Shown here: one piece after another, positions 1 through 64,000 of the stretch
Layout of the letters: the number at the start of each line of letters is the position of its first letter
Numbering within the stretch: position 1 is the first letter of the stretch
Assembly: GCF_014697025.1 (NCBI RefSeq)
Contig: NZ_JACJRC010000002.1
Span: 124,001 to 188,000 of the forward strand
DNA: 64,000 nucleotides
DNA from: Alkalinema sp. FACHB-956
GTDB lineage: Bacteria; Cyanobacteriota; Cyanobacteriia; Leptolyngbyales; Leptolyngbyaceae
Direction of reading: 5' to 3'
The notes under the pieces: generated by a model
Databases searched by the model: none
The model's input: the letters and a program-made list of their open reading frames with translations, nothing else
What the model was told of the DNA's origin: nothing
Made by a program: the position numbers and the translations under genes

Positions 1-146
1 GAATCGGTTTCTTCATCTGGGAAGCGTACCAAAATAACTACATCAGTGAAGTGGTGTTAGCACTGCTGTACATCGGGATGGTGGGTCTGCTGCTCGATAA
101 ATTCATGGCTTGGTTGCAAACGCTGATCATGAAGGGTCAGTCCTAA
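1..146 (+). CDS. nrtB: Nitrate ABC transporter permease, C-terminal end
   Basis: The window opens inside this gene; the last 48 codons are present in frame 3 and end at TAA 144-146. The visible piece holds a hydrophobic final membrane helix (VVLALLYIGMVGLLLDKF) and a short basic cytoplasmic tail, as expected for the end of an ABC permease. Identity as NrtB rests mainly on context: the next two genes are the nitrate transporter ATPases NrtC and NrtD in the canonical order. NrtB would form the inner-membrane channel with the two ATPases, fed by the NrtA lipoprotein encoded upstream of the window. The 140-base gap to nrtC is longer than usual for tightly coupled genes. Confidence 0.75.
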   Translation, partial: IGFFIWEAYQNNYISEVVLALLYIGMVGLLLDKFMAWLQTLIMKGQS

Positions 147-286
147 GACCCATTCCAACGTCAGTTGAAAGGTCAGTCCGAAGATGAGTCCTAGCGTGAT
201 GCAATCCGGGATTAAACAGCCTGGACTGACTGCACTGGATTTACGCAAAACAGCATAACAACCACAGGGATTACAGGAGGGCATGC

Positions 287-2296
287 ATGACAACCCTGGA
301 ACTGAACAATACAGAATTGGTGAACATTGAGGGCGCTGGAAAAACCTTTCCGCTCTCCGGTGGTCGGGAATATATCGCCCTGAAGGGGATTGACCTAAAA
401 ATTCGCAAGGGGGAATTCATTGCGCTAATCGGGCACTCCGGTTGTGGCAAATCGACGCTGCTCAACATGATTGCCGGGTTGGACTTGGCGACCGATGGTG
501 TAGTGACCCTCGATGGGTTGACGATTACCAAACCCGGCCCCGATCGCATGGTCGTGTTCCAAAACTACTCGCTGCTGCCTTGGCTAACGGTGCGGGACAA
601 CGTCGCCCTCGCGGTGGACGAAGTGTTGACGGAAAAGACGCCCGCCGAGCGGAAGGAAATTGTTGAACATTACATCGGCGTCGTAGGGTTGGCTGGATGT
701 ATTGACAAACTGCCGCCGGAAATTTCCGGGGGGATGCGGCAACGGGTGGCGATCGCCCGAGCCCTCGCGGTTCAGCCGAAATTGTTGCTGTTGGATGAGC
801 CCTTTGGGGTGTTGGATGCGCTGACGCGGGGTAACTTGCAGGAGCAGTTGGTGCGGATTTGTGAAGAGAATCAAATCTCCGCGCTGATGGTGACCCACGA
901 AGTGGACGAAGCGGTGCTGATGAGCGATCGCATCGTCATGCTCACCAACGGGCCTGCCTCAAAAATTGGCGGCATTTTGGAAGTGGACATTCCCCGTCCC
1001 CGTCGCCGTTTGGAAGCCGTCAAACATCCCAGCTACTACCAGCTCCGCAGCGAAATCATCTACTTCTTGAACCAACAGAAGCAGGTCAAGAAAATGCGGG
1101 CCAAGAAAGTCCAAGTGGTGCCCCGCCACGGGCTGGAAAAGGTCAACCTGGAACTGGGTTTTGTGCCTCTGACGGCCTGCGCCCCCATGGCGATCGCCCA
1201 GGAAAAAGGCTTTTTTGCCAAGCATGGTTTGGATGAAGTCAACCTCGTCCGCGAGTCCACTTGGCGGGGCGTTGCCGATGGGATTACCGGGGGCTACATT
1301 GATGCAGCCCAGATGCCGTCGGGAATGCCCGCCTGGATTACCCTCGGTGGCGCGGGAGCCCAGAGTGTGCCCGTGGTCAGTTCCCTCACCATGACCCGCA
1401 ACGGCAACGCCATTACCCTGGATCGCCGCTTCCAAGACATGGGCGTGAAAACCCTGGCGGATTTCAAGCGGGTGATTGAACAATCACCGGATCAGCCCCA
1501 CCGCATGGGCGTGGTGCACCCGTCTTCGATGCACAATATGCTGCTGCGCTATTGGTTAGCATCGGCTGGCATTGACCCCGATCGCGACCTGCAACTGAAG
1601 GCCATTCCCCCGGCGCAAATGGTGGTGGACTTGAAGGGTGGCACGATCGATGGATTCTGCGTGGGGGATCCTTGGAACCTGCGGGCGGAAATGGAAGGTG
1701 TAGGCTTTACGATCGCCACGGACGTGGACATCTGGGCCGGCCATCCCGGTAAAGTGCTAGGCTGCCGTGCCGATTGGGCTGCGGCCTATCCCAATACTCA
1801 CATTGCCTTAGCCAAGGCGTTGTTGGATGCCTGCCGCTACTGTGCTGATCCGGCCAACGCGGCGGAAATTTGCCAAATTCTGATGCGGCGGGAGTATCTT
1901 GGCACCAACTTGGAATACATTCACCTGGGTGGCCCTGGGGATACGGTTCCAGGGGTGAACTCTGTGGCCCACCATGTGTTCTTTGGTGAAGGGGTGAACC
2001 GTCCCAGCCGGACAGAACACCTTTGGCAAATGGTGCAGATGGCGCGCTGGGGCGATGTGCCCTTCCCCCGCAACTGGGTGGAAGTGGTGGAAAACATCTG
2101 TCAGGTGGGCGTGTTTGGTACCGCTTCCCGTGAGTTGGGGATGACTGAGATTTCCTACAGCCGCAGTTCCATTCAGCTAGTCGATGGATCGCAATTTAAC
2201 GCTGATGATCCGATCGCCTATCTCAACGGTCTAGCGATTAAGCGGGATGTGACCATGGCAGAAATCCCGATCGGCCCTGCGAGAGCCGTTGCCTAA
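287..2296 (+). CDS. nrtC: Nitrate ABC transporter ATPase with fused substrate-binding-like domain, NrtC
   Basis: A 669-residue protein. Residues 1-260 are an ABC ATPase: Walker A GHSGCGKS at 49-56, signature SGGMRQRVAIARALA, Walker B LLLLDEPFG and the MVTHEVDEA switch region. Residues from about 285 to the end resemble the NrtA/SsuA-type periplasmic binding fold but carry no signal peptide. This fusion is diagnostic of cyanobacterial NrtC, whose C-terminal domain is known to inhibit nitrate uptake when ammonium is supplied. Start ATG 287 has a strong AGGAGG six bases upstream. It should pair with NrtD as a heterodimeric ATPase under the NrtB permease. Confidence 0.95.
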   Translation: MTTLELNNTELVNIEGAGKTFPLSGGREYIALKGIDLKIRKGEFIALIGHSGCGKSTLLNMIAGLDLATDGVVTLDGLTITKPGPDRMVVFQNYSLLPWLTVRDNVALAVDEVLTEKTPAERKEIVEHYIGVVGLAGCIDKLPPEISGGMRQRVAIARALAVQPKLLLLDEPFGVLDALTRGNLQEQLVRICEENQISALMVTHEVDEAVLMSDRIVMLTNGPASKIGGILEVDIPRPRRRLEAVKHPSYYQLRSEIIYFLNQQKQVKKMRAKKVQVVPRHGLEKVNLELGFVPLTACAPMAIAQEKGFFAKHGLDEVNLVRESTWRGVADGITGGYIDAAQMPSGMPAWITLGGAGAQSVPVVSSLTMTRNGNAITLDRRFQDMGVKTLADFKRVIEQSPDQPHRMGVVHPSSMHNMLLRYWLASAGIDPDRDLQLKAIPPAQMVVDLKGGTIDGFCVGDPWNLRAEMEGVGFTIATDVDIWAGHPGKVLGCRADWAAAYPNTHIALAKALLDACRYCADPANAAEICQILMRREYLGTNLEYIHLGGPGDTVPGVNSVAHHVFFGEGVNRPSRTEHLWQMVQMARWGDVPFPRNWVEVVENICQVGVFGTASRELGMTEISYSRSSIQLVDGSQFNADDPIAYLNGLAIKRDVTMAEIPIGPARAVA

Positions 2297-2397
2297 GCCT
2301 GACCGTTGCCGAATTCTGAAAAGTTGGACTGCACCAGTCCCCTTTCTGGCATCAGACTGGTTGTCCAGCACTTCACCTCTATCCATCAACCTGTGCC

Positions 2398-3237
2398 ATG
2401 ACCTACAGCATTCAAAAACCTAAAAACGCTGCTCCCGATCAAACTGCGCCCTTTCTCGTCTTGGATGGCGTCACGAAAGTCTATCCCACGGCCTCTGGCC
2501 CGAACGTGGTGATCAAGGGCATTAACCTAGAAGTGAAAGAAGGCGAATTTATCTGCCTGATTGGCCACTCTGGTTGCGGCAAGTCCACGTTGCTCAATAC
2601 GATTTCGGGCTTTGCCGATCCCAACGAGGGCGAAGTGCGGAAGCGGGGACAAAAGATTACGAAACCTGGCCCCGATCGCATGGTGGTGTTCCAGAACTAT
2701 TCCCTCATGCCTTGGCTGTCTGCCTACGATAATGTCTACCTGGCGTTGGATTCGGTACATCCCAACAAGTCCAAAGCGGAAAAAGATCATATTGTCCAAG
2801 AACACCTCGTCATGGTGGGCCTAGGCGACGCCATGGACAAGAAGCCGCCCCAACTGTCCGGGGGGATGCGGCAACGGGTGGCGATCGCGCGGGCGTTTTG
2901 TCTGCGGCCTGAGGTACTGATTTTGGATGAGCCTTTTGGGGCGTTGGATGCGATTACCAAGGAAGAGATGCAGGAGGAACTGTCGCAAATTTTCCTGGAT
3001 CACAAGTGTACGATTCTGATGGTGACCCATGACATTGATGAATGTCTGTTCTTGGCCGATCGCTTGGTGATGATGACCAACGGCCCTGCGGCTGGGATTG
3101 GCGAAATTTTAGATATTCCCTTCCCCCGTCCCCGCGATCGGGCTCAAATTCTGGAAGATCCACGCTACTACGATTTGCGGAACCGTGCGCTGGACTTCCT
3201 GTATAACCGCTTTGCCCACGATGATATTAGTGTTTAG
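2398..3237 (+). CDS. nrtD: Nitrate ABC transporter ATPase, NrtD
   Basis: A 279-residue ABC ATPase closely similar to the first half of NrtC: Walker A GHSGCGKS at 56-63, signature LSGGMRQRVAIARAF, Walker B VLILDEPFGALDA and MVTHDIDECLFLADR. The absence of the C-terminal binding-like domain and the position after nrtC identify it as NrtD. No strong ribosome binding site precedes the start, so translation may depend on the upstream gene. The stop codon lies in the first of three 14-bp tandem repeats. The usual next gene, narB (nitrate reductase), is not here: a terminator and the oppositely oriented recJ follow. Confidence 0.93.
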   Translation: MTYSIQKPKNAAPDQTAPFLVLDGVTKVYPTASGPNVVIKGINLEVKEGEFICLIGHSGCGKSTLLNTISGFADPNEGEVRKRGQKITKPGPDRMVVFQNYSLMPWLSAYDNVYLALDSVHPNKSKAEKDHIVQEHLVMVGLGDAMDKKPPQLSGGMRQRVAIARAFCLRPEVLILDEPFGALDAITKEEMQEELSQIFLDHKCTILMVTHDIDECLFLADRLVMMTNGPAAGIGEILDIPFPRPRDRAQILEDPRYYDLRNRALDFLYNRFAHDDISV

Positions 3238-3271
3238 ACATGCGTGTTTAGACATGCGTGTTTAGACATGC
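3230..3271. repeat. Three perfect 14-bp tandem repeats across the nrtD stop codon
   Basis: The unit gtgtttagacatgc occurs three times without a gap. The nrtD stop TAG (3235-3237) is inside copy 1, so the other copies duplicate the end of the gene into the downstream DNA. Confidence 0.95.
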
Positions 3272-3365
3272 GTGCTGAATAATCTGCCCATTGAGGGGAG
3301 ATCGGCGTGAGAGGCCCCGATCGATGGCAATGTACTTGCCCAATTAACTATCGCTATCCCAAATC

Positions 3366-3397
3366 AGGGAGGACATTCAACGCCTCCCTCTTTTTTT
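3366..3397 (+). terminator. Intrinsic terminator after nrtD
   Basis: A 7-bp stem (agggagg / cctccct) with a 10-base loop is followed by C and seven T. It ends the nrt operon before recJ, which is read from the opposite strand. Confidence 0.85.
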
Positions 3398-3427
3398 GAG
3401 CTGATTGAGTCACAGATCTGTGAGCTA

Positions 3428-5467
3428 CTACCCGGCCTCCGATCGTCCCGTCGATTCCAACGGTTCCCCCTGAGTCCGCCAAACCTCCGCAGCCGTCTTC
3501 ACCAAACTGTAGTAGGGTTCCTGCGTCACATCCACTGCCTGAGACGGATGGAACCGTTTCCCCAGCGTCCCCATGCGTTCCCCCTTCTGAATCGCCAAAA
3601 CGTCCCCCTTGTCATTGCGAATCCGGAGTTCCGGTTTGCCCGGACGATCGATCATCTGACAGCGATAGGTGCGATCGCGATGCACAAATGCCACCCCCCC
3701 CGAATTCGATTCCTCCGGCAACCGCGCCCCAATCACCTCTAACTGAATCGACACCTCCCCCTGCCACTCATTGCTTTTCAGCCGATAGGCCACATCGATC
3801 GCCGATGGTAACGGATGATAATCGCCCCAACGCCACGCGATCGCCTCTAACCGCTTCGCAGGACGATCGGACTGCCAATCCTCCTGCGCCAACGACAACT
3901 TAATGTGGCCGCGCCCCACTAATTTTTGAGTTAACACCTGCACATTCGGCGTCCAAAATACGGGTTCCGGATTCGCCATGCCGCAGGGGTGCAATGCATC
4001 CATTTCTAAATACAGGTCATAATCAATATCCTCAAAATTCGCTAACGCATCGACGGTCACCAACGGCTTGAGATGTTCTGGCTGCAAACAACCATGGGCA
4101 AACAGACTCAACCGCGATCGCATCTCCTCCAACGCCGCCGCCGGAAACGAAAAGCCCCCCGCAGCTCGGTGGCCTCCATGCTTAATCGTCAGCTCTTTAC
4201 AAAATTCCAGCGCCTCAAACACATGAAATTCTGGAATTCCCCGCGCCGATCCCCGAATCACATCTGGATGTTCATCCTCATAGGTTCCAATGAATACCGG
4301 AACGCCATAGCGCTCTACTAACCGCGATGCCACAATGCCAATCACCCCATGGTGCCATTCCGGTTGAACCATGAGTAATACTCGATCTTCCTTGGCATTC
4401 ACTTCACCGGTTTCATAAGCTTCAACCGCTTCATACTCAATCTGTTCGCAGAGTTGTTGTCGCTGCTTATTGACCTGCTCACACTGCATGGCCCGTTCCA
4501 GCGCCACCCCTTCATCATCCGTCGTCAGTAATTCAATCACCGTGACCGGATCGCCAATGCGCCCGATCGCATTAATCCGAGGCCCCAACCGAAACCCGAT
4601 CGCATCTGGCTTTAAATTTTTATCCCCCATCACCCCAGACACCTGCATCAATGCCTGTATCCCTGGAATTTGGGAATAGGGGAGCAAATGCAGCCCCCGC
4701 CGTACCCAGCGCCGATTCACCCCCGTCAAGGGTGCCAAATCCGCGATCGTGCCGAGGGTGAACAGTTCCAGTAGCATCTCCCGCAGGTCTTGCCCCCGCC
4801 CTAAACTATTAGCTAACTCCAAGGCCAAAATATAGGCGACCCCGACCCCTGCCATGGAGTGATAGGGCGAATCGGGATCAATCAGTTTAGGATTCAAAAT
4901 AGCATTGGCCGGTGGAATATCTTTCGGGACATCATGGTGATCGGTAATAATCACCACTAGACCTAACTCTCGCGCCAATACGATCGGATCATAGGCAGAA
5001 ATACCATTATCAACGGTTAAAACAACACTAACCCCTTCGTGGTAAAACTCTTCGATAATTCGTTGGTTAATGCCATAGCCCTCACTCATCCGACTGGGAA
5101 TAGCATAATCTACAACAGCACCGAGGGACCGCAGCGATCGGAGTAACAGTGCAGTACTGGTCATGCCGTCCGCATCGTAATCGCCGCAAATGGCAATGCG
5201 CTGGCCTTGGTTAATTGCCTGGATCAGCAGTTCCAAACTCAGGGGTAAGTCCGGGAAATCCTCCAGCGGCGAGGGGAGTTCTTCCCGATCGGGATCCAAA
5301 AAAATTTCCGCTTGGTCGATCGTTTTAATTCCCCGATTGATCAACACCTGGGCAATGACGGGCGAAATTCCCACTGCCTGAGCTAATTTGATGGCCTGCT
5401 CCGATCGCGCGGGATAGAGATTCCAACGCTGATCAGGGATGCTGGATTGGGAGTTGAAGTCATTCAC
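3428..5467 (-). CDS. recJ: Single-stranded-DNA-specific 5'-3' exonuclease RecJ
   Basis: A 679-residue member of the DHH phosphoesterase family, which degrades single-stranded DNA 5' to 3' in recombination and mismatch/base-excision repair. Motifs visible: DYDADG at 96-101, VDNGI near 152, the family DHH at 176-178, and the DHHA1 nucleic-acid-binding motif with GGHRAAGGFSF in the middle of the protein. The C-terminal third is an OB-fold-like RecJ extension common in cyanobacteria. It converges with the nitrate operon and is followed by no other gene on its strand within 250 bases, so it is probably transcribed alone. Confidence 0.93.
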   Translation of the reverse strand: MNDFNSQSSIPDQRWNLYPARSEQAIKLAQAVGISPVIAQVLINRGIKTIDQAEIFLDPDREELPSPLEDFPDLPLSLELLIQAINQGQRIAICGDYDADGMTSTALLLRSLRSLGAVVDYAIPSRMSEGYGINQRIIEEFYHEGVSVVLTVDNGISAYDPIVLARELGLVVIITDHHDVPKDIPPANAILNPKLIDPDSPYHSMAGVGVAYILALELANSLGRGQDLREMLLELFTLGTIADLAPLTGVNRRWVRRGLHLLPYSQIPGIQALMQVSGVMGDKNLKPDAIGFRLGPRINAIGRIGDPVTVIELLTTDDEGVALERAMQCEQVNKQRQQLCEQIEYEAVEAYETGEVNAKEDRVLLMVQPEWHHGVIGIVASRLVERYGVPVFIGTYEDEHPDVIRGSARGIPEFHVFEALEFCKELTIKHGGHRAAGGFSFPAAALEEMRSRLSLFAHGCLQPEHLKPLVTVDALANFEDIDYDLYLEMDALHPCGMANPEPVFWTPNVQVLTQKLVGRGHIKLSLAQEDWQSDRPAKRLEAIAWRWGDYHPLPSAIDVAYRLKSNEWQGEVSIQLEVIGARLPEESNSGGVAFVHRDRTYRCQMIDRPGKPELRIRNDKGDVLAIQKGERMGTLGKRFHPSQAVDVTQEPYYSLVKTAAEVWRTQGEPLESTGRSEAG

Positions 5468-5577
5468 AAATCAAAGCCAGGGACGAAGCCGGATCGCGAT
5501 TATCAGTGCATCTAATTATAGAGCGGTGTCGTCCTTTGGATCTGCCTTGTCCGCCCCGTTTCCCCAGCTCAGCGACT

Positions 5578-5940
5578 TCACTGAATTTGAGTATCGACCT
5601 TAACGGAGAAGTCCGCCTCGATCGTGGCTTTGACCTGGTAACTCCCACCCCCTTCAAAATAGCCATCGGGACGGGACGTATGACGCTTGCCTTGGGCCTC
5701 AAATTCTAACTGTAAACTCGCTTCTCCAGAAGGCTGCACCGAAATCTGACGCGCCTGTCCCGGAGGAATCGTCCCTACCGGCTGGGAAAATCCTGGCCCT
5801 TTGGCCGTGACGTTGGTTATTTCAGCCGAAGAGCGATTCACGATCGTCACGGGTGTGGTGCGATAGCCTCCGGAGCGATCGCCACAGCCTGGAATGACCG
5901 TCAATCCTATTAAAACCAACGCACTCAATCCTAATTTCAT
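5578..5940 (-). CDS. Small putative lipoprotein
   Basis: 120 residues with a lipoprotein signal peptide: MKLGLSALVLIGLTVIPGC ends in a lipobox-like VIPGC, so cleavage and lipidation at Cys19 are expected. The mature part is about 100 residues of predicted beta-rich sequence (PVTIVNRSSAEITNVTAKGP), reminiscent of immunoglobulin-like folds that begin with a VxNxS strand, but I recognise no family. It lies upstream of recJ on the same strand, about 110 bases away, so it could share its transcript. Confidence 0.65.
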   Translation of the reverse strand: MKLGLSALVLIGLTVIPGCGDRSGGYRTTPVTIVNRSSAEITNVTAKGPGFSQPVGTIPPGQARQISVQPSGEASLQLEFEAQGKRHTSRPDGYFEGGGSYQVKATIEADFSVKVDTQIQ

Positions 5941-6084
5941 CGCATGTTCCTCACGCCAGTCTACGATCGTTCAGCTAGGAAGGTCATGGAGCCGGAAAAA
6001 ATCAAAAGAATTCACCCACTCAGCTGCTTCCATGGCATCCCAGACAAAATTTATTGTCCAAAGTCCATTTAAGTCCCCCTGGCC

Positions 6085-6215
6085 AGAACTTATGCCCCAT
6101 TGATGCCATACTTATGCCACACTTGTGCCACACTTGTGGCCACATTTATACCGCTTACCGCCTACCCCTTACCGCTTACCCCTTACCATTGTCCCGCTGT
6201 ACCGCTGCCCCCTGT
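6085..6215. repeat. Degenerate short repeats upstream of the HTH-ATPase gene
   Basis: The 348 bases between the lipoprotein and the HTH-AAA gene start (5941-6288) contain no convincing gene. The part listed here is made of imperfect direct repeats, first around acttgtgccac and then around ccgcttacc / cccttacc. They may form the leader or promoter region of the downstream ATPase. Confidence 0.6.
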
Positions 6216-6288
6216 CTGATTTATGTCTGACTTCAAACCTCCATTGAGGGCGGTTGCCTATGATAGAAGCAGGATTGAGGATAAGGTC

Positions 6289-7611
6289 ATGGGTCGATCG
6301 CTCCACGTCAAAACATCGCAACTGGAACAGGTCAAGCGTCAGTTGAAACAGCAGGGCTATGCTCGTCAGCAGGATTTAGCGGAAGAGCTACAAATGTCCC
6401 GATCGACGGTGAGTAATTTTCTCAATGGGCGTCCTGTCGATCACCTCAATTTCATTGAAATTAGCGATGCACTTCAGCTAGACTGGCGCACGATCGCGGA
6501 TTTTAGTTCAGAACTCGATCGAGAACCGCAAGCAGCACCATTAAACGTGCCATCAAATGCATCATTACTCACCCTCGCAGGGGTTACAGAAACCCTCGTA
6601 GGGGTCACAGAATTAGAGGCATTTGAGCCATTTATTTACATTGAACGGGATGGCATTGATGCATTAGGAATCACAGTGCTACAGCAACCCTATGCCCTGT
6701 TACGGATTAAAGCTCCGCGTCTGATGGGAAAAACGGCACTTTCCTATCGCTTACTGCACCAATTACAGCACCAGGGTTACCAGTCAGCCAGCCTAAATTT
6801 TCACCTAGCCAGCGTGACGGAATTTGCGAGTCTGAGTGCATTCCTAAAATGGTTCTGTAGTGCAATTACTCAACTGTTACAGCGTTCTAATCGTTTAGCA
6901 GACTACTGGGATGAAACCTTTTCAACAGCCAAAATGAGCTGTACCGATTACTTTGAGCAATACCTGTTAGCCGATCTATCTACGCCGCTCGTGTTGTGCC
7001 TAGATGAAATCGATCGAATTTTCCCCTATCCTGAAGTGGCTGCTGAGTTTTTAGGGTTATTGCGAGCTTGGCATGAGCGGGGCAAAATTCATACCGTGTG
7101 GCAAAAATTACGGTTAGTTTTGATTTACTCTACCGAGGTGTATATTCCATTAAATTTATATGAGTCTCCTTTTAATGTGGGGCAGTTTCTTGAGTTGCCT
7201 AATTTAAATAACGAACAAGTTCAGACATTAGTCGCCCGATCGGGTTTGACTTGGACAACGGCAGAAATAACCGAGGTCATGACTTGCGTGGGAGGGCATC
7301 CGGCTTATTTACAACGGCTGATTCAGGCTTGCCAGCAGGGGGAGTCCTTAGTCCATCTCTTACAAACGGCTCCCACCGAAGCCGGAATCTATCGTGATGA
7401 ATTACGTCATTTGTGGCGCTTGATTGCCCGTCAGCCAACGCTACTAGAAGCCTTACGAGAAATTCTAGCTAATCCAAAACCGCAATCGATCGATGTAGAT
7501 GCAGCCCAACAGCTCGATCGATTGGGATTAATCAAGATACAAAACCAAAAGTACACCTTGAAATGTGAATTATATCGCAACTATTTTCAACGACGCTTGA
7601 AACCCGTTTAG
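6289..7611 (+). CDS. HTH-domain AAA-like STAND ATPase
   Basis: 440 residues from ATG 6289; an in-frame ATG at 6223 exists, but 6289 has gagg eight bases upstream and begins MGRSLHV, the usual start of this cyanobacterial family. Residues about 1-75 are a helix-turn-helix of the XRE/STAND-associated type (RQQDLAEELQMSRSTVSNFL). Then comes an AAA-like (AAA_35/STAND) ATPase: P-loop region APRLMGKTAL, which lacks the first Gly of a classic Walker A, and Walker B PLVLCLDEIDRIF. A C-terminal winged-helix-like region follows (AAQQLDRLGLIK). Such proteins are thought to be signalling switches. The next gene encodes a second AAA-like ATPase 111 bases downstream. Confidence 0.8.
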   Translation: MGRSLHVKTSQLEQVKRQLKQQGYARQQDLAEELQMSRSTVSNFLNGRPVDHLNFIEISDALQLDWRTIADFSSELDREPQAAPLNVPSNASLLTLAGVTETLVGVTELEAFEPFIYIERDGIDALGITVLQQPYALLRIKAPRLMGKTALSYRLLHQLQHQGYQSASLNFHLASVTEFASLSAFLKWFCSAITQLLQRSNRLADYWDETFSTAKMSCTDYFEQYLLADLSTPLVLCLDEIDRIFPYPEVAAEFLGLLRAWHERGKIHTVWQKLRLVLIYSTEVYIPLNLYESPFNVGQFLELPNLNNEQVQTLVARSGLTWTTAEITEVMTCVGGHPAYLQRLIQACQQGESLVHLLQTAPTEAGIYRDELRHLWRLIARQPTLLEALREILANPKPQSIDVDAAQQLDRLGLIKIQNQKYTLKCELYRNYFQRRLKPV

Positions 7612-7722
7612 TTGGGATTCGAGATCGTTGAGTTAATGAGTTAAGACCTATCGTTTGGCGTTTGAGATAGCGCTTATATTCTGGTTGTTATTTTCCTGTC
7701 ATTTACAGTTTGGAGTTGTCCA

Positions 7723-10700
7723 ATGGAACCAATGATTTATCAAGTGGGGGGGAGTCTTCAAGCCGATGCCCCCAGTTATGTGAAACGATCCGCCGATACT
7801 GAACTCTATCAAGCCTTAAAGCGGGGCAAATTTTGCTATGTCCTAAATTCTCGGCAGATGGGTAAGTCAAGTCTCAAGGTGCAGATGATTCGGCAGCTAG
7901 AGGGGGAAGGTATTGCCTGTATCTCGATCGACGTGACGGAAATTGGGACGCAGGGTGTGAGTCCACCCCAGTGGTATGGGGCATTAATTCAGCGTTTAGC
8001 ACAACGGTTTGATTTGGCCAAGTTCGATCGCCGTAGCTGGCTCCAGGCAAGGGCAGATATGCCGATGGTACAGGTCTTTGGGGAATTTGTGGAAACGGTG
8101 CTGTTAGCCCAGACGCAGGGCGCAATCGTGGTTTTTCTGGATGAGATTGATAGTATGTTGCGCTTGGCGTTTAAGGATGATTTTTTTGCAATTTTGCGAG
8201 CCTTTGAAAATAAGCGATCGGAACAACCTAGCTTCCAGCGATTAACTTGGTGTTTGCTAGGGGTAACAACGCCGGGAGAGTTAATTCAAGATCCCCTACG
8301 GACTCCGTTTAATATTGCCCTGGGCATTGAGTTAAAGGGCTTTGAGTTAGCGGATTGTTTGGGATTAGCGGCTGGGTTGCGATCGGAACATCCCACGACA
8401 GTATTAGCAGAAATTCTGCACTGGACAGGGGGACAACCCTTTTTAACTCAAAAGTTATGTGCGTTGTTAGCCGCGGAAACTATGCAACCCGAGGAATTAG
8501 TCCCGGATTGGGTCGCGCGGGTGGTGCAACAACGGATCATTCGCCAATGGGAGGCGCAGGATACGCCAGAGCATTTAAAAACATTACGCGATCGCTTACT
8601 GCAAAGTGATGTTGATTTGCGGACGCGGTTATTGGGGGTCTATCAACAGATTTTGCAGCAGAATGGGATTACAGCCCATGAAAATGCAGATCATCAAGCA
8701 TTGCGTTTGACAGGATTGGTGGTCAAGCGGGATGGCAAATTGCAGGTGTATAACCCCATCTATCGGCAGGTCTTTGATGAGATGTGGTTAGCGCAGATGT
8801 TGGCGGAATTGCGCCCCTATGGAGCGGCGATCGCGGCTTGGATGGCGTCGGGACAAACGGATGAGTCCCGGTTGCTGCGGGGACAGGCCCTCACGGAGGC
8901 GCAGGCTTGGGCCGAAGGGAAGCGGTTAGGAGATGAGGATTATCGATTTTTTGCAGCGAGTCAGGCGTTGGAATCTCGGGAAATGGAGCAACGGCTAAAA
9001 GTGGTTGAAGAAGAAAAGTCGATTTTAGCAGCAGCGGAAATGCAGGCCCAGCAACGATTACAGCAAGCAGGGCGATGGGTGAAAGGGGGCGCGATCGCGG
9101 CGGGATTGTTGTCGATCGGGGCGGTTGGTTTGAGTTTTTACAGTTGGCGGACTTGGGAGGAGCAGCAAGTCGCAGTGGCGGTAACACGCCTAGAGCGGGA
9201 GGGTGCAGCGGTCTTAGACCAAATCAAGAAGCGGCCCTTGGAAGGATTGCTAAGTGCAATGCGATCGGCGGATGAATTGAACCAGATCATGCAGAAGACT
9301 GGAGCAAAGGACTATTTAACAACCAGCCCTGCCTATGCTTTGCAGACAGCTTTGGAACTAACCAAATATCAAACCCTATTGGCGCATCCAGCCCAAATTG
9401 CTTCCATAACAATGACTTCAAAAGGCAATGAAATCTCAACCTTTGCTGAAGATGGTTTTATGCGCACATGGAGTCCGTCGGGACAATTATTGACTGCCGT
9501 AAAAGTAATTCACGATTTCCAGCTAGATCTAACGCAGAGAACACAAACTAACTTTATTCACAAAGCTGGAATTTTGGCGGTTCTTAATGAAGATAAACAA
9601 CAGGGGCAAAATAAGATTAATGTTTTTGATCAATCGGGACGTCTGTTACTAACTCTATCTTCAAGGAAGGAGGGAGTCAAACCGGGAGAATTCCCACTAA
9701 TACATGAACCTTATCAGCCATTCCTTTATCCAGGAGTTTTAGGTGTCACCGATAATCACATACTCTTACTCGCCAGTTATCGAGCGAGGGGATTCGAGCA
9801 GCCAGTCAGTACAATTTTCCAGCGATCTCAAAAATTATCAACACAGATGGAAAGGGTGTATGCGCAAGAATTGAGCCCGAAAGGGGATCTCATGTTAACG
9901 CGCTCAGAATTTTTTGAAGATAATAGCAACATCGTAGAGATTCGAGATCTAACGGGCAAAATCATTACAGAATTAAAAGGTTATAAGAATCAGGTTTACA
10001 ACACTCATTTTGCTCCGCAAGGGGATAAGATTCTCACGATTTCCAGCGATCGAACGATCAGAATTTGGGATTTACACGGTAAGCTCCTCTCAGCGATTCA
10101 GGGCTATTCATCTTCAATCGATTGGTCTTCTGATTCCGATGCCCAGTTCAGTCCCCAGGGAGATAGGATTCTGACAACTAACATGAATCCTCCTCAGGTG
10201 TGGGATTTATCGGGAAATCTGATTGGTACATTAAACGGAAAAGCGAAGAGTACATTAGCTCAGTTCAGTCCAGATGGTCAGTTTATTGCAACGGCCAACA
10301 CTGATGGCTCTGCAAGAATTTGGAATGTTAAAGGCAAGCTACTTATTGAGTCTGGAAAGTACGATCACGATTTAGTTAAGAGTCCTCATTTCTTGAAAGG
10401 TGATCATCGCCTTGTCACCTTTGCCCAAGACAAAACCGCACGCATTTGGGATTGGAAACAACAATACCTAGATTCCATCCCCTCTCAGAAAGTCCTCCGA
10501 ACTGCCCATATCAACCCGCTAACTCAACGGGTACTGGTTGTTCCAGAAAAATCTGACGATGCTCAGATTATAAATTTCGCAGGAAAGCGTCTTGCCACTT
10601 TAAAAATGCCGCTGTCTCAGAATGAGTGGACAAAATGGCATCAGAAAACAGGTAAACAGACAAGGGGTTGGAAGATTCGCCAGGACAAGAAATATATTAT

Positions 10701-11454
10701 TGGATATAGTCTAGAGAATAACATAACGAACAGGCTATATCTATTTAACTGGGAGGGCCAGCCTGTCTCGCGTATTATGTATGAGTCGAGGGTGCTCCCA
10801 GCCCACGGATACTCAGTTCATATCTCCAACAAGGTGATTCAGGTGCGATCTTCTGAAGGAGAACTGATTTTAAAACTTGAACCTCAACAAGGTAATTTTG
10901 AAGCAGCACAACTCAATGCAACCGGCGATCGACTCATTACGGCCTCCGATCGCGGTGTGGTTCAATTGTGGAATCTATCTGGGGAACTCATCACGACTTT
11001 GCAAGATAATAAGACTCCAGTTAAACAAATTCAGTTTTCACCATCAGGGCAACAGATCTTAGTAGAAGGCACACAAGGAAGAATTTACCTTTGGCACCAA
11101 TCAGGGCAACGGATTACCGATTTTGCTGGTGAGAACGCAACCTTTAATGCCCAAGGCGATCGCATCCTCACCCACGATGAGCGAAGCATTAAAGTCTGGG
11201 ATTTAGCAGGTCGTTTACTCAGTGAATTTCAGTACCTAAAATCCGCAATTCTGGATGCTGATTTCACGCCCCAAGGTAATGAAATTATCTTTGTTGCAGC
11301 AGATGGTAAGGTACACACTAGATCGATCGAAACCCTGCCTCAACTGATCGCCCGAGGCTGCACCTGGCTACGCACCTACCTGGCAGCCCATCCCCAGGAA
11401 CTCGATCGTCTACCCACCTGCAAAACTATGATGGACAAGCCACGATCGTCATGA
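7723..11454 (+). CDS. AAA-like STAND ATPase with membrane helix and WD40-type repeats
   Basis: 1243 residues. Residues 1-360 form an AAA-like ATPase (P-loop [11 protein letters not shown], Walker [15 protein letters not shown]). A coiled coil follows (about 410-450), then one membrane helix near 453-475 ([19 protein letters not shown]). Residues from about 530 to 1225 are beta-propeller repeats of WD40 type; blades end in [40 protein letters not shown] and [10 protein letters not shown]. The architecture suits a membrane-anchored signal-transducing ATPase whose propeller senses a ligand or partner; the ligand is unknown. It probably forms an operon with the HTH-ATPase just upstream. A decayed piece of a similar gene lies near 28.85 kb. 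Confidence 0.85.
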
Positions 11455-11568
11455 CGCCACGACCATAAAAGACCAACGCTTTCATGACCGTGACATACAA
11501 CGCTAGGAGGATTCTATGCTCAATAACCTGCTCAATGAAACGCGAACCCACAGAAAACGCGAAACTCT

Positions 11569-11619
11569 AGGTTAAACCAAACTACAAGTTAAACCCAACT
11601 ACCGGTTAAACCAAATGAG
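11569..11619. repeat. Three 17-bp tandem repeats across a stop codon
   Basis: Units aggttaaaccaaactac, aagttaaacccaactac and cggttaaaccaaatgag are adjacent. The stop codon of the minus-strand 503-aa kinase (11606-11608) lies in the third unit; the other two extend beyond the gene end. Confidence 0.9.
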
Positions 11620-13117
11620 TTGGCTGATGATCGAGCCTGCCCAGATCGATACTTTCTGGTTGCAGCGGTAGAAATACGGTAAAGATCTCCCCTTGGTGGG
11701 CGGATTTTTCCTTCACCGTGAGCTTGCCGCCGAGGGCTTGGAACAGATTCTTCGTCACCGTGAGATTTAGACTCAAGACCCCGGTTTCTGGCTGGAAGGT
11801 CAGCATCTGTCCCAGGGACTTGAGCAACGGTTGGTAGGGACAACTGGATTCATTGGCAATAGTTTCCACCTGCAACTTCAGTTGATCTCCCGCAAGCCCT
11901 ACCTCAATTTGAATGCGACTCCCGGCGGGCAAACTGCGTGCCGATCGCTCAATCAAACTGGTCAGCGCCTGATCCAACATACTGGGATCACTTACCACAT
12001 GGGGCATGGTGTTGGGTAAGCCAACCTCTAGGGCCAACCCCCGCTGTTGGGCTTGCTTTTGCCAACGGGGAATGCTCTGGTTAAACACCTGCGTCAGACA
12101 GGTCGGGGTTAGGGAAACCCCTTTGTTATTCGAAGTTTCCAGTTCCACAGCTCGGAAAATCAGACCAAAGCGATCGATCTGCTCACTGCATTCCCGATCG
12201 ATAACTTCCAGCCGCTTCAGCGCATCGGGCACCATGTCCTTGCGCTTCATGAGCAGCCGGGTGAGGGTGCGAATGGTCGTCAATGGCGTGCGTACTTCAT
12301 GGGCGATCGCCTGCAACAACTCCACATCTAAACTGGACGTGGCTAAACTAGCTGCTGCCAAATGGGCTGATGGCGCAAAATGATCGGGAATTTCGGGGTG
12401 TTGGGGCTGGGAGATGCCCTGGCCGATCGAGCCGGATGGGCAGGGAAGTTCACAGGGCAGATGGGCCAGTAAGCGATGACTAAACTGGGTGACCGTCTTG
12501 TAATGGGGCATTATCGTGGGAAACTGCACCATGAGGTCATCCCAAGCGTTCACGTGGGCAGGACTCAGCATCACAACCCGCAGGCGCAGAATTTGACAGG
12601 CCCGTTCCACTTGCTCCGGCTCAAAGGAAAACCAAAAGCCAGGGGTTCCTTCTGGGGTTTCGCCCAGCACCATCACGAAACTAAATTTCGGCGTCAGTGC
12701 AATGCAAAACTGCTCAGCGGCCAGCGGATCTCCAGGCAGGAGGGGCAGGGGCGTGCTGGTATTTTGGGCCGGAGATGCACCCGTTTCGCAGGGGGGCAGT
12801 TGAAAGAAATTAGCGATCGTCGCGAGGGAATTATCCGCCGTGAACGTCCAACTGCGATAGCGATCGAGCAATTCTGACGAACCCAAGGTCGGAAAGGGCC
12901 CCGACAGCACCAGACCTTGGGGGGGCGCTAATCCCTCGGTATCGCGGGGATCGGCAGTTTGCTGCAACATTACCTCTAGGGCTGCGATCGCCGCTGCCCA
13001 GGATTTTTCGGCTTTAACGCGCTGGGTCGCCACTGAACCCGAGGACGTCACAAATTCGTCTTCCTCTTGGCCTAGCATCAGCACGTAACTCAACGTTGGC
13101 AAAATCCACTCACCCAT
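11606..13117 (-). CDS. Histidine-kinase-like sensor with degenerate ATPase domain
   Basis: 503 residues. The N-terminal half resembles DICT-like sensory regions of cyanobacterial kinases, without a membrane helix. A clear H-box is present (AIAHEVRTPLTTIRTL, His273) with a following dimerisation helix. The C-terminal HATPase-like part (about 390-495) aligns in layout but lacks the N-box Asn (ALTSLIERSARSL) and the DxGxG motif; only a C-terminal NLTVTKNLFQALGGKL remnant of the G2 box is recognisable. It can probably be phosphorylated or act as a scaffold but not bind ATP normally. Its end is marked by 17-bp repeats, and it is the first of two degenerate kinases in this region. Confidence 0.75.
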   Translation of the reverse strand: MGEWILPTLSYVLMLGQEEDEFVTSSGSVATQRVKAEKSWAAAIAALEVMLQQTADPRDTEGLAPPQGLVLSGPFPTLGSSELLDRYRSWTFTADNSLATIANFFQLPPCETGASPAQNTSTPLPLLPGDPLAAEQFCIALTPKFSFVMVLGETPEGTPGFWFSFEPEQVERACQILRLRVVMLSPAHVNAWDDLMVQFPTIMPHYKTVTQFSHRLLAHLPCELPCPSGSIGQGISQPQHPEIPDHFAPSAHLAAASLATSSLDVELLQAIAHEVRTPLTTIRTLTRLLMKRKDMVPDALKRLEVIDRECSEQIDRFGLIFRAVELETSNNKGVSLTPTCLTQVFNQSIPRWQKQAQQRGLALEVGLPNTMPHVVSDPSMLDQALTSLIERSARSLPAGSRIQIEVGLAGDQLKLQVETIANESSCPYQPLLKSLGQMLTFQPETGVLSLNLTVTKNLFQALGGKLTVKEKSAHQGEIFTVFLPLQPESIDLGRLDHQPTHLV

Positions 13118-13348
13118 AACCCCAAATTCGATCGCGAGTTTACTAACAGGTCTGTGTCGCTGGTCGTACTACGAGAGTACCCTGATTCCTAACCTGGATG
13201 TGGTGTGAAACCGAACCGAATCGTGGTGCAATACCCGTTGTCACCGCTTCTTTCTGCGGGGGCTTGGGCATTGGGAGCCTGTGGGCAAGAATTGCAAAAC
13301 CCGTCCTGCTTTTGGGAATTCAGGGACGGGTCTGCGGATTCGGGTTGG

Positions 13349-13372
13349 CGAATGCTTGAACGAATGCTTGAA
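13349..13372. repeat. 12-bp tandem duplication just past the nblB-like gene end
   Basis: cgaatgcttgaa occurs twice in tandem, 13 bases beyond the stop codon of the minus-strand HEAT-repeat gene. The 268 bases between this gene and the kinase hold no other feature. Confidence 0.85.
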
Positions 13373-13385
13373 CGACTAATTGACC

Positions 13386-14048
13386 TTAGGAGGCCACCAG
13401 TCCCGCTTTTGCTTGTTCTGCAACTTGGGGGACAGCATCCTGGGCAAGCAATTCGAGCATGGATTGGGCTTCGGGCGTGGTGTAGTGGGCCAGGGCCAGA
13501 GCCACCCGATAGCGCATCTGCCAATCGGCATTTTGCACAAACGGCGTCAGTAGCGCGATCGCCCGTTCATCCCGGATTTCGCCCAAGGCTCCGATCGCGG
13601 ACATCGCTAGCAACTCATTGCCGGACTGAAGGGCATCTTCTAGCAGTTCAAAGGAGCGGGGATCGCCAAATTCTCCCAACGGTGCAATAATGCTGAGCTT
13701 GACGATCCACTCTGGGGTTGTTTCGTAGAGATCTTTCAGATCTTCAAAGGCTTCCGTCAGTTGTAATGCCCCGATCGCATCGGCTGCGGCTGCCTGGACA
13801 TCCGGCTCCTTGTCCTGAAGCCCCGCTCGCAAAAGCGGCAGACTACGAGCGCGATCCTGAGTCCCCAGGGTAGCCAATTGACAAACAGCAGCGTATCGTA
13901 CCCGGACATTCTTATCCTGAACCATGGGCTGAATTAGCTCAAACCCAACCGCAGGATCCAGTCCTCGGAGTTGGTTGAGTCCCTGTATGCGATCGCCAAA
14001 ATCAGAGGAGTTGAGTAGTTCTTTTACCGATTCTGCATCAACGCTCAT
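13386..14048 (-). CDS. HEAT-repeat protein, NblB-like (phycobilisome degradation / bilin-lyase-like family)
   Basis: 220 residues consisting almost entirely of HEAT/PBS-lyase repeats of about 31 residues (KNVRVRYAAVCQLATLG, EPDVQAAAADAIGAL, NELLAMSAIGALGEI, WQMRYRVALALAHY). Length and the opening, a short helix followed by FGDRIQGLNQLRGLDPAVGF, match the cyanobacterial NblB group, relatives of the CpcE/F bilin lyases that take part in dismantling phycobilisomes under nutrient stress. CpcE-type lyases normally occur with CpcF next to phycobilisome genes, which is not the case here, so NblB is the better guess. A generic HEAT scaffold cannot be excluded. Confidence 0.7.
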   Translation of the reverse strand: MSVDAESVKELLNSSDFGDRIQGLNQLRGLDPAVGFELIQPMVQDKNVRVRYAAVCQLATLGTQDRARSLPLLRAGLQDKEPDVQAAAADAIGALQLTEAFEDLKDLYETTPEWIVKLSIIAPLGEFGDPRSFELLEDALQSGNELLAMSAIGALGEIRDERAIALLTPFVQNADWQMRYRVALALAHYTTPEAQSMLELLAQDAVPQVAEQAKAGLVAS

Positions 14049-14192
14049 GCTTTTTTCAGTGTCTTATTATCTGGGTTGGTCAATTGCTCCCTATTTTCGC
14101 ATCTAATGATCCCCACCCAAGATACAGATTCTTCTGAAAGCTAGTTCTTCTGCCAGCGATCGCGTGACTGACAGGGGGCGACTTCAACGGTT

Positions 14193-14231
14193 GTGTTGAA
14201 CCGTCGTGTTGAACCGTCGTGTTAAACCGTC
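14193..14231. repeat. Three 13-bp tandem repeats across the CBS gene stop codon
   Basis: gtgttgaaccgtc occurs twice and gtgttaaaccgtc once. The stop of the minus-strand CBS gene (14222-14224) lies in the third copy. Confidence 0.92.
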
Positions 14232-14701
14232 GTGACGGCAAGTTCCTGGGCCATGGTGCGGAGAATATCCCCCTGGGTCAAGATCCCCGTTAACCGCCCT
14301 GTGCCATCCACGACAGGGAGACGGTGAACATGACGATCGTGCATTAACCGAGCGGCCTCCGCCACGGATTGGTCTTCCTGAATCACGATCGGGTGAGGGG
14401 ACATGACTTCTGCCACGGTGACGCCGAGGGCACGATGCAAATCCCGCTCATAGGTCGCTGGATTCTTGAGATAGATGATGCTATCGAGGATCATGACGTA
14501 GGGGGGTGGCGTCACCCCGGTTTCCTGCCACATCAGATCGGTTTCTGACACAATGCCCACGAGTTTGCCTGCCCCATCGACAACGGGCATCCCGCTCACT
14601 CGGTTTTCGGCCATGGTGTGGATCAATTGTTTGAGGGGTGTTTCGGGATGGGCAGTGATGGGATTACGAGTCATGACATCGGCAACCATTTTCCGAATCA
14701 T
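14222..14701 (-). CDS. Tandem CBS-domain protein
   Basis: 159 residues containing two CBS domains with almost nothing else: the first begins VADVMTRNPITAHPETPL and ends GKLVGIVSETDL, the second begins VAEVMSPHPIVIQEDQS and ends GRLTGILTQGDILR. Such pairs (a Bateman module) bind adenosyl ligands and act as energy or redox sensors that regulate a partner enzyme; the insertion between the halves (about residues 60-80) is common in cyanobacterial and plant CDCP2/CBSX-like proteins. It has no enzyme domain of its own. No obvious partner lies adjacent. Confidence 0.85.
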   Translation of the reverse strand: MIRKMVADVMTRNPITAHPETPLKQLIHTMAENRVSGMPVVDGAGKLVGIVSETDLMWQETGVTPPPYVMILDSIIYLKNPATYERDLHRALGVTVAEVMSPHPIVIQEDQSVAEAARLMHDRHVHRLPVVDGTGRLTGILTQGDILRTMAQELAVTTV

Positions 14702-15503
14702 AGGAGTCTCCCTTGTATGCAGTGATGAAGTGTATGCAGATCAGGTGTATGGAGTGATCATGTGTTTTCAGTGATCACGTGGGATCGATCGAATGAAATG
14801 ACAGCAGAGAAAATTGAGACTGAAGGGAAAACATGGGTTCGATCGCGGTGATACACGATCTAGGTGATACACGATCGATAGATCGATAGAAGGGTTGGAA
14901 TATCTTCATTATCCGCATTGATTCGAGGTTTGGCCGTTGATCTACACAGGATTTAATGATTGGGGCAAGTGCGATCGAGGCTTCAAACCCAGTGATAGTT
15001 CTCCTGGATTCATCGGCAAGTGGGAGTTCTCGAAGGGGGCGCGAAGAATATCACGAAGGATTAATTAATTGTGAGTTTTGTTGATTTCTGAATCCTCTAG
15101 ATCCTCGTGCTACAAGCTGATGAAATGATCCGATCGTCACTGAAAAGGAGAATATGTAGCATTTAATGATTTGAGTTTCAGATAACTTGGAATGAATGAT
15201 TTTCGTAAGTTTTCTGGCTCGACTTAGGTTACTAAATTTAGCATTCTCAATTGATTTCTTTTTCAATTCAAAATTTCGTTTTTATTGAAACTTTCACGAT
15301 ATTTAATGCGGTTAGAATTGAGCACTATTTAGATTTAATACTGTTGAGAAAACTGTCTAATCGTTGTAGGTTTAATAGTTGGTAGGCTTAATAGTTGGTA
15401 GGTTTAATGATTGAAACAATGTCATCTAATCCAGAAGTGGCGCGATCGGTGTGAATACTGAGTACTCCCTTTCAGAGGGGATAAAACAAAAGCGATCGGC
15501 ATT
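14702..15503. other. Long intergenic region without a supported gene
   Basis: About 800 AT-rich bases between the CBS gene start and the terminator of the next minus-strand gene. I find no ORF with a protein-like composition and no tRNA-like structure. It contains degenerate direct repeats: gatacacgatc motifs around 14850-14890 and a 16-bp triple repeat at 15366-15413. Its first part must hold the promoter of the CBS gene. Confidence 0.6.
15366..15413. repeat. Three 16-bp tandem repeats, intergenic
   Basis: gtaggtttaatagttg, gtaggcttaatagttg and gtaggtttaatgattg are adjacent. They lie beyond the terminator of the GAF-kinase gene. Confidence 0.9.
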
Positions 15504-15535
15504 AAAAAACCTCTTCCAGGGTTTCCCAGAAGAGG
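15504..15535 (-). terminator. Intrinsic terminator after the GAF-kinase gene
   Basis: Read on the minus strand, cctctt and aagagg pair (extendable by inner ccc/ggg pairing) and are followed by six T. It is placed about 100 bases after the stop of the minus-strand gene that ends at 15638. Confidence 0.75.
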
Positions 15536-15637
15536 CTTAAGCGGTTCACAACTGTGTGTCAGAAAGCCAGACAAATATTCATGCGAAAGAAAACGTGCGA
15601 AAGAGAAGTCATACCGAAGCAACCTGTATTGATTGGA

Positions 15638-17041
15638 TCAATTATTCATGGCATCAAGATGGGGCATGGTTTGGCGGGGGAGGGTAATCACATAGCGATG
15701 GCCGGGGCTTGAACCCTGGATCAGCAGTTGGCCGCCATGGATTTCTGCCAGTTGACGACTGAGGAGCAAACCTAGATTGGCACTCGTGTTGTTGTCATCG
15801 CGGGTTGCTTTTGTCGGCGCATTCATGACCGCCGTTTTGCCATTGGCAAACATCCCCGCTTCTACCGCGTCGCTCCCCTGCAAACTGCTGCTATCACCAT
15901 TGCTGTAGAAATCACTGAAGGGCAGTCCTTCCCCTAGGCAAGGATGGGATACCCAAATGGTTAACTTCAGTCCGTTGCTTTTGTTGGAAACATGCAGCCG
16001 GACAATACTGCCAGCATTGGAAGACTGAATGATACTGAACATCAGATGATAGAGCATCTGACGAATTTTTTCCTTGTCCAACATCCAGATCCGATTACCC
16101 GGTTCCACGGACAGGCGAATTTGTTGTTCTCGACGATTGGCAGCTTGCTCCAGCGTGCTGATGGCTTGCTGGCACAGCATTTCGATGTCCACTGATGATA
16201 GGTTGAGTTGATGATTCCGATCGTCCAGTTCTGACAGTTCCAGAATTTCCTTAACCAAGGAAAGAAGATACTGGCCGCTATGGTGAATGATATCGAGATA
16301 TTCCCGTTGTTTGCCCGTTAAGGGGCCGTAAATTTCCCGAGTCAGTACGCTGGCCATCCCCATCACGGAGGTGAGCGGGGTTCGTAACTCCTGGGTCAAC
16401 TGGGCTAACAGTTCAAACTTGAGGGGGCTAGTAGGGGAATGTTGGGGGAAGGGAATTGCAGGACTGGCCGAGAGGGCTGCACTTTTTTGAGTGCAATGGA
16501 TTCGCTCATACTCACTCATGCTGAGTCGAGCAATCAAGGTTAAAAATTCAACATCCTTTTGGGCAAAGTCTCGGGGACGGAGATCCATGACCGAGAGAAC
16601 CCCAATGCATTGTCCCCCTGACGTGATCAGTGGCACCCCCAGATAAGCCCGGATGCCGTACTGTTGACTGAGGGGACTGTGGCTCAGGGCCGGGTGATGG
16701 AGCGTTTCTGGAACGACCAAACCCTGGCTACTATCGGTCACATAGACACCAAAGGACTCTTCCAAGGAGATCTCTCGACCGATGGATAGCGGATTCATTA
16801 AGCCCAACCGGGATAGCCCGATCGCAGCTTTCATCCGTTCCCGCTCCGTTTCCATCACACTCAACCAACAAATTGGCGCATCCACAAAGTTGGCTGCGGT
16901 TTGAACTGCTTCTTCAAAGACTGGAACCGTTTCTGCTTCAAGTAACCCTAATTCCGTCAAGACTAATTGACGCTGTTGCGTTCTTGCAATCGCTGTCATA
17001 CCATCGAGACGACAATACAGCCGACTTTCAGGACACACCAT
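15638..17041 (-). CDS. GAF-domain histidine-kinase-like protein lacking the phospho-acceptor His
   Basis: 467 residues. Residues about 20-185 form a GAF domain (GIRAYLGVPLITSGGQCIGVLSVMD) of the kind that follows an ALARDTGA-like N-terminus in cyanobacterial kinases. A HisKA-like helix pair follows, but the H-box reads LTQELRTPLTSVMG: the expected phospho-acceptor His is Gln217, read directly from codon CAG. The ATPase part is also degenerate: the N-box has no Asn (MLYHLMFSIIQSS) and there is no DxGxG. Only LGLLLSRQLAEIHGGQL keeps the G2-box look. It is likely a non-catalytic partner or sensor. An alternative start is Met15. Confidence 0.8.
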   Translation of the reverse strand: MVCPESRLYCRLDGMTAIARTQQRQLVLTELGLLEAETVPVFEEAVQTAANFVDAPICWLSVMETERERMKAAIGLSRLGLMNPLSIGREISLEESFGVYVTDSSQGLVVPETLHHPALSHSPLSQQYGIRAYLGVPLITSGGQCIGVLSVMDLRPRDFAQKDVEFLTLIARLSMSEYERIHCTQKSAALSASPAIPFPQHSPTSPLKFELLAQLTQELRTPLTSVMGMASVLTREIYGPLTGKQREYLDIIHHSGQYLLSLVKEILELSELDDRNHQLNLSSVDIEMLCQQAISTLEQAANRREQQIRLSVEPGNRIWMLDKEKIRQMLYHLMFSIIQSSNAGSIVRLHVSNKSNGLKLTIWVSHPCLGEGLPFSDFYSNGDSSSLQGSDAVEAGMFANGKTAVMNAPTKATRDDNNTSANLGLLLSRQLAEIHGGQLLIQGSSPGHRYVITLPRQTMPHLDAMNN

Positions 17042-17097
17042 CCTAACCCCGCTCTAACCTAATTTAAAAACCATGGAACGATTGGATGACAAGGGGC

Positions 17098-17133
17098 TAT
17101 ATAGAGCACTGCATCTATATAGAGCACCACATC
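17098..17133. repeat. 18-bp tandem duplication upstream of the GAF-kinase gene
   Basis: ctatatagagcactgcat is followed directly by ctatatagagcaccacat. The remaining part of the 17042-17337 interval shows no gene. Confidence 0.85.
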
Positions 17134-17337
17134 TAACCATCCCCATCATTCCCGTATTGTCTTTGGGAGAAACGATGAAATAGGTAGCGAGTTTACTGAA
17201 GTTTTACACCGTTTGGGTGAGTTTCTAGTGCGCCCTCGGAAAGATTACGGAGAATTGCCGATCGGTTGGGTACTTTAGGCAACTTGTCGGCCCACTTTAT
17301 CCAATTTTTGGCAAAAACTGGGGGTCGTTAAAGTGGC

Positions 17338-18090
17338 TTAGCTTTCCCACGCTGGATGGCTGAGCAACCCATCAATCACCCGGACCCCCCGTAACTGATT
17401 GGACAACGGTAGGTGTCCTTTGGGGGCTTCGATCGTCCAAACAAATTGGCCGGGGTAGCGTGTCCAGTTAATGCCATCCTTCCAGCCAATCTTCGCCCAG
17501 AGCTTTTCCCAATTTTTACCCACGCTGAGCCAGAGTTCCCGTTGGACAGAGTAGCCAAATTTACCCTCGGAATGGGCTAACCACAGAGCATTGATCGTCC
17601 GTAGATCGGTGGTGGGAAAGGCATTCACTTCGGTGAAATAGACCCATTTGCGCTGAATGGCATCGCCGCCTGCGAGTTCACAGAGTTTTTGGCTGGTGAG
17701 CTTGTCCGCTTCTAAAAAGTCTTGCTGGGCTAGCAGTTGCTGTAAGGGGAGGTAATCGATCGCGCGATCGGATTTGAGGGGGACGATGCCCGTGGGAAAG
17801 TGCTGGGAGAGAAACGCCTGGGCCGCTTCGGTCTGGGCCTTAAAGAGGGCTTGATAGGCTTTGGCAGCGACGGTATTGACTGCGCCGTATTTCGTAAAAA
17901 CCTGCTCGCTGGCCTGGTACTCCCGCAAAAAGTCCATCAGTACTTCGTAGCCCGGTTGCCCGAGGGCGGCCAATTGATCCACGATCGGTAACCGATTGCG
18001 TTCCGTGGCGGACAGAAATTGGGCGCGGAGATCGCTGGGCAGGGGACTGCTGACTGAGGAAGTATCCAGATTTGTCATGAATGCGTTCAT
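17338..18090 (-). CDS. gun4: Gun4, magnesium chelatase activator
   Basis: 250 residues, near the usual length of cyanobacterial Gun4 (about 233). The N-terminal half is the helical bundle seen in cyanobacterial forms; the conserved GUN4 core is residues about 105-245 with DFLEADKLTSQKLCEL, RKWVYFTEVNAFPTTDLRTI, SVQRELWLSVGKNWEKLW and APKGHLPLSNQLRGVRVI. Gun4 binds protoporphyrin IX and its Mg form and stimulates Mg chelatase at the branch between chlorophyll and haem synthesis. The match in the core is strong enough to distinguish it from kinase-fused GUN4-domain proteins. Met5 is an alternative start. It stands alone with no other tetrapyrrole gene nearby. Confidence 0.92.
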   Translation of the reverse strand: MNAFMTNLDTSSVSSPLPSDLRAQFLSATERNRLPIVDQLAALGQPGYEVLMDFLREYQASEQVFTKYGAVNTVAAKAYQALFKAQTEAAQAFLSQHFPTGIVPLKSDRAIDYLPLQQLLAQQDFLEADKLTSQKLCELAGGDAIQRKWVYFTEVNAFPTTDLRTINALWLAHSEGKFGYSVQRELWLSVGKNWEKLWAKIGWKDGINWTRYPGQFVWTIEAPKGHLPLSNQLRGVRVIDGLLSHPAWES

Positions 18091-18374
18091 CCAAGTGAGC
18101 GGCGGTATCAGGTCAAACGTACGAAAAAAACGGGATCTTAAAAAGGCACATCAACTCATTATCTGGGCAAAAGGGCCGCGATCGCTAGTCCCTACCTTCC
18201 TTAGAGCGATAAAGTTGTGGAACTCGGGTTATGGATCACCCCTGGGCGAGGCAGAAATAACCCGGCTGTAAGAGATTTGATCTCCTTATGGGAGTCCCTA
18301 GTTAATCAGCATAAATCCCTAGGTGAAAGGGATTCAAGCCCGACTTCAGGATTGGCGGGCAGATGGGGACGGAC

Positions 18375-18409
18375 AGATGGAGGCTGGGGAGATGGAGGCT
18401 GGGGAGATG
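18375..18409. repeat. 15-bp tandem repeat next to the metallophosphoesterase stop codon
   Basis: agatggaggctgggg occurs twice plus a partial third copy (agatg), ending two bases before the stop codon of the minus-strand gene (18411-18413). The interval 18091-18410 otherwise shows no gene. Confidence 0.9.
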
Positions 18410-18410
18410 T

Positions 18411-19268
18411 TTAGGGCCTCGATCGATCGGCTTTGAGGGTGATAACGGTCAATTCCGGGGGGCAAAGCAGCCGTCCTGGCAGATAGGTTCCGAGGCCACG
18501 ATTGACGTAGAGTTGGTTGGTTTGGCCCATTTGGTTGGGAACGGCATGTAAGCCACTGGCCCAGTCCCAGTTTTTGAGCACGCGGTGGGCCGATCGTAGG
18601 ATGGGTAAGGCTTTTTTGATCCGCCAGTGGATTTGACGATAGTGGCGGGAGACTACGGCAGAGACATTGCCAATACCGGGGAGAATGATTTGGCCCCCGT
18701 GGGTATGACCGGATAGTTGCAGGTCAACGCGCCAAGGGGCGAGGTTTTTGGCGGCATCGGGATTGTGAACTAGCACCAGGCGGGGAATCTCCTGGGGAAG
18801 CGCTTCCATGACAGGGGCGGGCTGGAATTCCTGGGACCAATATTCCGCTAGCCCTACGATCGCGAATTCCTGCCCCAGGGGATAGGCAACTTGGTTCCAG
18901 AGAACCTGAATGCCAATTTTTTCTAGGCTCTGGGTGATTTCGCTTTGGCTGGTGCGGTGGTAGCGATCGTGGTTGCCGAGGACGGCGTAGATGCCATGGC
19001 GACTGTGGAGCTGCTGGAGGTAGGAGGCGAGTTCGTGGATGGGTTGGGCGGAATGGGTGACAAAGTCTCCGGTGAGGGCAATGAGGTCGGGAACTTCGCG
19101 GTTACTGGCCGCGATCGCGGCTTCTAGGAGGTCGGCGGAGAGGCGTAACCCATCCCAGTGGAAGTCGGAGAGTTGCACAATTTTGAGACCGTCGAGGTGG
19201 ATGGGCAGATTTTGAATGGGGAGTTCTAGGCGATCGATTTTCAGGGAGCCAGTGAGAAGCCAATGCAT
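18411..19268 (-). CDS. Metallophosphoesterase (calcineurin-like, YkuE/YaeI type)
   Basis: 285 residues with all five metal-site motifs of the calcineurin-like fold in order: SDFHWD (about 34-39), LTGDFV (about 66), GNHDRY (about 97), LVHNPD (about 162) and GHTHGGQI (about 190). This spacing matches the YkuE/YaeI group, whose members hydrolyse phosphodiester or pyrophosphate bonds such as in lipid precursors at the membrane. It has no clear signal peptide, though the N-terminus is hydrophobic. The biological substrate cannot be read from the sequence. Confidence 0.85.
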   Translation of the reverse strand: MHWLLTGSLKIDRLELPIQNLPIHLDGLKIVQLSDFHWDGLRLSADLLEAAIAASNREVPDLIALTGDFVTHSAQPIHELASYLQQLHSRHGIYAVLGNHDRYHRTSQSEITQSLEKIGIQVLWNQVAYPLGQEFAIVGLAEYWSQEFQPAPVMEALPQEIPRLVLVHNPDAAKNLAPWRVDLQLSGHTHGGQIILPGIGNVSAVVSRHYRQIHWRIKKALPILRSAHRVLKNWDWASGLHAVPNQMGQTNQLYVNRGLGTYLPGRLLCPPELTVITLKADRSRP

Positions 19269-19428
19269 AACAATGGTGGCAGGAGAATGGGGGCGTTTCT
19301 ACGGTAACAAATGTAAATTCTGCTGGGGGTAAATTCTGCGAGGGAAAGGGGTCGATCGAACCCATGATCCAGAATTTCTGTGGTTGATATGCAAGTAGTT
19401 AATATGGGAAAGAGTACAATGGACGGAA

Positions 19429-19739
19429 GTGTTGGGGTGCTCTGTAGACACTGGGTTTGAAAGTTTGCAGGACTATCTCACCAGCCATGAAGATCGACTG
19501 ATTCCAGAAGAAAAGATCTATTTCAAGCATCTATTTCATCAGTTTCAACAGGTCTATCCCTCCGCTGTACCTGGAGAACTCATCAACATTGGTTGGCTCC
19601 CGTTGGATGAGTCGGATTAACTGGTGATTATGCGATTCAGTCACTTACAAAAGAAACTCGTGAGCAATTCAGTGAGCATATTGATTCTTCCAGTTATACC
19701 GTTACAATCCATGAAATATACCCAGATATCCGTTGTTGA
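19429..19739 (+). pseudogene. Possible frameshifted remnant of a small gene
   Basis: A 63-residue reading frame from GTG 19429 to TAA 19620 (SLQDYLTSHEDRLIPEEK, then VPGELINIGWLPLDESD) looks like real protein. Immediately after its stop, another frame that opens at about 19611 carries GDYAIQSLTKETREQFSEHI and continues to TGA 19737-19739. A single indel near 19610 would join them into about 105 residues. There is no ATG in the first frame, so the 5' end may also be damaged. I recognise no family. The rest of 19740-19971 shows nothing definite. Confidence 0.35.
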
Positions 19740-19971
19740 GTCTTCTGAGACGATCGCTAGAAAAACCCTGAGATTCAACGATCGGACTTGCAACGAGCAC
19801 TGATCCTCAATCCATTGCGTCAGAAAGACGAAAATTAAACAGTCGTCAGAAAAATTACCCTTGAACCGGACAAATATCTTTAATCGGTGACAATTGGTGG
19901 TGAGCGATCGTTAAGTTTCATGTGACTTTCGGGAACAATGAAGTCGCACTCAGACCGGATGTTCCCCAGAC

Positions 19972-22506
19972 ATGACTAGGCCCGCTTTCTCGATTCTCCC
20001 GTTACCCCGTAGCTTACCCTCTCTCGAAACCTGGGGGTTTGGGTTTAGTGGACTTTTGCTGTGGTTGGGAACAGCGCCAGTAATGCATGCAGAACTTGGG
20101 CCAAATGCCCTGTGGGTCTGGATTCCGGGCACGATCGTAGGCGTGTTTCTGAACTTGCAAGTGCAACAACTGGGACGCTACTTGCCTGACATAGCTGGCG
20201 GAACGCCTAACTATACAGCCCATCTTCTACAGCGCTTTCCCAAACTGGCTCGCTATGGCGCGATCGGATATTTTTTGGGTTGGATTTCAGTGCCGCCGAT
20301 GAACGCCATTATTCTCACGGACTTGATTAAAGCCAATCTCGATCCGTTAGGGATTACCTGCCCTGAACTATGGCTCAGAATTGGCTTTACTGCCCTTCCT
20401 TTTCTGGTTGCCTTTCGCGGAACTCGGACGATCGGGATTCTCCATGCCTTTTTTGTCTTTCCTGCGATCGGCCTTCTCCTGGCATTTTGTCTCCAAGGAT
20501 TAGGGTGGTTAGCAGTGTCGCCCACCAGTCCCGGATTGTTGCCCACCGTAGAAACCAGCATTACCCTCATCGATTGGATGAAATGGTTCTTTATTGCGGT
20601 TTACGCGGTCTATGGCTGCGAGACAGCCTCCTCCTTTGTGGCCGATAGCCGCCGCCCCAAGAGAACGCTGCAATGCTTGGCGGTGACAGCTTGTTTAATT
20701 CCGATCGTCTATATTGGTGGCTCCTGGGTCCTGATGCAGTTGAACCCCGCCTGGGGGGGGGTAGGAGACAGCACCTATCTCCACCTCATTGCCGCCGCTC
20801 AGTCATTTTGGGGATCTTGGGCTGCAACGCTAGTGACCTTTTTAATTACCTCTGGGTGTTTGCTGAGTTCCGCTACAGCAGTGTCCAACTGCCCTCGCAC
20901 GCTCTATCAACTAGCCAAAGATGGTTATTTACCCCCCGTTTTTGCCTTCCTCTCCCGGCAAGAGGTTCTGGAACCTAGCCTCATCTTCACGTTTTGCTTA
21001 AGCCTTCTGTGTTTAATCTGGGGCGATGTTGCACGGGTGGTCATGGTCACCGGAACCGGCTATCTCGCTTCTATGATGGCGATTCACCTCGGGTTGTGGC
21101 TGAACCGGAAACAGCCAGAAGTGCGCTGGCCTCAGTTATCTCTGTTGTTTTTCACGATCGAAGCAATGGTGTTGATCGTGGGTGGGTTGGCTTGGGGTTG
21201 GCAGGATTGGATTCTTGGCTTACTCTTACCAGCATTTGTTGGCATGGCTGCTACCCAAGGCTCGCGCCTGAAATGGAAATGGTTGCAGATTGAAGGCTGG
21301 ATTTATCGCGATCGCCAACGCTTTGCCCGCACACGGAAAGACTGGTTATCTTTCCAGGTCTTGGTCCTGCTGGGTTTACTGTGTGGTGCGCTGAGTATTG
21401 GTTGGGGGGTTCGCTCCAAACTAGCCCAGGTTCCGGATGATCAGTTTACGCCCTTATTCAGTATTTTGTTGGTGATAGTCGCCTTTGTCGGCGTCGCGAT
21501 CGCCTGTTGGACAACGCTACCGCAAATTTCGGCCATTACCGAAGCGCGGGATCAAGTTGAGCGAACCTTGCAGGATTTGCAGCAAACGCAAACGCAACTC
21601 ATCCAAGCTGAAAAAATGTCGAGTTTGGGGCAGTTAGTCGCTGGGATTGCCCATGAAATCAATAATCCCGTCAATTTCATCCATGGCAACCTCAAGCATC
21701 TCAACGAATACACGGATAACTTGTTGCAACTGATTGATCATTACCAAATGCACTATCCACACCCTGTGGATCAAATTACCGATTTAACAGAGGAGATGGA
21801 TTTAGCATTTTTGCGGGAAGATTTACCCAATATGCTGGGGTCTATGCGCATGGGAACCGATCGCATCCGGCAAATTGTTCTCTCCCTGCGGAACTTCTCC
21901 CGCTTGGATGAATCCGATCTCAAGGCGGTGAATCTCCATGAGGGCATTGATAGCACCCTGTTAATTTTGCAACATCGCCTCAAAGCGCGCTCCGATCGGG
22001 CGGAAATTCAAGTCATCAAGGAGTATGGTGAGTTGCCGTTGGTGGAATGCTATCCAGGGCTATTGAATCAGGTGTTTATGAATATCCTGGCGAACGCGAT
22101 CGATGCCTTAGAAGAATGCAGTCAGAAAAAAAAATCTGCACTCTCACCACAGGAATCGGGTCGTATTACGATTCGGACAGCCAGGGTCAATCATGACTGG
22201 GTTGAGATTGCGATCGTAGACAATGGCCCAGGTATTCCTGAATCGGTTCAGAAACGCATTTTTGAACCCTTTTTTACCACGAAGCCGGTCGGAAAAGGAA
22301 CTGGTATGGGCATGTCCATCAGTTACCAAATCATTACCGAAAAGCATCAAGGTAAATTAAATTGTTACTCCAGTGAACAGCAAGGAACCGAGTTCAGCAT
22401 CCAAATCCCGTTGCAGCAAGCGGCTGTTTCTCAACCATCCACCAGTTCCACACCAGGAATTTCTACTGCGTCTAATACCAAATCAACCTGTGATTGCAAC
22501 CCATGA
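19972..22506 (+). CDS. Amino-acid-permease-like membrane domain fused to a histidine kinase
   Basis: 844 residues. Residues about 20-440 contain around 12 hydrophobic segments and resemble APC-superfamily permeases (for example NYTAHLLQRFPKLARYGAIG and the VYGCETASSFVADSRRPKRT segment). Two further hydrophobic segments lie near 465 and 500. A coiled coil (ARDQVERTLQDLQQTQTQL) leads into a HisKA domain with H-box GIAHEINNPVNFIHGN (His561), then a full HATPase with N-box NQVFMNILANAIDAL, DNGPGIP and GKGTGMGMSIS. All catalytic residues are present. By analogy with CbrA-type transporter-kinases, transport or binding of a solute could set kinase activity. No response regulator is adjacent. Confidence 0.85.
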   Translation: MTRPAFSILPLPRSLPSLETWGFGFSGLLLWLGTAPVMHAELGPNALWVWIPGTIVGVFLNLQVQQLGRYLPDIAGGTPNYTAHLLQRFPKLARYGAIGYFLGWISVPPMNAIILTDLIKANLDPLGITCPELWLRIGFTALPFLVAFRGTRTIGILHAFFVFPAIGLLLAFCLQGLGWLAVSPTSPGLLPTVETSITLIDWMKWFFIAVYAVYGCETASSFVADSRRPKRTLQCLAVTACLIPIVYIGGSWVLMQLNPAWGGVGDSTYLHLIAAAQSFWGSWAATLVTFLITSGCLLSSATAVSNCPRTLYQLAKDGYLPPVFAFLSRQEVLEPSLIFTFCLSLLCLIWGDVARVVMVTGTGYLASMMAIHLGLWLNRKQPEVRWPQLSLLFFTIEAMVLIVGGLAWGWQDWILGLLLPAFVGMAATQGSRLKWKWLQIEGWIYRDRQRFARTRKDWLSFQVLVLLGLLCGALSIGWGVRSKLAQVPDDQFTPLFSILLVIVAFVGVAIACWTTLPQISAITEARDQVERTLQDLQQTQTQLIQAEKMSSLGQLVAGIAHEINNPVNFIHGNLKHLNEYTDNLLQLIDHYQMHYPHPVDQITDLTEEMDLAFLREDLPNMLGSMRMGTDRIRQIVLSLRNFSRLDESDLKAVNLHEGIDSTLLILQHRLKARSDRAEIQVIKEYGELPLVECYPGLLNQVFMNILANAIDALEECSQKKKSALSPQESGRITIRTARVNHDWVEIAIVDNGPGIPESVQKRIFEPFFTTKPVGKGTGMGMSISYQIITEKHQGKLNCYSSEQQGTEFSIQIPLQQAAVSQPSTSSTPGISTASNTKSTCDCNP

Positions 22507-22510
22507 CGAT

Positions 22511-22590
22511 CCCTAAATCCCCCTTAAAAAGGGGGACTTTGAAAGAATTTGACTAAATTCCCCCCTTTTTAAGGGGGGCTAGGGGGGATC
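22511..22590. repeat. Paired G/C-rich hairpin repeat after the permease-kinase
   Basis: Two hairpins face each other: ccccc/ggggg around ttaaaaa at 22519-22535, and ccccccttt/aagggggg at 22560-22578. This is the dispersed cyanobacterial repeat type that starts ccctaaatccccc. A single-hairpin relative is at 26304. It may also act as a terminator for the gene ending at 22506. Confidence 0.8.
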
Positions 22591-22631
22591 GGATCTGTAG
22601 CATTGATAAATCAATTTGGTATAAGCCGATG

Positions 22632-22685
22632 GCATAGGGGCTGGACTTAGCATAGGGACTGGACTTAGCATGGGGACTGGACTTA
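22632..22685. repeat. Three 18-bp tandem repeats ending on the NB-ARC stop codon
   Basis: gcataggggctggactta, gcatagggactggactta and gcatggggactggactta are adjacent. The final tta of the third copy is the stop codon of the minus-strand NB-ARC gene. Confidence 0.95.
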
Positions 22686-24203
22686 GTGGTTGTCGGACTT
22701 GAGTACGGTTTGTAAATACTGCATGATGTATCCGACGATCGTATAGTAGGCGGGGTCGCAGGCATCTCGCTGATTGACGGTCAGAATAGATTTGCGTTGC
22801 AGCGAGGGCAGCAATTCATGGAGCGGCATGGAAAGCAGGGTGCTGGCGAGGGCTTCCTGGAGATCTTGCAAACCGAAGGGAAGCGTTCGATCGCTCAAGG
22901 TATTTAAAAATAACCGTTCTGGGGCAGACAGGCGCTGGAGTTGGCGTTCAATCAGTAACGGAATATCGCCAAATAGCGGAGAATCATAGTCTAAAAAACG
23001 CTCAACACTGCCACCGAAGGGGCCACGAATACAAGCTGCCACCCGTTCTAAGACGACTGGATGTCCTCCCGAATCGCGGAGCAGCGATCGCACTTGCATT
23101 TCGGACAAGCAAGTTACCCCCTTGTCAGCGAAAAATTGCGCGATCGCTTTTTCGCGCCATCCAGACAGTGCCAGTGCATGGACTTTGCCCTGTTCGGCTT
23201 CCTTGAGTTCTACCTCCCGAGGTTTCTCGCAACTGGTGATCACAATTCGGCTTTGGTGGGCTGTGGTGGTGAGTTTTTGCAAAAAATGGCCATAGTCTTC
23301 ATAGCCTGGTCGATAGGAGCCGTGGCAGGTTCCCGGTTCCAAAACGGCTTCCCAACCATCGAGCACTAAGAAACAGGGCGATCGCTGAAAATGTTTCAGT
23401 AAATCTGCAATTTCCCACTTGGAGGCCGACGGATCAAACACCTGAACTAAATCTCGCAGCAGTTCCGGGAGGCGTGGGGGGTGATGGCCAGAGAGATCGC
23501 TGGATAACGATCGCCAAATAACAACCTGAAACGAGGCTCCGATATCATCCAACGCGAGTTTTGCGGCCAAAAATGTTTTTCCGATGCCCTGGAGCCCATA
23601 GATCGTCATCAGACAGCAGGGCGCTAGCAGTTTTTGCACCAGTTGGTCTAGCTCTGGCCTGCGACCATAAAAGCGGGAAATATCGGGGATTGTTCCATCT
23701 TCCTCTAGCCGAAGTTCCTGGGTGGCCGTGACCAGAGGGGCCATGATGGAGTCAGATCGGGGCGGATCATTGACGCGATCGTCGATAGGGGGATCTGAAT
23801 TGGGCAGAACAGGAGGGGGGGAGGCTGGCTCGATCGAAGGTTGCTGTCGCTGGGACCAACGCTGGAGCGGGCCACGAAAGTTCGTTTTACTAACCCGTTC
23901 CTCCACCACATAGGTTAAGTCCTGCCAAAACAGGTTGCCGATATCCTGACGGAGATATTTTTCGCTGTAGCCCTGTTGCTCTGAAATTTGTTGGTAGGTC
24001 AAACCATGGTAGGAACCGCGTAAAATGGCCTCTTCTAAATCCTTGAGAGATCGTCCTAATCCTTTTTGCAAAGCAGTATTGGCGATCGCGATCGCCTGCT
24101 CTAGATTGAGTTCGTGATGACTGCCCCGACGATTTTCACCCTGACGATCTTCACCCTGACGATCTTGCCCCCGACGATCTTCACCCCGATGTTCTTCACC
24201 CAT
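22683..24203 (-). CDS. NB-ARC STAND ATPase with N-terminal HTH
   Basis: 506 residues. After a charged N-terminal tail made of pentapeptide repeats (about residues 2-26), residues about 32-110 are the HTH that begins many cyanobacterial STAND proteins (GSYHGLTYQQISEQQGYSEKY, then RVSKTNFRGPLQRW). An NB-ARC ATPase follows: Walker A GLQGIGKTFLAA (about 207-218), Walker B PCFLVLDGWE (about 280) and the IVITSCEKPREVE sensor region. The protein stops after the winged-helix part; the C-terminal WD40 or TPR repeats usual for the family are absent, so it is a short form. ATG 24203 is the only credible start in frame. Confidence 0.82.
   Translation of the reverse strand: MGEEHRGEDRRGQDRQGEDRQGENRRGSHHELNLEQAIAIANTALQKGLGRSLKDLEEAILRGSYHGLTYQQISEQQGYSEKYLRQDIGNLFWQDLTYVVEERVSKTNFRGPLQRWSQRQQPSIEPASPPPVLPNSDPPIDDRVNDPPRSDSIMAPLVTATQELRLEEDGTIPDISRFYGRRPELDQLVQKLLAPCCLMTIYGLQGIGKTFLAAKLALDDIGASFQVVIWRSLSSDLSGHHPPRLPELLRDLVQVFDPSASKWEIADLLKHFQRSPCFLVLDGWEAVLEPGTCHGSYRPGYEDYGHFLQKLTTTAHQSRIVITSCEKPREVELKEAEQGKVHALALSGWREKAIAQFFADKGVTCLSEMQVRSLLRDSGGHPVVLERVAACIRGPFGGSVERFLDYDSPLFGDIPLLIERQLQRLSAPERLFLNTLSDRTLPFGLQDLQEALASTLLSMPLHELLPSLQRKSILTVNQRDACDPAYYTIVGYIMQYLQTVLKSDNH
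24125..24199. repeat. Five in-frame 15-bp repeats encoding the NB-ARC N-terminal tail
   Basis: Five adjacent units of the form cccgacgatcttcac (plus strand) encode the repeated G-E/Q-D/N-R-R/Q pentapeptides directly after the start codon. Unit length equals five codons, so copy-number changes would keep the frame. Confidence 0.9.
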
Positions 24204-24390
24204 AGTTTGCTACAGGATTTATCTGCACCCGTTGGAATATTCTTCAATGTAACCTGACTTTTCCTGACTTTTCCTGACAGCTTAAATTGTTTACAGAATT
24301 TAATGGGGGTCATGGGGATTCCCTGAACCGTCGCTTGTGAATTCTAGGAAGGCGCACCCGGCGATCGCCCCAACGTCCTAAGATGGGAAA

Positions 24391-25587
24391 ATGCTAGATT
24401 TCGTCCTGATGACCACCCTGGGTTTTCTAGGCAGTTTTGGCCATTGCCTCGGCATGTGTGGCCCGCTCACAGCTGCCTTTTCGCTGACCGATCGCACCCC
24501 CGATGCGCGATCGCGCTTACTGTTCAATTTATGGTTGAACAGCGGGCGCATCCTGAGTTATGGCTTGGTGGGAGCGGCGATCGGGGGCGTCAGTTCGATC
24601 GTGGTTGCGGGTGGTCAATTGGCGGGGATCGGTAGTGATGTGCGGCGGGCCATGGCGATTTTCACGGGGTTGCTACTCATTTGGTTTGGCTTGGTGCAAA
24701 TTCAGCCCCGTTGGTTGCCCCAAATGCCGCTGCTGCATCCCTTGGCCCAAGGACGTTTGCACAACTGGGTGAATCACTGGATGCAAAAGTTAACTCTGGC
24801 CCCCCCGATCGGATTGGGATTGCTGTGGGGATTGATGCCCTGCGGATTCCTATATGCTGCACAAATTAAAGCAGCAGAAACGGCAAATCCCTGGCTGGGA
24901 GCCGCAACGATGATCGCCTTTGGGCTGGGAACGTTACCCATGATGCTGGGCGTGAGTCTCTCCGCTGCGTTTTTCAGTCGCGATCGGCGAAGTCAGTTAT
25001 TCCAACTGGGAGGTTGGGTGACGCTGGCGATCGGGCTGTTAACGGTGCTGCGCAGTAGCGAAATGGTGGACTATACAGGCCATATTGCATTGGGCTTATT
25101 GATGCTGACATTAATCGCTCGACCTATCGCTAAATTATGGTCAGGCCCGTTGCAATATCGGCGCACATTGGGTGTGGGTGCATTTATTTTTTCTGTTTTT
25201 CATAGTGCCCATACTGTTAGTCATACGTTTAATTGGAATTTGCAAGGGATTCGATTTTTACCCTTCTCGCAACAATTGGGAATGGTATTAGGGATGCTAG
25301 CATTACTAGCCATGGTGCCCTTAGCGTTAACCAGTTCCGATCGCTGGGTGCAACGATTGGGACAACGCTGGCGTCAGCTCCATCTGTTGGCGATTCCCGC
25401 CTGGATTTTGATTGTGATCCATGCCATTTTAGTTGGATCCAGTTATTTGGGTGTGGTCGCTCCCACTGCGGTGCACCATAGCCGGACGATCGGACTGATT
25501 GCCATAACAATTCTGATTCTCGCGGTACGATCGCATACAGTATGGTCATGGTTTGGCTGGGGCAAGGGGCATGTTAAATCCAAGTAA
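24391..25587 (+). CDS. UreH/SafE-type (DsbD-like) membrane protein fused to a ferric-reductase-like domain
   Basis: 398 residues, about ten or more membrane helices. Residues 1-230 match the UreH_2/SafE group: GHCLGMCGPL (a CxxxC near the first helix) and WGLMPCGFLYAA, Cys motifs shared with DsbD-like and metal-trafficking proteins. Residues about 245-395 resemble the ferric-reductase-like/MsrQ (YedZ) di-haem membrane domain, with paired histidines FHSAHTVSHTFNW and LHLLAIPAWILIVIHAIL in the positions of its haem ligands. The stop overlaps the next gene, which encodes a FixH/YtkA-like protein. A role in metal or electron delivery to a respiratory or thylakoid enzyme is inferred, not shown. 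Confidence 0.8.
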   Translation: MLDFVLMTTLGFLGSFGHCLGMCGPLTAAFSLTDRTPDARSRLLFNLWLNSGRILSYGLVGAAIGGVSSIVVAGGQLAGIGSDVRRAMAIFTGLLLIWFGLVQIQPRWLPQMPLLHPLAQGRLHNWVNHWMQKLTLAPPIGLGLLWGLMPCGFLYAAQIKAAETANPWLGAATMIAFGLGTLPMMLGVSLSAAFFSRDRRSQLFQLGGWVTLAIGLLTVLRSSEMVDYTGHIALGLLMLTLIARPIAKLWSGPLQYRRTLGVGAFIFSVFHSAHTVSHTFNWNLQGIRFLPFSQQLGMVLGMLALLAMVPLALTSSDRWVQRLGQRWRQLHLLAIPAWILIVIHAILVGSSYLGVVAPTAVHHSRTIGLIAITILILAVRSHTVWSWFGWGKGHVKSK

Positions 25588-26218
25588 TCAGAGATTTCGA
25601 GAGTTCACAACACCTTTAGAATCCGCACATTCAGAATCCGACAATAATCCAGCTTTTCCTAAAAAATTAATCCTGGCTCACAATATTCAAACTGAGGGCA
25701 AAGTGGGGGTTCTGTTTCACATTGAACCCAACCACAACCCTAAAGCCGGGGAACCGGCCCAAGCCTGGTTTGCCCTGACCCGTGAAGGGGGAGATCCCAT
25801 TGCCCTGGATCAGTGTGTCTGTAAACTGACGGTCTACGACGGCTCGACGGCGATCGCCACTCCCACCCTCAAAGCTATTTCCCCGGAACGGTACAGCAGT
25901 GTGCCGGGGGCGACCGTGATTTTTCCGAAGGCGGGGCTGTATCGCTTGGAACTCAAAGGACAGCCCAAAACAGGGGAGGACTTCAATACGTTTCAAGTCA
26001 GCTACGAGGTCACCGTGCAACCGCCGAGTCAAACGACTGGGGCCGTTGCCACCGCCGCCCAGCAATCCCCCAATTCCGCCACCACCGCATTACTGCAACC
26101 CTCGCCCACACCCATGCCACGCTCCGGTTTCGATGAAGCCATGAACCTGGGGCTACGGTTCATGTTTCCGATCGCGTTGGCAGTGGGATTCTGGGTGTTG
26201 CTTAAGAGACCCCGTTGA
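25571..26218 (+). CDS. FixH/YtkA-like beta-sandwich protein with C-terminal membrane anchor
   Basis: 215 residues from ATG 25571, which overlaps the preceding gene by 17 bases; a TTG at 25553 is also in frame. Residues about 40-140 form an Ig-like beta-rich domain (FHIEPNHNPKAGEPAQAWFAL, GLYRLELKG) similar in pattern to YtkA/FixH domains. A Pro/Thr/Gln-rich linker and one C-terminal membrane helix (FMFPIALAVGFWVLL) follow. The overlap with the upstream UreH/ferric-reductase fusion implies translational coupling. FixH/CcoH-type proteins help assemble copper-containing cytochrome oxidases; here that is only an analogy. No signal peptide is seen, so topology is uncertain. Confidence 0.65.
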   Translation: MLNPSNQRFREFTTPLESAHSESDNNPAFPKKLILAHNIQTEGKVGVLFHIEPNHNPKAGEPAQAWFALTREGGDPIALDQCVCKLTVYDGSTAIATPTLKAISPERYSSVPGATVIFPKAGLYRLELKGQPKTGEDFNTFQVSYEVTVQPPSQTTGAVATAAQQSPNSATTALLQPSPTPMPRSGFDEAMNLGLRFMFPIALAVGFWVLLKRPR

Positions 26219-26303
26219 TTGCGGGTTTCTGGAAAGAGACCGCCTACAATCTTAAAAACCTCAATAAATTGCAAACATCGTCGATAGCACTGGCTCCGAT
26301 CGC

Positions 26304-26331
26304 CCTAAATCCCCTGATTCAGGGGGACTTG
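26304..26331. repeat. Single hairpin of the dispersed G/C-rich repeat type
   Basis: ccctaaatcccctgattc is followed by aggggg and acttg, pairing cccct with agggg. It starts and ends like the repeat at 22511 and lies 30 bases upstream of sdhA. Confidence 0.7.
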
Positions 26332-26362
26332 ACAATCATTGTTGATCCGCTAATTCAGATTC

Positions 26363-28093
26363 ATGATCGATCACGACATCCTCATCATTGGTGGTGGCCT
26401 TGCCGGAACTCGGGCCGCCGTAGAAATTGCCCGCATGAACCCCAGTCTCAGCATTGGGTTAATTGCCAAAACGCACCCGATTCGATCGCACTCGGTGGCG
26501 GCCCAGGGGGGCATTGCAGCCACCTTGAAAAACGCCGATCCCACGGATTCCTGGGAGGCCCATGCCTTTGACACGGTCAAGGGTTCCGATTACCTGGCGG
26601 ATCAGGATGCCGTGGCCATTTTGACCCAGGAAGCCCCCAATGTGGTGATTGATCTAGAACATATGGGCGTCCTGTTTTCCCGAGCCGAGGATGGTCGCAT
26701 TGCCCAGCGGGCCTTTGGGGGCCATTCCCACAACCGCACCTGCTTTGCAGCGGATAAAACGGGTCACGCCATTCTCCATGAGCTGGTCAATAACCTGCGG
26801 CGGCACAACGTTAAGCTCTATGACGAGTGGTATGTGATGCGGCTGATTTTTGAAGACAACGAAGCCAAGGGCGTGGTGGCGTTTCGGATTGTCGATAGTC
26901 AGTTGGAGGTCTTCCGAGCTAAGGCGGTCATGTTTGCCACGGGGGGCTATGGCCGGGTCTACAACACCACGTCTAACGATTTTGCCTCGACGGGGGACGG
27001 GCTGGCGATGACGGCGCGGGCGGGGTTGCCCTTGGAGGATATGGAGTTTGTGCAGTTCCACCCGACGGGACTGTATCCAGTGGGGGTGCTGATTTCCGAG
27101 GCCGTGCGGGGGGAAGGAGCCTATCTGATCAATGCCGAGGGCGATCGCTTCATGGCGACCTATGCCCCCAGTCGCATGGAACTGGCCCCCCGTGATATCA
27201 CCTCCCGTGCCATCACCTACGAGGTGCGGGCAGGCCGAGGGATCAATTACCAGGATGGCAGTGCTGGGGGGCCGGTGGTCTACCTCGATCTGCGCCATAT
27301 GGGTCGGGAAAAAATTATGAGTCGCATCCCCTTCTGCTGGGAAGAGGCCCATTTGCACTTGGGTATCGATGCGGCGGAACAGCCGATCCCCGTGCGACCC
27401 ACGGTGCATTACTCCATGGGGGGCATTCCGGTGAATACCGATGGGCGGGTGCGATCGTCGGCGACGGGCCTGACGGAGGGCTTTTTCTCGGCGGGGGAAA
27501 CGGCCTGCGTGTCGGTGCATGGGGCCAATCGCTTGGGCAGTAACTCGCTGCTGGAATGTGTGGTCTACGGTCGGCGGACGGGGGCTGCGATCGCGCGCTA
27601 TGTAGAGGGCCGCACACTGCCATCGATCGAGGTATCGCGCTATCTCCAGGAGGCGAAGCAAACCCTCCAAGCCCTGCTGGATCAACCGGGCCAGTACCGC
27701 ATTCAGGAGATTCGCCAAGCCTACCAAGACTGCATGACGGAGCACTGTGGCGTCTTCCGCACCGAGGCGGTGATGCAGGAAGGGATCAGCCAACTGAAGG
27801 CGCTCCAGCAAAAAGCAGAGCAGATCTATCTAGATGACAAGGGCACCTGCTGGAATACGGAGCTGATCGAGGCGCTGGAGCTGCGATCGCTGATGATGGT
27901 GGGGGAAATGATTCTGACTTCGGCGTTAAATCGGCGGGAAAGTCGTGGATCCCACAGTCGGGAGGATTATCCCAACCGGGACGATGGCACTTTTTTGCAG
28001 CACACGCTGGCGACCTATGGGCCTGGCGGGGTGGCTTTGAACTATATGCCCGTGGTGGTGAATCAGTTTGAGCCGCAGGAACGCAAATATTAG
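26363..28093 (+). CDS. sdhA: Succinate dehydrogenase/fumarate reductase flavoprotein subunit
   Basis: 576 residues, the normal length for SdhA/FrdA. The FAD-binding Rossmann motif ILIIGGGLAGTRAA is at 6-19; the His for covalent FAD attachment is His43 in RSHSVAAQGG; substrate-site motifs RAFGGHSHNRT, VQFHPTGLYPVG, HYSMGGIPVN and HGANRLGSNSLLE are intact. The enzyme oxidises succinate and feeds the plastoquinone pool from the membrane. As in many cyanobacteria, the iron-sulphur subunit (sdhB) is not adjacent. Confidence 0.92.
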   Translation: MIDHDILIIGGGLAGTRAAVEIARMNPSLSIGLIAKTHPIRSHSVAAQGGIAATLKNADPTDSWEAHAFDTVKGSDYLADQDAVAILTQEAPNVVIDLEHMGVLFSRAEDGRIAQRAFGGHSHNRTCFAADKTGHAILHELVNNLRRHNVKLYDEWYVMRLIFEDNEAKGVVAFRIVDSQLEVFRAKAVMFATGGYGRVYNTTSNDFASTGDGLAMTARAGLPLEDMEFVQFHPTGLYPVGVLISEAVRGEGAYLINAEGDRFMATYAPSRMELAPRDITSRAITYEVRAGRGINYQDGSAGGPVVYLDLRHMGREKIMSRIPFCWEEAHLHLGIDAAEQPIPVRPTVHYSMGGIPVNTDGRVRSSATGLTEGFFSAGETACVSVHGANRLGSNSLLECVVYGRRTGAAIARYVEGRTLPSIEVSRYLQEAKQTLQALLDQPGQYRIQEIRQAYQDCMTEHCGVFRTEAVMQEGISQLKALQQKAEQIYLDDKGTCWNTELIEALELRSLMMVGEMILTSALNRRESRGSHSREDYPNRDDGTFLQHTLATYGPGGVALNYMPVVVNQFEPQERKY

Positions 28094-28301
28094 GGCTGAA
28101 GCTGGAATTGAGGGCTGTGGGCCATGGGGACGATCGAGCTCGTGAGGGCGTTGGCGTCCCCAAAAAAATCAAATCTGAAGAAAACCTTAAGTAAGTCAAG
28201 GTTCCGTCAGATTTCTGAGATTCTAGATATAGATCAAATGGAGCCAACCAAATTTTTAAAGGCTCTAACTTATAAATCTCTACGAATAAATGCTTCTAGA
28301 G

Positions 28302-28343
28302 CGTCACTTCTTTCCTAGCCGAGGGGAGTGACGTTCTTTTTAG
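28302..28343 (+). terminator. Weak hairpin downstream of sdhA
   Basis: cgtcact (28302-28308) pairs with agtgacg (28327-28333) and is followed by ttcttttta. It is about 210 bases beyond sdhA; an ORF in between (28124-28318) has no convincing composition and is not called. Confidence 0.4.
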
Positions 28344-28571
28344 CGTTCTTTTTGGCCAGGTTATCCCAGCCATTCATTCTTTCCAGCAATCCACTCTAAG
28401 GTGGATGAAAAATTCTCCTGGGGCTCTTTATGTTCGCATTATAACTCATGCTTATATGTTGATAAATTAAGTTTATGTTTCGAGTTATGTTTTGAGTGTG
28501 TACAAAAATTGTGAAGAACTCTGGAATTCCGGCGGGCATTTAGACTAGCGTTTAGAAATGTTCCAGGAAAA

Positions 28572-28806
28572 TACGGATTAGCCATCTCGGACATCATGCT
28601 TGGTGTGCAAGCTCTGGAATGCGGTCATCGGGTGATTCAGACTTGGCACGATCGCAAAATTAGCGTGGGGACGGAGTGCGCCCAGGCGATCGATGACAAT
28701 CTGAATACAGCGGGGATTAGTCTGCTGCTGATTAGTGTGAACTTTTTAGCGTCGGACTACTGCTACAGCATCTTAAGTCGCCCTGTCATATGGGCAAGTC
28801 TTCGTT
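28572..28806 (+). pseudogene. TIR-domain remnant
   Basis: The frame reads VIQTWHDRKISVGTECAQAI followed by DDNLNTAGISLLLISVNFL and ASDYCY, a very clear internal TIR segment. In intact proteins DYCY is followed by the acidic residue of the NADase site; here the sequence turns into ILSRPVIWASLR and stops. The N-terminal TIR strand (usually with FISYSHxD) is also absent. It is therefore a fragment without the catalytic Glu. A piece of an AAA-like STAND gene follows within 50 bases, so the two may derive from one TIR-STAND gene. Confidence 0.75.
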
Positions 28807-28844
28807 GATATTTCGATCGAATTTTTAGCGATCACGACATTGAG

Positions 28845-29070
28845 GCGGATTTTTGCGGATTTTTGCGGGGGCAGGCGTTGCAGGATGCGCGGGGTTGGGC
28901 GGAGGGCAAGCGTGGGGGATGATGATTATCGGTTTTTGGATGTGAGCCAGGAGGTGGAGCGGCGGGATATGCAGACTCTGCTGCTGGCGGAGCAGGAAGT
29001 GAATCAGATTTTGATGGCGGCGCGGGAGCAGGCGGAGGCGAATCAGCAATTGGGAAAAGTGCAGCGGTGA
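28845..29070 (+). pseudogene. Frameshifted remnant of an AAA-like STAND gene
   Basis: The first frame reads FLRGQALQDARGWAEGKRG and hits TGA at 28920-28922. The next frame continues DDDYRFLDVSQEVERRDMQT and then a coiled coil (EQEVNQILMAAREQAEANQQ) up to TGA 29068-29070. This aligns well with residues about 386-440 of the 1243-aa ATPase at 7.7 kb ([20 protein letters not shown], then [20 protein letters not shown]). A net indel in a run of five G breaks the frame. Neither the ATPase nor propeller parts remain. Confidence 0.8.
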
Positions 29071-29450
29071 ATGGCTATCAGTGGGACAGGGGCGATCGTG
29101 GATATTTTTCTGCCGCTTCAGTAAGGTTTTTTGTTCGGTTCAGCGTTCCATGAAATGGGTTTGAGCCCATTGCTAGCCAAGGCATTCTGCTCAAGCATAC
29201 GGGTATTAAATGATACCCGATCGAAGTTTTGAAATACGGATTGACAGTCCTTTAGTTTCTTCGTACTGTGGTTTGTCAAGTGATTCCATGAACATCCTTC
29301 TTTCACTTGACAGTCCGGCATGAAGCATGGGGTCGCTGGGATCCTGAAAATTTAGGGCACTACCCACAGTTGCGCCAACAGCTATGGGTAGCTATTCCCC
29401 CTCGCTGAGTAACCAGCAAGGCGGCTTGATGAGGATTTTAGCATCTGACC

Positions 29451-29496
29451 GAGCCACTCTTGTTTGTGATGTCAAACGGGGTGGCTCTAAATTTTT
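29451..29496 (+). terminator. Possible hairpin terminator
   Basis: gagccac (29451-29457) pairs with gtggctc (29481-29487), with an inner gtttg/caaac pairing, followed by taaattttt. It lies upstream of the small gene at 29534; it might instead be a leader structure of that gene. Confidence 0.4.
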
Positions 29497-29533
29497 GGGC
29501 TTTCTTCCAATGCACAACAGGAGAAGCTCAGTT

Positions 29534-29752
29534 ATGGCGACAGGTTCTAGCGATCGGAGCGATCGTTCGGTTCAACATGAAAAACAACGCTTGCAGATCC
29601 ACTTAATCGGTCACAAAGAGTTTGTACAGGACACGATTAATCAATTCCATGCGCATCGGATCGCCGATCGGATTCATTGGAGTCAACCGATGAAGATCGT
29701 GCATTCCGACGGGCAATACATCAGCATCCTCAGTCGCGAACGTCAGCGGTAA
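29534..29752 (+). CDS. Small conserved-looking hypothetical protein
   Basis: 72 residues from ATG 29534, which has aggaga about eight bases upstream; the open frame extends further back to 29384, but that part has an unlikely composition and overlaps the hairpin. The body LQIHLIGHKEFVQDTINQFH, then IADRIHWSQPMKI and DGQYISILSR, has the regular alternation of a folded alpha/beta protein. I do not recognise a function. It is followed by an 11-bp inverted repeat. Confidence 0.55.
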   Translation: MATGSSDRSDRSVQHEKQRLQIHLIGHKEFVQDTINQFHAHRIADRIHWSQPMKIVHSDGQYISILSRERQR

Positions 29753-29757
29753 CGGCG

Positions 29758-29799
29758 AGGTGCTTACAAGTTTGTCCATCTGGCAGACTGTAGGCACCT
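29758..29799. other. 11-bp inverted repeat after the 72-aa gene
   Basis: aggtgcttaca (29758-29768) faces tgtaggcacct (29789-29799) with one G-T wobble and a 20-base loop. There is no T-run, so it is not a standard terminator. Confidence 0.6.
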
Positions 29800-30033
29800 T
29801 ACGGGGTTCTACTGCTCATTGACCTAAAAACCCATCCGCGAAAGCAGCGATCGTGGTCGTTGAGAGCGATCGTGCATTTTCTCCCTCATTTGTGTGATGC
29901 AAAGTTCGATCGGTCTTTCAGATTGTTTCGTGGGCCGTCGTTTTCAGGCAAAAATCTAGGAAAATTTCATGATTAGCCTAACGTGACCGATCGTCGCACC
30001 TGACTGGCACGGATCATTTGTGACTTTGGTGAT

Positions 30034-30234
30034 TTGCTGCAATCTTTAGAGACGGTTCAAGATATTCAAGAACTAGACGGGAAGCTGAAATTTATCTGTC
30101 AGGACTCAGCAGATAGATTTGCCAGTAATTTTCAATCTAATGTCGCAGATTTAGCAGAGATGATTCGAGATCTAGTTCAATGGATTGAAGAACAATTACA
30201 GATTCATTCCCAGATCTCTATTTTAGGCATATAA
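30034..30234 (+). CDS. Uncertain small ORF
   Basis: 66 residues from TTG 30034; the same frame opens at 30004. Sequence FICQDSADRFASNFQSNVAD then MIRDLVQWIEEQLQ is helical and protein-like, but there is no ATG and no clear ribosome binding site. It may be the end of a decayed gene in this accessory patch. The interval 29800-30003 shows nothing else. Confidence 0.3.
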   Translation: MLQSLETVQDIQELDGKLKFICQDSADRFASNFQSNVADLAEMIRDLVQWIEEQLQIHSQISILGI

Positions 30235-30605
30235 TCTAAGAATGTTTTTGAAATTCTCTCGCTACGTCACAGACTGACAATTCCGATGCAAACCGATTCT
30301 GAGTGTTGATCGATTTGAGGTTGGAGTTTGTTTATAGCGGGTGCTCAGAACCATAGGGCAGAAAACAAACTATGAAGACACCGACAGATCTGCAAATACT
30401 CGAGGCGATATACGCGCAGGTAATCGATAGGTTTCCAAAATTTGATGATAAAACTCCAGATAGATCATCAAAAATATATGTCCCTTTTGAGATTGATTCG
30501 ATTGCTAAGCTACTCGGTGTTGATTCAGATATAGTATTTGGAAGATTGTATTAAGTAGGTAATGATAGAAAAACTCAAGTATGTAAAGGAAAGTAAAGTT
30601 CAAGG

Positions 30606-31250
30606 TTAGAACCGAAACCGCTCGACCGTGTAGTTCCCCTTCTGTGCTTGGTTTTCAATCCCATCTATCACGGCCTCAGCAAGGTCTAGTTCATCCTCGA
30701 ACATACGGCCCGCCAACTCGTGATCTTTAATCTGCTCCCATTTGTTCTCGATTCGATTCATTTCAGAGCAGTAGGGAGGTAACCAAAACGAATAAATTCC
30801 TTGCTCTTGCCATCGTTCCCAATGCCCTTGCACAGCCCTATTGACATGTAATGAACCATTGTCTTGCACAATCACCGTAACCTGACCTTGCTGTTGTAAT
30901 CGCTGTTGCGCTTTCTGAGCTTGCCAGTCCATCAGGCGAATATAGGCAGGAGCCTTGAAACTTCCTACTGCCAGCCCATACTCGAAGCTGACGCAGGGTT
31001 CCCATAGCCCTAAAATATTCAATCGTCTGCCTCGCGGCGCAGTTTGCTCTTGGCGTTTCTGCTCTCCACGAAAGTAGTAGCTATAACCGACCGAACTCCA
31101 ACAACAAAACCCAGATTCATCCAGATATTTCAAACAAATCTCACCGACTGCTGCTGCCCATTCCAGCACATCTAGGTCGGCTTGTTTGAGTTGACGTTGT
31201 TCCGCATTCTGTCGCAATTGATGACTGGTGCGAGTGCGCTTCCAAATCAC
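30606..31250 (-). CDS. IS630 transposase, C-terminal DDE part (ORF B)
   Basis: 214 residues as an isolated frame. It carries the DDE catalytic triad: Asp in KYLDESGFCCW, Asp in VIVQDNGSLHV and Glu in SEMNRIENKWEQIK. It is expected to be made mainly as a fusion with the upstream frame by -1 frameshifting at the run of five A and five G (31250-31259, minus-strand sense), which would read ILRKKGVIWKRTRTS, the expected junction for this family. Confidence 0.85.
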   Translation of the reverse strand: MIWKRTRTSHQLRQNAEQRQLKQADLDVLEWAAAVGEICLKYLDESGFCCWSSVGYSYYFRGEQKRQEQTAPRGRRLNILGLWEPCVSFEYGLAVGSFKAPAYIRLMDWQAQKAQQRLQQQGQVTVIVQDNGSLHVNRAVQGHWERWQEQGIYSFWLPPYCSEMNRIENKWEQIKDHELAGRMFEDELDLAEAVIDGIENQAQKGNYTVERFRF

Positions 31251-31723
31251 CCCCTTTTTCGTAAGATTTGTCGAACTTGCTCAGGACTCAAATGTACATC
31301 GCGCTCTTTGGCTAATTTCTCTGCTAGTTGTTTGGCTCTATAGCGGCGAGGGTCTTGCCGCAGACAAGTTTCTAGATACACCATGTCGGCTTCTTCCCAA
31401 CGCCGCATCCCACCGGGTCTAGGAGCATCCCACAGTCCACCTAATCCCTGTTTTTGCCAGCGATGTAACGTCTCGCGTACTGTTTGCAAGTTCCAGTCAA
31501 AATACTCCGCGATCTTCTCGACGATCCAACCCCGTGAACTGAGTCGTACAACTTCGGCGCGATCCCGGACTCGTTGCGGCAAATGTTGAGCCGTTCTCAG
31601 TTCTCGCAAGGTGCGATCTTGTTCTGGTGTGAGAAAGACACGAAGACGATAACCCATGTTCGGTTGCGGGGAATAAAGGTTCTCTTCACTTATCTTTACA
31701 CAGTTGAGTTTTTCTACCTCCAC
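31247..31723 (-). CDS. IS630 transposase, N-terminal DNA-binding part (ORF A)
   Basis: 158 residues containing two helix-turn-helix units: DRAEVVRLSSRGWIVEKIAE with YFDWNLQTVRETLHRW, and the KQLAEKLAKERDVHLSPEQV winged-helix-like second unit. It ends ILRKRG just after a run of A then G residues and overlaps ORF B by four bases. It would bind the terminal inverted repeats. The start region lies just inside the right terminal repeat. Confidence 0.85.
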   Translation of the reverse strand: MEVEKLNCVKISEENLYSPQPNMGYRLRVFLTPEQDRTLRELRTAQHLPQRVRDRAEVVRLSSRGWIVEKIAEYFDWNLQTVRETLHRWQKQGLGGLWDAPRPGGMRRWEEADMVYLETCLRQDPRRYRAKQLAEKLAKERDVHLSPEQVRQILRKRG

Positions 31724-32238
31724 CTACTTATCACTTAGAAAATAAGTATGGTTACAAGCAAGATGATGGCAGCTTTGTTCACTTTTTCGCGATTAATGTA
31801 GGATCAGATCGTCATTGCATAAATGTTCCCTTGCTCTCTGGGACGGTTGCTATGCTCAGGGAGGAAAAGAAAAGAGCATCTAGCTCATTTGGTTTTAGCT
31901 TAGCTGCTTTGATTATCTCAATTTTGACCTTTGGACTTAATGCTGGGCTGAAAATTCGAGAAGAAATTTCAAAGCTGGATCAAACCAATATCCAGCAGCC
32001 AACTCAATCAATAGAGCGAAAAGACAAATGAGCCCAACATAGGCCCTTGTATGTTGAAGGAGTCAGGATAGACTAATAACAAACTCACCGGAGAATCTGA
32101 ATAGGCCCTCAGACAATCGGTTTTCACTCACGAAGACTGCTTGACAGTACCAATACTTGGAACTGATGTCAATAAAGCCACACTCCACGAGGAACAGAGT
32201 GATGAACATCCTTAGTTAGACTGAATTCTTGTCCTGAG

Positions 32239-32568
32239 TTAAGCACTGATAACTCTCGTCTGAGCCTCAAAATCTGGTTGACGTTTAGGAATTACTCGAA
32301 TCTCTACATCACTGCCCAGCGCGTTCAAAAATTTAAACAGTCTCTCAGTCGAAAAACCAGAGAGCTTACCATTGAGCAGCGCAGAAACTTTAGGCTGATC
32401 AATGCCAAGCAACTTTGCGGCTTCAGTTTGGGTTAGGTTTCTAGCATCAATTAAGTTACTGATTTGTCGAACCAGTTCCGCCTTCACCAACAACTCATCA
32501 GAATTGGCAAGTCCTAAATCTGCAAAAACGTTTCCACTGCTAGATTGAACCTTGATTTCCTCACTCAT
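32239..32568 (-). CDS. HigA-type XRE-family antitoxin
   Basis: 109 residues. Residues about 32-90 are an XRE helix-turn-helix (NLTQTEAAKLLGIDQPKVSA) followed by FSTERLFKFLNALGSDVEIR, the hallmark of HigA-like antitoxins. It follows the toxin gene with an 8-base overlap, toxin first, as in higBA modules. It should bind the toxin and, together with it, repress the operon through the palindrome upstream of the toxin gene. Confidence 0.85.
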   Translation of the reverse strand: MSEEIKVQSSSGNVFADLGLANSDELLVKAELVRQISNLIDARNLTQTEAAKLLGIDQPKVSALLNGKLSGFSTERLFKFLNALGSDVEIRVIPKRQPDFEAQTRVISA

Positions 32569-32950
32569 TGTCGTTCTCCTCTGGCTGATTTTTGTAATAT
32601 TGCTCGTAATGCTCTTTTGCCCGTTTCAAGCGTGTCTCAATCAGTTCAATATCTTGCTTAGGAGTCTCAATCCCGCGCTTTGACTTTTTCTGGAACACAT
32701 GCAGCACGTAAACAGCTTTCTCAAACATAATGCTATACACTGCCCGATAGGTATCTCGATCAAAGTCTTGAACAACCTCCAGAACAGAAGCGCCCTTGAA
32801 CCCTTTGAGTGGTTTCACACTCGGATGCTTTTCACCACACTGTGCGCGGTACAATGCGTACCCAACCGCTTGTTGAACATCTTCAGGAAAGTCCTTCAAG
32901 TCGTCAAGTGAGCTAGCAATCCATTCGATGGGTTTTAGAGATGAGTTCAT
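32561..32950 (-). CDS. HigB/RelE-like toxin (Gp49 family)
   Basis: 129 residues of the phage-derived Gp49/HigB-like family: LDDLKDFPEDVQQAVGYAL, then VKPLKGFKGASVLEVVQ, DTYRAVYSIMFEKAVYVLHV and FQKKSKRGIETPKQDI. Members are ribosome-dependent mRNA endonucleases; the basic KKSKRG segment is typical of the active surface. Operon with the HTH antitoxin downstream. The pair lies at the edge of the accessory patch and probably arrived by transfer. Confidence 0.85.
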   Translation of the reverse strand: MNSSLKPIEWIASSLDDLKDFPEDVQQAVGYALYRAQCGEKHPSVKPLKGFKGASVLEVVQDFDRDTYRAVYSIMFEKAVYVLHVFQKKSKRGIETPKQDIELIETRLKRAKEHYEQYYKNQPEENDNE

Positions 32951-32958
32951 AAACTCAA

Positions 32959-32978
32959 TTATGCTAGTTTTAGCATAA
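32959..32978. promoter_or_regulatory. Palindromic operator of the toxin-antitoxin operon
   Basis: ttatgcta, spacer gttt, tagcataa: a perfect 8-bp inverted repeat 8 bases upstream of the toxin start. Position and symmetry fit binding of the antitoxin dimer for autorepression. Confidence 0.75.
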
Positions 32979-33147
32979 CCCTGTCAAGTTGGACAAATCT
33001 CGAACGATCGATACTACAGCCTGCGGCTTGGCAGCAGCAGAAACTACATGATTAAATTCCAGGAATTCAACAGACAAAGCAACCCAGTGGAAATGCATTG
33101 CAGCGATCGCCCCGCGCGAATCTTCCCATCATCGATTACGCTGGAGA

Positions 33148-34335
33148 ATGGATTTTCTTCGCCCTACCCCTGTTCAGCGTGGCCCTATGTTTAGCGTGAC
33201 GATCGATGCAACCTCCGTATTACCCAAACCCAGCGGCATTGGGCTCTATACCCTCAACTTGATCCAAGAACTCGATCGCCTCACCCAACCCGAAAACTTT
33301 GAACTGCGCATCTCCTTCCAACCCAGCCTCAAAGGACTCCTCAAAGGCCAATTCAACTACCCCGAACAGCTGTGTCCCTACGAAGATCTAATTCGCACCT
33401 TTCCCTTCCCCGTGCGTGCCTCTAATTGGTTTTTACGATTTCCCCAACTGTTTCCCCTAGTGGAATCTCAATTTGGCAAACCCGACATCTACCATGGCAC
33501 CAACTACATGGTCTTTCCCTTTCGCCACAGCAAACGAGTCGCTACGATCTACGACCTCACCTTTATTAAATATCCCCAATTTGCCACCGCCACCGTCAAA
33601 GCCTACGCCCAGCAATTGCGGCGCTGTTTACGCTGGACGGACTTAATCGTTACCATTTCCGACAGTTCCAAACGGGATATCGTGGAATACCTCGGCTTTC
33701 CCGACGATCGCATCGCCACCACCTATCCCGCCAGCCGCCTCACCACCGCCGACATCCCCAGCGCCACCGCGATCGCCGACGTTCCCTACCCCTTCAGCAA
33801 ACCCTACATTCTCTTCGTCAGCACGATCGAACCCCGTAAAAATATCGCTGCTTTAATCCAAGCCTTTGAGCAACTGAAAGCCCGCGATCGCATTGACCAT
33901 GATCTCGTTCTCATCGGCCAAAAAGGTTGGTTCTACGAAGCAATTTTTGACCAGATCACGCGATCGCCCTATCGCGACCAAATTCACCACCTCAGCTACC
34001 TCAGCGATGCCGCCGTCGCCTACTTCCTCGCCCAGGCTGATGTCTTTGTTTACCCATCGCTCTACGAAGGCTTTGGACTGCCCGTTTTAGAAGCCATGAC
34101 CCTCGGGACTCCCGTCGTCACCAGCAACACTTCTTCTATTCCCGAAGTTGCTGGTGAAGCCGCTCTCCTGGTCGATCCCCAGGATACCGACGCCCTCAGC
34201 CACGCGATCGGTCAAGTCATCGGCGATCGTGCCCTGCGGCAACAATTGATCACCCAGGGATACCAGCAAGCCGCCAAATTCTCCTGGGCCGAAACCGCCA
34301 AACAAACCCTAAATGCCTATAGACTGTTGGCGTAA
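33148..34335 (+). CDS. Glycosyltransferase family 4 (GT-B)
   Basis: 395 residues from ATG 33148; ATG 33187 (MFSVTIDATSVL) is an equally plausible start because family members usually begin there. GT-B fold with the donor-binding half holding PYILFVSTIEPRKNIAALIQ and the ExxxxxxxE motif [19 protein letters not shown]. It probably adds a sugar from a nucleotide donor to an exopolysaccharide or glycan precursor. A second glycosyltransferase with the same motifs starts 37 bases downstream, so both likely act in one pathway. Confidence 0.88.
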   Translation: MDFLRPTPVQRGPMFSVTIDATSVLPKPSGIGLYTLNLIQELDRLTQPENFELRISFQPSLKGLLKGQFNYPEQLCPYEDLIRTFPFPVRASNWFLRFPQLFPLVESQFGKPDIYHGTNYMVFPFRHSKRVATIYDLTFIKYPQFATATVKAYAQQLRRCLRWTDLIVTISDSSKRDIVEYLGFPDDRIATTYPASRLTTADIPSATAIADVPYPFSKPYILFVSTIEPRKNIAALIQAFEQLKARDRIDHDLVLIGQKGWFYEAIFDQITRSPYRDQIHHLSYLSDAAVAYFLAQADVFVYPSLYEGFGLPVLEAMTLGTPVVTSNTSSIPEVAGEAALLVDPQDTDALSHAIGQVIGDRALRQQLITQGYQQAAKFSWAETAKQTLNAYRLLA

Positions 34336-34372
34336 TCGGCTAGCTTGCGTGCATTGGGATAGGGGAGAAACG

Positions 34373-35473
34373 ATGGGATTGCTGGTAAATTTGGCATTTC
34401 TGACCACCAAACCGACGGGGCACACCGTCTATGCCCAAAACCTGGTACCACAATTGCGGGAATTCCATCCCAAGTTGTTGATTAGCCAGGACTCCCTACC
34501 CCAATGGCAAACCCTTGCCCCGGAGGATGGCGGCAGTCTCGATTACCTTCCCGTCTCCGGCAAAATGAACCCCGACCACGGCAGCAAAGGCCACCTGCGC
34601 CGCCTGCTCTGGACGCAATTCCAACTGCCCCGCCTCTACCGCAAATTCCAGGGCAGCCTCCTCTTCTCCCCCATCCCTGAAATGCCGCTTTGGAGTCGCG
34701 TTCCCACGATCGTCACCCTGCATGACCTGATTCCCCTGCGCTTTCCCCGCCAGCGATCGCCCCTGACGCCCTACTTCCGGCACTACATTCCCCGCGTTCT
34801 GCGGCAGGCCAAGCATGTGCTGTGCGACTCCGCCGCTACGGCCCGCGATGCCATGGAGTTCTACAACATTCCCGCCAGCCAACTCACCCCCGTCCCTTTG
34901 GCCTACGACGCCAGCAACTTCCGCTTTCTAGACCTGCCTCGTAAGCCCTATTTCCTCTACCTAGGCCGCCACGACGCCTACAAAAACCTGTCCAGAGTCC
35001 TATCCGCCTTTGCCCAGGTTCCCAATCACCAGGACTATGAACTGTGGATTGCAGGGCCAGCGGATCCTCGTTATACCCCGCAGTTGGAAGGCCAAGCCTG
35101 GGATCTGGGGGTTCGGTTGCAGTTCCTCAACTATGTGCCCTACCGGGAATTGCCCGTTTTACTGAATAACGCGATCGGACTGGTTTTTCCCACCCTTTGG
35201 GAAGGCTTTGGGCTGCCCGTACTGGAAGCCATGGCCTGCGGAACACCTGTGATTACCTCCAATCTGTCCTCGTTGCCGGAAGTGGCGGGGGATGCCGCTT
35301 TGTTAGTCGATCCCTACGATGTCAACGCGATCGCCCAAGCCATGACCGAATTAATCTCCGATGAACAAACCTGGCAACAACTGCGGCAACGGGGTTTAGC
35401 GCGCGCCAAGCAATTCAGTTGGCAAAAAACGGGAAAACTGACAGCAGATATCTTGCGCCAGTTTATGGGCTGA
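34373..35473 (+). CDS. Glycosyltransferase family 4 (GT-B), second copy
   Basis: 366 residues from ATG 34373, preceded by agggga; a longer frame begins at 34313 but would overlap the first gene. The GT-B signature is [20 protein letters not shown] and the donor site [19 protein letters not shown]. The two glycosyltransferases are paralogous but clearly diverged, suggesting they add different sugars or act at different positions. Their acceptor cannot be told from sequence. Confidence 0.88.
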
Positions 35474-35519
35474 ATACTGCCCAGGAAGGGACTGTGGAAT
35501 ACTCAGGGTTTGCAATGCT

Positions 35520-35894
35520 CTAGCTAGAGGTCGATCGGGTTAGCAGCACTACACCCAGAAAGATAAAAGCAATGCCAATGTACTGCACCAGCGTCACTTT
35601 TTCTTTGAAGAAGAACAAGCCTAACAAGACTGCAAAGACATAGCTCAACGCTAGCAGGGGACTGGCAATGCTGAGATTCACCTTATTCAGCAGCAAAATA
35701 TACGTCACCACCCCCAAGCCGTAGCAGACCAGACCCACCAGGATTTGCCACTTGGTGATCATACTGACGATCGCTGCAAGGACATTACTGGAATCGATCG
35801 TGCCCAAGGCTAATGCGCCCTGCTTAAGGAAAAACTGACCGCCCACGCTGGCTGCCACCGAGGCCATCAAAAGACAGAACGCCGCGAAGGACAT
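35520..35894 (-). CDS. Small EamA/SMR-like membrane protein
   Basis: 124 residues with four membrane helices, the first including MSFAAFCLLMASVAASVGGQ and FFLKQGALALG. The last two helices (ALSYVFAVLLGLFFFKEKVT and GIAFIFLGVVLLTRS) are the classic EamA half-repeat, as in small four-helix exporters and the flippase-like ArnE/ArnF pair. It probably works as a dimer. Being next to two glycosyltransferases it might move a lipid-linked sugar, but it is on the other strand. Confidence 0.75.
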   Translation of the reverse strand: MSFAAFCLLMASVAASVGGQFFLKQGALALGTIDSSNVLAAIVSMITKWQILVGLVCYGLGVVTYILLLNKVNLSIASPLLALSYVFAVLLGLFFFKEKVTLVQYIGIAFIFLGVVLLTRSTSS

Positions 35895-36107
35895 GGCTTC
35901 TCCTGGGATACAAACACCTGCTCAGTTGTAGCAGACTGGAGTACCTTAACACAATCTACAGAATTGTAATTCACGGCCAAAGGTGCAGCAAATCTGGTGT
36001 TGAGGAATGTTTACAACCAGATGGGTGGAGTCACGGAAATTCCTCAAATCCCAGAAAAGCTGGATTATGATCGAAGCAGTGTGACCAGACGAAAAGGCTC
36101 GATCGCA

Positions 36108-36824
36108 ATGACCATGGTAAATTCCAGTGCAAATTCCGGTACCTATACCGACGCACAAATTGAACTCTGGCTCCGAGGTCTCCTTACCTTAGCGTGGGCG
36201 GATGGCGATTTTGATGAATCAGAAAAGCAATTGATCGCCTCGCTGACGCACCACGAAATTACCGCTGATGAGAGTGCCAAAATTTTTCAGCCGGTACAGC
36301 CTGAAGACCTCAAAGCAGCCTTTGGATCGGATAAAGCCCTAGCAGAAAATTTTCTGCGCACGGCGGTGATGGTGGCGCTGTCCGACGGCACCTATACAAC
36401 GACTGAGGATGAGCAACTGACGGAGTTTGCCGCGGCCCTAGACACCAGCCACGATGTGCTGGATACCCTGCGACTCACGTTGTGCGATTTAGAAACCCAA
36501 ACGGCCAGTCCATTGGTGGCTGCGGAAGGCAGTGTCGCCAGTGGACTGCAACCGCCCCAGCACCGGGAAGATTTACTGCAACCCGTTCGGACTTGGCTGG
36601 ATGGTATGGAGGTGGATGATCCGAAGGTGGCGCGCTTCCTCTGTAAGTTGATTCCGTCCCAATGTCCCTTTGAACGGGATGTGGTGTTATTTGGCAAAAA
36701 AATTGTCCACATTCCTCCGATGTGTAAGGTGAATCCGTTGTATGAGCAGTTGGTGGGGTTGCGGTTCCGGGCGTTGTCCTTTTTGGCCGATCGCTGCGGG
36801 GAAGACGTCACTCCGTATATCTAG
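36108..36824 (+). CDS. TerB-like domain fused to Mo-dependent-nitrogenase C-terminal domain
   Basis: 238 residues from ATG 36108 (a TTG-started longer frame opens at 35997 but is unlikely). Residues about 15-130 are TerB-like: WLRGLLTLAWADGDFDESEK and VMVALSDGTYTTTEDEQLTE are paired acidic helices of the tellurite-resistance fold. Residues about 160-238 match the domain named after the C-terminus of a Mo-dependent nitrogenase subunit (CKLIPSQCPFERDVVLFGKK, HIPPMCKVNPLYEQLVGLRF), with conserved Cys. The same domain is widespread in non-diazotrophic cyanobacteria, so nitrogen fixation is not implied. Function unknown. Confidence 0.78.
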   Translation: MTMVNSSANSGTYTDAQIELWLRGLLTLAWADGDFDESEKQLIASLTHHEITADESAKIFQPVQPEDLKAAFGSDKALAENFLRTAVMVALSDGTYTTTEDEQLTEFAAALDTSHDVLDTLRLTLCDLETQTASPLVAAEGSVASGLQPPQHREDLLQPVRTWLDGMEVDDPKVARFLCKLIPSQCPFERDVVLFGKKIVHIPPMCKVNPLYEQLVGLRFRALSFLADRCGEDVTPYI

Positions 36825-36860
36825 CCAAATCTTGAACCAACTCGCAGATAGTTACATAGA

Positions 36861-39482
36861 ATGACCGATCGCGTTGCTTCCCTCCCTTTAATCTTGGCTG
36901 GCCCGATTCTCCAGCATACGGATCCTGAGTCAGTGACGGTTTGGGTGGCCCTGAAAGCCCCTCGCCAAGTGACCCTACGGATTTATGCAACCTCGCAAAA
37001 TGGTGCTGGGATTGAGTCGTTACGGATGGAGGGGCAACGATCGACGGTACCCTTGGGGCAATTCCTCCATGTGGTGGCGGTGACGGCGACGAGTACGGTT
37101 GGGGATCAAGTGAGCGATCGGGCGACAGGTTCGTTAAAAGCCGGTGAAGTTTATGCCTACGATTTGGATTTTCAGCCCCTAGACTCCCCGGAAGGTGGGA
37201 TTTCACCGAACCTACGATCGAATCACCGATCGGTAACTCTGGAGGGATCGGTAACTCTGGAGGACGCCCTCTGCTCCCCAGCCTTCCCAGCGGTCACGAT
37301 CAGTTATTTTGACCACAGACTGCCCACCTTTGCCCTGCCGCCCCAGGAACTAGACAACCTCCGCCTCGTCCATGGTTCCTGCCGCAAACCCCACGGCGAC
37401 GGGGTCGATGCCTTGGCGACCTTGGATGATTTGATTGACCGGGCGATCGGTTCAGAACAACCCCGCCCCCACCAACTGTGGCTGACCGGGGATCAGATCT
37501 ATGGCGATGATGTGGCCGATCCCTTGCTTTGGGTCGCGACCCAGGTGGGGGATGATTTACTGGGCTGGCGGGAGGCATTGCAACTGCGCTCCAAGGCTGC
37601 CGCAGCGAAGCGATCGCCCTCTAACCGATCCCTCTCCAATCGCCCGCCCGCTGACTGCACCAGTTCCCCAATCGAGGCCCTAGAACCCCTGGCTGCTGAA
37701 GAATCGGAACAAGCCCGCACGGAATTACTGGCCGATTTGGCGATCGCGGAGGAATTGCGCCCCGGAACCCGCAGTCAGGTGGCGACCAAGGCGGCAGGAT
37801 TTACGGCAGGGTTATTGAAAAAGTCCCATAAGGTCAATAGTCATTTGCTGAGTTTGGGCGAATTCTATGCGGCCTATCTTTTAGCGTGGTCGCCGATTTG
37901 CTGGATCACACAATTTCCCACGGGCGCAGATCAATTTGGTCGATCGTCATCGCGCAAAGTCGATCCCCATCGCACGGCCAAGCAAGCGGCTAAACAATGG
38001 GATCGGGAAGTGCGGGATATCCAAGCCTTTATTCACAGCCTGTGGAAAGTGCGACGGGCGATCGCCAATGTGCCGATGTACTGCATTTTTGACGACCACG
38101 ATGTTAGTGATGATTGGTATCTCAATCAGGCTTGGTGTTTGCGCGTGTTGAGTAAACCCTTGGGGCGACGGGCGGTGCAGAATGCGTTACTGGCCTATGC
38201 TGTGTTTCAGGGCTGGGGCAATACCCCGGACCGATTTGCAGCGGGCCAGTTGGGGGAACAGTTGTTACAGGCGGCGGCGCAATGGTCGGCCTCCCAGGGG
38301 CAAGATGCTCAGGTTTGGGAACGGTTAGGACAGTTATTGGGAATGCCCCAGTTCGATCGCACGGGGGTTCCGATTTTCGTTCGGGATGGCGATATGTGGG
38401 TACTTAGTCGGCACCCCGACGCGCTTCCCTGGCATTACAGGTTACAGAGTCCTTGCCACGATGTGATCGTGCTGGATACCAGAACTTGGCGCGGCTACCC
38501 GATCGCAGAAAAGATCATCGCTCCACCGACATTATTATCTCCCAGCGCCTTTCAGGAGCAGTTACAAAAGCCGTTGCAGGAGATATCACAACAACCGTTG
38601 AATCCAGAAGTATCTAAGACAGACTCTACACGTCCCACTCGCATAACCTTTTTGATTGCACCAACCAATCTTTTTGGTTTACAGGCGATCGATTGGATTC
38701 AGCATTGGTATTTACGTCAGAATAAAGTCTTTGCCCATGATGTGGGGGATGCTTGGAATATTCGTCTACCAGCATTGGCGAACCTGTTGACAACATTGTT
38801 AAATCAAGACCAATCGGTTGTCGTTTTATCGGGGGATATTCACTATGGCGCGGCAGTGGCGCTAGATTACTACCCGTTAAATCCAGCCCAGGCCAGTCAT
38901 CGTCAATTGGTGCAGTTAACCTCTAGCGCTTTAAAAAATGAAGAATTGATCACTCGACTGATTCAAACGCGCTTGAAACAATGGCTGTTACCAGAACGCG
39001 ATCGTTTGTGGATTGGCTGGCAAGATCCGATCGCCATGATGCCTGTCGCAAAAGTTCCTAACTCTACGCAACCCGCCGATCGGCCATTCAACGATCGATC
39101 CCTCAACGATCGCCCCGTACCAGACTGGTATTGTAAACTGGCTTGGATTCGGCCTCGGCCTCCGCAGCGAGTGGGCCGGGTAATTGGTTTAGAGGCTCCG
39201 CAGCCAGGGCGATCGGAGGTAACGCATCGCCGTTTCTGGGGGAATCGATTACGGCGTTGGTTGGTCGATATCTTTGCGCCGCTGAATCATTGGTTTCAGG
39301 CAGGGTCTGAAGTGATCGGGCATAACAATTTAGGCCATGTGCAAGTTCGTTGGGATGCGGCCCAGCAACAATTTATTGTGACGCAGGATCTGTATTGGCG
39401 ACGATCTACGGCACCGAGTGTTCTAGTATGCAGTCGGTTTTGTACGTCAACCCACCAACCCGATCGTGGCAAGCAGCTGTAA
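36861..39482 (+). CDS. PhoD-type metallophosphatase family protein
   Basis: 873 residues. An N-terminal beta-sandwich (AGPILQHTDPESVTVWVAL) precedes the metallophosphatase: VHGSCRKPHG near 171, LTGDQIYGDDVA near 207, FDDHDVSDDW near 409 and VVVLSGDIHYGAAV near 655. This is the motif order of PhoD alkaline phosphatases/phosphodiesterases. No Tat or Sec signal is present at the N-terminus, unlike classical exported PhoD, so it is probably cytoplasmic or its export is unusual. Two inserts carry duplicated low-complexity segments (SNRSLSNRP; NDRSLNDRP). Starts 36 bases after the preceding gene and may share its transcript. Confidence 0.85.
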   Translation: MTDRVASLPLILAGPILQHTDPESVTVWVALKAPRQVTLRIYATSQNGAGIESLRMEGQRSTVPLGQFLHVVAVTATSTVGDQVSDRATGSLKAGEVYAYDLDFQPLDSPEGGISPNLRSNHRSVTLEGSVTLEDALCSPAFPAVTISYFDHRLPTFALPPQELDNLRLVHGSCRKPHGDGVDALATLDDLIDRAIGSEQPRPHQLWLTGDQIYGDDVADPLLWVATQVGDDLLGWREALQLRSKAAAAKRSPSNRSLSNRPPADCTSSPIEALEPLAAEESEQARTELLADLAIAEELRPGTRSQVATKAAGFTAGLLKKSHKVNSHLLSLGEFYAAYLLAWSPICWITQFPTGADQFGRSSSRKVDPHRTAKQAAKQWDREVRDIQAFIHSLWKVRRAIANVPMYCIFDDHDVSDDWYLNQAWCLRVLSKPLGRRAVQNALLAYAVFQGWGNTPDRFAAGQLGEQLLQAAAQWSASQGQDAQVWERLGQLLGMPQFDRTGVPIFVRDGDMWVLSRHPDALPWHYRLQSPCHDVIVLDTRTWRGYPIAEKIIAPPTLLSPSAFQEQLQKPLQEISQQPLNPEVSKTDSTRPTRITFLIAPTNLFGLQAIDWIQHWYLRQNKVFAHDVGDAWNIRLPALANLLTTLLNQDQSVVVLSGDIHYGAAVALDYYPLNPAQASHRQLVQLTSSALKNEELITRLIQTRLKQWLLPERDRLWIGWQDPIAMMPVAKVPNSTQPADRPFNDRSLNDRPVPDWYCKLAWIRPRPPQRVGRVIGLEAPQPGRSEVTHRRFWGNRLRRWLVDIFAPLNHWFQAGSEVIGHNNLGHVQVRWDAAQQQFIVTQDLYWRRSTAPSVLVCSRFCTSTHQPDRGKQL

Positions 39483-39592
39483 CTCAGTCCCTAAGACCAC
39501 TGGAGGCTATTGCCTCCCCATCAGTGGATTATTCAAAGGGAGATGCTGTCCCAAACCCCTGGATTAGCATCCCCCTGGGATTGAGAATCGAT

Positions 39593-40105
39593 TTATTTCA
39601 CACACCAAACTTCATACTCCACCACCAACCCAGGAAAAGCCAACGCATTGACAACCCGTAGAGTTCCTGCAGCGGGTTTTACCTGAACAGTTTGGAAATA
39701 ACCAGCAAAGCGCCCTAAAATTGCGTTGAAGTCGGCCTCGCTATAGCCATTCACAAGCGTAAATTCAATTCGAGCAATGTCACTGCGATTAAGTTGGTTT
39801 TGTCGCAAGAAGATATCTAACTCATTCAGAACGTAGTCGGTTTGAGCAATATAGTTACCAGGAGACACAATTGAGAAGTTAGGCTGTTGAGCTGCAATAC
39901 CGGAAAAGAAATACCAGTTTTTGATATTACTGAGTTTCAAACCCCAATTAAAAATACTCGTGAAGTTAGGTAAACGTGGATTTTCTAGCGCCTCTTTCCG
40001 CAAACCTTGACGATTGGTTTGGGCATTGACCGAGCTCACAAAAATAAAAATCACGAGCAGCGGCACAACCAAAAACACCAGTAATCTTTTGAGGTTCATC
40101 ATCAA
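39593..40105 (-). CDS. Exported Rid-family-like (YjgF/RidA) protein
   Basis: 170 residues with a signal peptide (LLVFLVVPLLVIFIFVSSVNA). The mature part, from about 80, resembles Rid proteins: PGNYIAQTDYVLNELDIFLR, then DIARIEFTLVNGYSEADFNA, and ends VVNALAFPGLVVEYEVWC. Cytosolic RidA removes reactive enamines using an Arg in a P-x-R-S/T motif; here the corresponding segment PAAGTLRVVNAL places an Arg three residues later, so activity is doubtful. Export is unusual for this fold. Confidence 0.65.
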   Translation of the reverse strand: MMMNLKRLLVFLVVPLLVIFIFVSSVNAQTNRQGLRKEALENPRLPNFTSIFNWGLKLSNIKNWYFFSGIAAQQPNFSIVSPGNYIAQTDYVLNELDIFLRQNQLNRSDIARIEFTLVNGYSEADFNAILGRFAGYFQTVQVKPAAGTLRVVNALAFPGLVVEYEVWCVK

Positions 40106-40220
40106 CCTTCACTTTGTTTCTATCAAAACAGATAAGAATGAAACAAGACTATCACTGATTCCTATCAACACCAAAGGCGGGATGCTGAATTTTTTATGAA
40201 GCTGTATAAACTTCAAATGA

Positions 40221-40403
40221 GCTGATAATACTACATCAATTCTTCAATACTACACATGGTATCGCTCCTATGTTGGCCCTCATCAAGTCTATGCTCTTCC
40301 AGAAATCTCATCCCCCAATCAGCTAAAGAAATACCAAGAGATGGTTTTTCCTGATTTTTCAGTGCCATTATGGAAATGTATTCTGTCCAATTTCATCTAT
40401 TGA
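40221..40403 (+). pseudogene. Startless reading frame, possible gene remnant
   Basis: Within the 320-base gap 40106-40425, 60 open codons end at TGA 40401-40403 and read QYYTWYRSYVGPHQVYALPE then NQLKKYQEMVFPDFSVPLW. The composition is protein-like but there is no start codon until close to the end. I recognise no family; it may be the tail of a lost gene. Confidence 0.25.
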
Positions 40404-40425
40404 TTGCCCAACTTAAAGGAGCTTT

Positions 40426-40890
40426 ATGTCGATCGACCTTGAACTGCCCAATATTACCCCCGAAGATGGATCGGGTTCAGTCAATTTGATTGAAGCGATC
40501 GAGACGGTAATCGCCAGCCTGGATACAACCGATTCAGCCATGGTCAGTCAAGGGGATAACGGGCATCTGTGGAAGTTTCAGTATGGGTCGGTCGAAGTTT
40601 TTGTCCAACTAACTGGCACCACCGATGATGATGTCCTGACAGTGTGGTCTCGGGTGCTGGTTCTTCCGGTGGCCAATGAAGCCGCCCTCACCCGCAAGCT
40701 CTTGGAAATGAATTGGCTCAGTACCTTTGAAGCCCGATTTGCGATCGCGGACAATCAAGTCATCGTCATGGCTAACCGAACCGTTGCAGAGATTTCTCCC
40801 GGCGAAATCTCCCGCGCGATCACGGTCGTTGCCACGATCGCCGATGACCATGACGAAGCCCTCATTGCCGAATTCGGTTCAAGCCATTAA
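40426..40890 (+). CDS. YbjN-like (type III chaperone-fold) protein
   Basis: 154 residues, ATG 40426 with aaaggag upstream. One domain with the alternating beta/alpha pattern of YbjN/SycE-like proteins: WKFQYGSVEVFVQLTGTTDD, VLVLPVANEAALTRKLLEMN and FAIADNQVIVMANRTVAEIS. Cyanobacterial members are small cytosolic proteins of unknown partner; the fold is that of secretion chaperones. The next gene (exported LprI-like) starts 97 bases downstream on the same strand. Confidence 0.7.
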   Translation: MSIDLELPNITPEDGSGSVNLIEAIETVIASLDTTDSAMVSQGDNGHLWKFQYGSVEVFVQLTGTTDDDVLTVWSRVLVLPVANEAALTRKLLEMNWLSTFEARFAIADNQVIVMANRTVAEISPGEISRAITVVATIADDHDEALIAEFGSSH

Positions 40891-40986
40891 CCCACCACTG
40901 TCCCTTCATGCCGAAATTCAGGAAACCAGGGATTTCAACCTGTATTCGGCTTTAGACAATCAATCTGAACGGTGGAGGAATACACT

Positions 40987-41481
40987 ATGCATCACAAACG
41001 ATCCTGGAGCTATGGGCCATCAGGACTCTTAACATCAGGACTCTTAACCATGGGTTTAATCCTTGTCCCATCTGCCCAAGCCAAGGAACTGCCCAACTGT
41101 CGCCAACCCAAAACCAACTTAGAAAAAAGCATTTGTCAAGCTGCGGTGAATTGCAATAAACCTGTTACGCAGTTAGACATGAATTTTTGCAGCGCTTGGG
41201 ATGCAGAGGTTAGCGATCGTCAACTTAATCAAGTTTATAAACAACTGAGACAACAAAACCGTCAATTTAACAATCAACACTCCAAAAAACGGGATAAATA
41301 TTTAGTCGATTCCCAATTAGCATGGCTCAAGTATCGCGATACCCATTGCCAATGGATTGCTAGCCGCTTCGATGGTGGCAGTGCCCAACCGATGCTCTAT
41401 AGCAGTTGTTTAGCGAATATCACGCAACAACGCACCAATGAGTTACAAGCAGAATTGGATGTTGAAAAATCGCTGCATTAA
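40987..41481 (+). CDS. Exported LprI-like protein (DUF1311 family)
   Basis: 164 residues from ATG 40987, which has ggagga seven bases upstream; the longer GTG start at 40972 would place the ribosome site inside the gene. Signal peptide ends ...LVPSAQAKE. The mature protein has Cys-rich helices (SICQAAVNCNKPVTQLD) and the LprI signature KKRDKYLVDSQLAWLKYRDT with HCQWIASRF. Related domains inhibit lysozyme. The signal peptide holds an in-frame 15-bp duplication (41020-41049, residues SGLLT SGLLT). Confidence 0.75.
   Translation: MHHKRSWSYGPSGLLTSGLLTMGLILVPSAQAKELPNCRQPKTNLEKSICQAAVNCNKPVTQLDMNFCSAWDAEVSDRQLNQVYKQLRQQNRQFNNQHSKKRDKYLVDSQLAWLKYRDTHCQWIASRFDGGSAQPMLYSSCLANITQQRTNELQAELDVEKSLH
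41020..41049. repeat. In-frame 15-bp duplication in a signal peptide
   Basis: tcaggactcttaaca followed by tcaggactcttaacc, lengthening the hydrophobic part of the LprI-like signal peptide by five residues. Confidence 0.9.
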
Positions 41482-41506
41482 GCATTCATGATAGCTCCGA
41501 TTGTCT

Positions 41507-42319
41507 ATGCCTGAAACTTGGCGATTGATTCCACACTTGTGTACCCATGGCGCAATGCAAATGGCGATCGATCGCTACTTTTTAACTCGCCATGCCTTGG
41601 GTACCCATCCGCCCGTACTCCGGTTTTACAGCTGGTCACCCGTTGCCCTGTCCCTCGGCTACCACCAGCGCAGCTATCCCGCAACCTGGCACGGCTTAAC
41701 CTGGCAAGGACAACCGATCGATCTCGTGCGCCGACCGACGGGAGGCAGGGCTGTTTTACATCAAGGTGATCTGACCTATGCTGTAGTTGCTTCCGGCTTC
41801 GCAACCAACCGGATGGAAAGCTATCAACAAATTTGTGAATTTCTGATTCAAGGGCTGGCGACGATCGGCATTGAACTCCACTACGGTAGCGCTGGACGGG
41901 GTTATATTCACAATCCCAATTGTTTCGGCACAGCAACGGCAGCGGATTTAGTGATGGCCGATGGGAGCAAGCTGATCGGCAGTGCCCAAGCCCGCAAGGG
42001 AAAGGCGATTTTGCAGCATGGTTCCATTCGCCTCACCCCCGATCGAACGTTATTTGCAACCGTCTTTGGTGAAACGGATTTATTCCTACCACAGTTATCT
42101 CCTCAGCAGCAGAATATCCATCAACTGATGGATGCGTTAATGCAAGCTGCAAGTGACTGTTTTGGAGTTACGTTCACAATCCAGCCGTTAACGCCTGATG
42201 AATTCCAGGAAATTCAGGAAATGATTGATTGTCTGGAAGATGTGAATCCCATTCCCTGGACTTCGTCCGATCGATCTACTCTCCAACCTGAATCGATCGA
42301 TGAATTTGATTCACGCTAG
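41507..42319 (+). CDS. Lipoate-protein ligase A-like (biotin/lipoyl protein ligase family)
   Basis: 270 residues from ATG 41507 (TTG 41501 also in frame). The ligase fold is clear: LRFYSWSPVALSLGYHQ, then RRPTGGRAVLHQGDLTYAV for the lipoyl-AMP site and SKLIGSAQARKGKAILQHGS with the catalytic Lys. Such enzymes attach or transfer lipoate/octanoate to E2 subunits and the glycine cleavage H protein; pdhC (E2) lies about 10 kb away in this window. It overlaps the 3' end of the convergent gene by 44 bases. Confidence 0.83.
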   Translation: MPETWRLIPHLCTHGAMQMAIDRYFLTRHALGTHPPVLRFYSWSPVALSLGYHQRSYPATWHGLTWQGQPIDLVRRPTGGRAVLHQGDLTYAVVASGFATNRMESYQQICEFLIQGLATIGIELHYGSAGRGYIHNPNCFGTATAADLVMADGSKLIGSAQARKGKAILQHGSIRLTPDRTLFATVFGETDLFLPQLSPQQQNIHQLMDALMQAASDCFGVTFTIQPLTPDEFQEIQEMIDCLEDVNPIPWTSSDRSTLQPESIDEFDSR

Positions 42320-42815
42320 CAGGAACTTGAGCACTTTGGTAAAAGGTGATTAGAACTATCGTTTCATCTACATTTTTAGCAATGTAAGTCGTGACACTAC
42401 CAATAAAATCTGCTTCATCGCTCGTTGCGTAAATCCTGACTGCGGGCTGGCCACTAATGCGTAAACGTTCTGTTTTCTGAATTGTGTTGGACATACCTCT
42501 GGGAGCAGGTTTAACCGCATCTTCTAAGGACTGATCGATAACGAATGCAGCCAACTTCACCATCCCTTTCGGTGCCATGCCCCCACCTTGGATGGGCGGT
42601 TTCTGGTTATAAAGTGTGATCGTTTCACCTTCAGAGCGATCGACCCAATGGGAGGGTGCCTTAAACTGAATACGATCGATTTTGTAGGTCTTCAGTTGTG
42701 CCTTCTGGGTTTGCGCTTGGGATGGAATGGCATTGCTGACAACGATCGTTGCTGGGAGCAAAGCTGGGAGCAAAATGGTCAAGAGTGCCGAGAGTGTCCA
42801 TAGGATTTTCTTCAT
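42276..42815 (-). CDS. Exported hypothetical protein, PsbP/DUF1795-like pattern
   Basis: 179 residues from ATG 42815, the start that puts the signal peptide (LLTILLPALLPATIVVSNAI... ending SQAQ) at the N-terminus; the frame is open to 42860. The mature part (IQFKAPSHWVDRSEGETITLY, then FIGSVTTYIAKNVDETIVLI) has the FxxPxxW opening and alternating strands of small PsbP/Mog1-like folds, but this is only pattern resemblance. Part of a run of exported proteins on the minus strand. Confidence 0.6.
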   Translation of the reverse strand: MKKILWTLSALLTILLPALLPATIVVSNAIPSQAQTQKAQLKTYKIDRIQFKAPSHWVDRSEGETITLYNQKPPIQGGGMAPKGMVKLAAFVIDQSLEDAVKPAPRGMSNTIQKTERLRISGQPAVRIYATSDEADFIGSVTTYIAKNVDETIVLITFYQSAQVPASVNQIHRSIQVGE

Positions 42816-42819
42816 AGGT

Positions 42820-43329
42820 TTAAAACACTTTCCAGTCTTCGCGATTGAGGAAAAAGCCATTGCCTTTGCCGTTGGTACAAGTTAAGCCTGCTTTGGTTGC
42901 TTTACAGCTAAACCCATTCTTTTTCCAGGTTTTGCCATAATCCAGCGTTGGATAATCCGGCGAATACATCGTATCGCCAACGCATAAAACCGTCGCGGGC
43001 TTTTTCGCTTTCGAGAGGCGCAGACCCGCACCCCAATCTAAATTGCAGGATTTGGGTTGACGGGGCATGGGATTGAGCTTGCTCCCGATTTCACAGCGAA
43101 GAATCGGTGATTCCTTAGCCAGATCACCCCCCACTTCATGGCTGATGCAGTAAATATTACCGCTAGGCAGCATGAAGCCATCACTATTTTCGATCGCCTG
43201 GGTCGGTTGGCCGATCGCCATGATTCCCACTGCCATTCCACTACTTAATAGTCCAATGCTCAATGCTCTAATACTCAACGCCCCAATACTCAACGCCCCA
43301 ATACTCAAGACTGTGTAGTGTGTCATCAT
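42820..43329 (-). CDS. Exported protein of the DUF6636 type
   Basis: 169 residues. The signal peptide is unusual: five tandem pentapeptides (LSIGA, LSIGA, LSIRA, LSIGL, LSSGM) form its hydrophobic core. The mature region begins near SDGFMLPSGNIYCISHE and contains paired Cys (ILRCEIG, KSCNLDWG, ATVLCVGD, GFSCKATKAGLTCTNGKGNG), the pattern of DUF6636 proteins, small secreted domains of unknown function in bacteria. It ends five bases before the start of the next minus-strand gene, so the two are probably cotranscribed. Confidence 0.7.
   Translation of the reverse strand: MMTHYTVLSIGALSIGALSIRALSIGLLSSGMAVGIMAIGQPTQAIENSDGFMLPSGNIYCISHEVGGDLAKESPILRCEIGSKLNPMPRQPKSCNLDWGAGLRLSKAKKPATVLCVGDTMYSPDYPTLDYGKTWKKNGFSCKATKAGLTCTNGKGNGFFLNREDWKVF
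43234..43308. repeat. Five in-frame 15-bp repeats in the DUF6636 signal peptide
   Basis: Units close to ccaatactcaacgcc (plus strand) encode the repeated LSIGA pentapeptides. The most similar units are near-identical, showing recent duplication; older ones have diverged. Confidence 0.88.
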
Positions 43330-43380
43330 TCACCAAGCAATTTTCTCAATTGGAACAAAATTATAAGGCAATGTGTGAGG

Positions 43381-43926
43381 TTACAGTCGCAGTTCCTCGC
43401 CAAATACCTTCAGCATGTTGCGCGTAGAGGTTATTGCGCGATCGGTGACTGACTGTCGTTCTTGTTGATTGAAAATAGTGCGCACCTTACTCTGAGACGG
43501 CTCAATGCCCACTTCAACTTCTGCAACCAAGCGACCCTTCTCAAAAATCCAAGCCTGCCCATTACCCGTATCTCGGAACGCATACAAGCGACCACCATAG
43601 AAGTAAGCCACTGGCCCATTGTCTCCGGGTGGCCCTTCTAGGGAGACCTTCATCACAAGATCTTCCATACGGCAAATGTCGTGCTTGAGACCATTTACTG
43701 TTTTCTGGTGAAACACACAGTGTTTGTCAGCAAAGCGGGTGCGCTGATCGAAGACTTGTTTGTAGGCCAATTTCTGCGATTTTTTCAGTGGCTGAGCTTG
43801 CGCGCCGATTGTCGTGACGGTTGTTGTGATAGTTGTCGTGACGAGGGTCGTGAGTGCAATAGCTGCCAGATCTGTAGTGATCCCCAGCATTAGCGTGAGA
43901 GAACAGACCCGAAAAAATTTAAACAT
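43381..43926 (-). CDS. Exported hypothetical protein
   Basis: 181 residues from ATG 43926 (MFKFFRVCSLTLMLG), preferred over the upstream frame start at 43983 because it begins at a normal signal peptide; the peptide is Thr-rich (TTLVTTTITTTVTTIGAQAQ). The mature sequence has a Cys pair (KHCVFHQKTV, KHDICRMED) and EGPPGDNGPVAYFYGGRLYA. I do not recognise a family. It is the third of three exported proteins on this strand (42276-43926). Confidence 0.6.
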   Translation of the reverse strand: MFKFFRVCSLTLMLGITTDLAAIALTTLVTTTITTTVTTIGAQAQPLKKSQKLAYKQVFDQRTRFADKHCVFHQKTVNGLKHDICRMEDLVMKVSLEGPPGDNGPVAYFYGGRLYAFRDTGNGQAWIFEKGRLVAEVEVGIEPSQSKVRTIFNQQERQSVTDRAITSTRNMLKVFGEELRL

Positions 43927-44040
43927 TCTCGATAATGATATTAATAGCTTATCTCTTAAAGTAGACGATGGATAATGATTCAATAATCAGTAAATTTACG
44001 ATACTTTAAGAAAACTGAATCAACTAGATCAACGTACCTC

Positions 44041-44085
44041 TGATGACGACGCCAGTGATGACGACGCCAGTGATGATGACGCCAG
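44041..44085. repeat. Three 15-bp tandem repeats, intergenic
   Basis: tgatgacgacgccag twice and tgatgatgacgccag once, between the divergent exported-protein and DUF1993 genes. The interval 43927-44227 holds no other feature I can support. Confidence 0.92.
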
Positions 44086-44227
44086 TAATTTGTCGATCAG
44101 TGTATTGAAGAGATTGAGCAATAGCTTGGTTATAGGAGGCCAAGGCAGATAGAGTAACCATCGTCGATTCTGCGAACTATCATAGAAAAAATGGTATGTG
44201 TAACCCAGTCGCTGGAGAATCGATCAA

Positions 44228-44758
44228 ATGTCGAGTCAAACCATAGAATTTTTCCGATCGCTCTTTGATAGCCGTTTGGCAACCCTGGAGCATCTTCTGA
44301 AATCTGCTCAGGCCCATCTTGGTGATAGCGATGCATTGCTTCAGCAGCGCATTGCACCCGATATGTTTCCCCTAGGAACTCAGATAGTCTTTACTTGCAA
44401 CCAACCCCGCAACTTTGCTCTGTGGTGTGAAGGCAAACCCGCTGATAATCTAGATCCAGAGGTTGCGTCCATGGGCGTAGCTTACGAGTACCTATCCGCT
44501 ACTCGCCAGTTACTGGCAGGAATTACTGCCGCAGATCATCAATTAGCGGAAGTCACCCGAATTAATCTTGGGCAAGGACTCTATTTGGAACTCTCTGGGA
44601 GTGCCTATGTCAATGATTTTTTGATTCCTAACCTCTACTTTCACCTAGTCACCGCCTATGACATTCTGCGGATGGCTGGAGTCCCGATCGGAAAACGGGA
44701 TTACATGCTGCACTTAGTCCCGTTTTTGAAACATGAGCCCTACGAAGACCGGAAATGA
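44228..44758 (+). CDS. DUF1993 family protein
   Basis: 176 residues covering the whole family length: FFRSLFDSRLATLEHLLKSA at the start and LPNLYFHLVTAYDILRMAGV-like sequence (LIPNLYFHLVTAYDILRMAG) at the end, with GKRDYMLHLV. DUF1993 proteins are helical bundles related to the DinB superfamily; metal-binding His are expected but function is unknown. Found widely in proteobacteria and cyanobacteria as single genes. Three degenerate 16-bp repeats follow its stop. Confidence 0.8.
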   Translation: MSSQTIEFFRSLFDSRLATLEHLLKSAQAHLGDSDALLQQRIAPDMFPLGTQIVFTCNQPRNFALWCEGKPADNLDPEVASMGVAYEYLSATRQLLAGITAADHQLAEVTRINLGQGLYLELSGSAYVNDFLIPNLYFHLVTAYDILRMAGVPIGKRDYMLHLVPFLKHEPYEDRK

Positions 44759-44781
44759 TAAATCATCCAGGAATGCCATGG

Positions 44782-44829
44782 GCGATCGATAGAACGAGCA
44801 ATCGCTGGAACGAGCGATCGGTGGAACAA
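44782..44829. repeat. Three degenerate 16-bp repeats after the DUF1993 gene
   Basis: gcgatcgatagaacga, gcaatcgctggaacga and gcgatcggtggaacaa, starting 23 bases after the stop. A separate 12-bp duplication (gttatttgcgcc) follows at 44831-44854. Confidence 0.85.
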
Positions 44830-44877
44830 TGTTATTTGCGCCGTTATTTGCGCCCGATCGCTCAGCATTTCCTCACC

Positions 44878-47298
44878 CTATAACTTCCGGCCAAACCTCG
44901 CCTTCAGCGCCTCTAGGGAGTTATCTGAATCCGCCTGCCCTGATTGCTGATTTGATTGGGATTCCGCAGCTTTTTTGGGCATTTTTGCTGGATTTTCGGC
45001 CTTGGTTTTATCGCCCGCTTTAAGTTTATCTCCCGAAGATTTAGCTCCCGATTGTCCCTGCGATCGCGGTTGGGGACGGCCTTGGGGTCGATCGTTTGCT
45101 GACCGATCGCTGGCCTGCCGATCGCTGGATGGTCGCTGATTTGTCCCATCAGGCGATCGCATCGAGAGGCCAATTCGTTTCAGAGCTGGATTCACCTCTA
45201 AAACCCGTACCTTGACCACCTGTCCCACCTTGACAACCTGTTTTGGGTCACTGACAAAGCGATCGGCCAACTGCGACACATGCACCAATCCATCTTGGTG
45301 TACCCCAATATCCACAAAAGCGCCGAAATTGGCAACATTAGTGACAATGCCCTCCAACTCCATACCCATTTGTAAATCGGTAATTTCCTTAATATCCTCT
45401 CGGAATGTGGCGTATTTGAATTCCTCGCGGGGATCCCGTCCCGGTTTCTCCAACTCACTGATGATATCCCGCAATGTCGGTTCCCCGACGGTATCAGTAA
45501 TGTACTTCTTCAAATTGGCTTGTAGTTGTGCCGAAATCTGACTCGTTTCCGTCAGCGGGACTCCGAGGTCTTTCGCGATCGCTTCCACGAGGCCATAACT
45601 TTCCGGATGCACGGCTGTGTTGTCTAGGGGATTGCTGCCATCGCGAATCCGTAGGAAGCCCGCCGCCTGTTCATAGGTTTTGGGGCCGAGTTTGGTCACT
45701 TTGAGCAATGCTTTACGATCGCGGAATGCGCCCTTTTCATTGCGGTAGGCCACAATGTTATTGGCAATGGTGGGGGAAATGCCAGACACAAAGGTCAGCA
45801 ATTCCTTAGAAGCCGTATTTAAGTCAACCCCCACATAGTTAACGCAACTCTCAACAGTCTCATCCAGCTTGCGTTTCAGTAGTTTTTGATCGACATCATG
45901 TTGGTACTGTCCTACCCCGATCGACTTCGGGTCAATCTTCACCAATTCTGCAAGGGGATCCTGTAATCGCCGACCAATACTAATTGCGCCCCGCACCGTC
46001 ACATCGAGGTCAGGGAATTCCGCGATCGCCACATCACTGGCAGAATAAATCGACGCACCGGATTCATTCACAATAACTTTGATCGGCTTAGGTTCCAATT
46101 CTCCAATCACTTCCCCGACGAATTCTTCGGTTTCCCGGCTAGCGGTTCCATTCCCGATCGCGATCAATTGAATCTGATGTTCCTGAATCAGTTGCTTCAG
46201 CATGATTGCGGCTTGTTTGCGTTTTTCTGCACCTGTATGGGGAAAGACCGCTTGGTATTGCAGAAATTTACCTGTGGTATCCAGGACTGCGACCTTACAG
46301 CCCGTCCGGAATCCAGGGTCGATCGCCAGTGTCGGTTGCATTCCCGCCGGAGCCGACAGCAGCAATTCCCGCAGATTCGATTCAAAGGTCTTAATGGACT
46401 CGATATCGGCTTCCAATTTCTTCTGCGATCGCACTTCACTAATCAGCGAATTTTTCATCAAGCGATTAAAGGCATCCTTGATCATCGATCGATAAAAGTC
46501 CCGCAGCGATCGCACCTTGGTACGAATCACTTCGGTTTCTAAATAAGCAAGCACCTGCTCTTCTTCAAAGGTCAGTTCAAAGTCCACAATCCCTTCTGAC
46601 TCGCCGCGATACAGGGCTAGCAAATTGTGGGGCGCGATCGCTTTCACCTTCGCTTGGTAACTGCGGTACATTTCAAACTTCGTCGTGCCTTCGGGGTAAT
46701 CCTCCTTCACACGGGAAACCAATACCCCCGTATCCAGCAGAAATTCCCGCACGTATACCCGATAGTCGGCATTTTCCGCCACTTCCTCTGCCAGGATGTC
46801 CGAGGCTCCCTGGAGCGCTTCCTCGGCGGTTTTGACACCTTTTTCTTCCGAAATGTACTTTGCTGCTTGCGTCAGCAAATCCTGCTCTGCCACGGTGGGC
46901 TGATTCAGTGCTTTAATCCACTCAGCCAAGTCTCCTAGCCCTTTCTCGCGGGCGATCGTGGCACGGGTGCGACGTTTGGGCTTGTAGGGCAGGTATAAAT
47001 CCTCTAGCTCATTCTTTTGCAAACAATGGACAATCTTGCTGCGCAGTTCGTCCGTCAGCTTGCCCTGGGATTCGATCGACTCCAGAATCGTCTTTTTGCG
47101 ATCTTCTAGTTCCGTTAGGTAGGTGAAGCGATCGAACAAATTCCGGAGTTGAATTTCATCCATGGATCCCGTGCGCTCCTTCCGGTACCGCGCAATGAAG
47201 GGAACCGTCGCACCTTCATCAAACAGTTCTAGGGCACTCTCCACCTGTTGCAGACGGAGGGACAATTCTTCGGCAAGGAGCTTAGGAATCTCGATCAT
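44878..47298 (-). CDS. tex: Tex family RNA-binding transcription accessory protein
   Basis: 806 residues from ATG 47298; the frame is open four codons further (TTG 47310). Domain order matches Tex: N-terminal helical part (VPFIARYRKERTGSMDE), YqgF/RNase H-like core (TLAIDPGFRTGCKVAVLD), helix-hairpin-helix (VGVDLNTASKELLTFVSGIS) and C-terminal S1 domain (LEGIVTNVANFGAFVDIGVH). After S1 there is a 90-residue disordered, basic tail with repeated SDRQASDRSANDRP-type units, longer than in most Tex proteins. Tex affects RNA turnover and stress survival; the exact target is uncertain. Confidence 0.92.
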   Translation of the reverse strand: MIEIPKLLAEELSLRLQQVESALELFDEGATVPFIARYRKERTGSMDEIQLRNLFDRFTYLTELEDRKKTILESIESQGKLTDELRSKIVHCLQKNELEDLYLPYKPKRRTRATIAREKGLGDLAEWIKALNQPTVAEQDLLTQAAKYISEEKGVKTAEEALQGASDILAEEVAENADYRVYVREFLLDTGVLVSRVKEDYPEGTTKFEMYRSYQAKVKAIAPHNLLALYRGESEGIVDFELTFEEEQVLAYLETEVIRTKVRSLRDFYRSMIKDAFNRLMKNSLISEVRSQKKLEADIESIKTFESNLRELLLSAPAGMQPTLAIDPGFRTGCKVAVLDTTGKFLQYQAVFPHTGAEKRKQAAIMLKQLIQEHQIQLIAIGNGTASRETEEFVGEVIGELEPKPIKVIVNESGASIYSASDVAIAEFPDLDVTVRGAISIGRRLQDPLAELVKIDPKSIGVGQYQHDVDQKLLKRKLDETVESCVNYVGVDLNTASKELLTFVSGISPTIANNIVAYRNEKGAFRDRKALLKVTKLGPKTYEQAAGFLRIRDGSNPLDNTAVHPESYGLVEAIAKDLGVPLTETSQISAQLQANLKKYITDTVGEPTLRDIISELEKPGRDPREEFKYATFREDIKEITDLQMGMELEGIVTNVANFGAFVDIGVHQDGLVHVSQLADRFVSDPKQVVKVGQVVKVRVLEVNPALKRIGLSMRSPDGTNQRPSSDRQASDRSANDRPQGRPQPRSQGQSGAKSSGDKLKAGDKTKAENPAKMPKKAAESQSNQQSGQADSDNSLEALKARFGRKL

Positions 47299-47395
47299 AG
47301 AAACACGCAACGTTCAAAACAGCAAATCTAATACCTCACTATAGCAATCGAGTTGAAGGGACGATCGCGGGATTAAAAACTCTCATGCATGGAAC

Positions 47396-47432
47396 AAAAA
47401 GCTCCCACCTATCTCCGCGATAAGTGAGAGCT
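47396..47432 (-). terminator. Hairpin with T-run in the tex / SLH-gene interval
   Basis: On the minus strand agctctcac pairs with gtgggagct (one wobble) and is followed by five T. It lies about 100 bases upstream of the tex start and 200 bases after the SLH gene end, so it most likely terminates the SLH gene transcript before tex. Confidence 0.75.
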
Positions 47433-47544
47433 AATGGAATGATGGACAATATTAAGCCTTGCAGCCCCCCGGCCTGACAGCCCCCCGATCGGCCAGCCTC
47501 CATCCTAGAAGGATTTTGAGGCATTGTATGGGGCAGGGACTGAC

Positions 47545-47640
47545 GGATTCACAAGACCTATGGATTCACAAGACCTATGGGTTCACAAGACCTATGGGTT
47601 CACAAAAGTCTACAGATTCACACAAGCCTACGGATTCACA
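47545..47640. repeat. 17-bp tandem repeats running into the SLH gene stop
   Basis: ggattcacaagacctat twice, gggttcacaagacctat once, then three more degenerate copies (for example acagattcacacaagcct). The stop codon of the minus-strand SLH gene (47628-47630) is inside the array. The rest of 47311-47627 holds the terminator only. Confidence 0.9.
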
Positions 47641-49331
47641 ATAAATGTCGAAGAAATGGCTTCTGCCTTCCCTGCATTCACCAACGCCTGGTAAACAAAC
47701 GCGGCCACTTCTGCACGAGTCGCTTCCCGATTGGGATTCAGCAGGTTGAGATTGGGATGGTTCACCACAATCCGACGCTGGGTTGCCGATGCCACAAACT
47801 TTGTGGCATAGCTGGGAATCGTATTGCCATCCTGATATCTTGCCAAGATGGATACGTTGCCCTCGCCGTATTGCAGGCCATTGGCCAAGGCCACTAACAC
47901 TTGCACCCGAGGAATGCGTTGTTCCGGTTTGAACAAGCCACCGGGATAGCCTGCCATAAAGCCTCCCTTTGAGGCTGTTTGAATCGCTGAGTAGCCCCAA
48001 AAACTGGTTGAGACATCGCTAAATTCAACCGCATTCCGGCGAGGGGCAGGGCTAAAGGCTTTGTTGATAATGGCAGCAAACTGAGCACGGGTTACAGGGG
48101 CTTCCGGCTTAAAAGTCCCATCGGGGAAGCCCGCAATGATATTTTTAGCTGCCAGTTGTTTGATAAATGCCTCTGCCCAGTGACCTTTGATGTCGGTGGG
48201 GCCCCCGATCGGGTCGTCGATCGGAACTCCCGTATCCTTCGCCACCAGAACCACTTTGCCACTAATCTTTTTCGGATCAATGTTGTTACCGATGGCAGAA
48301 ATTTCTTGACTGCCAGCGTTATTCACATCTAACTTCGTGTTGTTGCGAACGGTGTTGTTACCATCATCCCCTGTGATGCCTAAATCAGGTTTTGCATTGA
48401 CCGTCGCAACCACCCCATCCCGTTGATTGTTCGTAATCACATTGCCCCGCAGCACCGGTTGAGCTGCGTCGTTAATGTAAATCCCATCTTGGTTTTGGGT
48501 GATTTGGTTATTTTCTAAACGCGGGGTGGATGTGCCCCCGATCGCCAACCCAAAGCCCGTATCCTGCATGATGTTATTGCGAATCAAGCCCTGGGCTGTA
48601 CGAGCAATGGAAATACCATTACCCTGATTTTTCAGAAATACACTATCGGTAATGGTGGGGTTGGCACTACCGGTAATAAAAATCCCTTCCCGCACGCTAT
48701 TGGCAAAGGTACAGTTGACGATCGTAGGATTGGTGCCTTCGATCCAAATGCCCGTGCCTCGACTCAGGGGATTGGTGACATTGACCCCCCGAATTTCACT
48801 ATTCGCCGCTGCTAACAGGGTAATATTTTGGCGAGCAAAGGTCGGGCTCACAAAGGCTCCCCCACCGATAATGGTGGTCGTCGTCCCTTTATTCGGTTCA
48901 TCCCCCCGTAGGATAATCCCCGGTTTCAAGATCAGGGGAAAAACTTCTCCATTGTCTTTGGTGTAACTGCCGGAGGCCAGTTGAATCACGGTGCCTGGTT
49001 GAGCTTGTTGTAGCGCGTAGGTGATGCTTTTTAGCGGCGCAACCTCGGTACCGCCCGTTGCAGTATCCTGGCCCAACGCCGAGTTGACGTAAATAATCTT
49101 GGCATTGCTGGGTAGCTGGGCCGTCAGGGTTTCGGTGGAAAAGCCCCACGGCATTGGGTTGGCTAGTACAGGAGAGATAACAGCCAGGGGTGTCAATCCC
49201 GCAAGACTGGTGAGGACAATCCACCGTAGAGAGGCCCCAGCGTGGCATTGGGGGGGATTTCTGCGGGGGGAGAGGGGAGATGATTGTTGCGCGATCGCGG
49301 TGGTCTCGATCGACTTGCCCTGATTCGCCAT
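47628..49331 (-). CDS. Surface protein with parallel beta-helix and SLH repeats
   Basis: 567 residues from ATG 49331, chosen because it precedes the signal-peptide-like segment RWIVLTSLAGLTPLAVISPVLAN; the open frame extends to 49517 but would overlap the divergent gene. Residues about 80-370 are a right-handed parallel beta-helix/DUF1565 domain (YVNSALGQDTATGGTEVAPL, then NPTIVNCTFANS, NPTITDSVFLKNQGNG). The C-terminal part has SLH modules (KGHWAEAFIKQLAAKNIIAG, FWGYSAIQTASKGGFMAGYP). In cyanobacteria SLH proteins anchor to the cell wall or outer membrane. A cell-surface role is likely; the ligand is unknown. Confidence 0.82.
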   Translation of the reverse strand: MANQGKSIETTAIAQQSSPLSPRRNPPQCHAGASLRWIVLTSLAGLTPLAVISPVLANPMPWGFSTETLTAQLPSNAKIIYVNSALGQDTATGGTEVAPLKSITYALQQAQPGTVIQLASGSYTKDNGEVFPLILKPGIILRGDEPNKGTTTTIIGGGAFVSPTFARQNITLLAAANSEIRGVNVTNPLSRGTGIWIEGTNPTIVNCTFANSVREGIFITGSANPTITDSVFLKNQGNGISIARTAQGLIRNNIMQDTGFGLAIGGTSTPRLENNQITQNQDGIYINDAAQPVLRGNVITNNQRDGVVATVNAKPDLGITGDDGNNTVRNNTKLDVNNAGSQEISAIGNNIDPKKISGKVVLVAKDTGVPIDDPIGGPTDIKGHWAEAFIKQLAAKNIIAGFPDGTFKPEAPVTRAQFAAIINKAFSPAPRRNAVEFSDVSTSFWGYSAIQTASKGGFMAGYPGGLFKPEQRIPRVQVLVALANGLQYGEGNVSILARYQDGNTIPSYATKFVASATQRRIVVNHPNLNLLNPNREATRAEVAAFVYQALVNAGKAEAISSTFIVNP

Positions 49332-49511
49332 AGGTGTTCTAAAGGTTTCTACAAACTGGGGTGTTGTTGTTGTCAATGACCCGACAAAGAACTCTGGGTT
49401 CCCATAGGGATTCTGAAGAAATATACCCCTGATCTCACAAAAGGCTGCATTCTCCATCAAAATTTGAAAGGGAAGGTCGCTTCCCCACGCTTCATTTCTG
49501 GAGGGAACCTT

Positions 49512-49847
49512 ATGCAAGATTTTCGCGACTGTTTAACCCATAAGCTCGCTCGGGTCACGATCGCTGAATTTCTACCAGGCAAGTTTGAAGAAGCTCAAAG
49601 GCTGTACCAAGAGGCGGTAGATACCTATCGGGAAGGCTTTTGTGGAGCCTATTTGCTACGGGAGCAAGGCAGCGATCGGGGGATTTCGGTGATTTTGTGG
49701 GATGACGAAGCAGCGATGGCGGCCCATGAGACGGCGGTTCATCAGGCGATTCTTAACCAAATGGCTCCGCTCTTTGCCAGCCGCCCAGAAAATCGCGAGT
49801 ATGAAGTTGTGAGCGAGGTCGTCCCGTCGGAGGTGGTGGCCTCCTAG
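49512..49847 (+). CDS. Antibiotic-biosynthesis-monooxygenase-like (ABM) small protein
   Basis: 111 residues from ATG 49512 with ggaggg upstream. One dimeric alpha/beta-barrel (ferredoxin-like) domain: RVTIAEFLPGKFEEAQRLYQ, then AYLLREQGSDRGISVILWDD and EAAMAAHETAVHQAILNQM. The pattern EFLPGKxEE followed by a W-D strand is that of ABM/stress-response dimers that bind or oxidise small aromatics or haem. No substrate can be inferred. Divergent from the SLH gene, sharing a promoter region of about 180 bases. Confidence 0.65.
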   Translation: MQDFRDCLTHKLARVTIAEFLPGKFEEAQRLYQEAVDTYREGFCGAYLLREQGSDRGISVILWDDEAAMAAHETAVHQAILNQMAPLFASRPENREYEVVSEVVPSEVVAS

Positions 49848-49873
49848 CAGTGTTGTTCTAGAGAGGGGTCAGC

Positions 49874-50521
49874 ATGATCGGACAGCAGCAATCTATCGTT
49901 TCCATACCCGTTGTCGCCCGTGACCAAAATCTGCCTGGAAGAGTGCTACGGCGGACATTGCAGGGTTGGAGCCGAATTTTAGCCCGGGTCTGTGGTTGTC
50001 CGATCGGCTTTACCTTCTTTTTGGGAATCGCCTTTTTTGGAATCGCCCCAGCCCAGGCCGCAGAAACTGCGATTGTGAAGTACAGCATCCTGCGGGAGTC
50101 AATCCCAGTGAAGGACTTAAGCGAATTTGGCAAAACAGGCACCCCATCACCCGCCCTCGCTGCCCACCTGAAGTTAGCAAAGCGGGATCCGGCCCAAGTT
50201 CGCCAAAACCTAACCGATACCGTCAAACTCGACAAAAAATTAGCCGATCGGGTGTTAAATAGCCCCATCGGCGATCGCTTTCTTGATGAACTCAGTACCG
50301 CGATTTACAATCCTGCGGGAGTGGCCGATCGGCAAGCTTTGCGAGCGGCACTGACCTTATCCATTCAAGATGATGGCAAACTTTCGGTCTTAGAAGTTCT
50401 GGAAAAGTATCCGACTCAGGAAGTGATGATCGACGGCGATCGCATGGCCGAAGTTTACCAACAGTTACGCAAGTTAGAAAAACGGCTAAAAAATCCCCTG
50501 GGCTTGTTGAAGCTTGGGTAG
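49874..50521 (+). CDS. DUF1400 protein (often N-terminal to cyanobacterial hydrolases)
   Basis: 215 residues, ATG 49874 preceded by gagagggg. A membrane segment or signal (FTFFLGIAFFGIAPAQA) is followed by the DUF1400 domain: AAETAIVKYSILRESIPVKD, then SPIGDRFLDELSTAIYN and RQALRAALTLSIQDDGKLSV. In cyanobacteria this domain usually precedes an alpha/beta hydrolase; here it stands alone and the protein ends after it, so it is an exported short form. Starts 26 bases after the ABM gene on the same strand. Confidence 0.78.
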   Translation: MIGQQQSIVSIPVVARDQNLPGRVLRRTLQGWSRILARVCGCPIGFTFFLGIAFFGIAPAQAAETAIVKYSILRESIPVKDLSEFGKTGTPSPALAAHLKLAKRDPAQVRQNLTDTVKLDKKLADRVLNSPIGDRFLDELSTAIYNPAGVADRQALRAALTLSIQDDGKLSVLEVLEKYPTQEVMIDGDRMAEVYQQLRKLEKRLKNPLGLLKLG

Positions 50522-50555
50522 CGCCCAGGGACCGCAGATTGCCTTCGATCGCGCC

Positions 50556-51110
50556 TTACCGTTTACAAATCACCCGCCGCATTTGTTCCATGTTGTTGGG
50601 CAAGTCCAGCTTAATTGCTTCTTGAATAAAGGCACCAGGTACGGGTACCGTTGGCGTCGCTTGGACGGAGTAGGTAATAATCGTGCCTTCTCCCCAAGCC
50701 TGTAGTTCCAAATCTGCGCTGAAATCGTTAAAGTTTCCCGACTCCATAAAAAATTGAATGCGCTGGTGATGGGTTTCCAGAACTTTTAGGTAAACTTCCA
50801 CCTGCGCTGTAAAAAATAAGAAGGCTTTGCTGGCAGCTTGATAGAGGCGTTTGATCTGACGCTTGACTGTGGCCCCACTGGTGTTGATACCGTTGTGAAT
50901 CACTTCGCTACGATGGATATCTGGGAAATAGGCTGTCCAACGGGAATAATCGGTCAACTGCTGCCAAACTTCCGTGTGGGGCGCAGGAATATACATCTTT
51001 GCGGTAACAGCTCCCCCCCAGGCGGAGTAGGGCCGGGTCTCCAGAAGAATTTCTCCTTTGAGCAGCGCAGAAAGCGTGTCAGATGTGGAGGAAACAGGTG
51101 TAGCAGTCAT
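50556..51110 (-). CDS. SRPBCC-fold (polyketide-cyclase-like) protein
   Basis: 184 residues: the helix-grip fold pattern is clear with AKMYIPAPHTEVWQQLTDYS, WTAYFPDIHRSEVIHNGINT, HHQRIQFFMESGNFNDFSAD and a C-terminal helix FIQEAIKLDLPNNMEQMR. Such domains bind hydrophobic ligands; cyanobacterial single-domain members are uncharacterised. It converges with the DUF1400 gene. Confidence 0.8.
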   Translation of the reverse strand: MTATPVSSTSDTLSALLKGEILLETRPYSAWGGAVTAKMYIPAPHTEVWQQLTDYSRWTAYFPDIHRSEVIHNGINTSGATVKRQIKRLYQAASKAFLFFTAQVEVYLKVLETHHQRIQFFMESGNFNDFSADLELQAWGEGTIITYSVQATPTVPVPGAFIQEAIKLDLPNNMEQMRRVICKR

Positions 51111-51492
51111 GCAGGTATCTAATCCGATGAATGAAGAGTGGATAATTTCTTAATGGATCCATCTAGGATTGATGGGCATTGAGGCATCCATTAAGACCGT
51201 AACGACCAGACCGTAAAAAGTGCATCATCCCTTCGTTAAGATTTGAAGAATTCCAAGAACCGACCTATAGAATTCCCAGAGGCCAAATAGAGCCGAAGCG
51301 ACTTTAAAATTTGAAGCTAAATTCAATAATTCAGTACTTTAACTGAAACAATTCAAAGTATATCGCCATACTATTACAACTTTTTCACACTACCCCTAAT
51401 CATGGCAACTGGGTATCGATCGTGCATCCGTAAAGGTATTGTCGGTTAATGTAGAGGATGTGCAAGGATGAGCAATTTTGCGGAGGATCAGC
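51111..51492. other. Intergenic region without a supported gene
   Basis: About 380 AT-rich bases between the SRPBCC gene start and a small membrane-protein gene. I see no ORF of convincing composition and no clear hairpin. It should hold promoters for both flanking genes. Confidence 0.6.
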
Positions 51493-51672
51493 ATGGCGCG
51501 GGCCCAAAATTCTAGAATTTTTGTTTTTTGGTTCACCCTGGGTCTAACGGCTTTTGTGTGGCTGTTGCGAGGGATCGGGCTAGTGACCTTTCTTCCTGGC
51601 TTTATCTTGGGCTTTCTACTCATTGCCTCCCTCGCCTTACTCATCATAAATGGCCTGATCGAAACTCGGTAA
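51493..51672 (+). CDS. Small membrane protein, hypothetical
   Basis: 59 residues from ATG 51493 with ggagga upstream; the open frame begins at 51478. Two hydrophobic stretches, FVFWFTLGLTAFVWLLRGIG and FLPGFILGFLLIASLALLII, indicate a two-helix hairpin in the membrane with a short polar N-terminus. No family is recognised. It is well placed as a real gene because of its ribosome site and composition. Confidence 0.6.
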   Translation: MARAQNSRIFVFWFTLGLTAFVWLLRGIGLVTFLPGFILGFLLIASLALLIINGLIETR

Positions 51673-51766
51673 CTCCACTGCGGCAATGGTCAAGGTTTAA
51701 TGACGCCCGATCGGCCTGAGCTGGAATTGCATCCTCCGGAGGCTAGTCGATCGCAAAAGAGCCTGA

Positions 51767-51798
51767 GTGATGTGATCGCTGGCTGGCGATCACATCAC
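51767..51798. other. Perfect 13-bp inverted repeat
   Basis: gtgatgtgatcgc, loop tggctg, gcgatcacatcac. No T-run follows. It is about 95 bases after the small membrane-protein gene and could be a hairpin in its transcript or a protein-binding palindrome. The rest of 51673-52082 shows no gene. Confidence 0.85.
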
Positions 51799-52082
51799 CC
51801 TGGTATGCACTGTAATAGGAAATTAGAATTCGCTGGTGATTCTCCGGCAGCTATTTTAGGCAACAATTTTTTCGCAACAACTTTTTCGCAACGATTGTTT
51901 GCAACCGCTTTCCGGACCGTCTGCATAACCTGCTTGTAGGGATAACTATTGTTGGTCAAGCATTCGTTAAAGGCTCGCCTAACACTCGTCAAAGCTTTTG
52001 TCAGATGTTTGTTCAGAGTTCGTCGATCGTTCACCAAGTTTATTCCTACAAAGTTCGGTAGCCTACCGGGAGGAAAACCAGT

Positions 52083-52805
52083 ATGAATCGTGCAGCCAGT
52101 ATCGGTGGAATTGTAGTTGCTGCTGTCGTTGGAGCCGGAGTGAAATTCGGGGTACCCGCATTGCTGAACGAAACCAGCATTGCGATGAATAATCCCTTCC
52201 CCAATTCCTCACCGCTGCACGAGCCGTTCTACCGCATGACCAAGAAAATTGCCGACTCGCCCACGATGAAAGAGCAATTTAAGTCTGTGTCCAAAGACCA
52301 GGCCGAGCAGCTGGGCGCAAATTTGGCTAAACAGGGTCTGAAGCGGCTAGATGATACCTCTCTGGAGCGACGAGCCACAATTTTATCCAGTATGTTGGCC
52401 AAAATGGATACCAAGTCCTGCGCCAGTATTGTGCTGGGACAACCCCTCTCCGGTGATGATAAAACGAATCCCATTTTTATGGCACTGGAAAAACTGGATC
52501 CGCAATCGATCGATGATTGGTTCCAATTGTCCTACAAGGCCATGGAATTAGAAGCCCAGAAAGCACCCGCACCGCAGTTCGACCAATCTAAAATGCCCCA
52601 GGCCATGCAAGCGGTGCTGAAAACAATGCCCTCCAACGACTCCCAGAAATTTGTCACCATCATGCAAGCCATGAGTTCTCCCGGTGGTAGCGTTACCACA
52701 GCGCCGGAGGATGCTTGCTGGGCAGGCCGCAAGTTGTATGAGTCGCTCAAGGAAGTTCCCCAGGAACATAAAGTGGTTCTAGCCCGCGCCTTTGCCCAAG
52801 AATAG
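52083..52805 (+). CDS. Hypothetical protein with N-terminal membrane helix
   Basis: 240 residues, ATG 52083 with gggagg upstream. A single hydrophobic N-terminal segment (IGGIVVAAVVGAGVKFGVPA) anchors or exports it; the body is helical (TMKEQFKSVSKDQAEQLGAN, then TILSSMLAKMDTKSCASIVLG and AMQAVLKTMPSNDSQKFVTI). Two Cys (KSCAS and DACWAGR) might pair if exported. No family recognised. Confidence 0.6.
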   Translation: MNRAASIGGIVVAAVVGAGVKFGVPALLNETSIAMNNPFPNSSPLHEPFYRMTKKIADSPTMKEQFKSVSKDQAEQLGANLAKQGLKRLDDTSLERRATILSSMLAKMDTKSCASIVLGQPLSGDDKTNPIFMALEKLDPQSIDDWFQLSYKAMELEAQKAPAPQFDQSKMPQAMQAVLKTMPSNDSQKFVTIMQAMSSPGGSVTTAPEDACWAGRKLYESLKEVPQEHKVVLARAFAQE

Positions 52806-52850
52806 GCTCGATATAGATTCCTTTGCTATTTCCAACCGTTTAATCAAAAA

Positions 52851-52881
52851 GGACTGAGCTGGAATTAACTCAGTCCTTTCT
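52851..52881. terminator. Bidirectional terminator between convergent genes
   Basis: ggactgag (52851-52858) pairs with ctcagtcc (52869-52876); it is preceded by aaaaa and followed by tttct, so it can work for the gene ending at 52805 and for pdhC ending at 52951. Confidence 0.8.
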
Positions 52882-52950
52882 CTATCGGTGCTGCCTGTTG
52901 ACTGGCAGTCGTGTCCTGATCCAACCCGCTAGCTATTAGCGATTGGAGAC

Positions 52951-54249
52951 TTACAGCGTTAAGGATTGCACATCTGTTTCAATCAACTTCGCCAAGTCTT
53001 TCAGGAAGGCTGCGGCATGGGCACCGTAGATAATGCGGTGATCGCAGGTAATGTTGACTTGCATTTGCCGCTTAACGCCAATCATGCCGTCTTCGTTAGC
53101 GACCACCGTGGGACGGGCCGCCCCGATCGCGATAATGGAGCCTTGGCCAGGAGGCAGAATGGCATCAAAGGTATCGACCCCAAACATCCCCAGGTTGGAA
53201 ATGGTAAACGTTCCAGTGCTGTACTCGTCAGGGGTGAGTTGCTTGGAACGGGCGCGATCGACCAAATCCTTCCAACTGCGGGACAGGCTATAGAGATCCT
53301 GCTGGTCGGCACTACGCAGAACGGGGGTGATTAAGCCACCATCGGGCATTGCGACTGCAACGGCAATATTAATTGAGCCATTGTAGTGAATCCCATTTTC
53401 GACATAGCTCGCATTTAACAGCGGATGTTTTTGCAGCGTCATCGCCACGGCTTTTGCCAACAGCGCACTCATGGTCACGCCTTTGGACTTCACCTGTTTG
53501 TACAGCTTATCCAGGGCATCGGTGGTGATGGTATAGCCGACGCGGAACACCGGCACCTCCAGCGTAGCCACCATGTTTTTCACCACGGCCACTTGCATGG
53601 TGTTCATGGCTTGGACTTGCCCCGGAGTGGGGGGCGCAACGGGAGCCGCTGGGGCTTTGGCGGCAACGGGCTTGGCTGCCGGAGCCGGGGGAGCGGCAAT
53701 GACCGGGGTGGCCACAGGAGCCGAAGGTTTGCCCACTGCTGCTTCCACATCCTCAGCCACAATGCGACCATGGGGGCCAGTCCCGACCAGCGTGGTTAGA
53801 TTCACGCCCAGATCCTTCGCCAGTTTCTTGGCACGAGGCGAAGCGACAATGCGACCGGATGGGCGGGCAGGAGCCGCTGCACTACTGCCATTGCCAGAGG
53901 CCGCTGCGGTGGGCGCTGCGACGGGGGCGGCGGCAGCAGGGGCAGGCGCACTGGCGGATCCACCTCCCGCTAAAGCGGCTGCTTTCTGCTTGGCTTCCTC
54001 AATTTCGGCTTCGGTTTCAGCGAGGAGGCCCAAGGCGGAACCGACGGGGGCAGAGTCTCCGGCTTGCACGACGATCGCGGCCAGAATTCCTTCGTTAAAC
54101 GATTCGACATCCATGTCGGCTTTGTCCGACTCCACAATGAGCACGGTTTCGCCCTTTTCGATCTTGTCGCCGGGGGACTTAACCCAAGCGGTGATCTTTC
54201 CTTCAGTCATTGTGGAACTGAGCGCGGGCATGAAAATTTCGTGAATCAT
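52951..54249 (-). CDS. pdhC: Pyruvate dehydrogenase E2, dihydrolipoamide acetyltransferase
   Basis: 432 residues. Lipoyl domain at 1-78 with the lipoylated Lys43 in VESDKADMDVES; an Ala/Pro-rich linker; peripheral-subunit-binding domain near 137-170 (ASPRAKKLAKDLGVNLTTLV); second linker; acyltransferase domain from about 210 with the C-terminal DHRIIYGAHAAAFL motif (catalytic His near 404). Length and single lipoyl domain fit the cyanobacterial/plastid E2. It transfers acetyl groups to CoA in pyruvate oxidation. The other PDH subunits are not adjacent. Confidence 0.93.
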   Translation of the reverse strand: MIHEIFMPALSSTMTEGKITAWVKSPGDKIEKGETVLIVESDKADMDVESFNEGILAAIVVQAGDSAPVGSALGLLAETEAEIEEAKQKAAALAGGGSASAPAPAAAAPVAAPTAAASGNGSSAAAPARPSGRIVASPRAKKLAKDLGVNLTTLVGTGPHGRIVAEDVEAAVGKPSAPVATPVIAAPPAPAAKPVAAKAPAAPVAPPTPGQVQAMNTMQVAVVKNMVATLEVPVFRVGYTITTDALDKLYKQVKSKGVTMSALLAKAVAMTLQKHPLLNASYVENGIHYNGSINIAVAVAMPDGGLITPVLRSADQQDLYSLSRSWKDLVDRARSKQLTPDEYSTGTFTISNLGMFGVDTFDAILPPGQGSIIAIGAARPTVVANEDGMIGVKRQMQVNITCDHRIIYGAHAAAFLKDLAKLIETDVQSLTL

Positions 54250-54395
54250 CGTGGTGGCATCCGAGAAAGTCAGGGTGTTTTGACGGGATTCGCGGACTTA
54301 GTTTCCGATCGCATGGATCAGACCTAAGTCAGATTTGCGAATACGCAGAATCAAATTTTATCGGAATTAGGTGCCAAGAAATCCTTGAGTTCTGG

Positions 54396-54425
54396 TTGAT
54401 TACACCTCAATTGATTACACGTCAG
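54396..54425. repeat. 15-bp tandem duplication across a stop codon
   Basis: ttgattacacctcaa followed by ttgattacacgtcag; the stop of the minus-strand gene (54415-54417) is inside the second copy. Confidence 0.8.
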
Positions 54426-54843
54426 CCGTTTCCTTTTGAGATTCTAGCCATTGTTGATAAGCCGTTTCGTCGCCGCCGAAGGACGCCAAGGAAACCTGGC
54501 GTTCTGGCATCGGCTTGAGCGGGGCATTAATGGGGTTGTATTTGCAGTAGCAGATCACAACCATGTCGTAATCCCCCAGGGGAAGATCAGGGGTATAGGT
54601 TTCCACGCGCGTGACTTCCCAATCTCCTTTCCGATAATGGGTGCTATGACCATGTTCTTTGGGGTCGTGGAGCTGATCGACACGGATAAATTCAGTGGGT
54701 CGATAGCCCGGTTCTGGAATGGGTTTATCTGAGCAATCGTAGTGTTCTGCGAGAATGTCGGTAAGTGCTTGAGTATGCTGTAGTTTACGCTCCTTCCAAT
54801 TAGGTGAGCGCCGTTCTGCTCGAAAGACAATGTATTTACGCAT
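54415..54843 (-). CDS. Hypothetical protein, second of a coupled pair
   Basis: 142 residues from ATG 54843, which overlaps the stop of the upstream gene (ATGCGTAA), so translation is coupled; the frame stays open far upstream, but that part is the reverse reading of the first gene. Sequence KYIVFRAERRSPNWKERKLQ, then EPGYRPTEFIRVDQLHDPKE, RKGDWEVTRVETYTPDLPLG and YDMVVICYCKYNPI suggests an alpha/beta cytosolic protein. No family recognised. Confidence 0.65.
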   Translation of the reverse strand: MRKYIVFRAERRSPNWKERKLQHTQALTDILAEHYDCSDKPIPEPGYRPTEFIRVDQLHDPKEHGHSTHYRKGDWEVTRVETYTPDLPLGDYDMVVICYCKYNPINAPLKPMPERQVSLASFGGDETAYQQWLESQKETADV

Positions 54844-55054
54844 CGTCGCCATCCTCGTTGTCGGTGTCGTAGTAAGACTTTGGAAATTCGGTTTTGCCTG
54901 CAAACACACAATCAGCCTCAAGAACGGAATCACTGGTTTCTTCAACACCAACCAGTTCCCATCCATACCTTTCCGCCATTTCCTCACAGTCTGCTTTTTC
55001 AGCCGCTGCGTGCCTTGAAACGTTTTCGTCTTCGTCGTATCTGGGTTTTGGCAT
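54836..55054 (-). CDS. Hypothetical small acidic protein, first of a coupled pair
   Basis: 72 residues, very acidic at its end (YYDTDNEDGDDA), with MAERYGWELVGVEETSDSVL and CVFAGKTEFPKSYY. The ATG at 55054 has ggagca-like sequence upstream (aggagcaatt). The first half (KPRYDEDENVSRHAAAEKAD) is charged. Its coupling to the next gene suggests that the two act together. No family recognised. Confidence 0.6.
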   Translation of the reverse strand: MPKPRYDEDENVSRHAAAEKADCEEMAERYGWELVGVEETSDSVLEADCVFAGKTEFPKSYYDTDNEDGDDA

Positions 55055-55155
55055 GTTAATTGCTCCTGTGTTGGATACGCAACATGTGGGAGAACTACTC
55101 TCAGTTGAACGTATCCACCCTCATCGGGACGCATTCCCTATCTAGATTATGGAGT

Positions 55156-55818
55156 TTACCCTTGGGTTTTGACCCACGATCGCAGCAGGGTGAGCGCTCT
55201 TGCCAGCCCTAGGGTTTCGCTTTCGGCGAGGAACTCACTGATTCTTGCCGTGCTTAGGAATTCATAGGCAGGACTGGTTTCCACAGGCCCATATCCATCA
55301 CGATCGAGGGCCCAAATTTTCAAATTCCCCTTCAAGACCTCATCGCCCACGGTGGTGACATACTGCCAGACTTCCGGGACTCCCATGGCTTCGTACAGGG
55401 CCAATCGCTTGGGACTATCCGGCTCCTGCAAGGCGATCTCGATCGCGATATCCGGTGGAGGCACTTGGGTCACATCAAGTTTGCCGGATGGGGGGAGCGA
55501 GGGTGCATTGTCTAGGTAATAACAAGCCATGGGTTGTACAGCCAGCCCGATCTCCGGTTGCAGCAGCAGGACATTGCCGGGACTGACCAGAGAATCACCC
55601 ATCTCATCGGCAACCACCAGCAACAAAGATTCCAGGAGGCGATTGCAGCGATCGTGCTCCTCTAAAGGCGTCATCATTTCCAGACGCCCGCGATCGTAGG
55701 TCAAATGGGCTTCCCGATCGCTGCCCAGTTCTGCCAGTAATTCTTCTAACTTCGCCCAGGAAATATTTTTCAGCAGAACACGCTTTTCTGTAGCGACAGG
55801 CTTTTTGCGAAATAGCAT
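55156..55818 (-). CDS. Uma2 family (DUF820, PD-(D/E)XK-like) protein
   Basis: 220 residues. The Uma2/DUF820 pattern is complete: LTYDRGRLEMMTPLEEHDRC, then GKLDVTQVPPPDIAIEIAL with the Asp and Glu of the nuclease-like core, SPKRLALYEAMGVPEVWQYV with the Lys, and a C-terminal helix. These proteins are extremely numerous in cyanobacteria and are classed as putative endonucleases, often linked to mobile DNA. Role in the cell is unknown. Confidence 0.85.
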   Translation of the reverse strand: MLFRKKPVATEKRVLLKNISWAKLEELLAELGSDREAHLTYDRGRLEMMTPLEEHDRCNRLLESLLLVVADEMGDSLVSPGNVLLLQPEIGLAVQPMACYYLDNAPSLPPSGKLDVTQVPPPDIAIEIALQEPDSPKRLALYEAMGVPEVWQYVTTVGDEVLKGNLKIWALDRDGYGPVETSPAYEFLSTARISEFLAESETLGLARALTLLRSWVKTQG

Positions 55819-55946
55819 AGGGCAACTAACCTCGTAGGCAACTAACCTTAGCAGCGATCGTGTTCTAGCCTACCGTACTGTGCGATCGCTCCCATGCGGC
55901 CACGATTGGATTTCATCGCCACCCTCCATCAGCCGCTGATTAAACC

Positions 55947-55988
55947 AACTCGCAACTCGCAACTCGCAACTCGCAACTCGCAACTCGC
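55947..55988. repeat. Heptanucleotide repeat, six copies
   Basis: aactcgc repeated six times without error. It is of the short tandemly repeated repetitive (STRR) type known from cyanobacterial genomes. Confidence 0.95.
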
Positions 55989-56120
55989 AGTAAATAAACG
56001 CAATCAACGCATAAAAATCAACGTATAAAAATCAACGCAATAGAAAAGGATTGAGTGACCTCGCAGTTGTTCGATCGTGACCCTTCACGCCGAACACTGA
56101 CCCGAAACCCAATCCTATTA

Positions 56121-56160
56121 ACAATCAGCCAAACCTATTGACAATCAGCCAAACCTATTG
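56121..56160. repeat. Perfect 20-bp tandem duplication
   Basis: acaatcagccaaacctattg occurs twice in direct succession. Confidence 0.95.
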
Positions 56161-56377
56161 CAGCGGAGTCGTTACGAAGCGTTGGGAGTCGTAATAATAC
56201 ATGGCTCTGATTGCCTGTGCATTCTACAACCTGCGCGTTTTGCAACCTGTGCATCCTACAACGTGTGGCTCTTCCTCTAAGATACCCAAGCCATTGATGG
56301 ATATGCACAATTGTCGATCCGCTGCGCTCAAACTTTACAAATCTTTAGTTCTTTATCCTAGAGAATCCCTCACTAGC

Positions 56378-56575
56378 CTAGGCCAGCAGACCCAAACGCT
56401 TGCCGTTGTCGCGGGCTAGACGGATGAGGTTTTGCCGCTGGGTGCGATCGATGCCCAGAGTGTTGCAAACGTTGGTAATCACTTTGGAATGTTGCGCGAT
56501 CGCCTTACCCCGTAACGCCACGAAGCGCTCGCTACCCAAGAAGTTACGAACCAAAACCACGATCGGTGCAAACAT
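56378..56575 (-). CDS. pgr5: PGR5-like protein of cyclic electron flow
   Basis: 65 residues from ATG 56575, preceded on its strand by gaggag seven bases away; the open frame extends five codons more. The sequence MFAPIVVLVRNFLGSERFVA, LRGKAIAQHSKVITNVCNTL and RTQRQNLIRLARDNGKRLGL follows cyanobacterial PGR5 (Ssr2016 type) and the core of plant PGR5. In plants it is required for antimycin-sensitive cyclic electron flow around photosystem I; the cyanobacterial role is debated. It stands alone; PGRL1-like partners are not nearby. Confidence 0.85.
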   Translation of the reverse strand: MFAPIVVLVRNFLGSERFVALRGKAIAQHSKVITNVCNTLGIDRTQRQNLIRLARDNGKRLGLLA

Positions 56576-56590
56576 ACCAAGTCTCCTCAA

Positions 56591-57031
56591 GTCAAGTCTA
56601 TTAACCGTTCAACTGTCCCCAAGTCCAAGGATTTGCCTCACCAACTCCGTCTCAAACCTTTTTTGGAGGCTTGCCTCGAGACTTGTTAACTTATGTAAAC
56701 TAATGTAAACAATTTGTTACAAAGCGTCAAGGGTTATCTCGAAAATTTTTAGATGAACCTGTTGACCTCCACAAAATCTGTTGTGGGTGGGAGCAAGCGG
56801 TTGTGGGCATAGGCTCCGTTACAGGAATGCCGTAAAGGTACGGTTGGGAAAGTGCACCTTCTATGCTGTGAACCCCAAACAGATGTGTCACGATCGAAGA
56901 GCCTTTGCGTTATTCCTTTCAGAATCCCGGCTCCGTTGACCTACAACATTGTTTTGAAGCATTGACTGGGGTTGGGGCTGTTGATCTGGAAGGCGGGTGA
57001 GTTCCTGTTGATCTGAGTTCCTGTTGACTTA
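56591..57031. other. Intergenic region without a supported gene
   Basis: About 440 bases between the divergent pgr5 and DUF2459 genes. I see no gene and no strong hairpin. A direct repeat with gagttcctgttga occurs twice at about 57000-57027, just before the DUF2459 start. Promoters for both genes are expected here. Confidence 0.6.
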
Positions 57032-57799
57032 ATGAAGCGATTACATCGAGTGGGGTTACACACCTCCATGGATTTGCCGACGATTCGTCTCCATCGGCTA
57101 GAACGAAACCGACTGACCCTCCACCGACTCATTAAGTGGGTGGGAATTGCCAGTGGGACGATCGTCGCTCTGAGTTCCCTGGCTGCCGTTCTTCCCCGTC
57201 GTTGGGGCTACCAACCGTTACGTTGTGAAGCCAGTCCCTATCGGGTCTACGTGGCGGGAGAAGCGTTACATGTCAATCTGATCCTGCCCGTCCAAAATGA
57301 AGCGTTTGATTGGCGCGGGTTCCTAGACTTAAAAACGATCGGTTCCGAGACCCGTGGCAATTATCAATATTTAAAATTCGGCTGGGGCGATCGGGACTTC
57401 TATAGGAATACGCCCAGCTTGCAGCAACTGAAAGTGAGTCGAACGCTGCGATCGCTGTTTTGGCCGGGAAATCCCACCACGATGCATGTGCAGGGCTACG
57501 ACCAACTCCCCAACGACGCTGGGGTTGATCTACGTTGCATTGGCGTCAGTCGAGCCGATTACTTAAATCTCGTGGCCTACCTCAAAGGCTCCTTTCAGCT
57601 CAACCAAGGGAAACCCATCCGGATCCAAAATGCCTTTTCTCCCACCAGTGGCTTTTATGAAGGGACGGGGCATTATTCCCTGGCGAGAACCTGTAATACC
57701 TGGGCAGCCCAAGCTTTAGATGCTGCCCAAATCAACGCGCCTTGGTGGTCAGCCATTGCCCAACCGATTATGTACCAACTGCCCAAGCCCTCGCCCTAG
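57032..57799 (+). CDS. DUF2459 family protein (TIGR02117)
   Basis: 255 residues. An N-terminal membrane segment (VGIASGTIVALSSLAAVLP) is followed by the DUF2459 domain: VYVAGEALHVNLILPVQNEA, then YLKFGWGDRDFYRNTP, LNLVAYLKGSF and GFYEGTGHYSLARTCNTWAA with the conserved His/Cys/Asn. The core H-N/D and C-N-T-W resemble an NlpC/P60-like cysteine fold, so an enzymatic role outside the cytoplasm is possible. ATG 57068 (MDLPTIR) is an alternative start. Confidence 0.8.
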   Translation: MKRLHRVGLHTSMDLPTIRLHRLERNRLTLHRLIKWVGIASGTIVALSSLAAVLPRRWGYQPLRCEASPYRVYVAGEALHVNLILPVQNEAFDWRGFLDLKTIGSETRGNYQYLKFGWGDRDFYRNTPSLQQLKVSRTLRSLFWPGNPTTMHVQGYDQLPNDAGVDLRCIGVSRADYLNLVAYLKGSFQLNQGKPIRIQNAFSPTSGFYEGTGHYSLARTCNTWAAQALDAAQINAPWWSAIAQPIMYQLPKPSP

Positions 57800-57884
57800 G
57801 CTGAATTGAGGATGATCTGCCTGAGGAATTGACTACTAAGAAATATAAGAAATAACAGTTAATAGATAACAGCCCCTATTCACC

Positions 57885-57920
57885 CACCTACCCGCCTACC
57901 CATCTACCCGCCTACCCACT
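57885..57920. repeat. Degenerate cctaccc repeat
   Basis: A run of cctaccc/tctaccc units with cg or ca between them. The interval 57800-58085 contains nothing else apart from pyrimidine-rich sequence upstream of accC. Confidence 0.75.
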
Positions 57921-58085
57921 GGGGATTTCATTTGTACGCAATTCCCTTACTTGACCCGAGAATTCCCCCCTCTCAAAAAGTTTCTCTTTAAGTTTCTCCT
58001 TCCCCCTGTCCCCCAAAAGCCCTATCCTACTGATTAGCCTTTTTTTAGGTACATCCGTCAGACCGGGAAGGACGCTAGTTAGAAC

Positions 58086-59438
58086 ATGCAGTTTTCCAAA
58101 ATTTTGATTGCTAATCGGGGTGAAATCGCGTTGCGGATTATTCGCACCTGCGAAGAGATGGGGATTGCCACTGTGGCTGTCCATTCCACGATCGATCGTA
58201 ATTCGCTGCATGTCCAATTGGCTGATGAAGCCGTTTGTATTGGCGAGCCCCCAAGCAATAAAAGCTATCTCAACATTCCCAACATCATTGCAGCCGCGCT
58301 CACTCGGAATGCCACCGCCATTCATCCCGGCTATGGCTTTTTGGCAGAAAATGCCCGCTTCGCAGAGATTTGCGCCGATCACAAGATTGTGTTCATTGGC
58401 CCGTCGCCGGATTCGATTCGATCGATGGGCGACAAGTCCACTGCCAAGAAAACCATGCAGCGGGTAGGGGTGCCGACGGTTCCCGGTAGTAAAGGCTTGG
58501 TGGAAACGGAAGAAGAAGCCCGCACCATTGCCCGGTCGATCGGCTATCCCGTGATTATTAAAGCCACAGCAGGCGGCGGCGGACGGGGAATGCGCCTCGT
58601 GCATGGGGAGGAGGAACTGTCAAAATCCTTCCTCGCGGCCCAGGGGGAAGCTGAAGCGGCCTTTGGCAACTCCGGGGTGTACATTGAGAAATTTGTGCAA
58701 AATCCCCGCCACATCGAGTTCCAAATTCTGGCGGACAGTCACGGCAATGTGATCCACCTAGGTGAACGGGAATGCTCCATCCAACGGCGGCACCAAAAGC
58801 TCTTGGAAGAATCGCCCAGTTGCGCCCTGACGCCGGAACTGCGGGAAAAAATGGGAACGGCTGCTGTGCTGGCGGCCAAGGCCATCAACTATGTTGGGGC
58901 GGGAACCGTGGAATTTCTGCTGGATCAGTCCGGGGAGTTCTACTTCATGGAAATGAATACCCGGATTCAAGTGGAGCATCCTGTGACGGAAATGGTGACA
59001 GGGGTGGATCTGATTGCTGAGCAGATCCGCATTGCCCAGGGTGAGAAGCTGCATCTGACCCAGGAGCAGATCCAGCTTAAGGGCCACGCGATCGAATGTC
59101 GGGTCAATGCAGAGGATCCAGAACACAACTTCCGGCCCAGCCCTGGACGAATTAGCGGCTATTTGCCCCCCAGTGGCCCCGGTGTCCGCATGGATTCCCA
59201 CGTCTACACCGACTACGAAATTCCGCCCTACTATGATTCCCTGATTGGCAAACTGATTGTTTGGGCTGAGGATCGCCCTTCGGCGATTCGGCGCATGAAG
59301 CGCGCTTTGCGGGAATGTGCCGTGACGGGCCTACCTACCACGATCGCCTTTCACCAAAAAATCCTAGAAACCCCTGAATTCCAACAGGGCGATATTTACA
59401 CCAACTTTGTGGATAAGGTGATGTTTCAGCGGGGCTAG
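58086..59438 (+). CDS. accC: Acetyl-CoA carboxylase biotin carboxylase subunit
   Basis: 450 residues, full length for AccC. ATP-grasp features are complete: [20 protein letters not shown] at the start, [19 protein letters not shown] glycine-rich loop, [38 protein letters not shown] and [18 protein letters not shown] with the metal-binding Glu and catalytic Arg. It carboxylates biotin on AccB as the first step of fatty-acid synthesis. accB is not adjacent, as in several cyanobacteria. Confidence 0.95.
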
Positions 59439-59473
59439 ACTGGATCGCAGCAAAATCATAGGGCTGGCAGGCA

Positions 59474-61153
59474 ATGCTTCTTTCAGTGAACCCTCTCCTT
59501 GCAGTGCACAAGCTGAAAAGTCACCTTCAGGCTGTTTGGCAGAGTCCCGATCGGCTGGGAGCCCGACGAATGCTGGGGCTCAGTTGCATTTTCTTTAGCC
59601 TGTTGCTCTTTTTTTCCCTGCATCGCTATTTCACGTTCTACAGTTCCTATGACCACGGCCTGTTTAACCAACTGTTTTGGAATAACCTGCACGGCCACTG
59701 GTTCCAAAGTTCCCTAACGTCCGGGAATTCCGTGGAATCTTTGCAGGATGGTGTGATTCCACGGGTCAATTTTCTGCACCTGGGCCAGCATTTTGTGGTG
59801 GATTTTCTCCTCTGGCTGCCCTTGTACGCGATCGCGCCCCATCCCATTACCCTAACTGTCTTGCAAGTGGGATTAATGACGATCGGGGGATGGTTGCTCT
59901 ACAGCTTGGCGCGGTGCTATCTGTCGCCGGAGCGATCGCTGTGGATTACAGGAAGCTATTACGCGGCCAATGCGGTGATCGCACCGACCTTAGCCAACTT
60001 TTATGAACATTGCCAAATTCCGCTGTTTGCCTTTGGGATGCTGCTGGCCTTTGAAAAGCGGCGCTGGCTGTGGTTTGCAGCGGCGATCGTAGCCCTGCTA
60101 GGCATCCGAGAAGAAGTGGGGGGCATGATTCTCTGCGGGTTTGGGCTGTATTTACTCTCCAGCCGTCGATCGCCCAAGCTAGGGGTCGCCCTCTGTGCGA
60201 TCGCCTTTAGTTACGTGGCCCTCGTCACCAATTGGATTCTGCCGCAGTTTTCTACCGATAATTCCCGGCTCTATCTAGCAACGCGCTTTCGTCAGTTTGT
60301 CCAGTCTGACAATCCCAGCACTCTGGAAGTCTTGTGGGGAATTGTCACCCATCCGATTCAGTTCCTCAGCAGTGTGTTTTGGCCGATCGATCGACGCATT
60401 GCCTACCTATTGCGCCATTGGCTATCGTTGGGCATGATTTCCGCGCTATCGCCAGCGACCTGGGTGTTGACCAGTGTGCCGCTGTTGTCGTTGTTCCTGC
60501 AATCGGGCATTTCCGCCCTCTCCATCAGCCTGCGCTACGCCTTGGTGGTGGTGCCGGGACTGTTCTATGGCGCAATTCTCTGGTGGGCAGCCCATCCGCA
60601 ACAATTTACGCCGAAATTCCGCAAGGGTTGGCTGATGGGCATTGTGCTGTCGATCGTCCTGACGATGACCTCGAATCCCAATCGGGCTTTTTCCTGGCTG
60701 ATTCCCGATTCGATTCGGCCTTGGGTCTACGTTTCCCTACCGCAACAGTGGCACCATGCCCAAGCGATTCAAGGGGTTCTCCGCCAAATTCCCGATCGGG
60801 CTAGCGTGTCTGCCACAACCTACCTGATTCCCCACCTGTCCAGTCGGCGGGCCTTACTGCGGCTACCGGCGCGATCGATCTGGGACGATCGGGGCCAACT
60901 GCTGGAAAGCGACTATCTAGTAGCTGACTTTTGGCAAATGTTGCAGTATCAACCAGCTTTTAAGGAGGATCAAACCGCCCTAGCCAGAATTCTGCCCCTG
61001 TTTGATGAAGCGATCGGGGCTCATCTCTACGGCTTGGTCACCGTGCAGGAAGGGGTCGTGCTGCTAGCCAAAGGTCAGCCCAATCAAGCAGCCGCTCTGC
61101 AACAATGGGAACAATTTCGCCAGCAGGAGCCCCTCCAGCCATTTGCCCGATAG
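59474..61153 (+). CDS. DUF2079 multi-pass membrane protein
   Basis: 559 residues with about ten membrane helices. The N-terminus carries the family pattern TFYSSYDHGLFNQLFWNNLH and FLHLGQHFVVDFLLWLPLYA, and ASVSATTYLIPHLSSRRALL lies in the C-terminal soluble part. DUF2079 proteins are related in layout to GT-C glycosyltransferases (lipid-linked sugar donors, acidic residues in the first loop), which would fit the GT2 polyprenyl-phosphate transferase encoded 146 bases downstream. That link is an inference. Confidence 0.82.
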   Translation: MLLSVNPLLAVHKLKSHLQAVWQSPDRLGARRMLGLSCIFFSLLLFFSLHRYFTFYSSYDHGLFNQLFWNNLHGHWFQSSLTSGNSVESLQDGVIPRVNFLHLGQHFVVDFLLWLPLYAIAPHPITLTVLQVGLMTIGGWLLYSLARCYLSPERSLWITGSYYAANAVIAPTLANFYEHCQIPLFAFGMLLAFEKRRWLWFAAAIVALLGIREEVGGMILCGFGLYLLSSRRSPKLGVALCAIAFSYVALVTNWILPQFSTDNSRLYLATRFRQFVQSDNPSTLEVLWGIVTHPIQFLSSVFWPIDRRIAYLLRHWLSLGMISALSPATWVLTSVPLLSLFLQSGISALSISLRYALVVVPGLFYGAILWWAAHPQQFTPKFRKGWLMGIVLSIVLTMTSNPNRAFSWLIPDSIRPWVYVSLPQQWHHAQAIQGVLRQIPDRASVSATTYLIPHLSSRRALLRLPARSIWDDRGQLLESDYLVADFWQMLQYQPAFKEDQTALARILPLFDEAIGAHLYGLVTVQEGVVLLAKGQPNQAAALQQWEQFRQQEPLQPFAR

Positions 61154-61298
61154 TGCTGGCAAGCAGAGGACTGCCAGAATGGACCCATTGGAGACGGCTG
61201 GCAGGTTGGAGTAGGCTAGTTTGAACAGGATCGGATTTGAAGATAGGGTCGAAAGTTGAGAGAGTCCTGGGTGTGAATGGAGAAGTGGGGAGCGTGCT

Positions 61299-62189
61299 AT
61301 GAAAAAAATGATCCGTCGTTTGCAATCTCGATCGCGGGCTTGGCTCGATCGCACAGCCAACACAGCCCTTCTTACACCGATCGCGCCAATGTCCGGTGGC
61401 CTCCTGACTTCGCTATCCACTGACGATTCCCCCCCCCCCCCGCCCCATCTAGCCGAAGCGGTGATTGTGCTCCCGGTCTACAACGAACAAGCCTGCATTG
61501 AACGCACCCTCAACGCGATCGATGCCTATCTGGAAAACCACCCCAACTATATTTTCCTCTTCGTTAACGATGGATCCCGCGATCGGACGCCCATGATGAT
61601 CAGCGACCATATCCGCACTGCGGGGCATCAGCAGATTCAACTCCTGTCCTACCATCCCCAGGGGGGGAAAGGTCATGCCATTCGCAGGGGAATGTGGTGC
61701 AGTCAGTCCGAGCTTCCCGGTGATTTTTTCTGTTTTCTGGATAGCGATCTGGCCTATTCCCTGGATCACCTGGATCTGTTGATTGAAAAGCTCTACGACC
61801 ACGATGTCGTGATCGGCTGCCGCAATCAGGTGGCCGTGAGTCTGCGACGGGTCAGCCCCTTGCGCAAAGTGGCAGGCAAAATTTACAACGGATTTTCTCG
61901 GGCAATCCTTGGGCTGGACTATCGCGATATGCAAGCCGGACTCAAGGGGTTTCGCCGCGAGACTGCCCAGGTTCTGTTTGACCAACAACGGTTAACAGGG
62001 TTTTCCTTTGATGTTGAGCTCATCTACCTGGCCCATAAGTGGGGCTTCTCGATCGGGGAAATTCCTGCTACAGTGTCCAAGTCTCATCAGGCCAAAGTGT
62101 CTAAGGTTAACCTGTTGCAGGACTCGCTAAAGATGCTAATCGACCTGCTGAAGATCCGTTGGAATGACCTGTTAGGACGATATTGCTAG
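61299..62189 (+). CDS. Glycosyltransferase family 2 (polyprenyl-phosphate sugar transferase type)
   Basis: 296 residues, ATG 61299 with ggggag upstream. After a 45-residue N-terminal tail ending in a run of prolines, the GT-A domain begins: AVIVLPVYNEQACIERTLNA, FLFVNDGSRDRTPMMI, GKGHAIRRGM and FCFLDSDLAYSLDHLDLL (the DxD-like motif), with FSFDVELIYLAHKWGFSIGE. These match dolichol/undecaprenyl-phosphate mannose or glucose synthases. The proline run is encoded by 13 consecutive C, which may slip. Its stop overlaps the start of the next gene. Confidence 0.87.
   Translation: MKKMIRRLQSRSRAWLDRTANTALLTPIAPMSGGLLTSLSTDDSPPPPPHLAEAVIVLPVYNEQACIERTLNAIDAYLENHPNYIFLFVNDGSRDRTPMMISDHIRTAGHQQIQLLSYHPQGGKGHAIRRGMWCSQSELPGDFFCFLDSDLAYSLDHLDLLIEKLYDHDVVIGCRNQVAVSLRRVSPLRKVAGKIYNGFSRAILGLDYRDMQAGLKGFRRETAQVLFDQQRLTGFSFDVELIYLAHKWGFSIGEIPATVSKSHQAKVSKVNLLQDSLKMLIDLLKIRWNDLLGRYC
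61429..61441. repeat. Thirteen-base poly-C tract inside the GT2 gene
   Basis: Thirteen C in a row at codons 44-48, upstream of the whole catalytic domain; the reading frame is open at this length. Any change by one or two bases would truncate the protein. Confidence 0.95.
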
Positions 62190-63622
62190 TGTCTGGGTTA
62201 AATTTCCTGTCGTTTGTGGGCCTGTTTGCCCTCTGCGGCATTGCATGGTTGGGATCGGAAAATCGCCGCCAAATTCCCTGGAAGGTGATTTTGTGGGGGC
62301 TGGGTTTGCAGCTCCTCTTAGGACTGTTGGTATTTCAGGTGGAAACCAGTCGGTTGGTGATTGAACTGGTGAGCCGCAATATTAATGCCGTTCTGGATGC
62401 AACGGAAGCCGGGGCAAGGTTTCTGTTTGGCGATTTGCTGGTACCAGATTTCACGAAGCCCACCGGGCCGATCGCAGCGGGGCGTTGGATTGCTCGCACG
62501 GTCACGCCTGCCTATGTGCCGGTTGCGGGCGATCGCCTTAGTCCGGAGAATTTAAATCTTGGCTACGTGCTGGCCTTCCGCGCCTTACCCTCAGTCATCT
62601 TTTTCTCAGCATTGATGGCCTTGCTCTACAATTTGCGCCTGATTCAACCGATCGTGGCGCTCTTTGCCAAAATTTTCCGCCGCACCATGGGCCTGAGCGG
62701 AGCCGAAGCGCTGAGCGGAGCCGCCAATATTTTTGTGGGCATTGAGTCGGCCTTGGTGGTGCGTCCGTTTTTGCTGGACATGACCCGCAGTGAACTCTGT
62801 GCCATTCTCGCCTCCTGCTACGGCAGCATTGCTTCCACCGTGTTGGCGCTGTATGCCAGTCTGTTGCGGCCTGCCTTCCCGAATATTGTGGGGCACCTGG
62901 TATCCGCCTCGTTCATGGCTATTCCCGCCTGTTTTGTCCTGGCTAAGATTCTCGTCCCAGAAACAGAGGTTCCCCGAACCCTGGGTGGCATGCCGGACAA
63001 AACCGACACCGAAGAGGAAGAAATCGAAACAATGAACCCGATGGAGGCGGTGATCACGGGTTCCCTAGACGGTGTGAAGTTAGCCGTGGCGATCGCGGCG
63101 TTACTGATTGCCATTCTGGGCTTGGTCGCGTTGGTCAATCTCTTCTTCGGGAATCTAGCAGCCCTGGCCCAAAGTCAGAATGCGGCTCTCGCCAAGGTCG
63201 GTAGCCTATTCAAAGTCATCACTGTACAAAATATTTTGGGGGCACTGTTTTTACCCTTAACCGCTCTCACAGGGGTTTCCAGCAGTTGGCCGGAACTGTG
63301 GAATGTGTCGGTTTTGGTGGGTCGCCGCTTGGTGGAAACGGAAATTCCGTCCTACTTGGAATTGGCGCGACTGTCCCAAGCTGGGGTGCTGAGCGATCGG
63401 GCCTTGGTGATCACGAGTTATATCCTCTGCGGCTTTGCCCATATTCCTTCGGTGGGAATTTTTGTGGGTGGCTTTGTCAGCCTGATTCCATCCCGCCGTA
63501 GGGATCTGAGCGAACTGGGTTGGAAGGCACTCTGGGCTGCAACCTTAGCCACGTTGATGATCGGGTGTATTGCTGGGGTGTTTTATACCAGTGGGGCAAC
63601 TCAGTCGATCGTGGGGCGTTAA
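62189..63622 (+). CDS. Concentrative nucleoside transporter (CNT/NupC family)
   Basis: 477 residues from GTG 62189, which shares its first base with the stop of the GT2 gene (TAGTG); TTG 62183 is also possible. CNT motifs are present: VLAFRALPSVIFFSALMALL, MGLSGAEALSGAANIFVGIE (substrate/sodium site), RSELCAILASCYGSIASTVL, VQNILGALFLPLTALTGV and YILCGFAHIPSVGIFVGG. The protein imports nucleosides with sodium or protons. Four 14-bp repeats follow 16 bases after its stop. Confidence 0.9.
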   Translation: MSGLNFLSFVGLFALCGIAWLGSENRRQIPWKVILWGLGLQLLLGLLVFQVETSRLVIELVSRNINAVLDATEAGARFLFGDLLVPDFTKPTGPIAAGRWIARTVTPAYVPVAGDRLSPENLNLGYVLAFRALPSVIFFSALMALLYNLRLIQPIVALFAKIFRRTMGLSGAEALSGAANIFVGIESALVVRPFLLDMTRSELCAILASCYGSIASTVLALYASLLRPAFPNIVGHLVSASFMAIPACFVLAKILVPETEVPRTLGGMPDKTDTEEEEIETMNPMEAVITGSLDGVKLAVAIAALLIAILGLVALVNLFFGNLAALAQSQNAALAKVGSLFKVITVQNILGALFLPLTALTGVSSSWPELWNVSVLVGRRLVETEIPSYLELARLSQAGVLSDRALVITSYILCGFAHIPSVGIFVGGFVSLIPSRRRDLSELGWKALWAATLATLMIGCIAGVFYTSGATQSIVGR

Positions 63623-63638
63623 GCGGATAGATCCAGGA

Positions 63639-63694
63639 GATCGACCCAGCATGATCGACCCAGCATGATCGACTAAGCATGATCAGCTGAGCGT
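63639..63694. repeat. Four 14-bp tandem repeats after the nucleoside transporter gene
   Basis: gatcgacccagcat twice, gatcgactaagcat and gatcagctgagcgt, progressively degenerate. Confidence 0.88.
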
Positions 63695-63748
63695 GAACTA
63701 AACAGGCGTGATTAAACAAGCGTGATAGACAAGCGAGGTACGTGGGTG

Positions 63749-64000
63749 ATGGGTAGAAAGTTACGTTGGCTGGGCTGGAGTCTATTGACGGCGATCGTGC
63801 TTGTGGTAACCAGTTTCGGGGTCAACCGGTTCGATCGCTTGCTGGCTCAAGCGCCTGCTGCAACGCCTGCCCCTTCTCCGACCCAAGAAGCCCTCGTCAA
63901 CGCAGTGCCGATCTCGCCCTTGCCGGGTTCCCGCGTGGAGCCACCACCGCCTTCTCCCAGTCCCAGCCCCCTGCCCACAGCAGTGCCCATTACCATTCCC
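63749..64000 (+). CDS. Exported or anchored Pro-rich protein, N-terminal part
   Basis: 84 codons from ATG 63749 to the end of the window without a stop. The N-terminus is basic then hydrophobic (MGRKLRWLGWSLLTAIVLVV then TSFG), a signal peptide or anchor. It is followed by a Pro/Ala/Ser-rich stretch (APAATPAPSPTQEALVNAVP; PPPPSPSPSPLPTAVPITIP) typical of a linker to an extracytoplasmic domain that lies beyond the window. A gagg site lies about ten bases upstream. Family cannot be told. Confidence 0.6.
   Translation, partial: MGRKLRWLGWSLLTAIVLVVTSFGVNRFDRLLAQAPAATPAPSPTQEALVNAVPISPLPGSRVEPPPPSPSPSPLPTAVPITIP

Follow-up and report, generated by a model that had tools for sequence, protein, structure and literature searches.

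The 844-residue open reading frame on the forward strand at positions 19972-22506 of the window (the whole 64,000-nucleotide stretch analyzed here) probably encodes a membrane sensor histidine kinase with a recruited APC-fold (LeuT-fold) input domain, and the best reading of the module is that it works like those of CbrA and Ks-Amt5 while lying outside both families. The frame begins with an ATG and has no internal stops. Pfam models for AA_permease_2 (residues 37-429; 67.6 bits against a cut-off of 27, E 1.3e-18) and AA_permease (residues 26-377; 33.2 bits against 24.6, E 3e-8) match the N-terminal part of the product, followed by HisKA (residues 552-583, positions 21625-21720; E 1.2e-7) and HATPase_c (residues 697-815, positions 22060-22416; E 2.7e-25), both over their cut-offs. 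The kinase half carries the phospho-acceptor H561 (positions 21652-21654) within HEINNP, the N box (704-712), the G1 box DNGPGIP (750-756), the F box FEPFFTTK (764-771) and the G2 box GTGMGMSI (776-783). The Pfam matches and kinase boxes thus bear out the first-pass annotation, which had described an APC-type membrane domain joined in one frame to an intact kinase with every motif present. The 25 matches listed by NCBIfam all fall on the kinase half, with none reaching its own cut-off. An assembly chimera or chance frame is ruled out by 43 further homologous fusions in other cyanobacterial genomes.

The APC-fold domain proper spans residues about 17-429 (positions 20020-21258). Alignment with hhalign against 19 stand-alone APC permeases of the same genome and its relatives covered 380 columns with an E-value of 9.3e-13, although at E 0.001 AA_permease_2 and AA_permease match only 3 and 28 of the 44 family members, respectively. 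A search of the PDB with the single sequence returned nothing credible, and the only credible match for the family profile was a lysine permease (E 6.7e-6). AlphaFold2 models, built from an alignment of nine sequences, are of low confidence both for the 546-residue module (pLDDT 58, pTM 0.64, with TM1 and TM6 among the worst regions) and for its 413-residue core (pLDDT 51). Among the matches listed for this low-confidence module model, the nearest solved structures are all APC-superfamily transporters, including KimA (Z 23.7; 353 aligned, 3.9 A), BasC (22.4) and AdiC (20.7). By fold and by profile alike, the best matches are therefore to transporters of this superfamily, and no non-transporter sensor family provides a better one.

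The GxG motif of TM1 lines the substrate site in APC proteins. In TM1 of the window protein (residues 21-38, positions 20032-20085) this canonical unwound motif is replaced: the GTG of the stand-alone APC protein L092 aligns with a two-residue gap and L30, in a register taken from the sequence alignment only, and family-specific residues occur nearby, W31 in 42 of the 44 proteins and P36 in 40. Other APC features are retained across the family. TM6 contains YGCETAS (residues 214-220, positions 20611-20631), wherein position 217 is acidic in all 44 rows (E in 41, D in three) and position 215 is mostly A, G or S; GGTPNY (residues 76-81, positions 20197-20214), the counterpart of the APC GGxY loop, has G76, G77 and Y81 invariant in 44/44; and PRTLYQLAKDG (residues 308-318, positions 20893-20925; PRxLYQLAxDG family-wide), an APC-type loop after TM8, has invariant R309, Q313 and D317. 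We take these features to indicate an APC fold whose TM1 site has been remodelled. Hence, of the earlier description as a complete permease, the APC homology and fold stand, but functional completeness does not, since the canonical TM1 glycine motif is replaced; likewise, a substrate site may persist in part, its TM1 motif being replaced and its TM6 acidic residue kept. The suggestion that the protein senses amino-acid or polyamine flux went too far, given the W31/P36 version of TM1 and the presence of the same module on GGDEF-EAL proteins. Amino acids and polyamines are possible ligands, and K+ or another ion is equally so because of the KimA-like fold match, though a fold match alone shows no function.

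Beyond the core, averaged hydropathy reveals two extra hydrophobic segments (residues 460-477 and 495-515) which, with the juxtamembrane junction, occupy positions 21349-21555 and end in the motif VGVAIACWTSLPQ. The junction GVAIACWTTLPQ (residues 507-518, positions 21490-21525) is conserved more strongly than any other part of the module: eight-residue windows of VGVAIACWTSLPQ reach a mean majority-residue share of up to 0.95 over the 44 proteins, the module maximum, while TM1-TM12 average 0.62-0.69. Its sequence is nearly identical ahead of kinases, hybrid kinases and GGDEF-EAL domains, and the C-terminal segments and junction, searched alone in 194 genomes, were found only in frames of the APC-sensor family, one of them a shortened frame of 503 codons in G030. 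The linker from the junction to the DHp region (residues 529-550, positions 21556-21621), helical in the model to residue 545, is probably a coiled coil. On account of its position and conservation, the junction is likely the coupling element, with a role like that of STAC, which is thought to couple transporter and kinase in CbrA (PMC13022988). No STAC-named match was found in the window protein or the family with Pfam, a library that may hold no STAC model.

The membrane module is present in 35 of 386 sampled cyanobacterial genomes, representing 25 of 143 genera; as the genome searches scored at most three candidates per genome, copy counts are lower bounds, and one genome holds a fourth full fusion that surfaced in the junction search. 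All 43 near-full-length homologues extracted lie within long fused frames of 819-1182 residues, are 47-72% identical to the window protein over the permease part and carry a signalling output (GGDEF-EAL, or a histidine kinase to which PAS or receiver domains may be added). Tychonema bourrellyi, Phormidesmis priestleyi and Stenomitos frigidus supply named relatives, as do several metagenome assemblies. No intact free-standing copy of the module was seen in sequence and profile searches of the 386 genomes with up to three candidates each, and in its own genome (6.16 Mb in 59 contigs) the membrane part occurs once. Neither viral contigs, scanned with the family profile, nor plasmids, searched at the protein level, gave a match. 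Coverage outside Cyanobacteria consisted of one pattern-based scan, whose sensitivity is too low to demonstrate absence. The profile search of the sampled genomes recovered the same set and, in addition, fragments, most with stops (G030:C55, G167:C3, G278:C49, G300:C21 and G385:C1), which are apparently decaying copies. In Nostoc sp. LPT (L080, 5001-6818) the frame stops after 606 residues, shortly into the kinase, reflecting a broken gene or an assembly error.

The outputs of the 44 proteins, assigned from motifs and length and backed by Pfam counts for every member and by full scans of nine, comprise 24 PAS-kinases, seven kinases, six PAS-kinase-receivers and one kinase-receiver, and, in the c-di-GMP class, five PAS-GGDEF-EAL proteins and one GGDEF-EAL protein. 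In a tree of the module only, which is quick and unrooted and has two long branches, the window protein clusters with four further kinases that lack PAS (SH-aLRT 99), and the GGDEF-EAL rows form one group (SH-aLRT 100) whose sister is a PAS-kinase. Six output changes in all are needed on this tree, suggesting repeated joining of the module to different outputs, and its occurrence on GGDEF-EAL proteins points to a general input module. Neither the window protein nor its closest clade has any other recognised sensor, PAS included. The kinase core, by contrast with the membrane part, has dozens of relatives in its own genome, the best few dozen roughly 45-63% identical, and is joined elsewhere in that genome to MASE1, Cache-HAMP and PAS-GAF inputs, so that the APC module stands in the sensor's place. 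MASE1 and other integral-membrane inputs on this core are likewise large and multi-helix, although MASE1 is a Pfam family of its own whereas the window module scores as an APC permease. Fusion of 43 out of 43 copies to a kinase, kinase-receiver or GGDEF-EAL output is the behaviour of sensory input domains. Together, the family-wide fusion, the swapping of outputs, the conserved junction and the kinase core shared with other inputs argue for a sensory input module.

In the mechanism we propose, a solute or ion would bind or occupy the APC core and shift its conformation; the added pair of C-terminal helices, together with the ACWTSLPQ junction, would relay this shift via the short linker to the DHp helix; and the change there would alter the autophosphorylation of H561 as well as phosphotransfer to a response regulator whose gene lies elsewhere. 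We infer the sensing role as opposed to mere transport, the coupling route and the distant regulator alike. A wider and more tentative proposal, which we hold to be plausible, is that these proteins represent a cyanobacterial class of sensory domain, a non-transporting APC-fold receptor that is never free-standing and whose single conserved helical junction serves kinases, phosphorelay hybrids and c-di-GMP enzymes alike.

Several known systems may be compared. CbrA and CrbS share with the window family an N-terminal LeuT-fold transporter domain, a coupling element, an optional PAS domain, a HisKA-type kinase and an optional receiver. However, their transporter is of the SSS/SLC5 family rather than APC, their coupling element is STAC, to which Pfam showed no match here, the corresponding element probably being two hydrophobic segments with the ACWTSLPQ junction, and, unlike them, the window family includes GGDEF-EAL outputs. 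The contrast drawn earlier with the SSS-family transporter of CbrA holds, since Pfam gave no SSF match to the window protein up to E 1, and AA_permease_2 instead; an ammonium transporter domain was likewise absent up to E 1. The Amt-histidine kinase Ks-Amt5 of an anammox bacterium resembles the window protein in joining a transporter fold with an altered transport site to a HisKA kinase, and PAS, HAMP and STAC are unrecognised in both, but its fold is that of Amt, it is trimeric and its ligand is ammonium. KimA, BasC, AdiC and ApcT have the same fold (Z 20-24) and are homologous in sequence at the family level, yet they are transporters without a fused kinase, whereas the window module is without the TM1 GxG motif and has in addition two C-terminal segments and a kinase. 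In Ks-Amt5 transport has been lost and ammonium binding gates the kinase (PMC5764959), while the SLC5 domain of CbrA transports histidine with kinase activity unchanged by histidine, and CbrA without that domain still signals (PMC7096432). By analogy, these two proteins may bracket the possible behaviours of the APC module.

The replacement of the transporters' TM1 glycine motif, together with the precedent of Ks-Amt5, which exchanged transport for ligand-gated control of its kinase, favors a sensor. Against this, the acidic residue of TM6 and the loops after TM8 and at GGxY are retained as in working transporters and, with the clear APC homology, would fit a true transceptor, in which the APC domain still transports and the kinase responds to the transport cycle or to the solute brought in, a scheme also proposed for CbrA. 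CbrA, whose SLC5 domain transports histidine although histidine left its kinase activity unchanged, indicates that a kinase may bear a transporter-like domain that is not its sensor. Nevertheless, we consider a transceptor unlikely, for the GxG motif is replaced, no intact free-standing copy was seen in the 386 genomes and c-di-GMP enzymes are among the outputs.

The signalling of CbrA without SLC5 could also be taken to mean that the membrane module is a mere anchor or dimerisation platform with the signal entering elsewhere, for instance through the PAS domain that most members possess. This is improbable, as the conservation of loops and core over the 44 proteins exceeds an anchor's needs and the PAS-less clade is without another recognised sensor. 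The same PAS domain could be the sensor if the APC domain were instead the effector, i.e., if the kinase or a partner controlled transport by the fused permease, and fusion alone fits either direction of control. Such an arrangement is very improbable: in the window protein, as in its closest clade, nothing else would be there to drive the kinase, and the GGDEF-EAL outputs synthesise or degrade a soluble second messenger. The sensory input domain hence remains the preferred reading.

Transporter-fold sensor kinases are already known as a kind, and it is the APC-based version that appears to be new. The searchable literature, whose coverage is incomplete and weak on subscription journals, yielded no account of a family of APC-kinase or APC-GGDEF fusions, and the APC-fold sensor family of Cyanobacteria is apparently unstudied. 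To our knowledge, few transporter-fold sensor kinases have been characterised, namely the SLC5-based CbrA/CrbS and one Amt-based protein. A third scaffold, offering many natural versions joined by a single conserved junction to interchangeable outputs, would open the conversion of transporters to receptors to study, wherein module swaps or mutation of the junction would probe how a transporter fold becomes a receptor. Cyanobacteria, which are rich in orphan kinases, would gain a testable membrane nutrient or ion sensor.

In keeping with the first-pass annotation, which had noted the absence of an adjacent response regulator, no receiver-domain gene lies within five frames on either side of the window gene, and none was found within five frames of its four nearest relatives. 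The receiver-bearing hybrids are followed by a same-strand receiver-kinase gene next downstream in seven of seven cases, which include several close relatives and are not seven independent events. In L059 one short antisense frame precedes that gene. Downstream of the tandem copies in L052, as of the copy in L064, lie a receiver-only gene and receiver-kinase genes. The presence of receiver-kinase genes after the hybrids, and of none near the window gene, suggests that the receiver-bearing members act in phosphorelays and that the partner of the window protein is encoded at a distance.

Conserved neighbors were considered as a clue to the ligand and set aside, as they look like lineage-specific synteny. 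Beside the GGDEF-EAL versions in L055, L056, L058, L060, L061 and L062 lies an opposite-strand gene that, judged by eye, is histidine-decarboxylase-like; it is confined to one related group, and synteny is the simplest reading. In L046, an APC-PAS-kinase is followed on the same strand, downstream of 9937 (+), by an H-NOX gene (HNOB, E 7.4e-55) and a kinase whose N-terminus looks HNOBA-like, and the two look like a nitric-oxide-type sensor pair adjoining the APC-PAS-kinase. In the window itself, the raw sequence directly 3' of the gene (22515-22590) contains C-rich/G-rich inverted repeats (CCCCCTTAAAAAGGGGG-like), which might serve as a terminator or be a dispersed repeat. Farther downstream are an opposite-strand frame (22683-24203), whose weak matches to AAA/NB-ARC/NACHT may point to a STAND-type NTPase, and a frame (24391-25584) combining a DsbD_2 membrane region with a ferric-reductase-like region. 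Upstream, on the opposite strand at 15638-18090, are a GAF-histidine kinase gene and a GUN4 gene.
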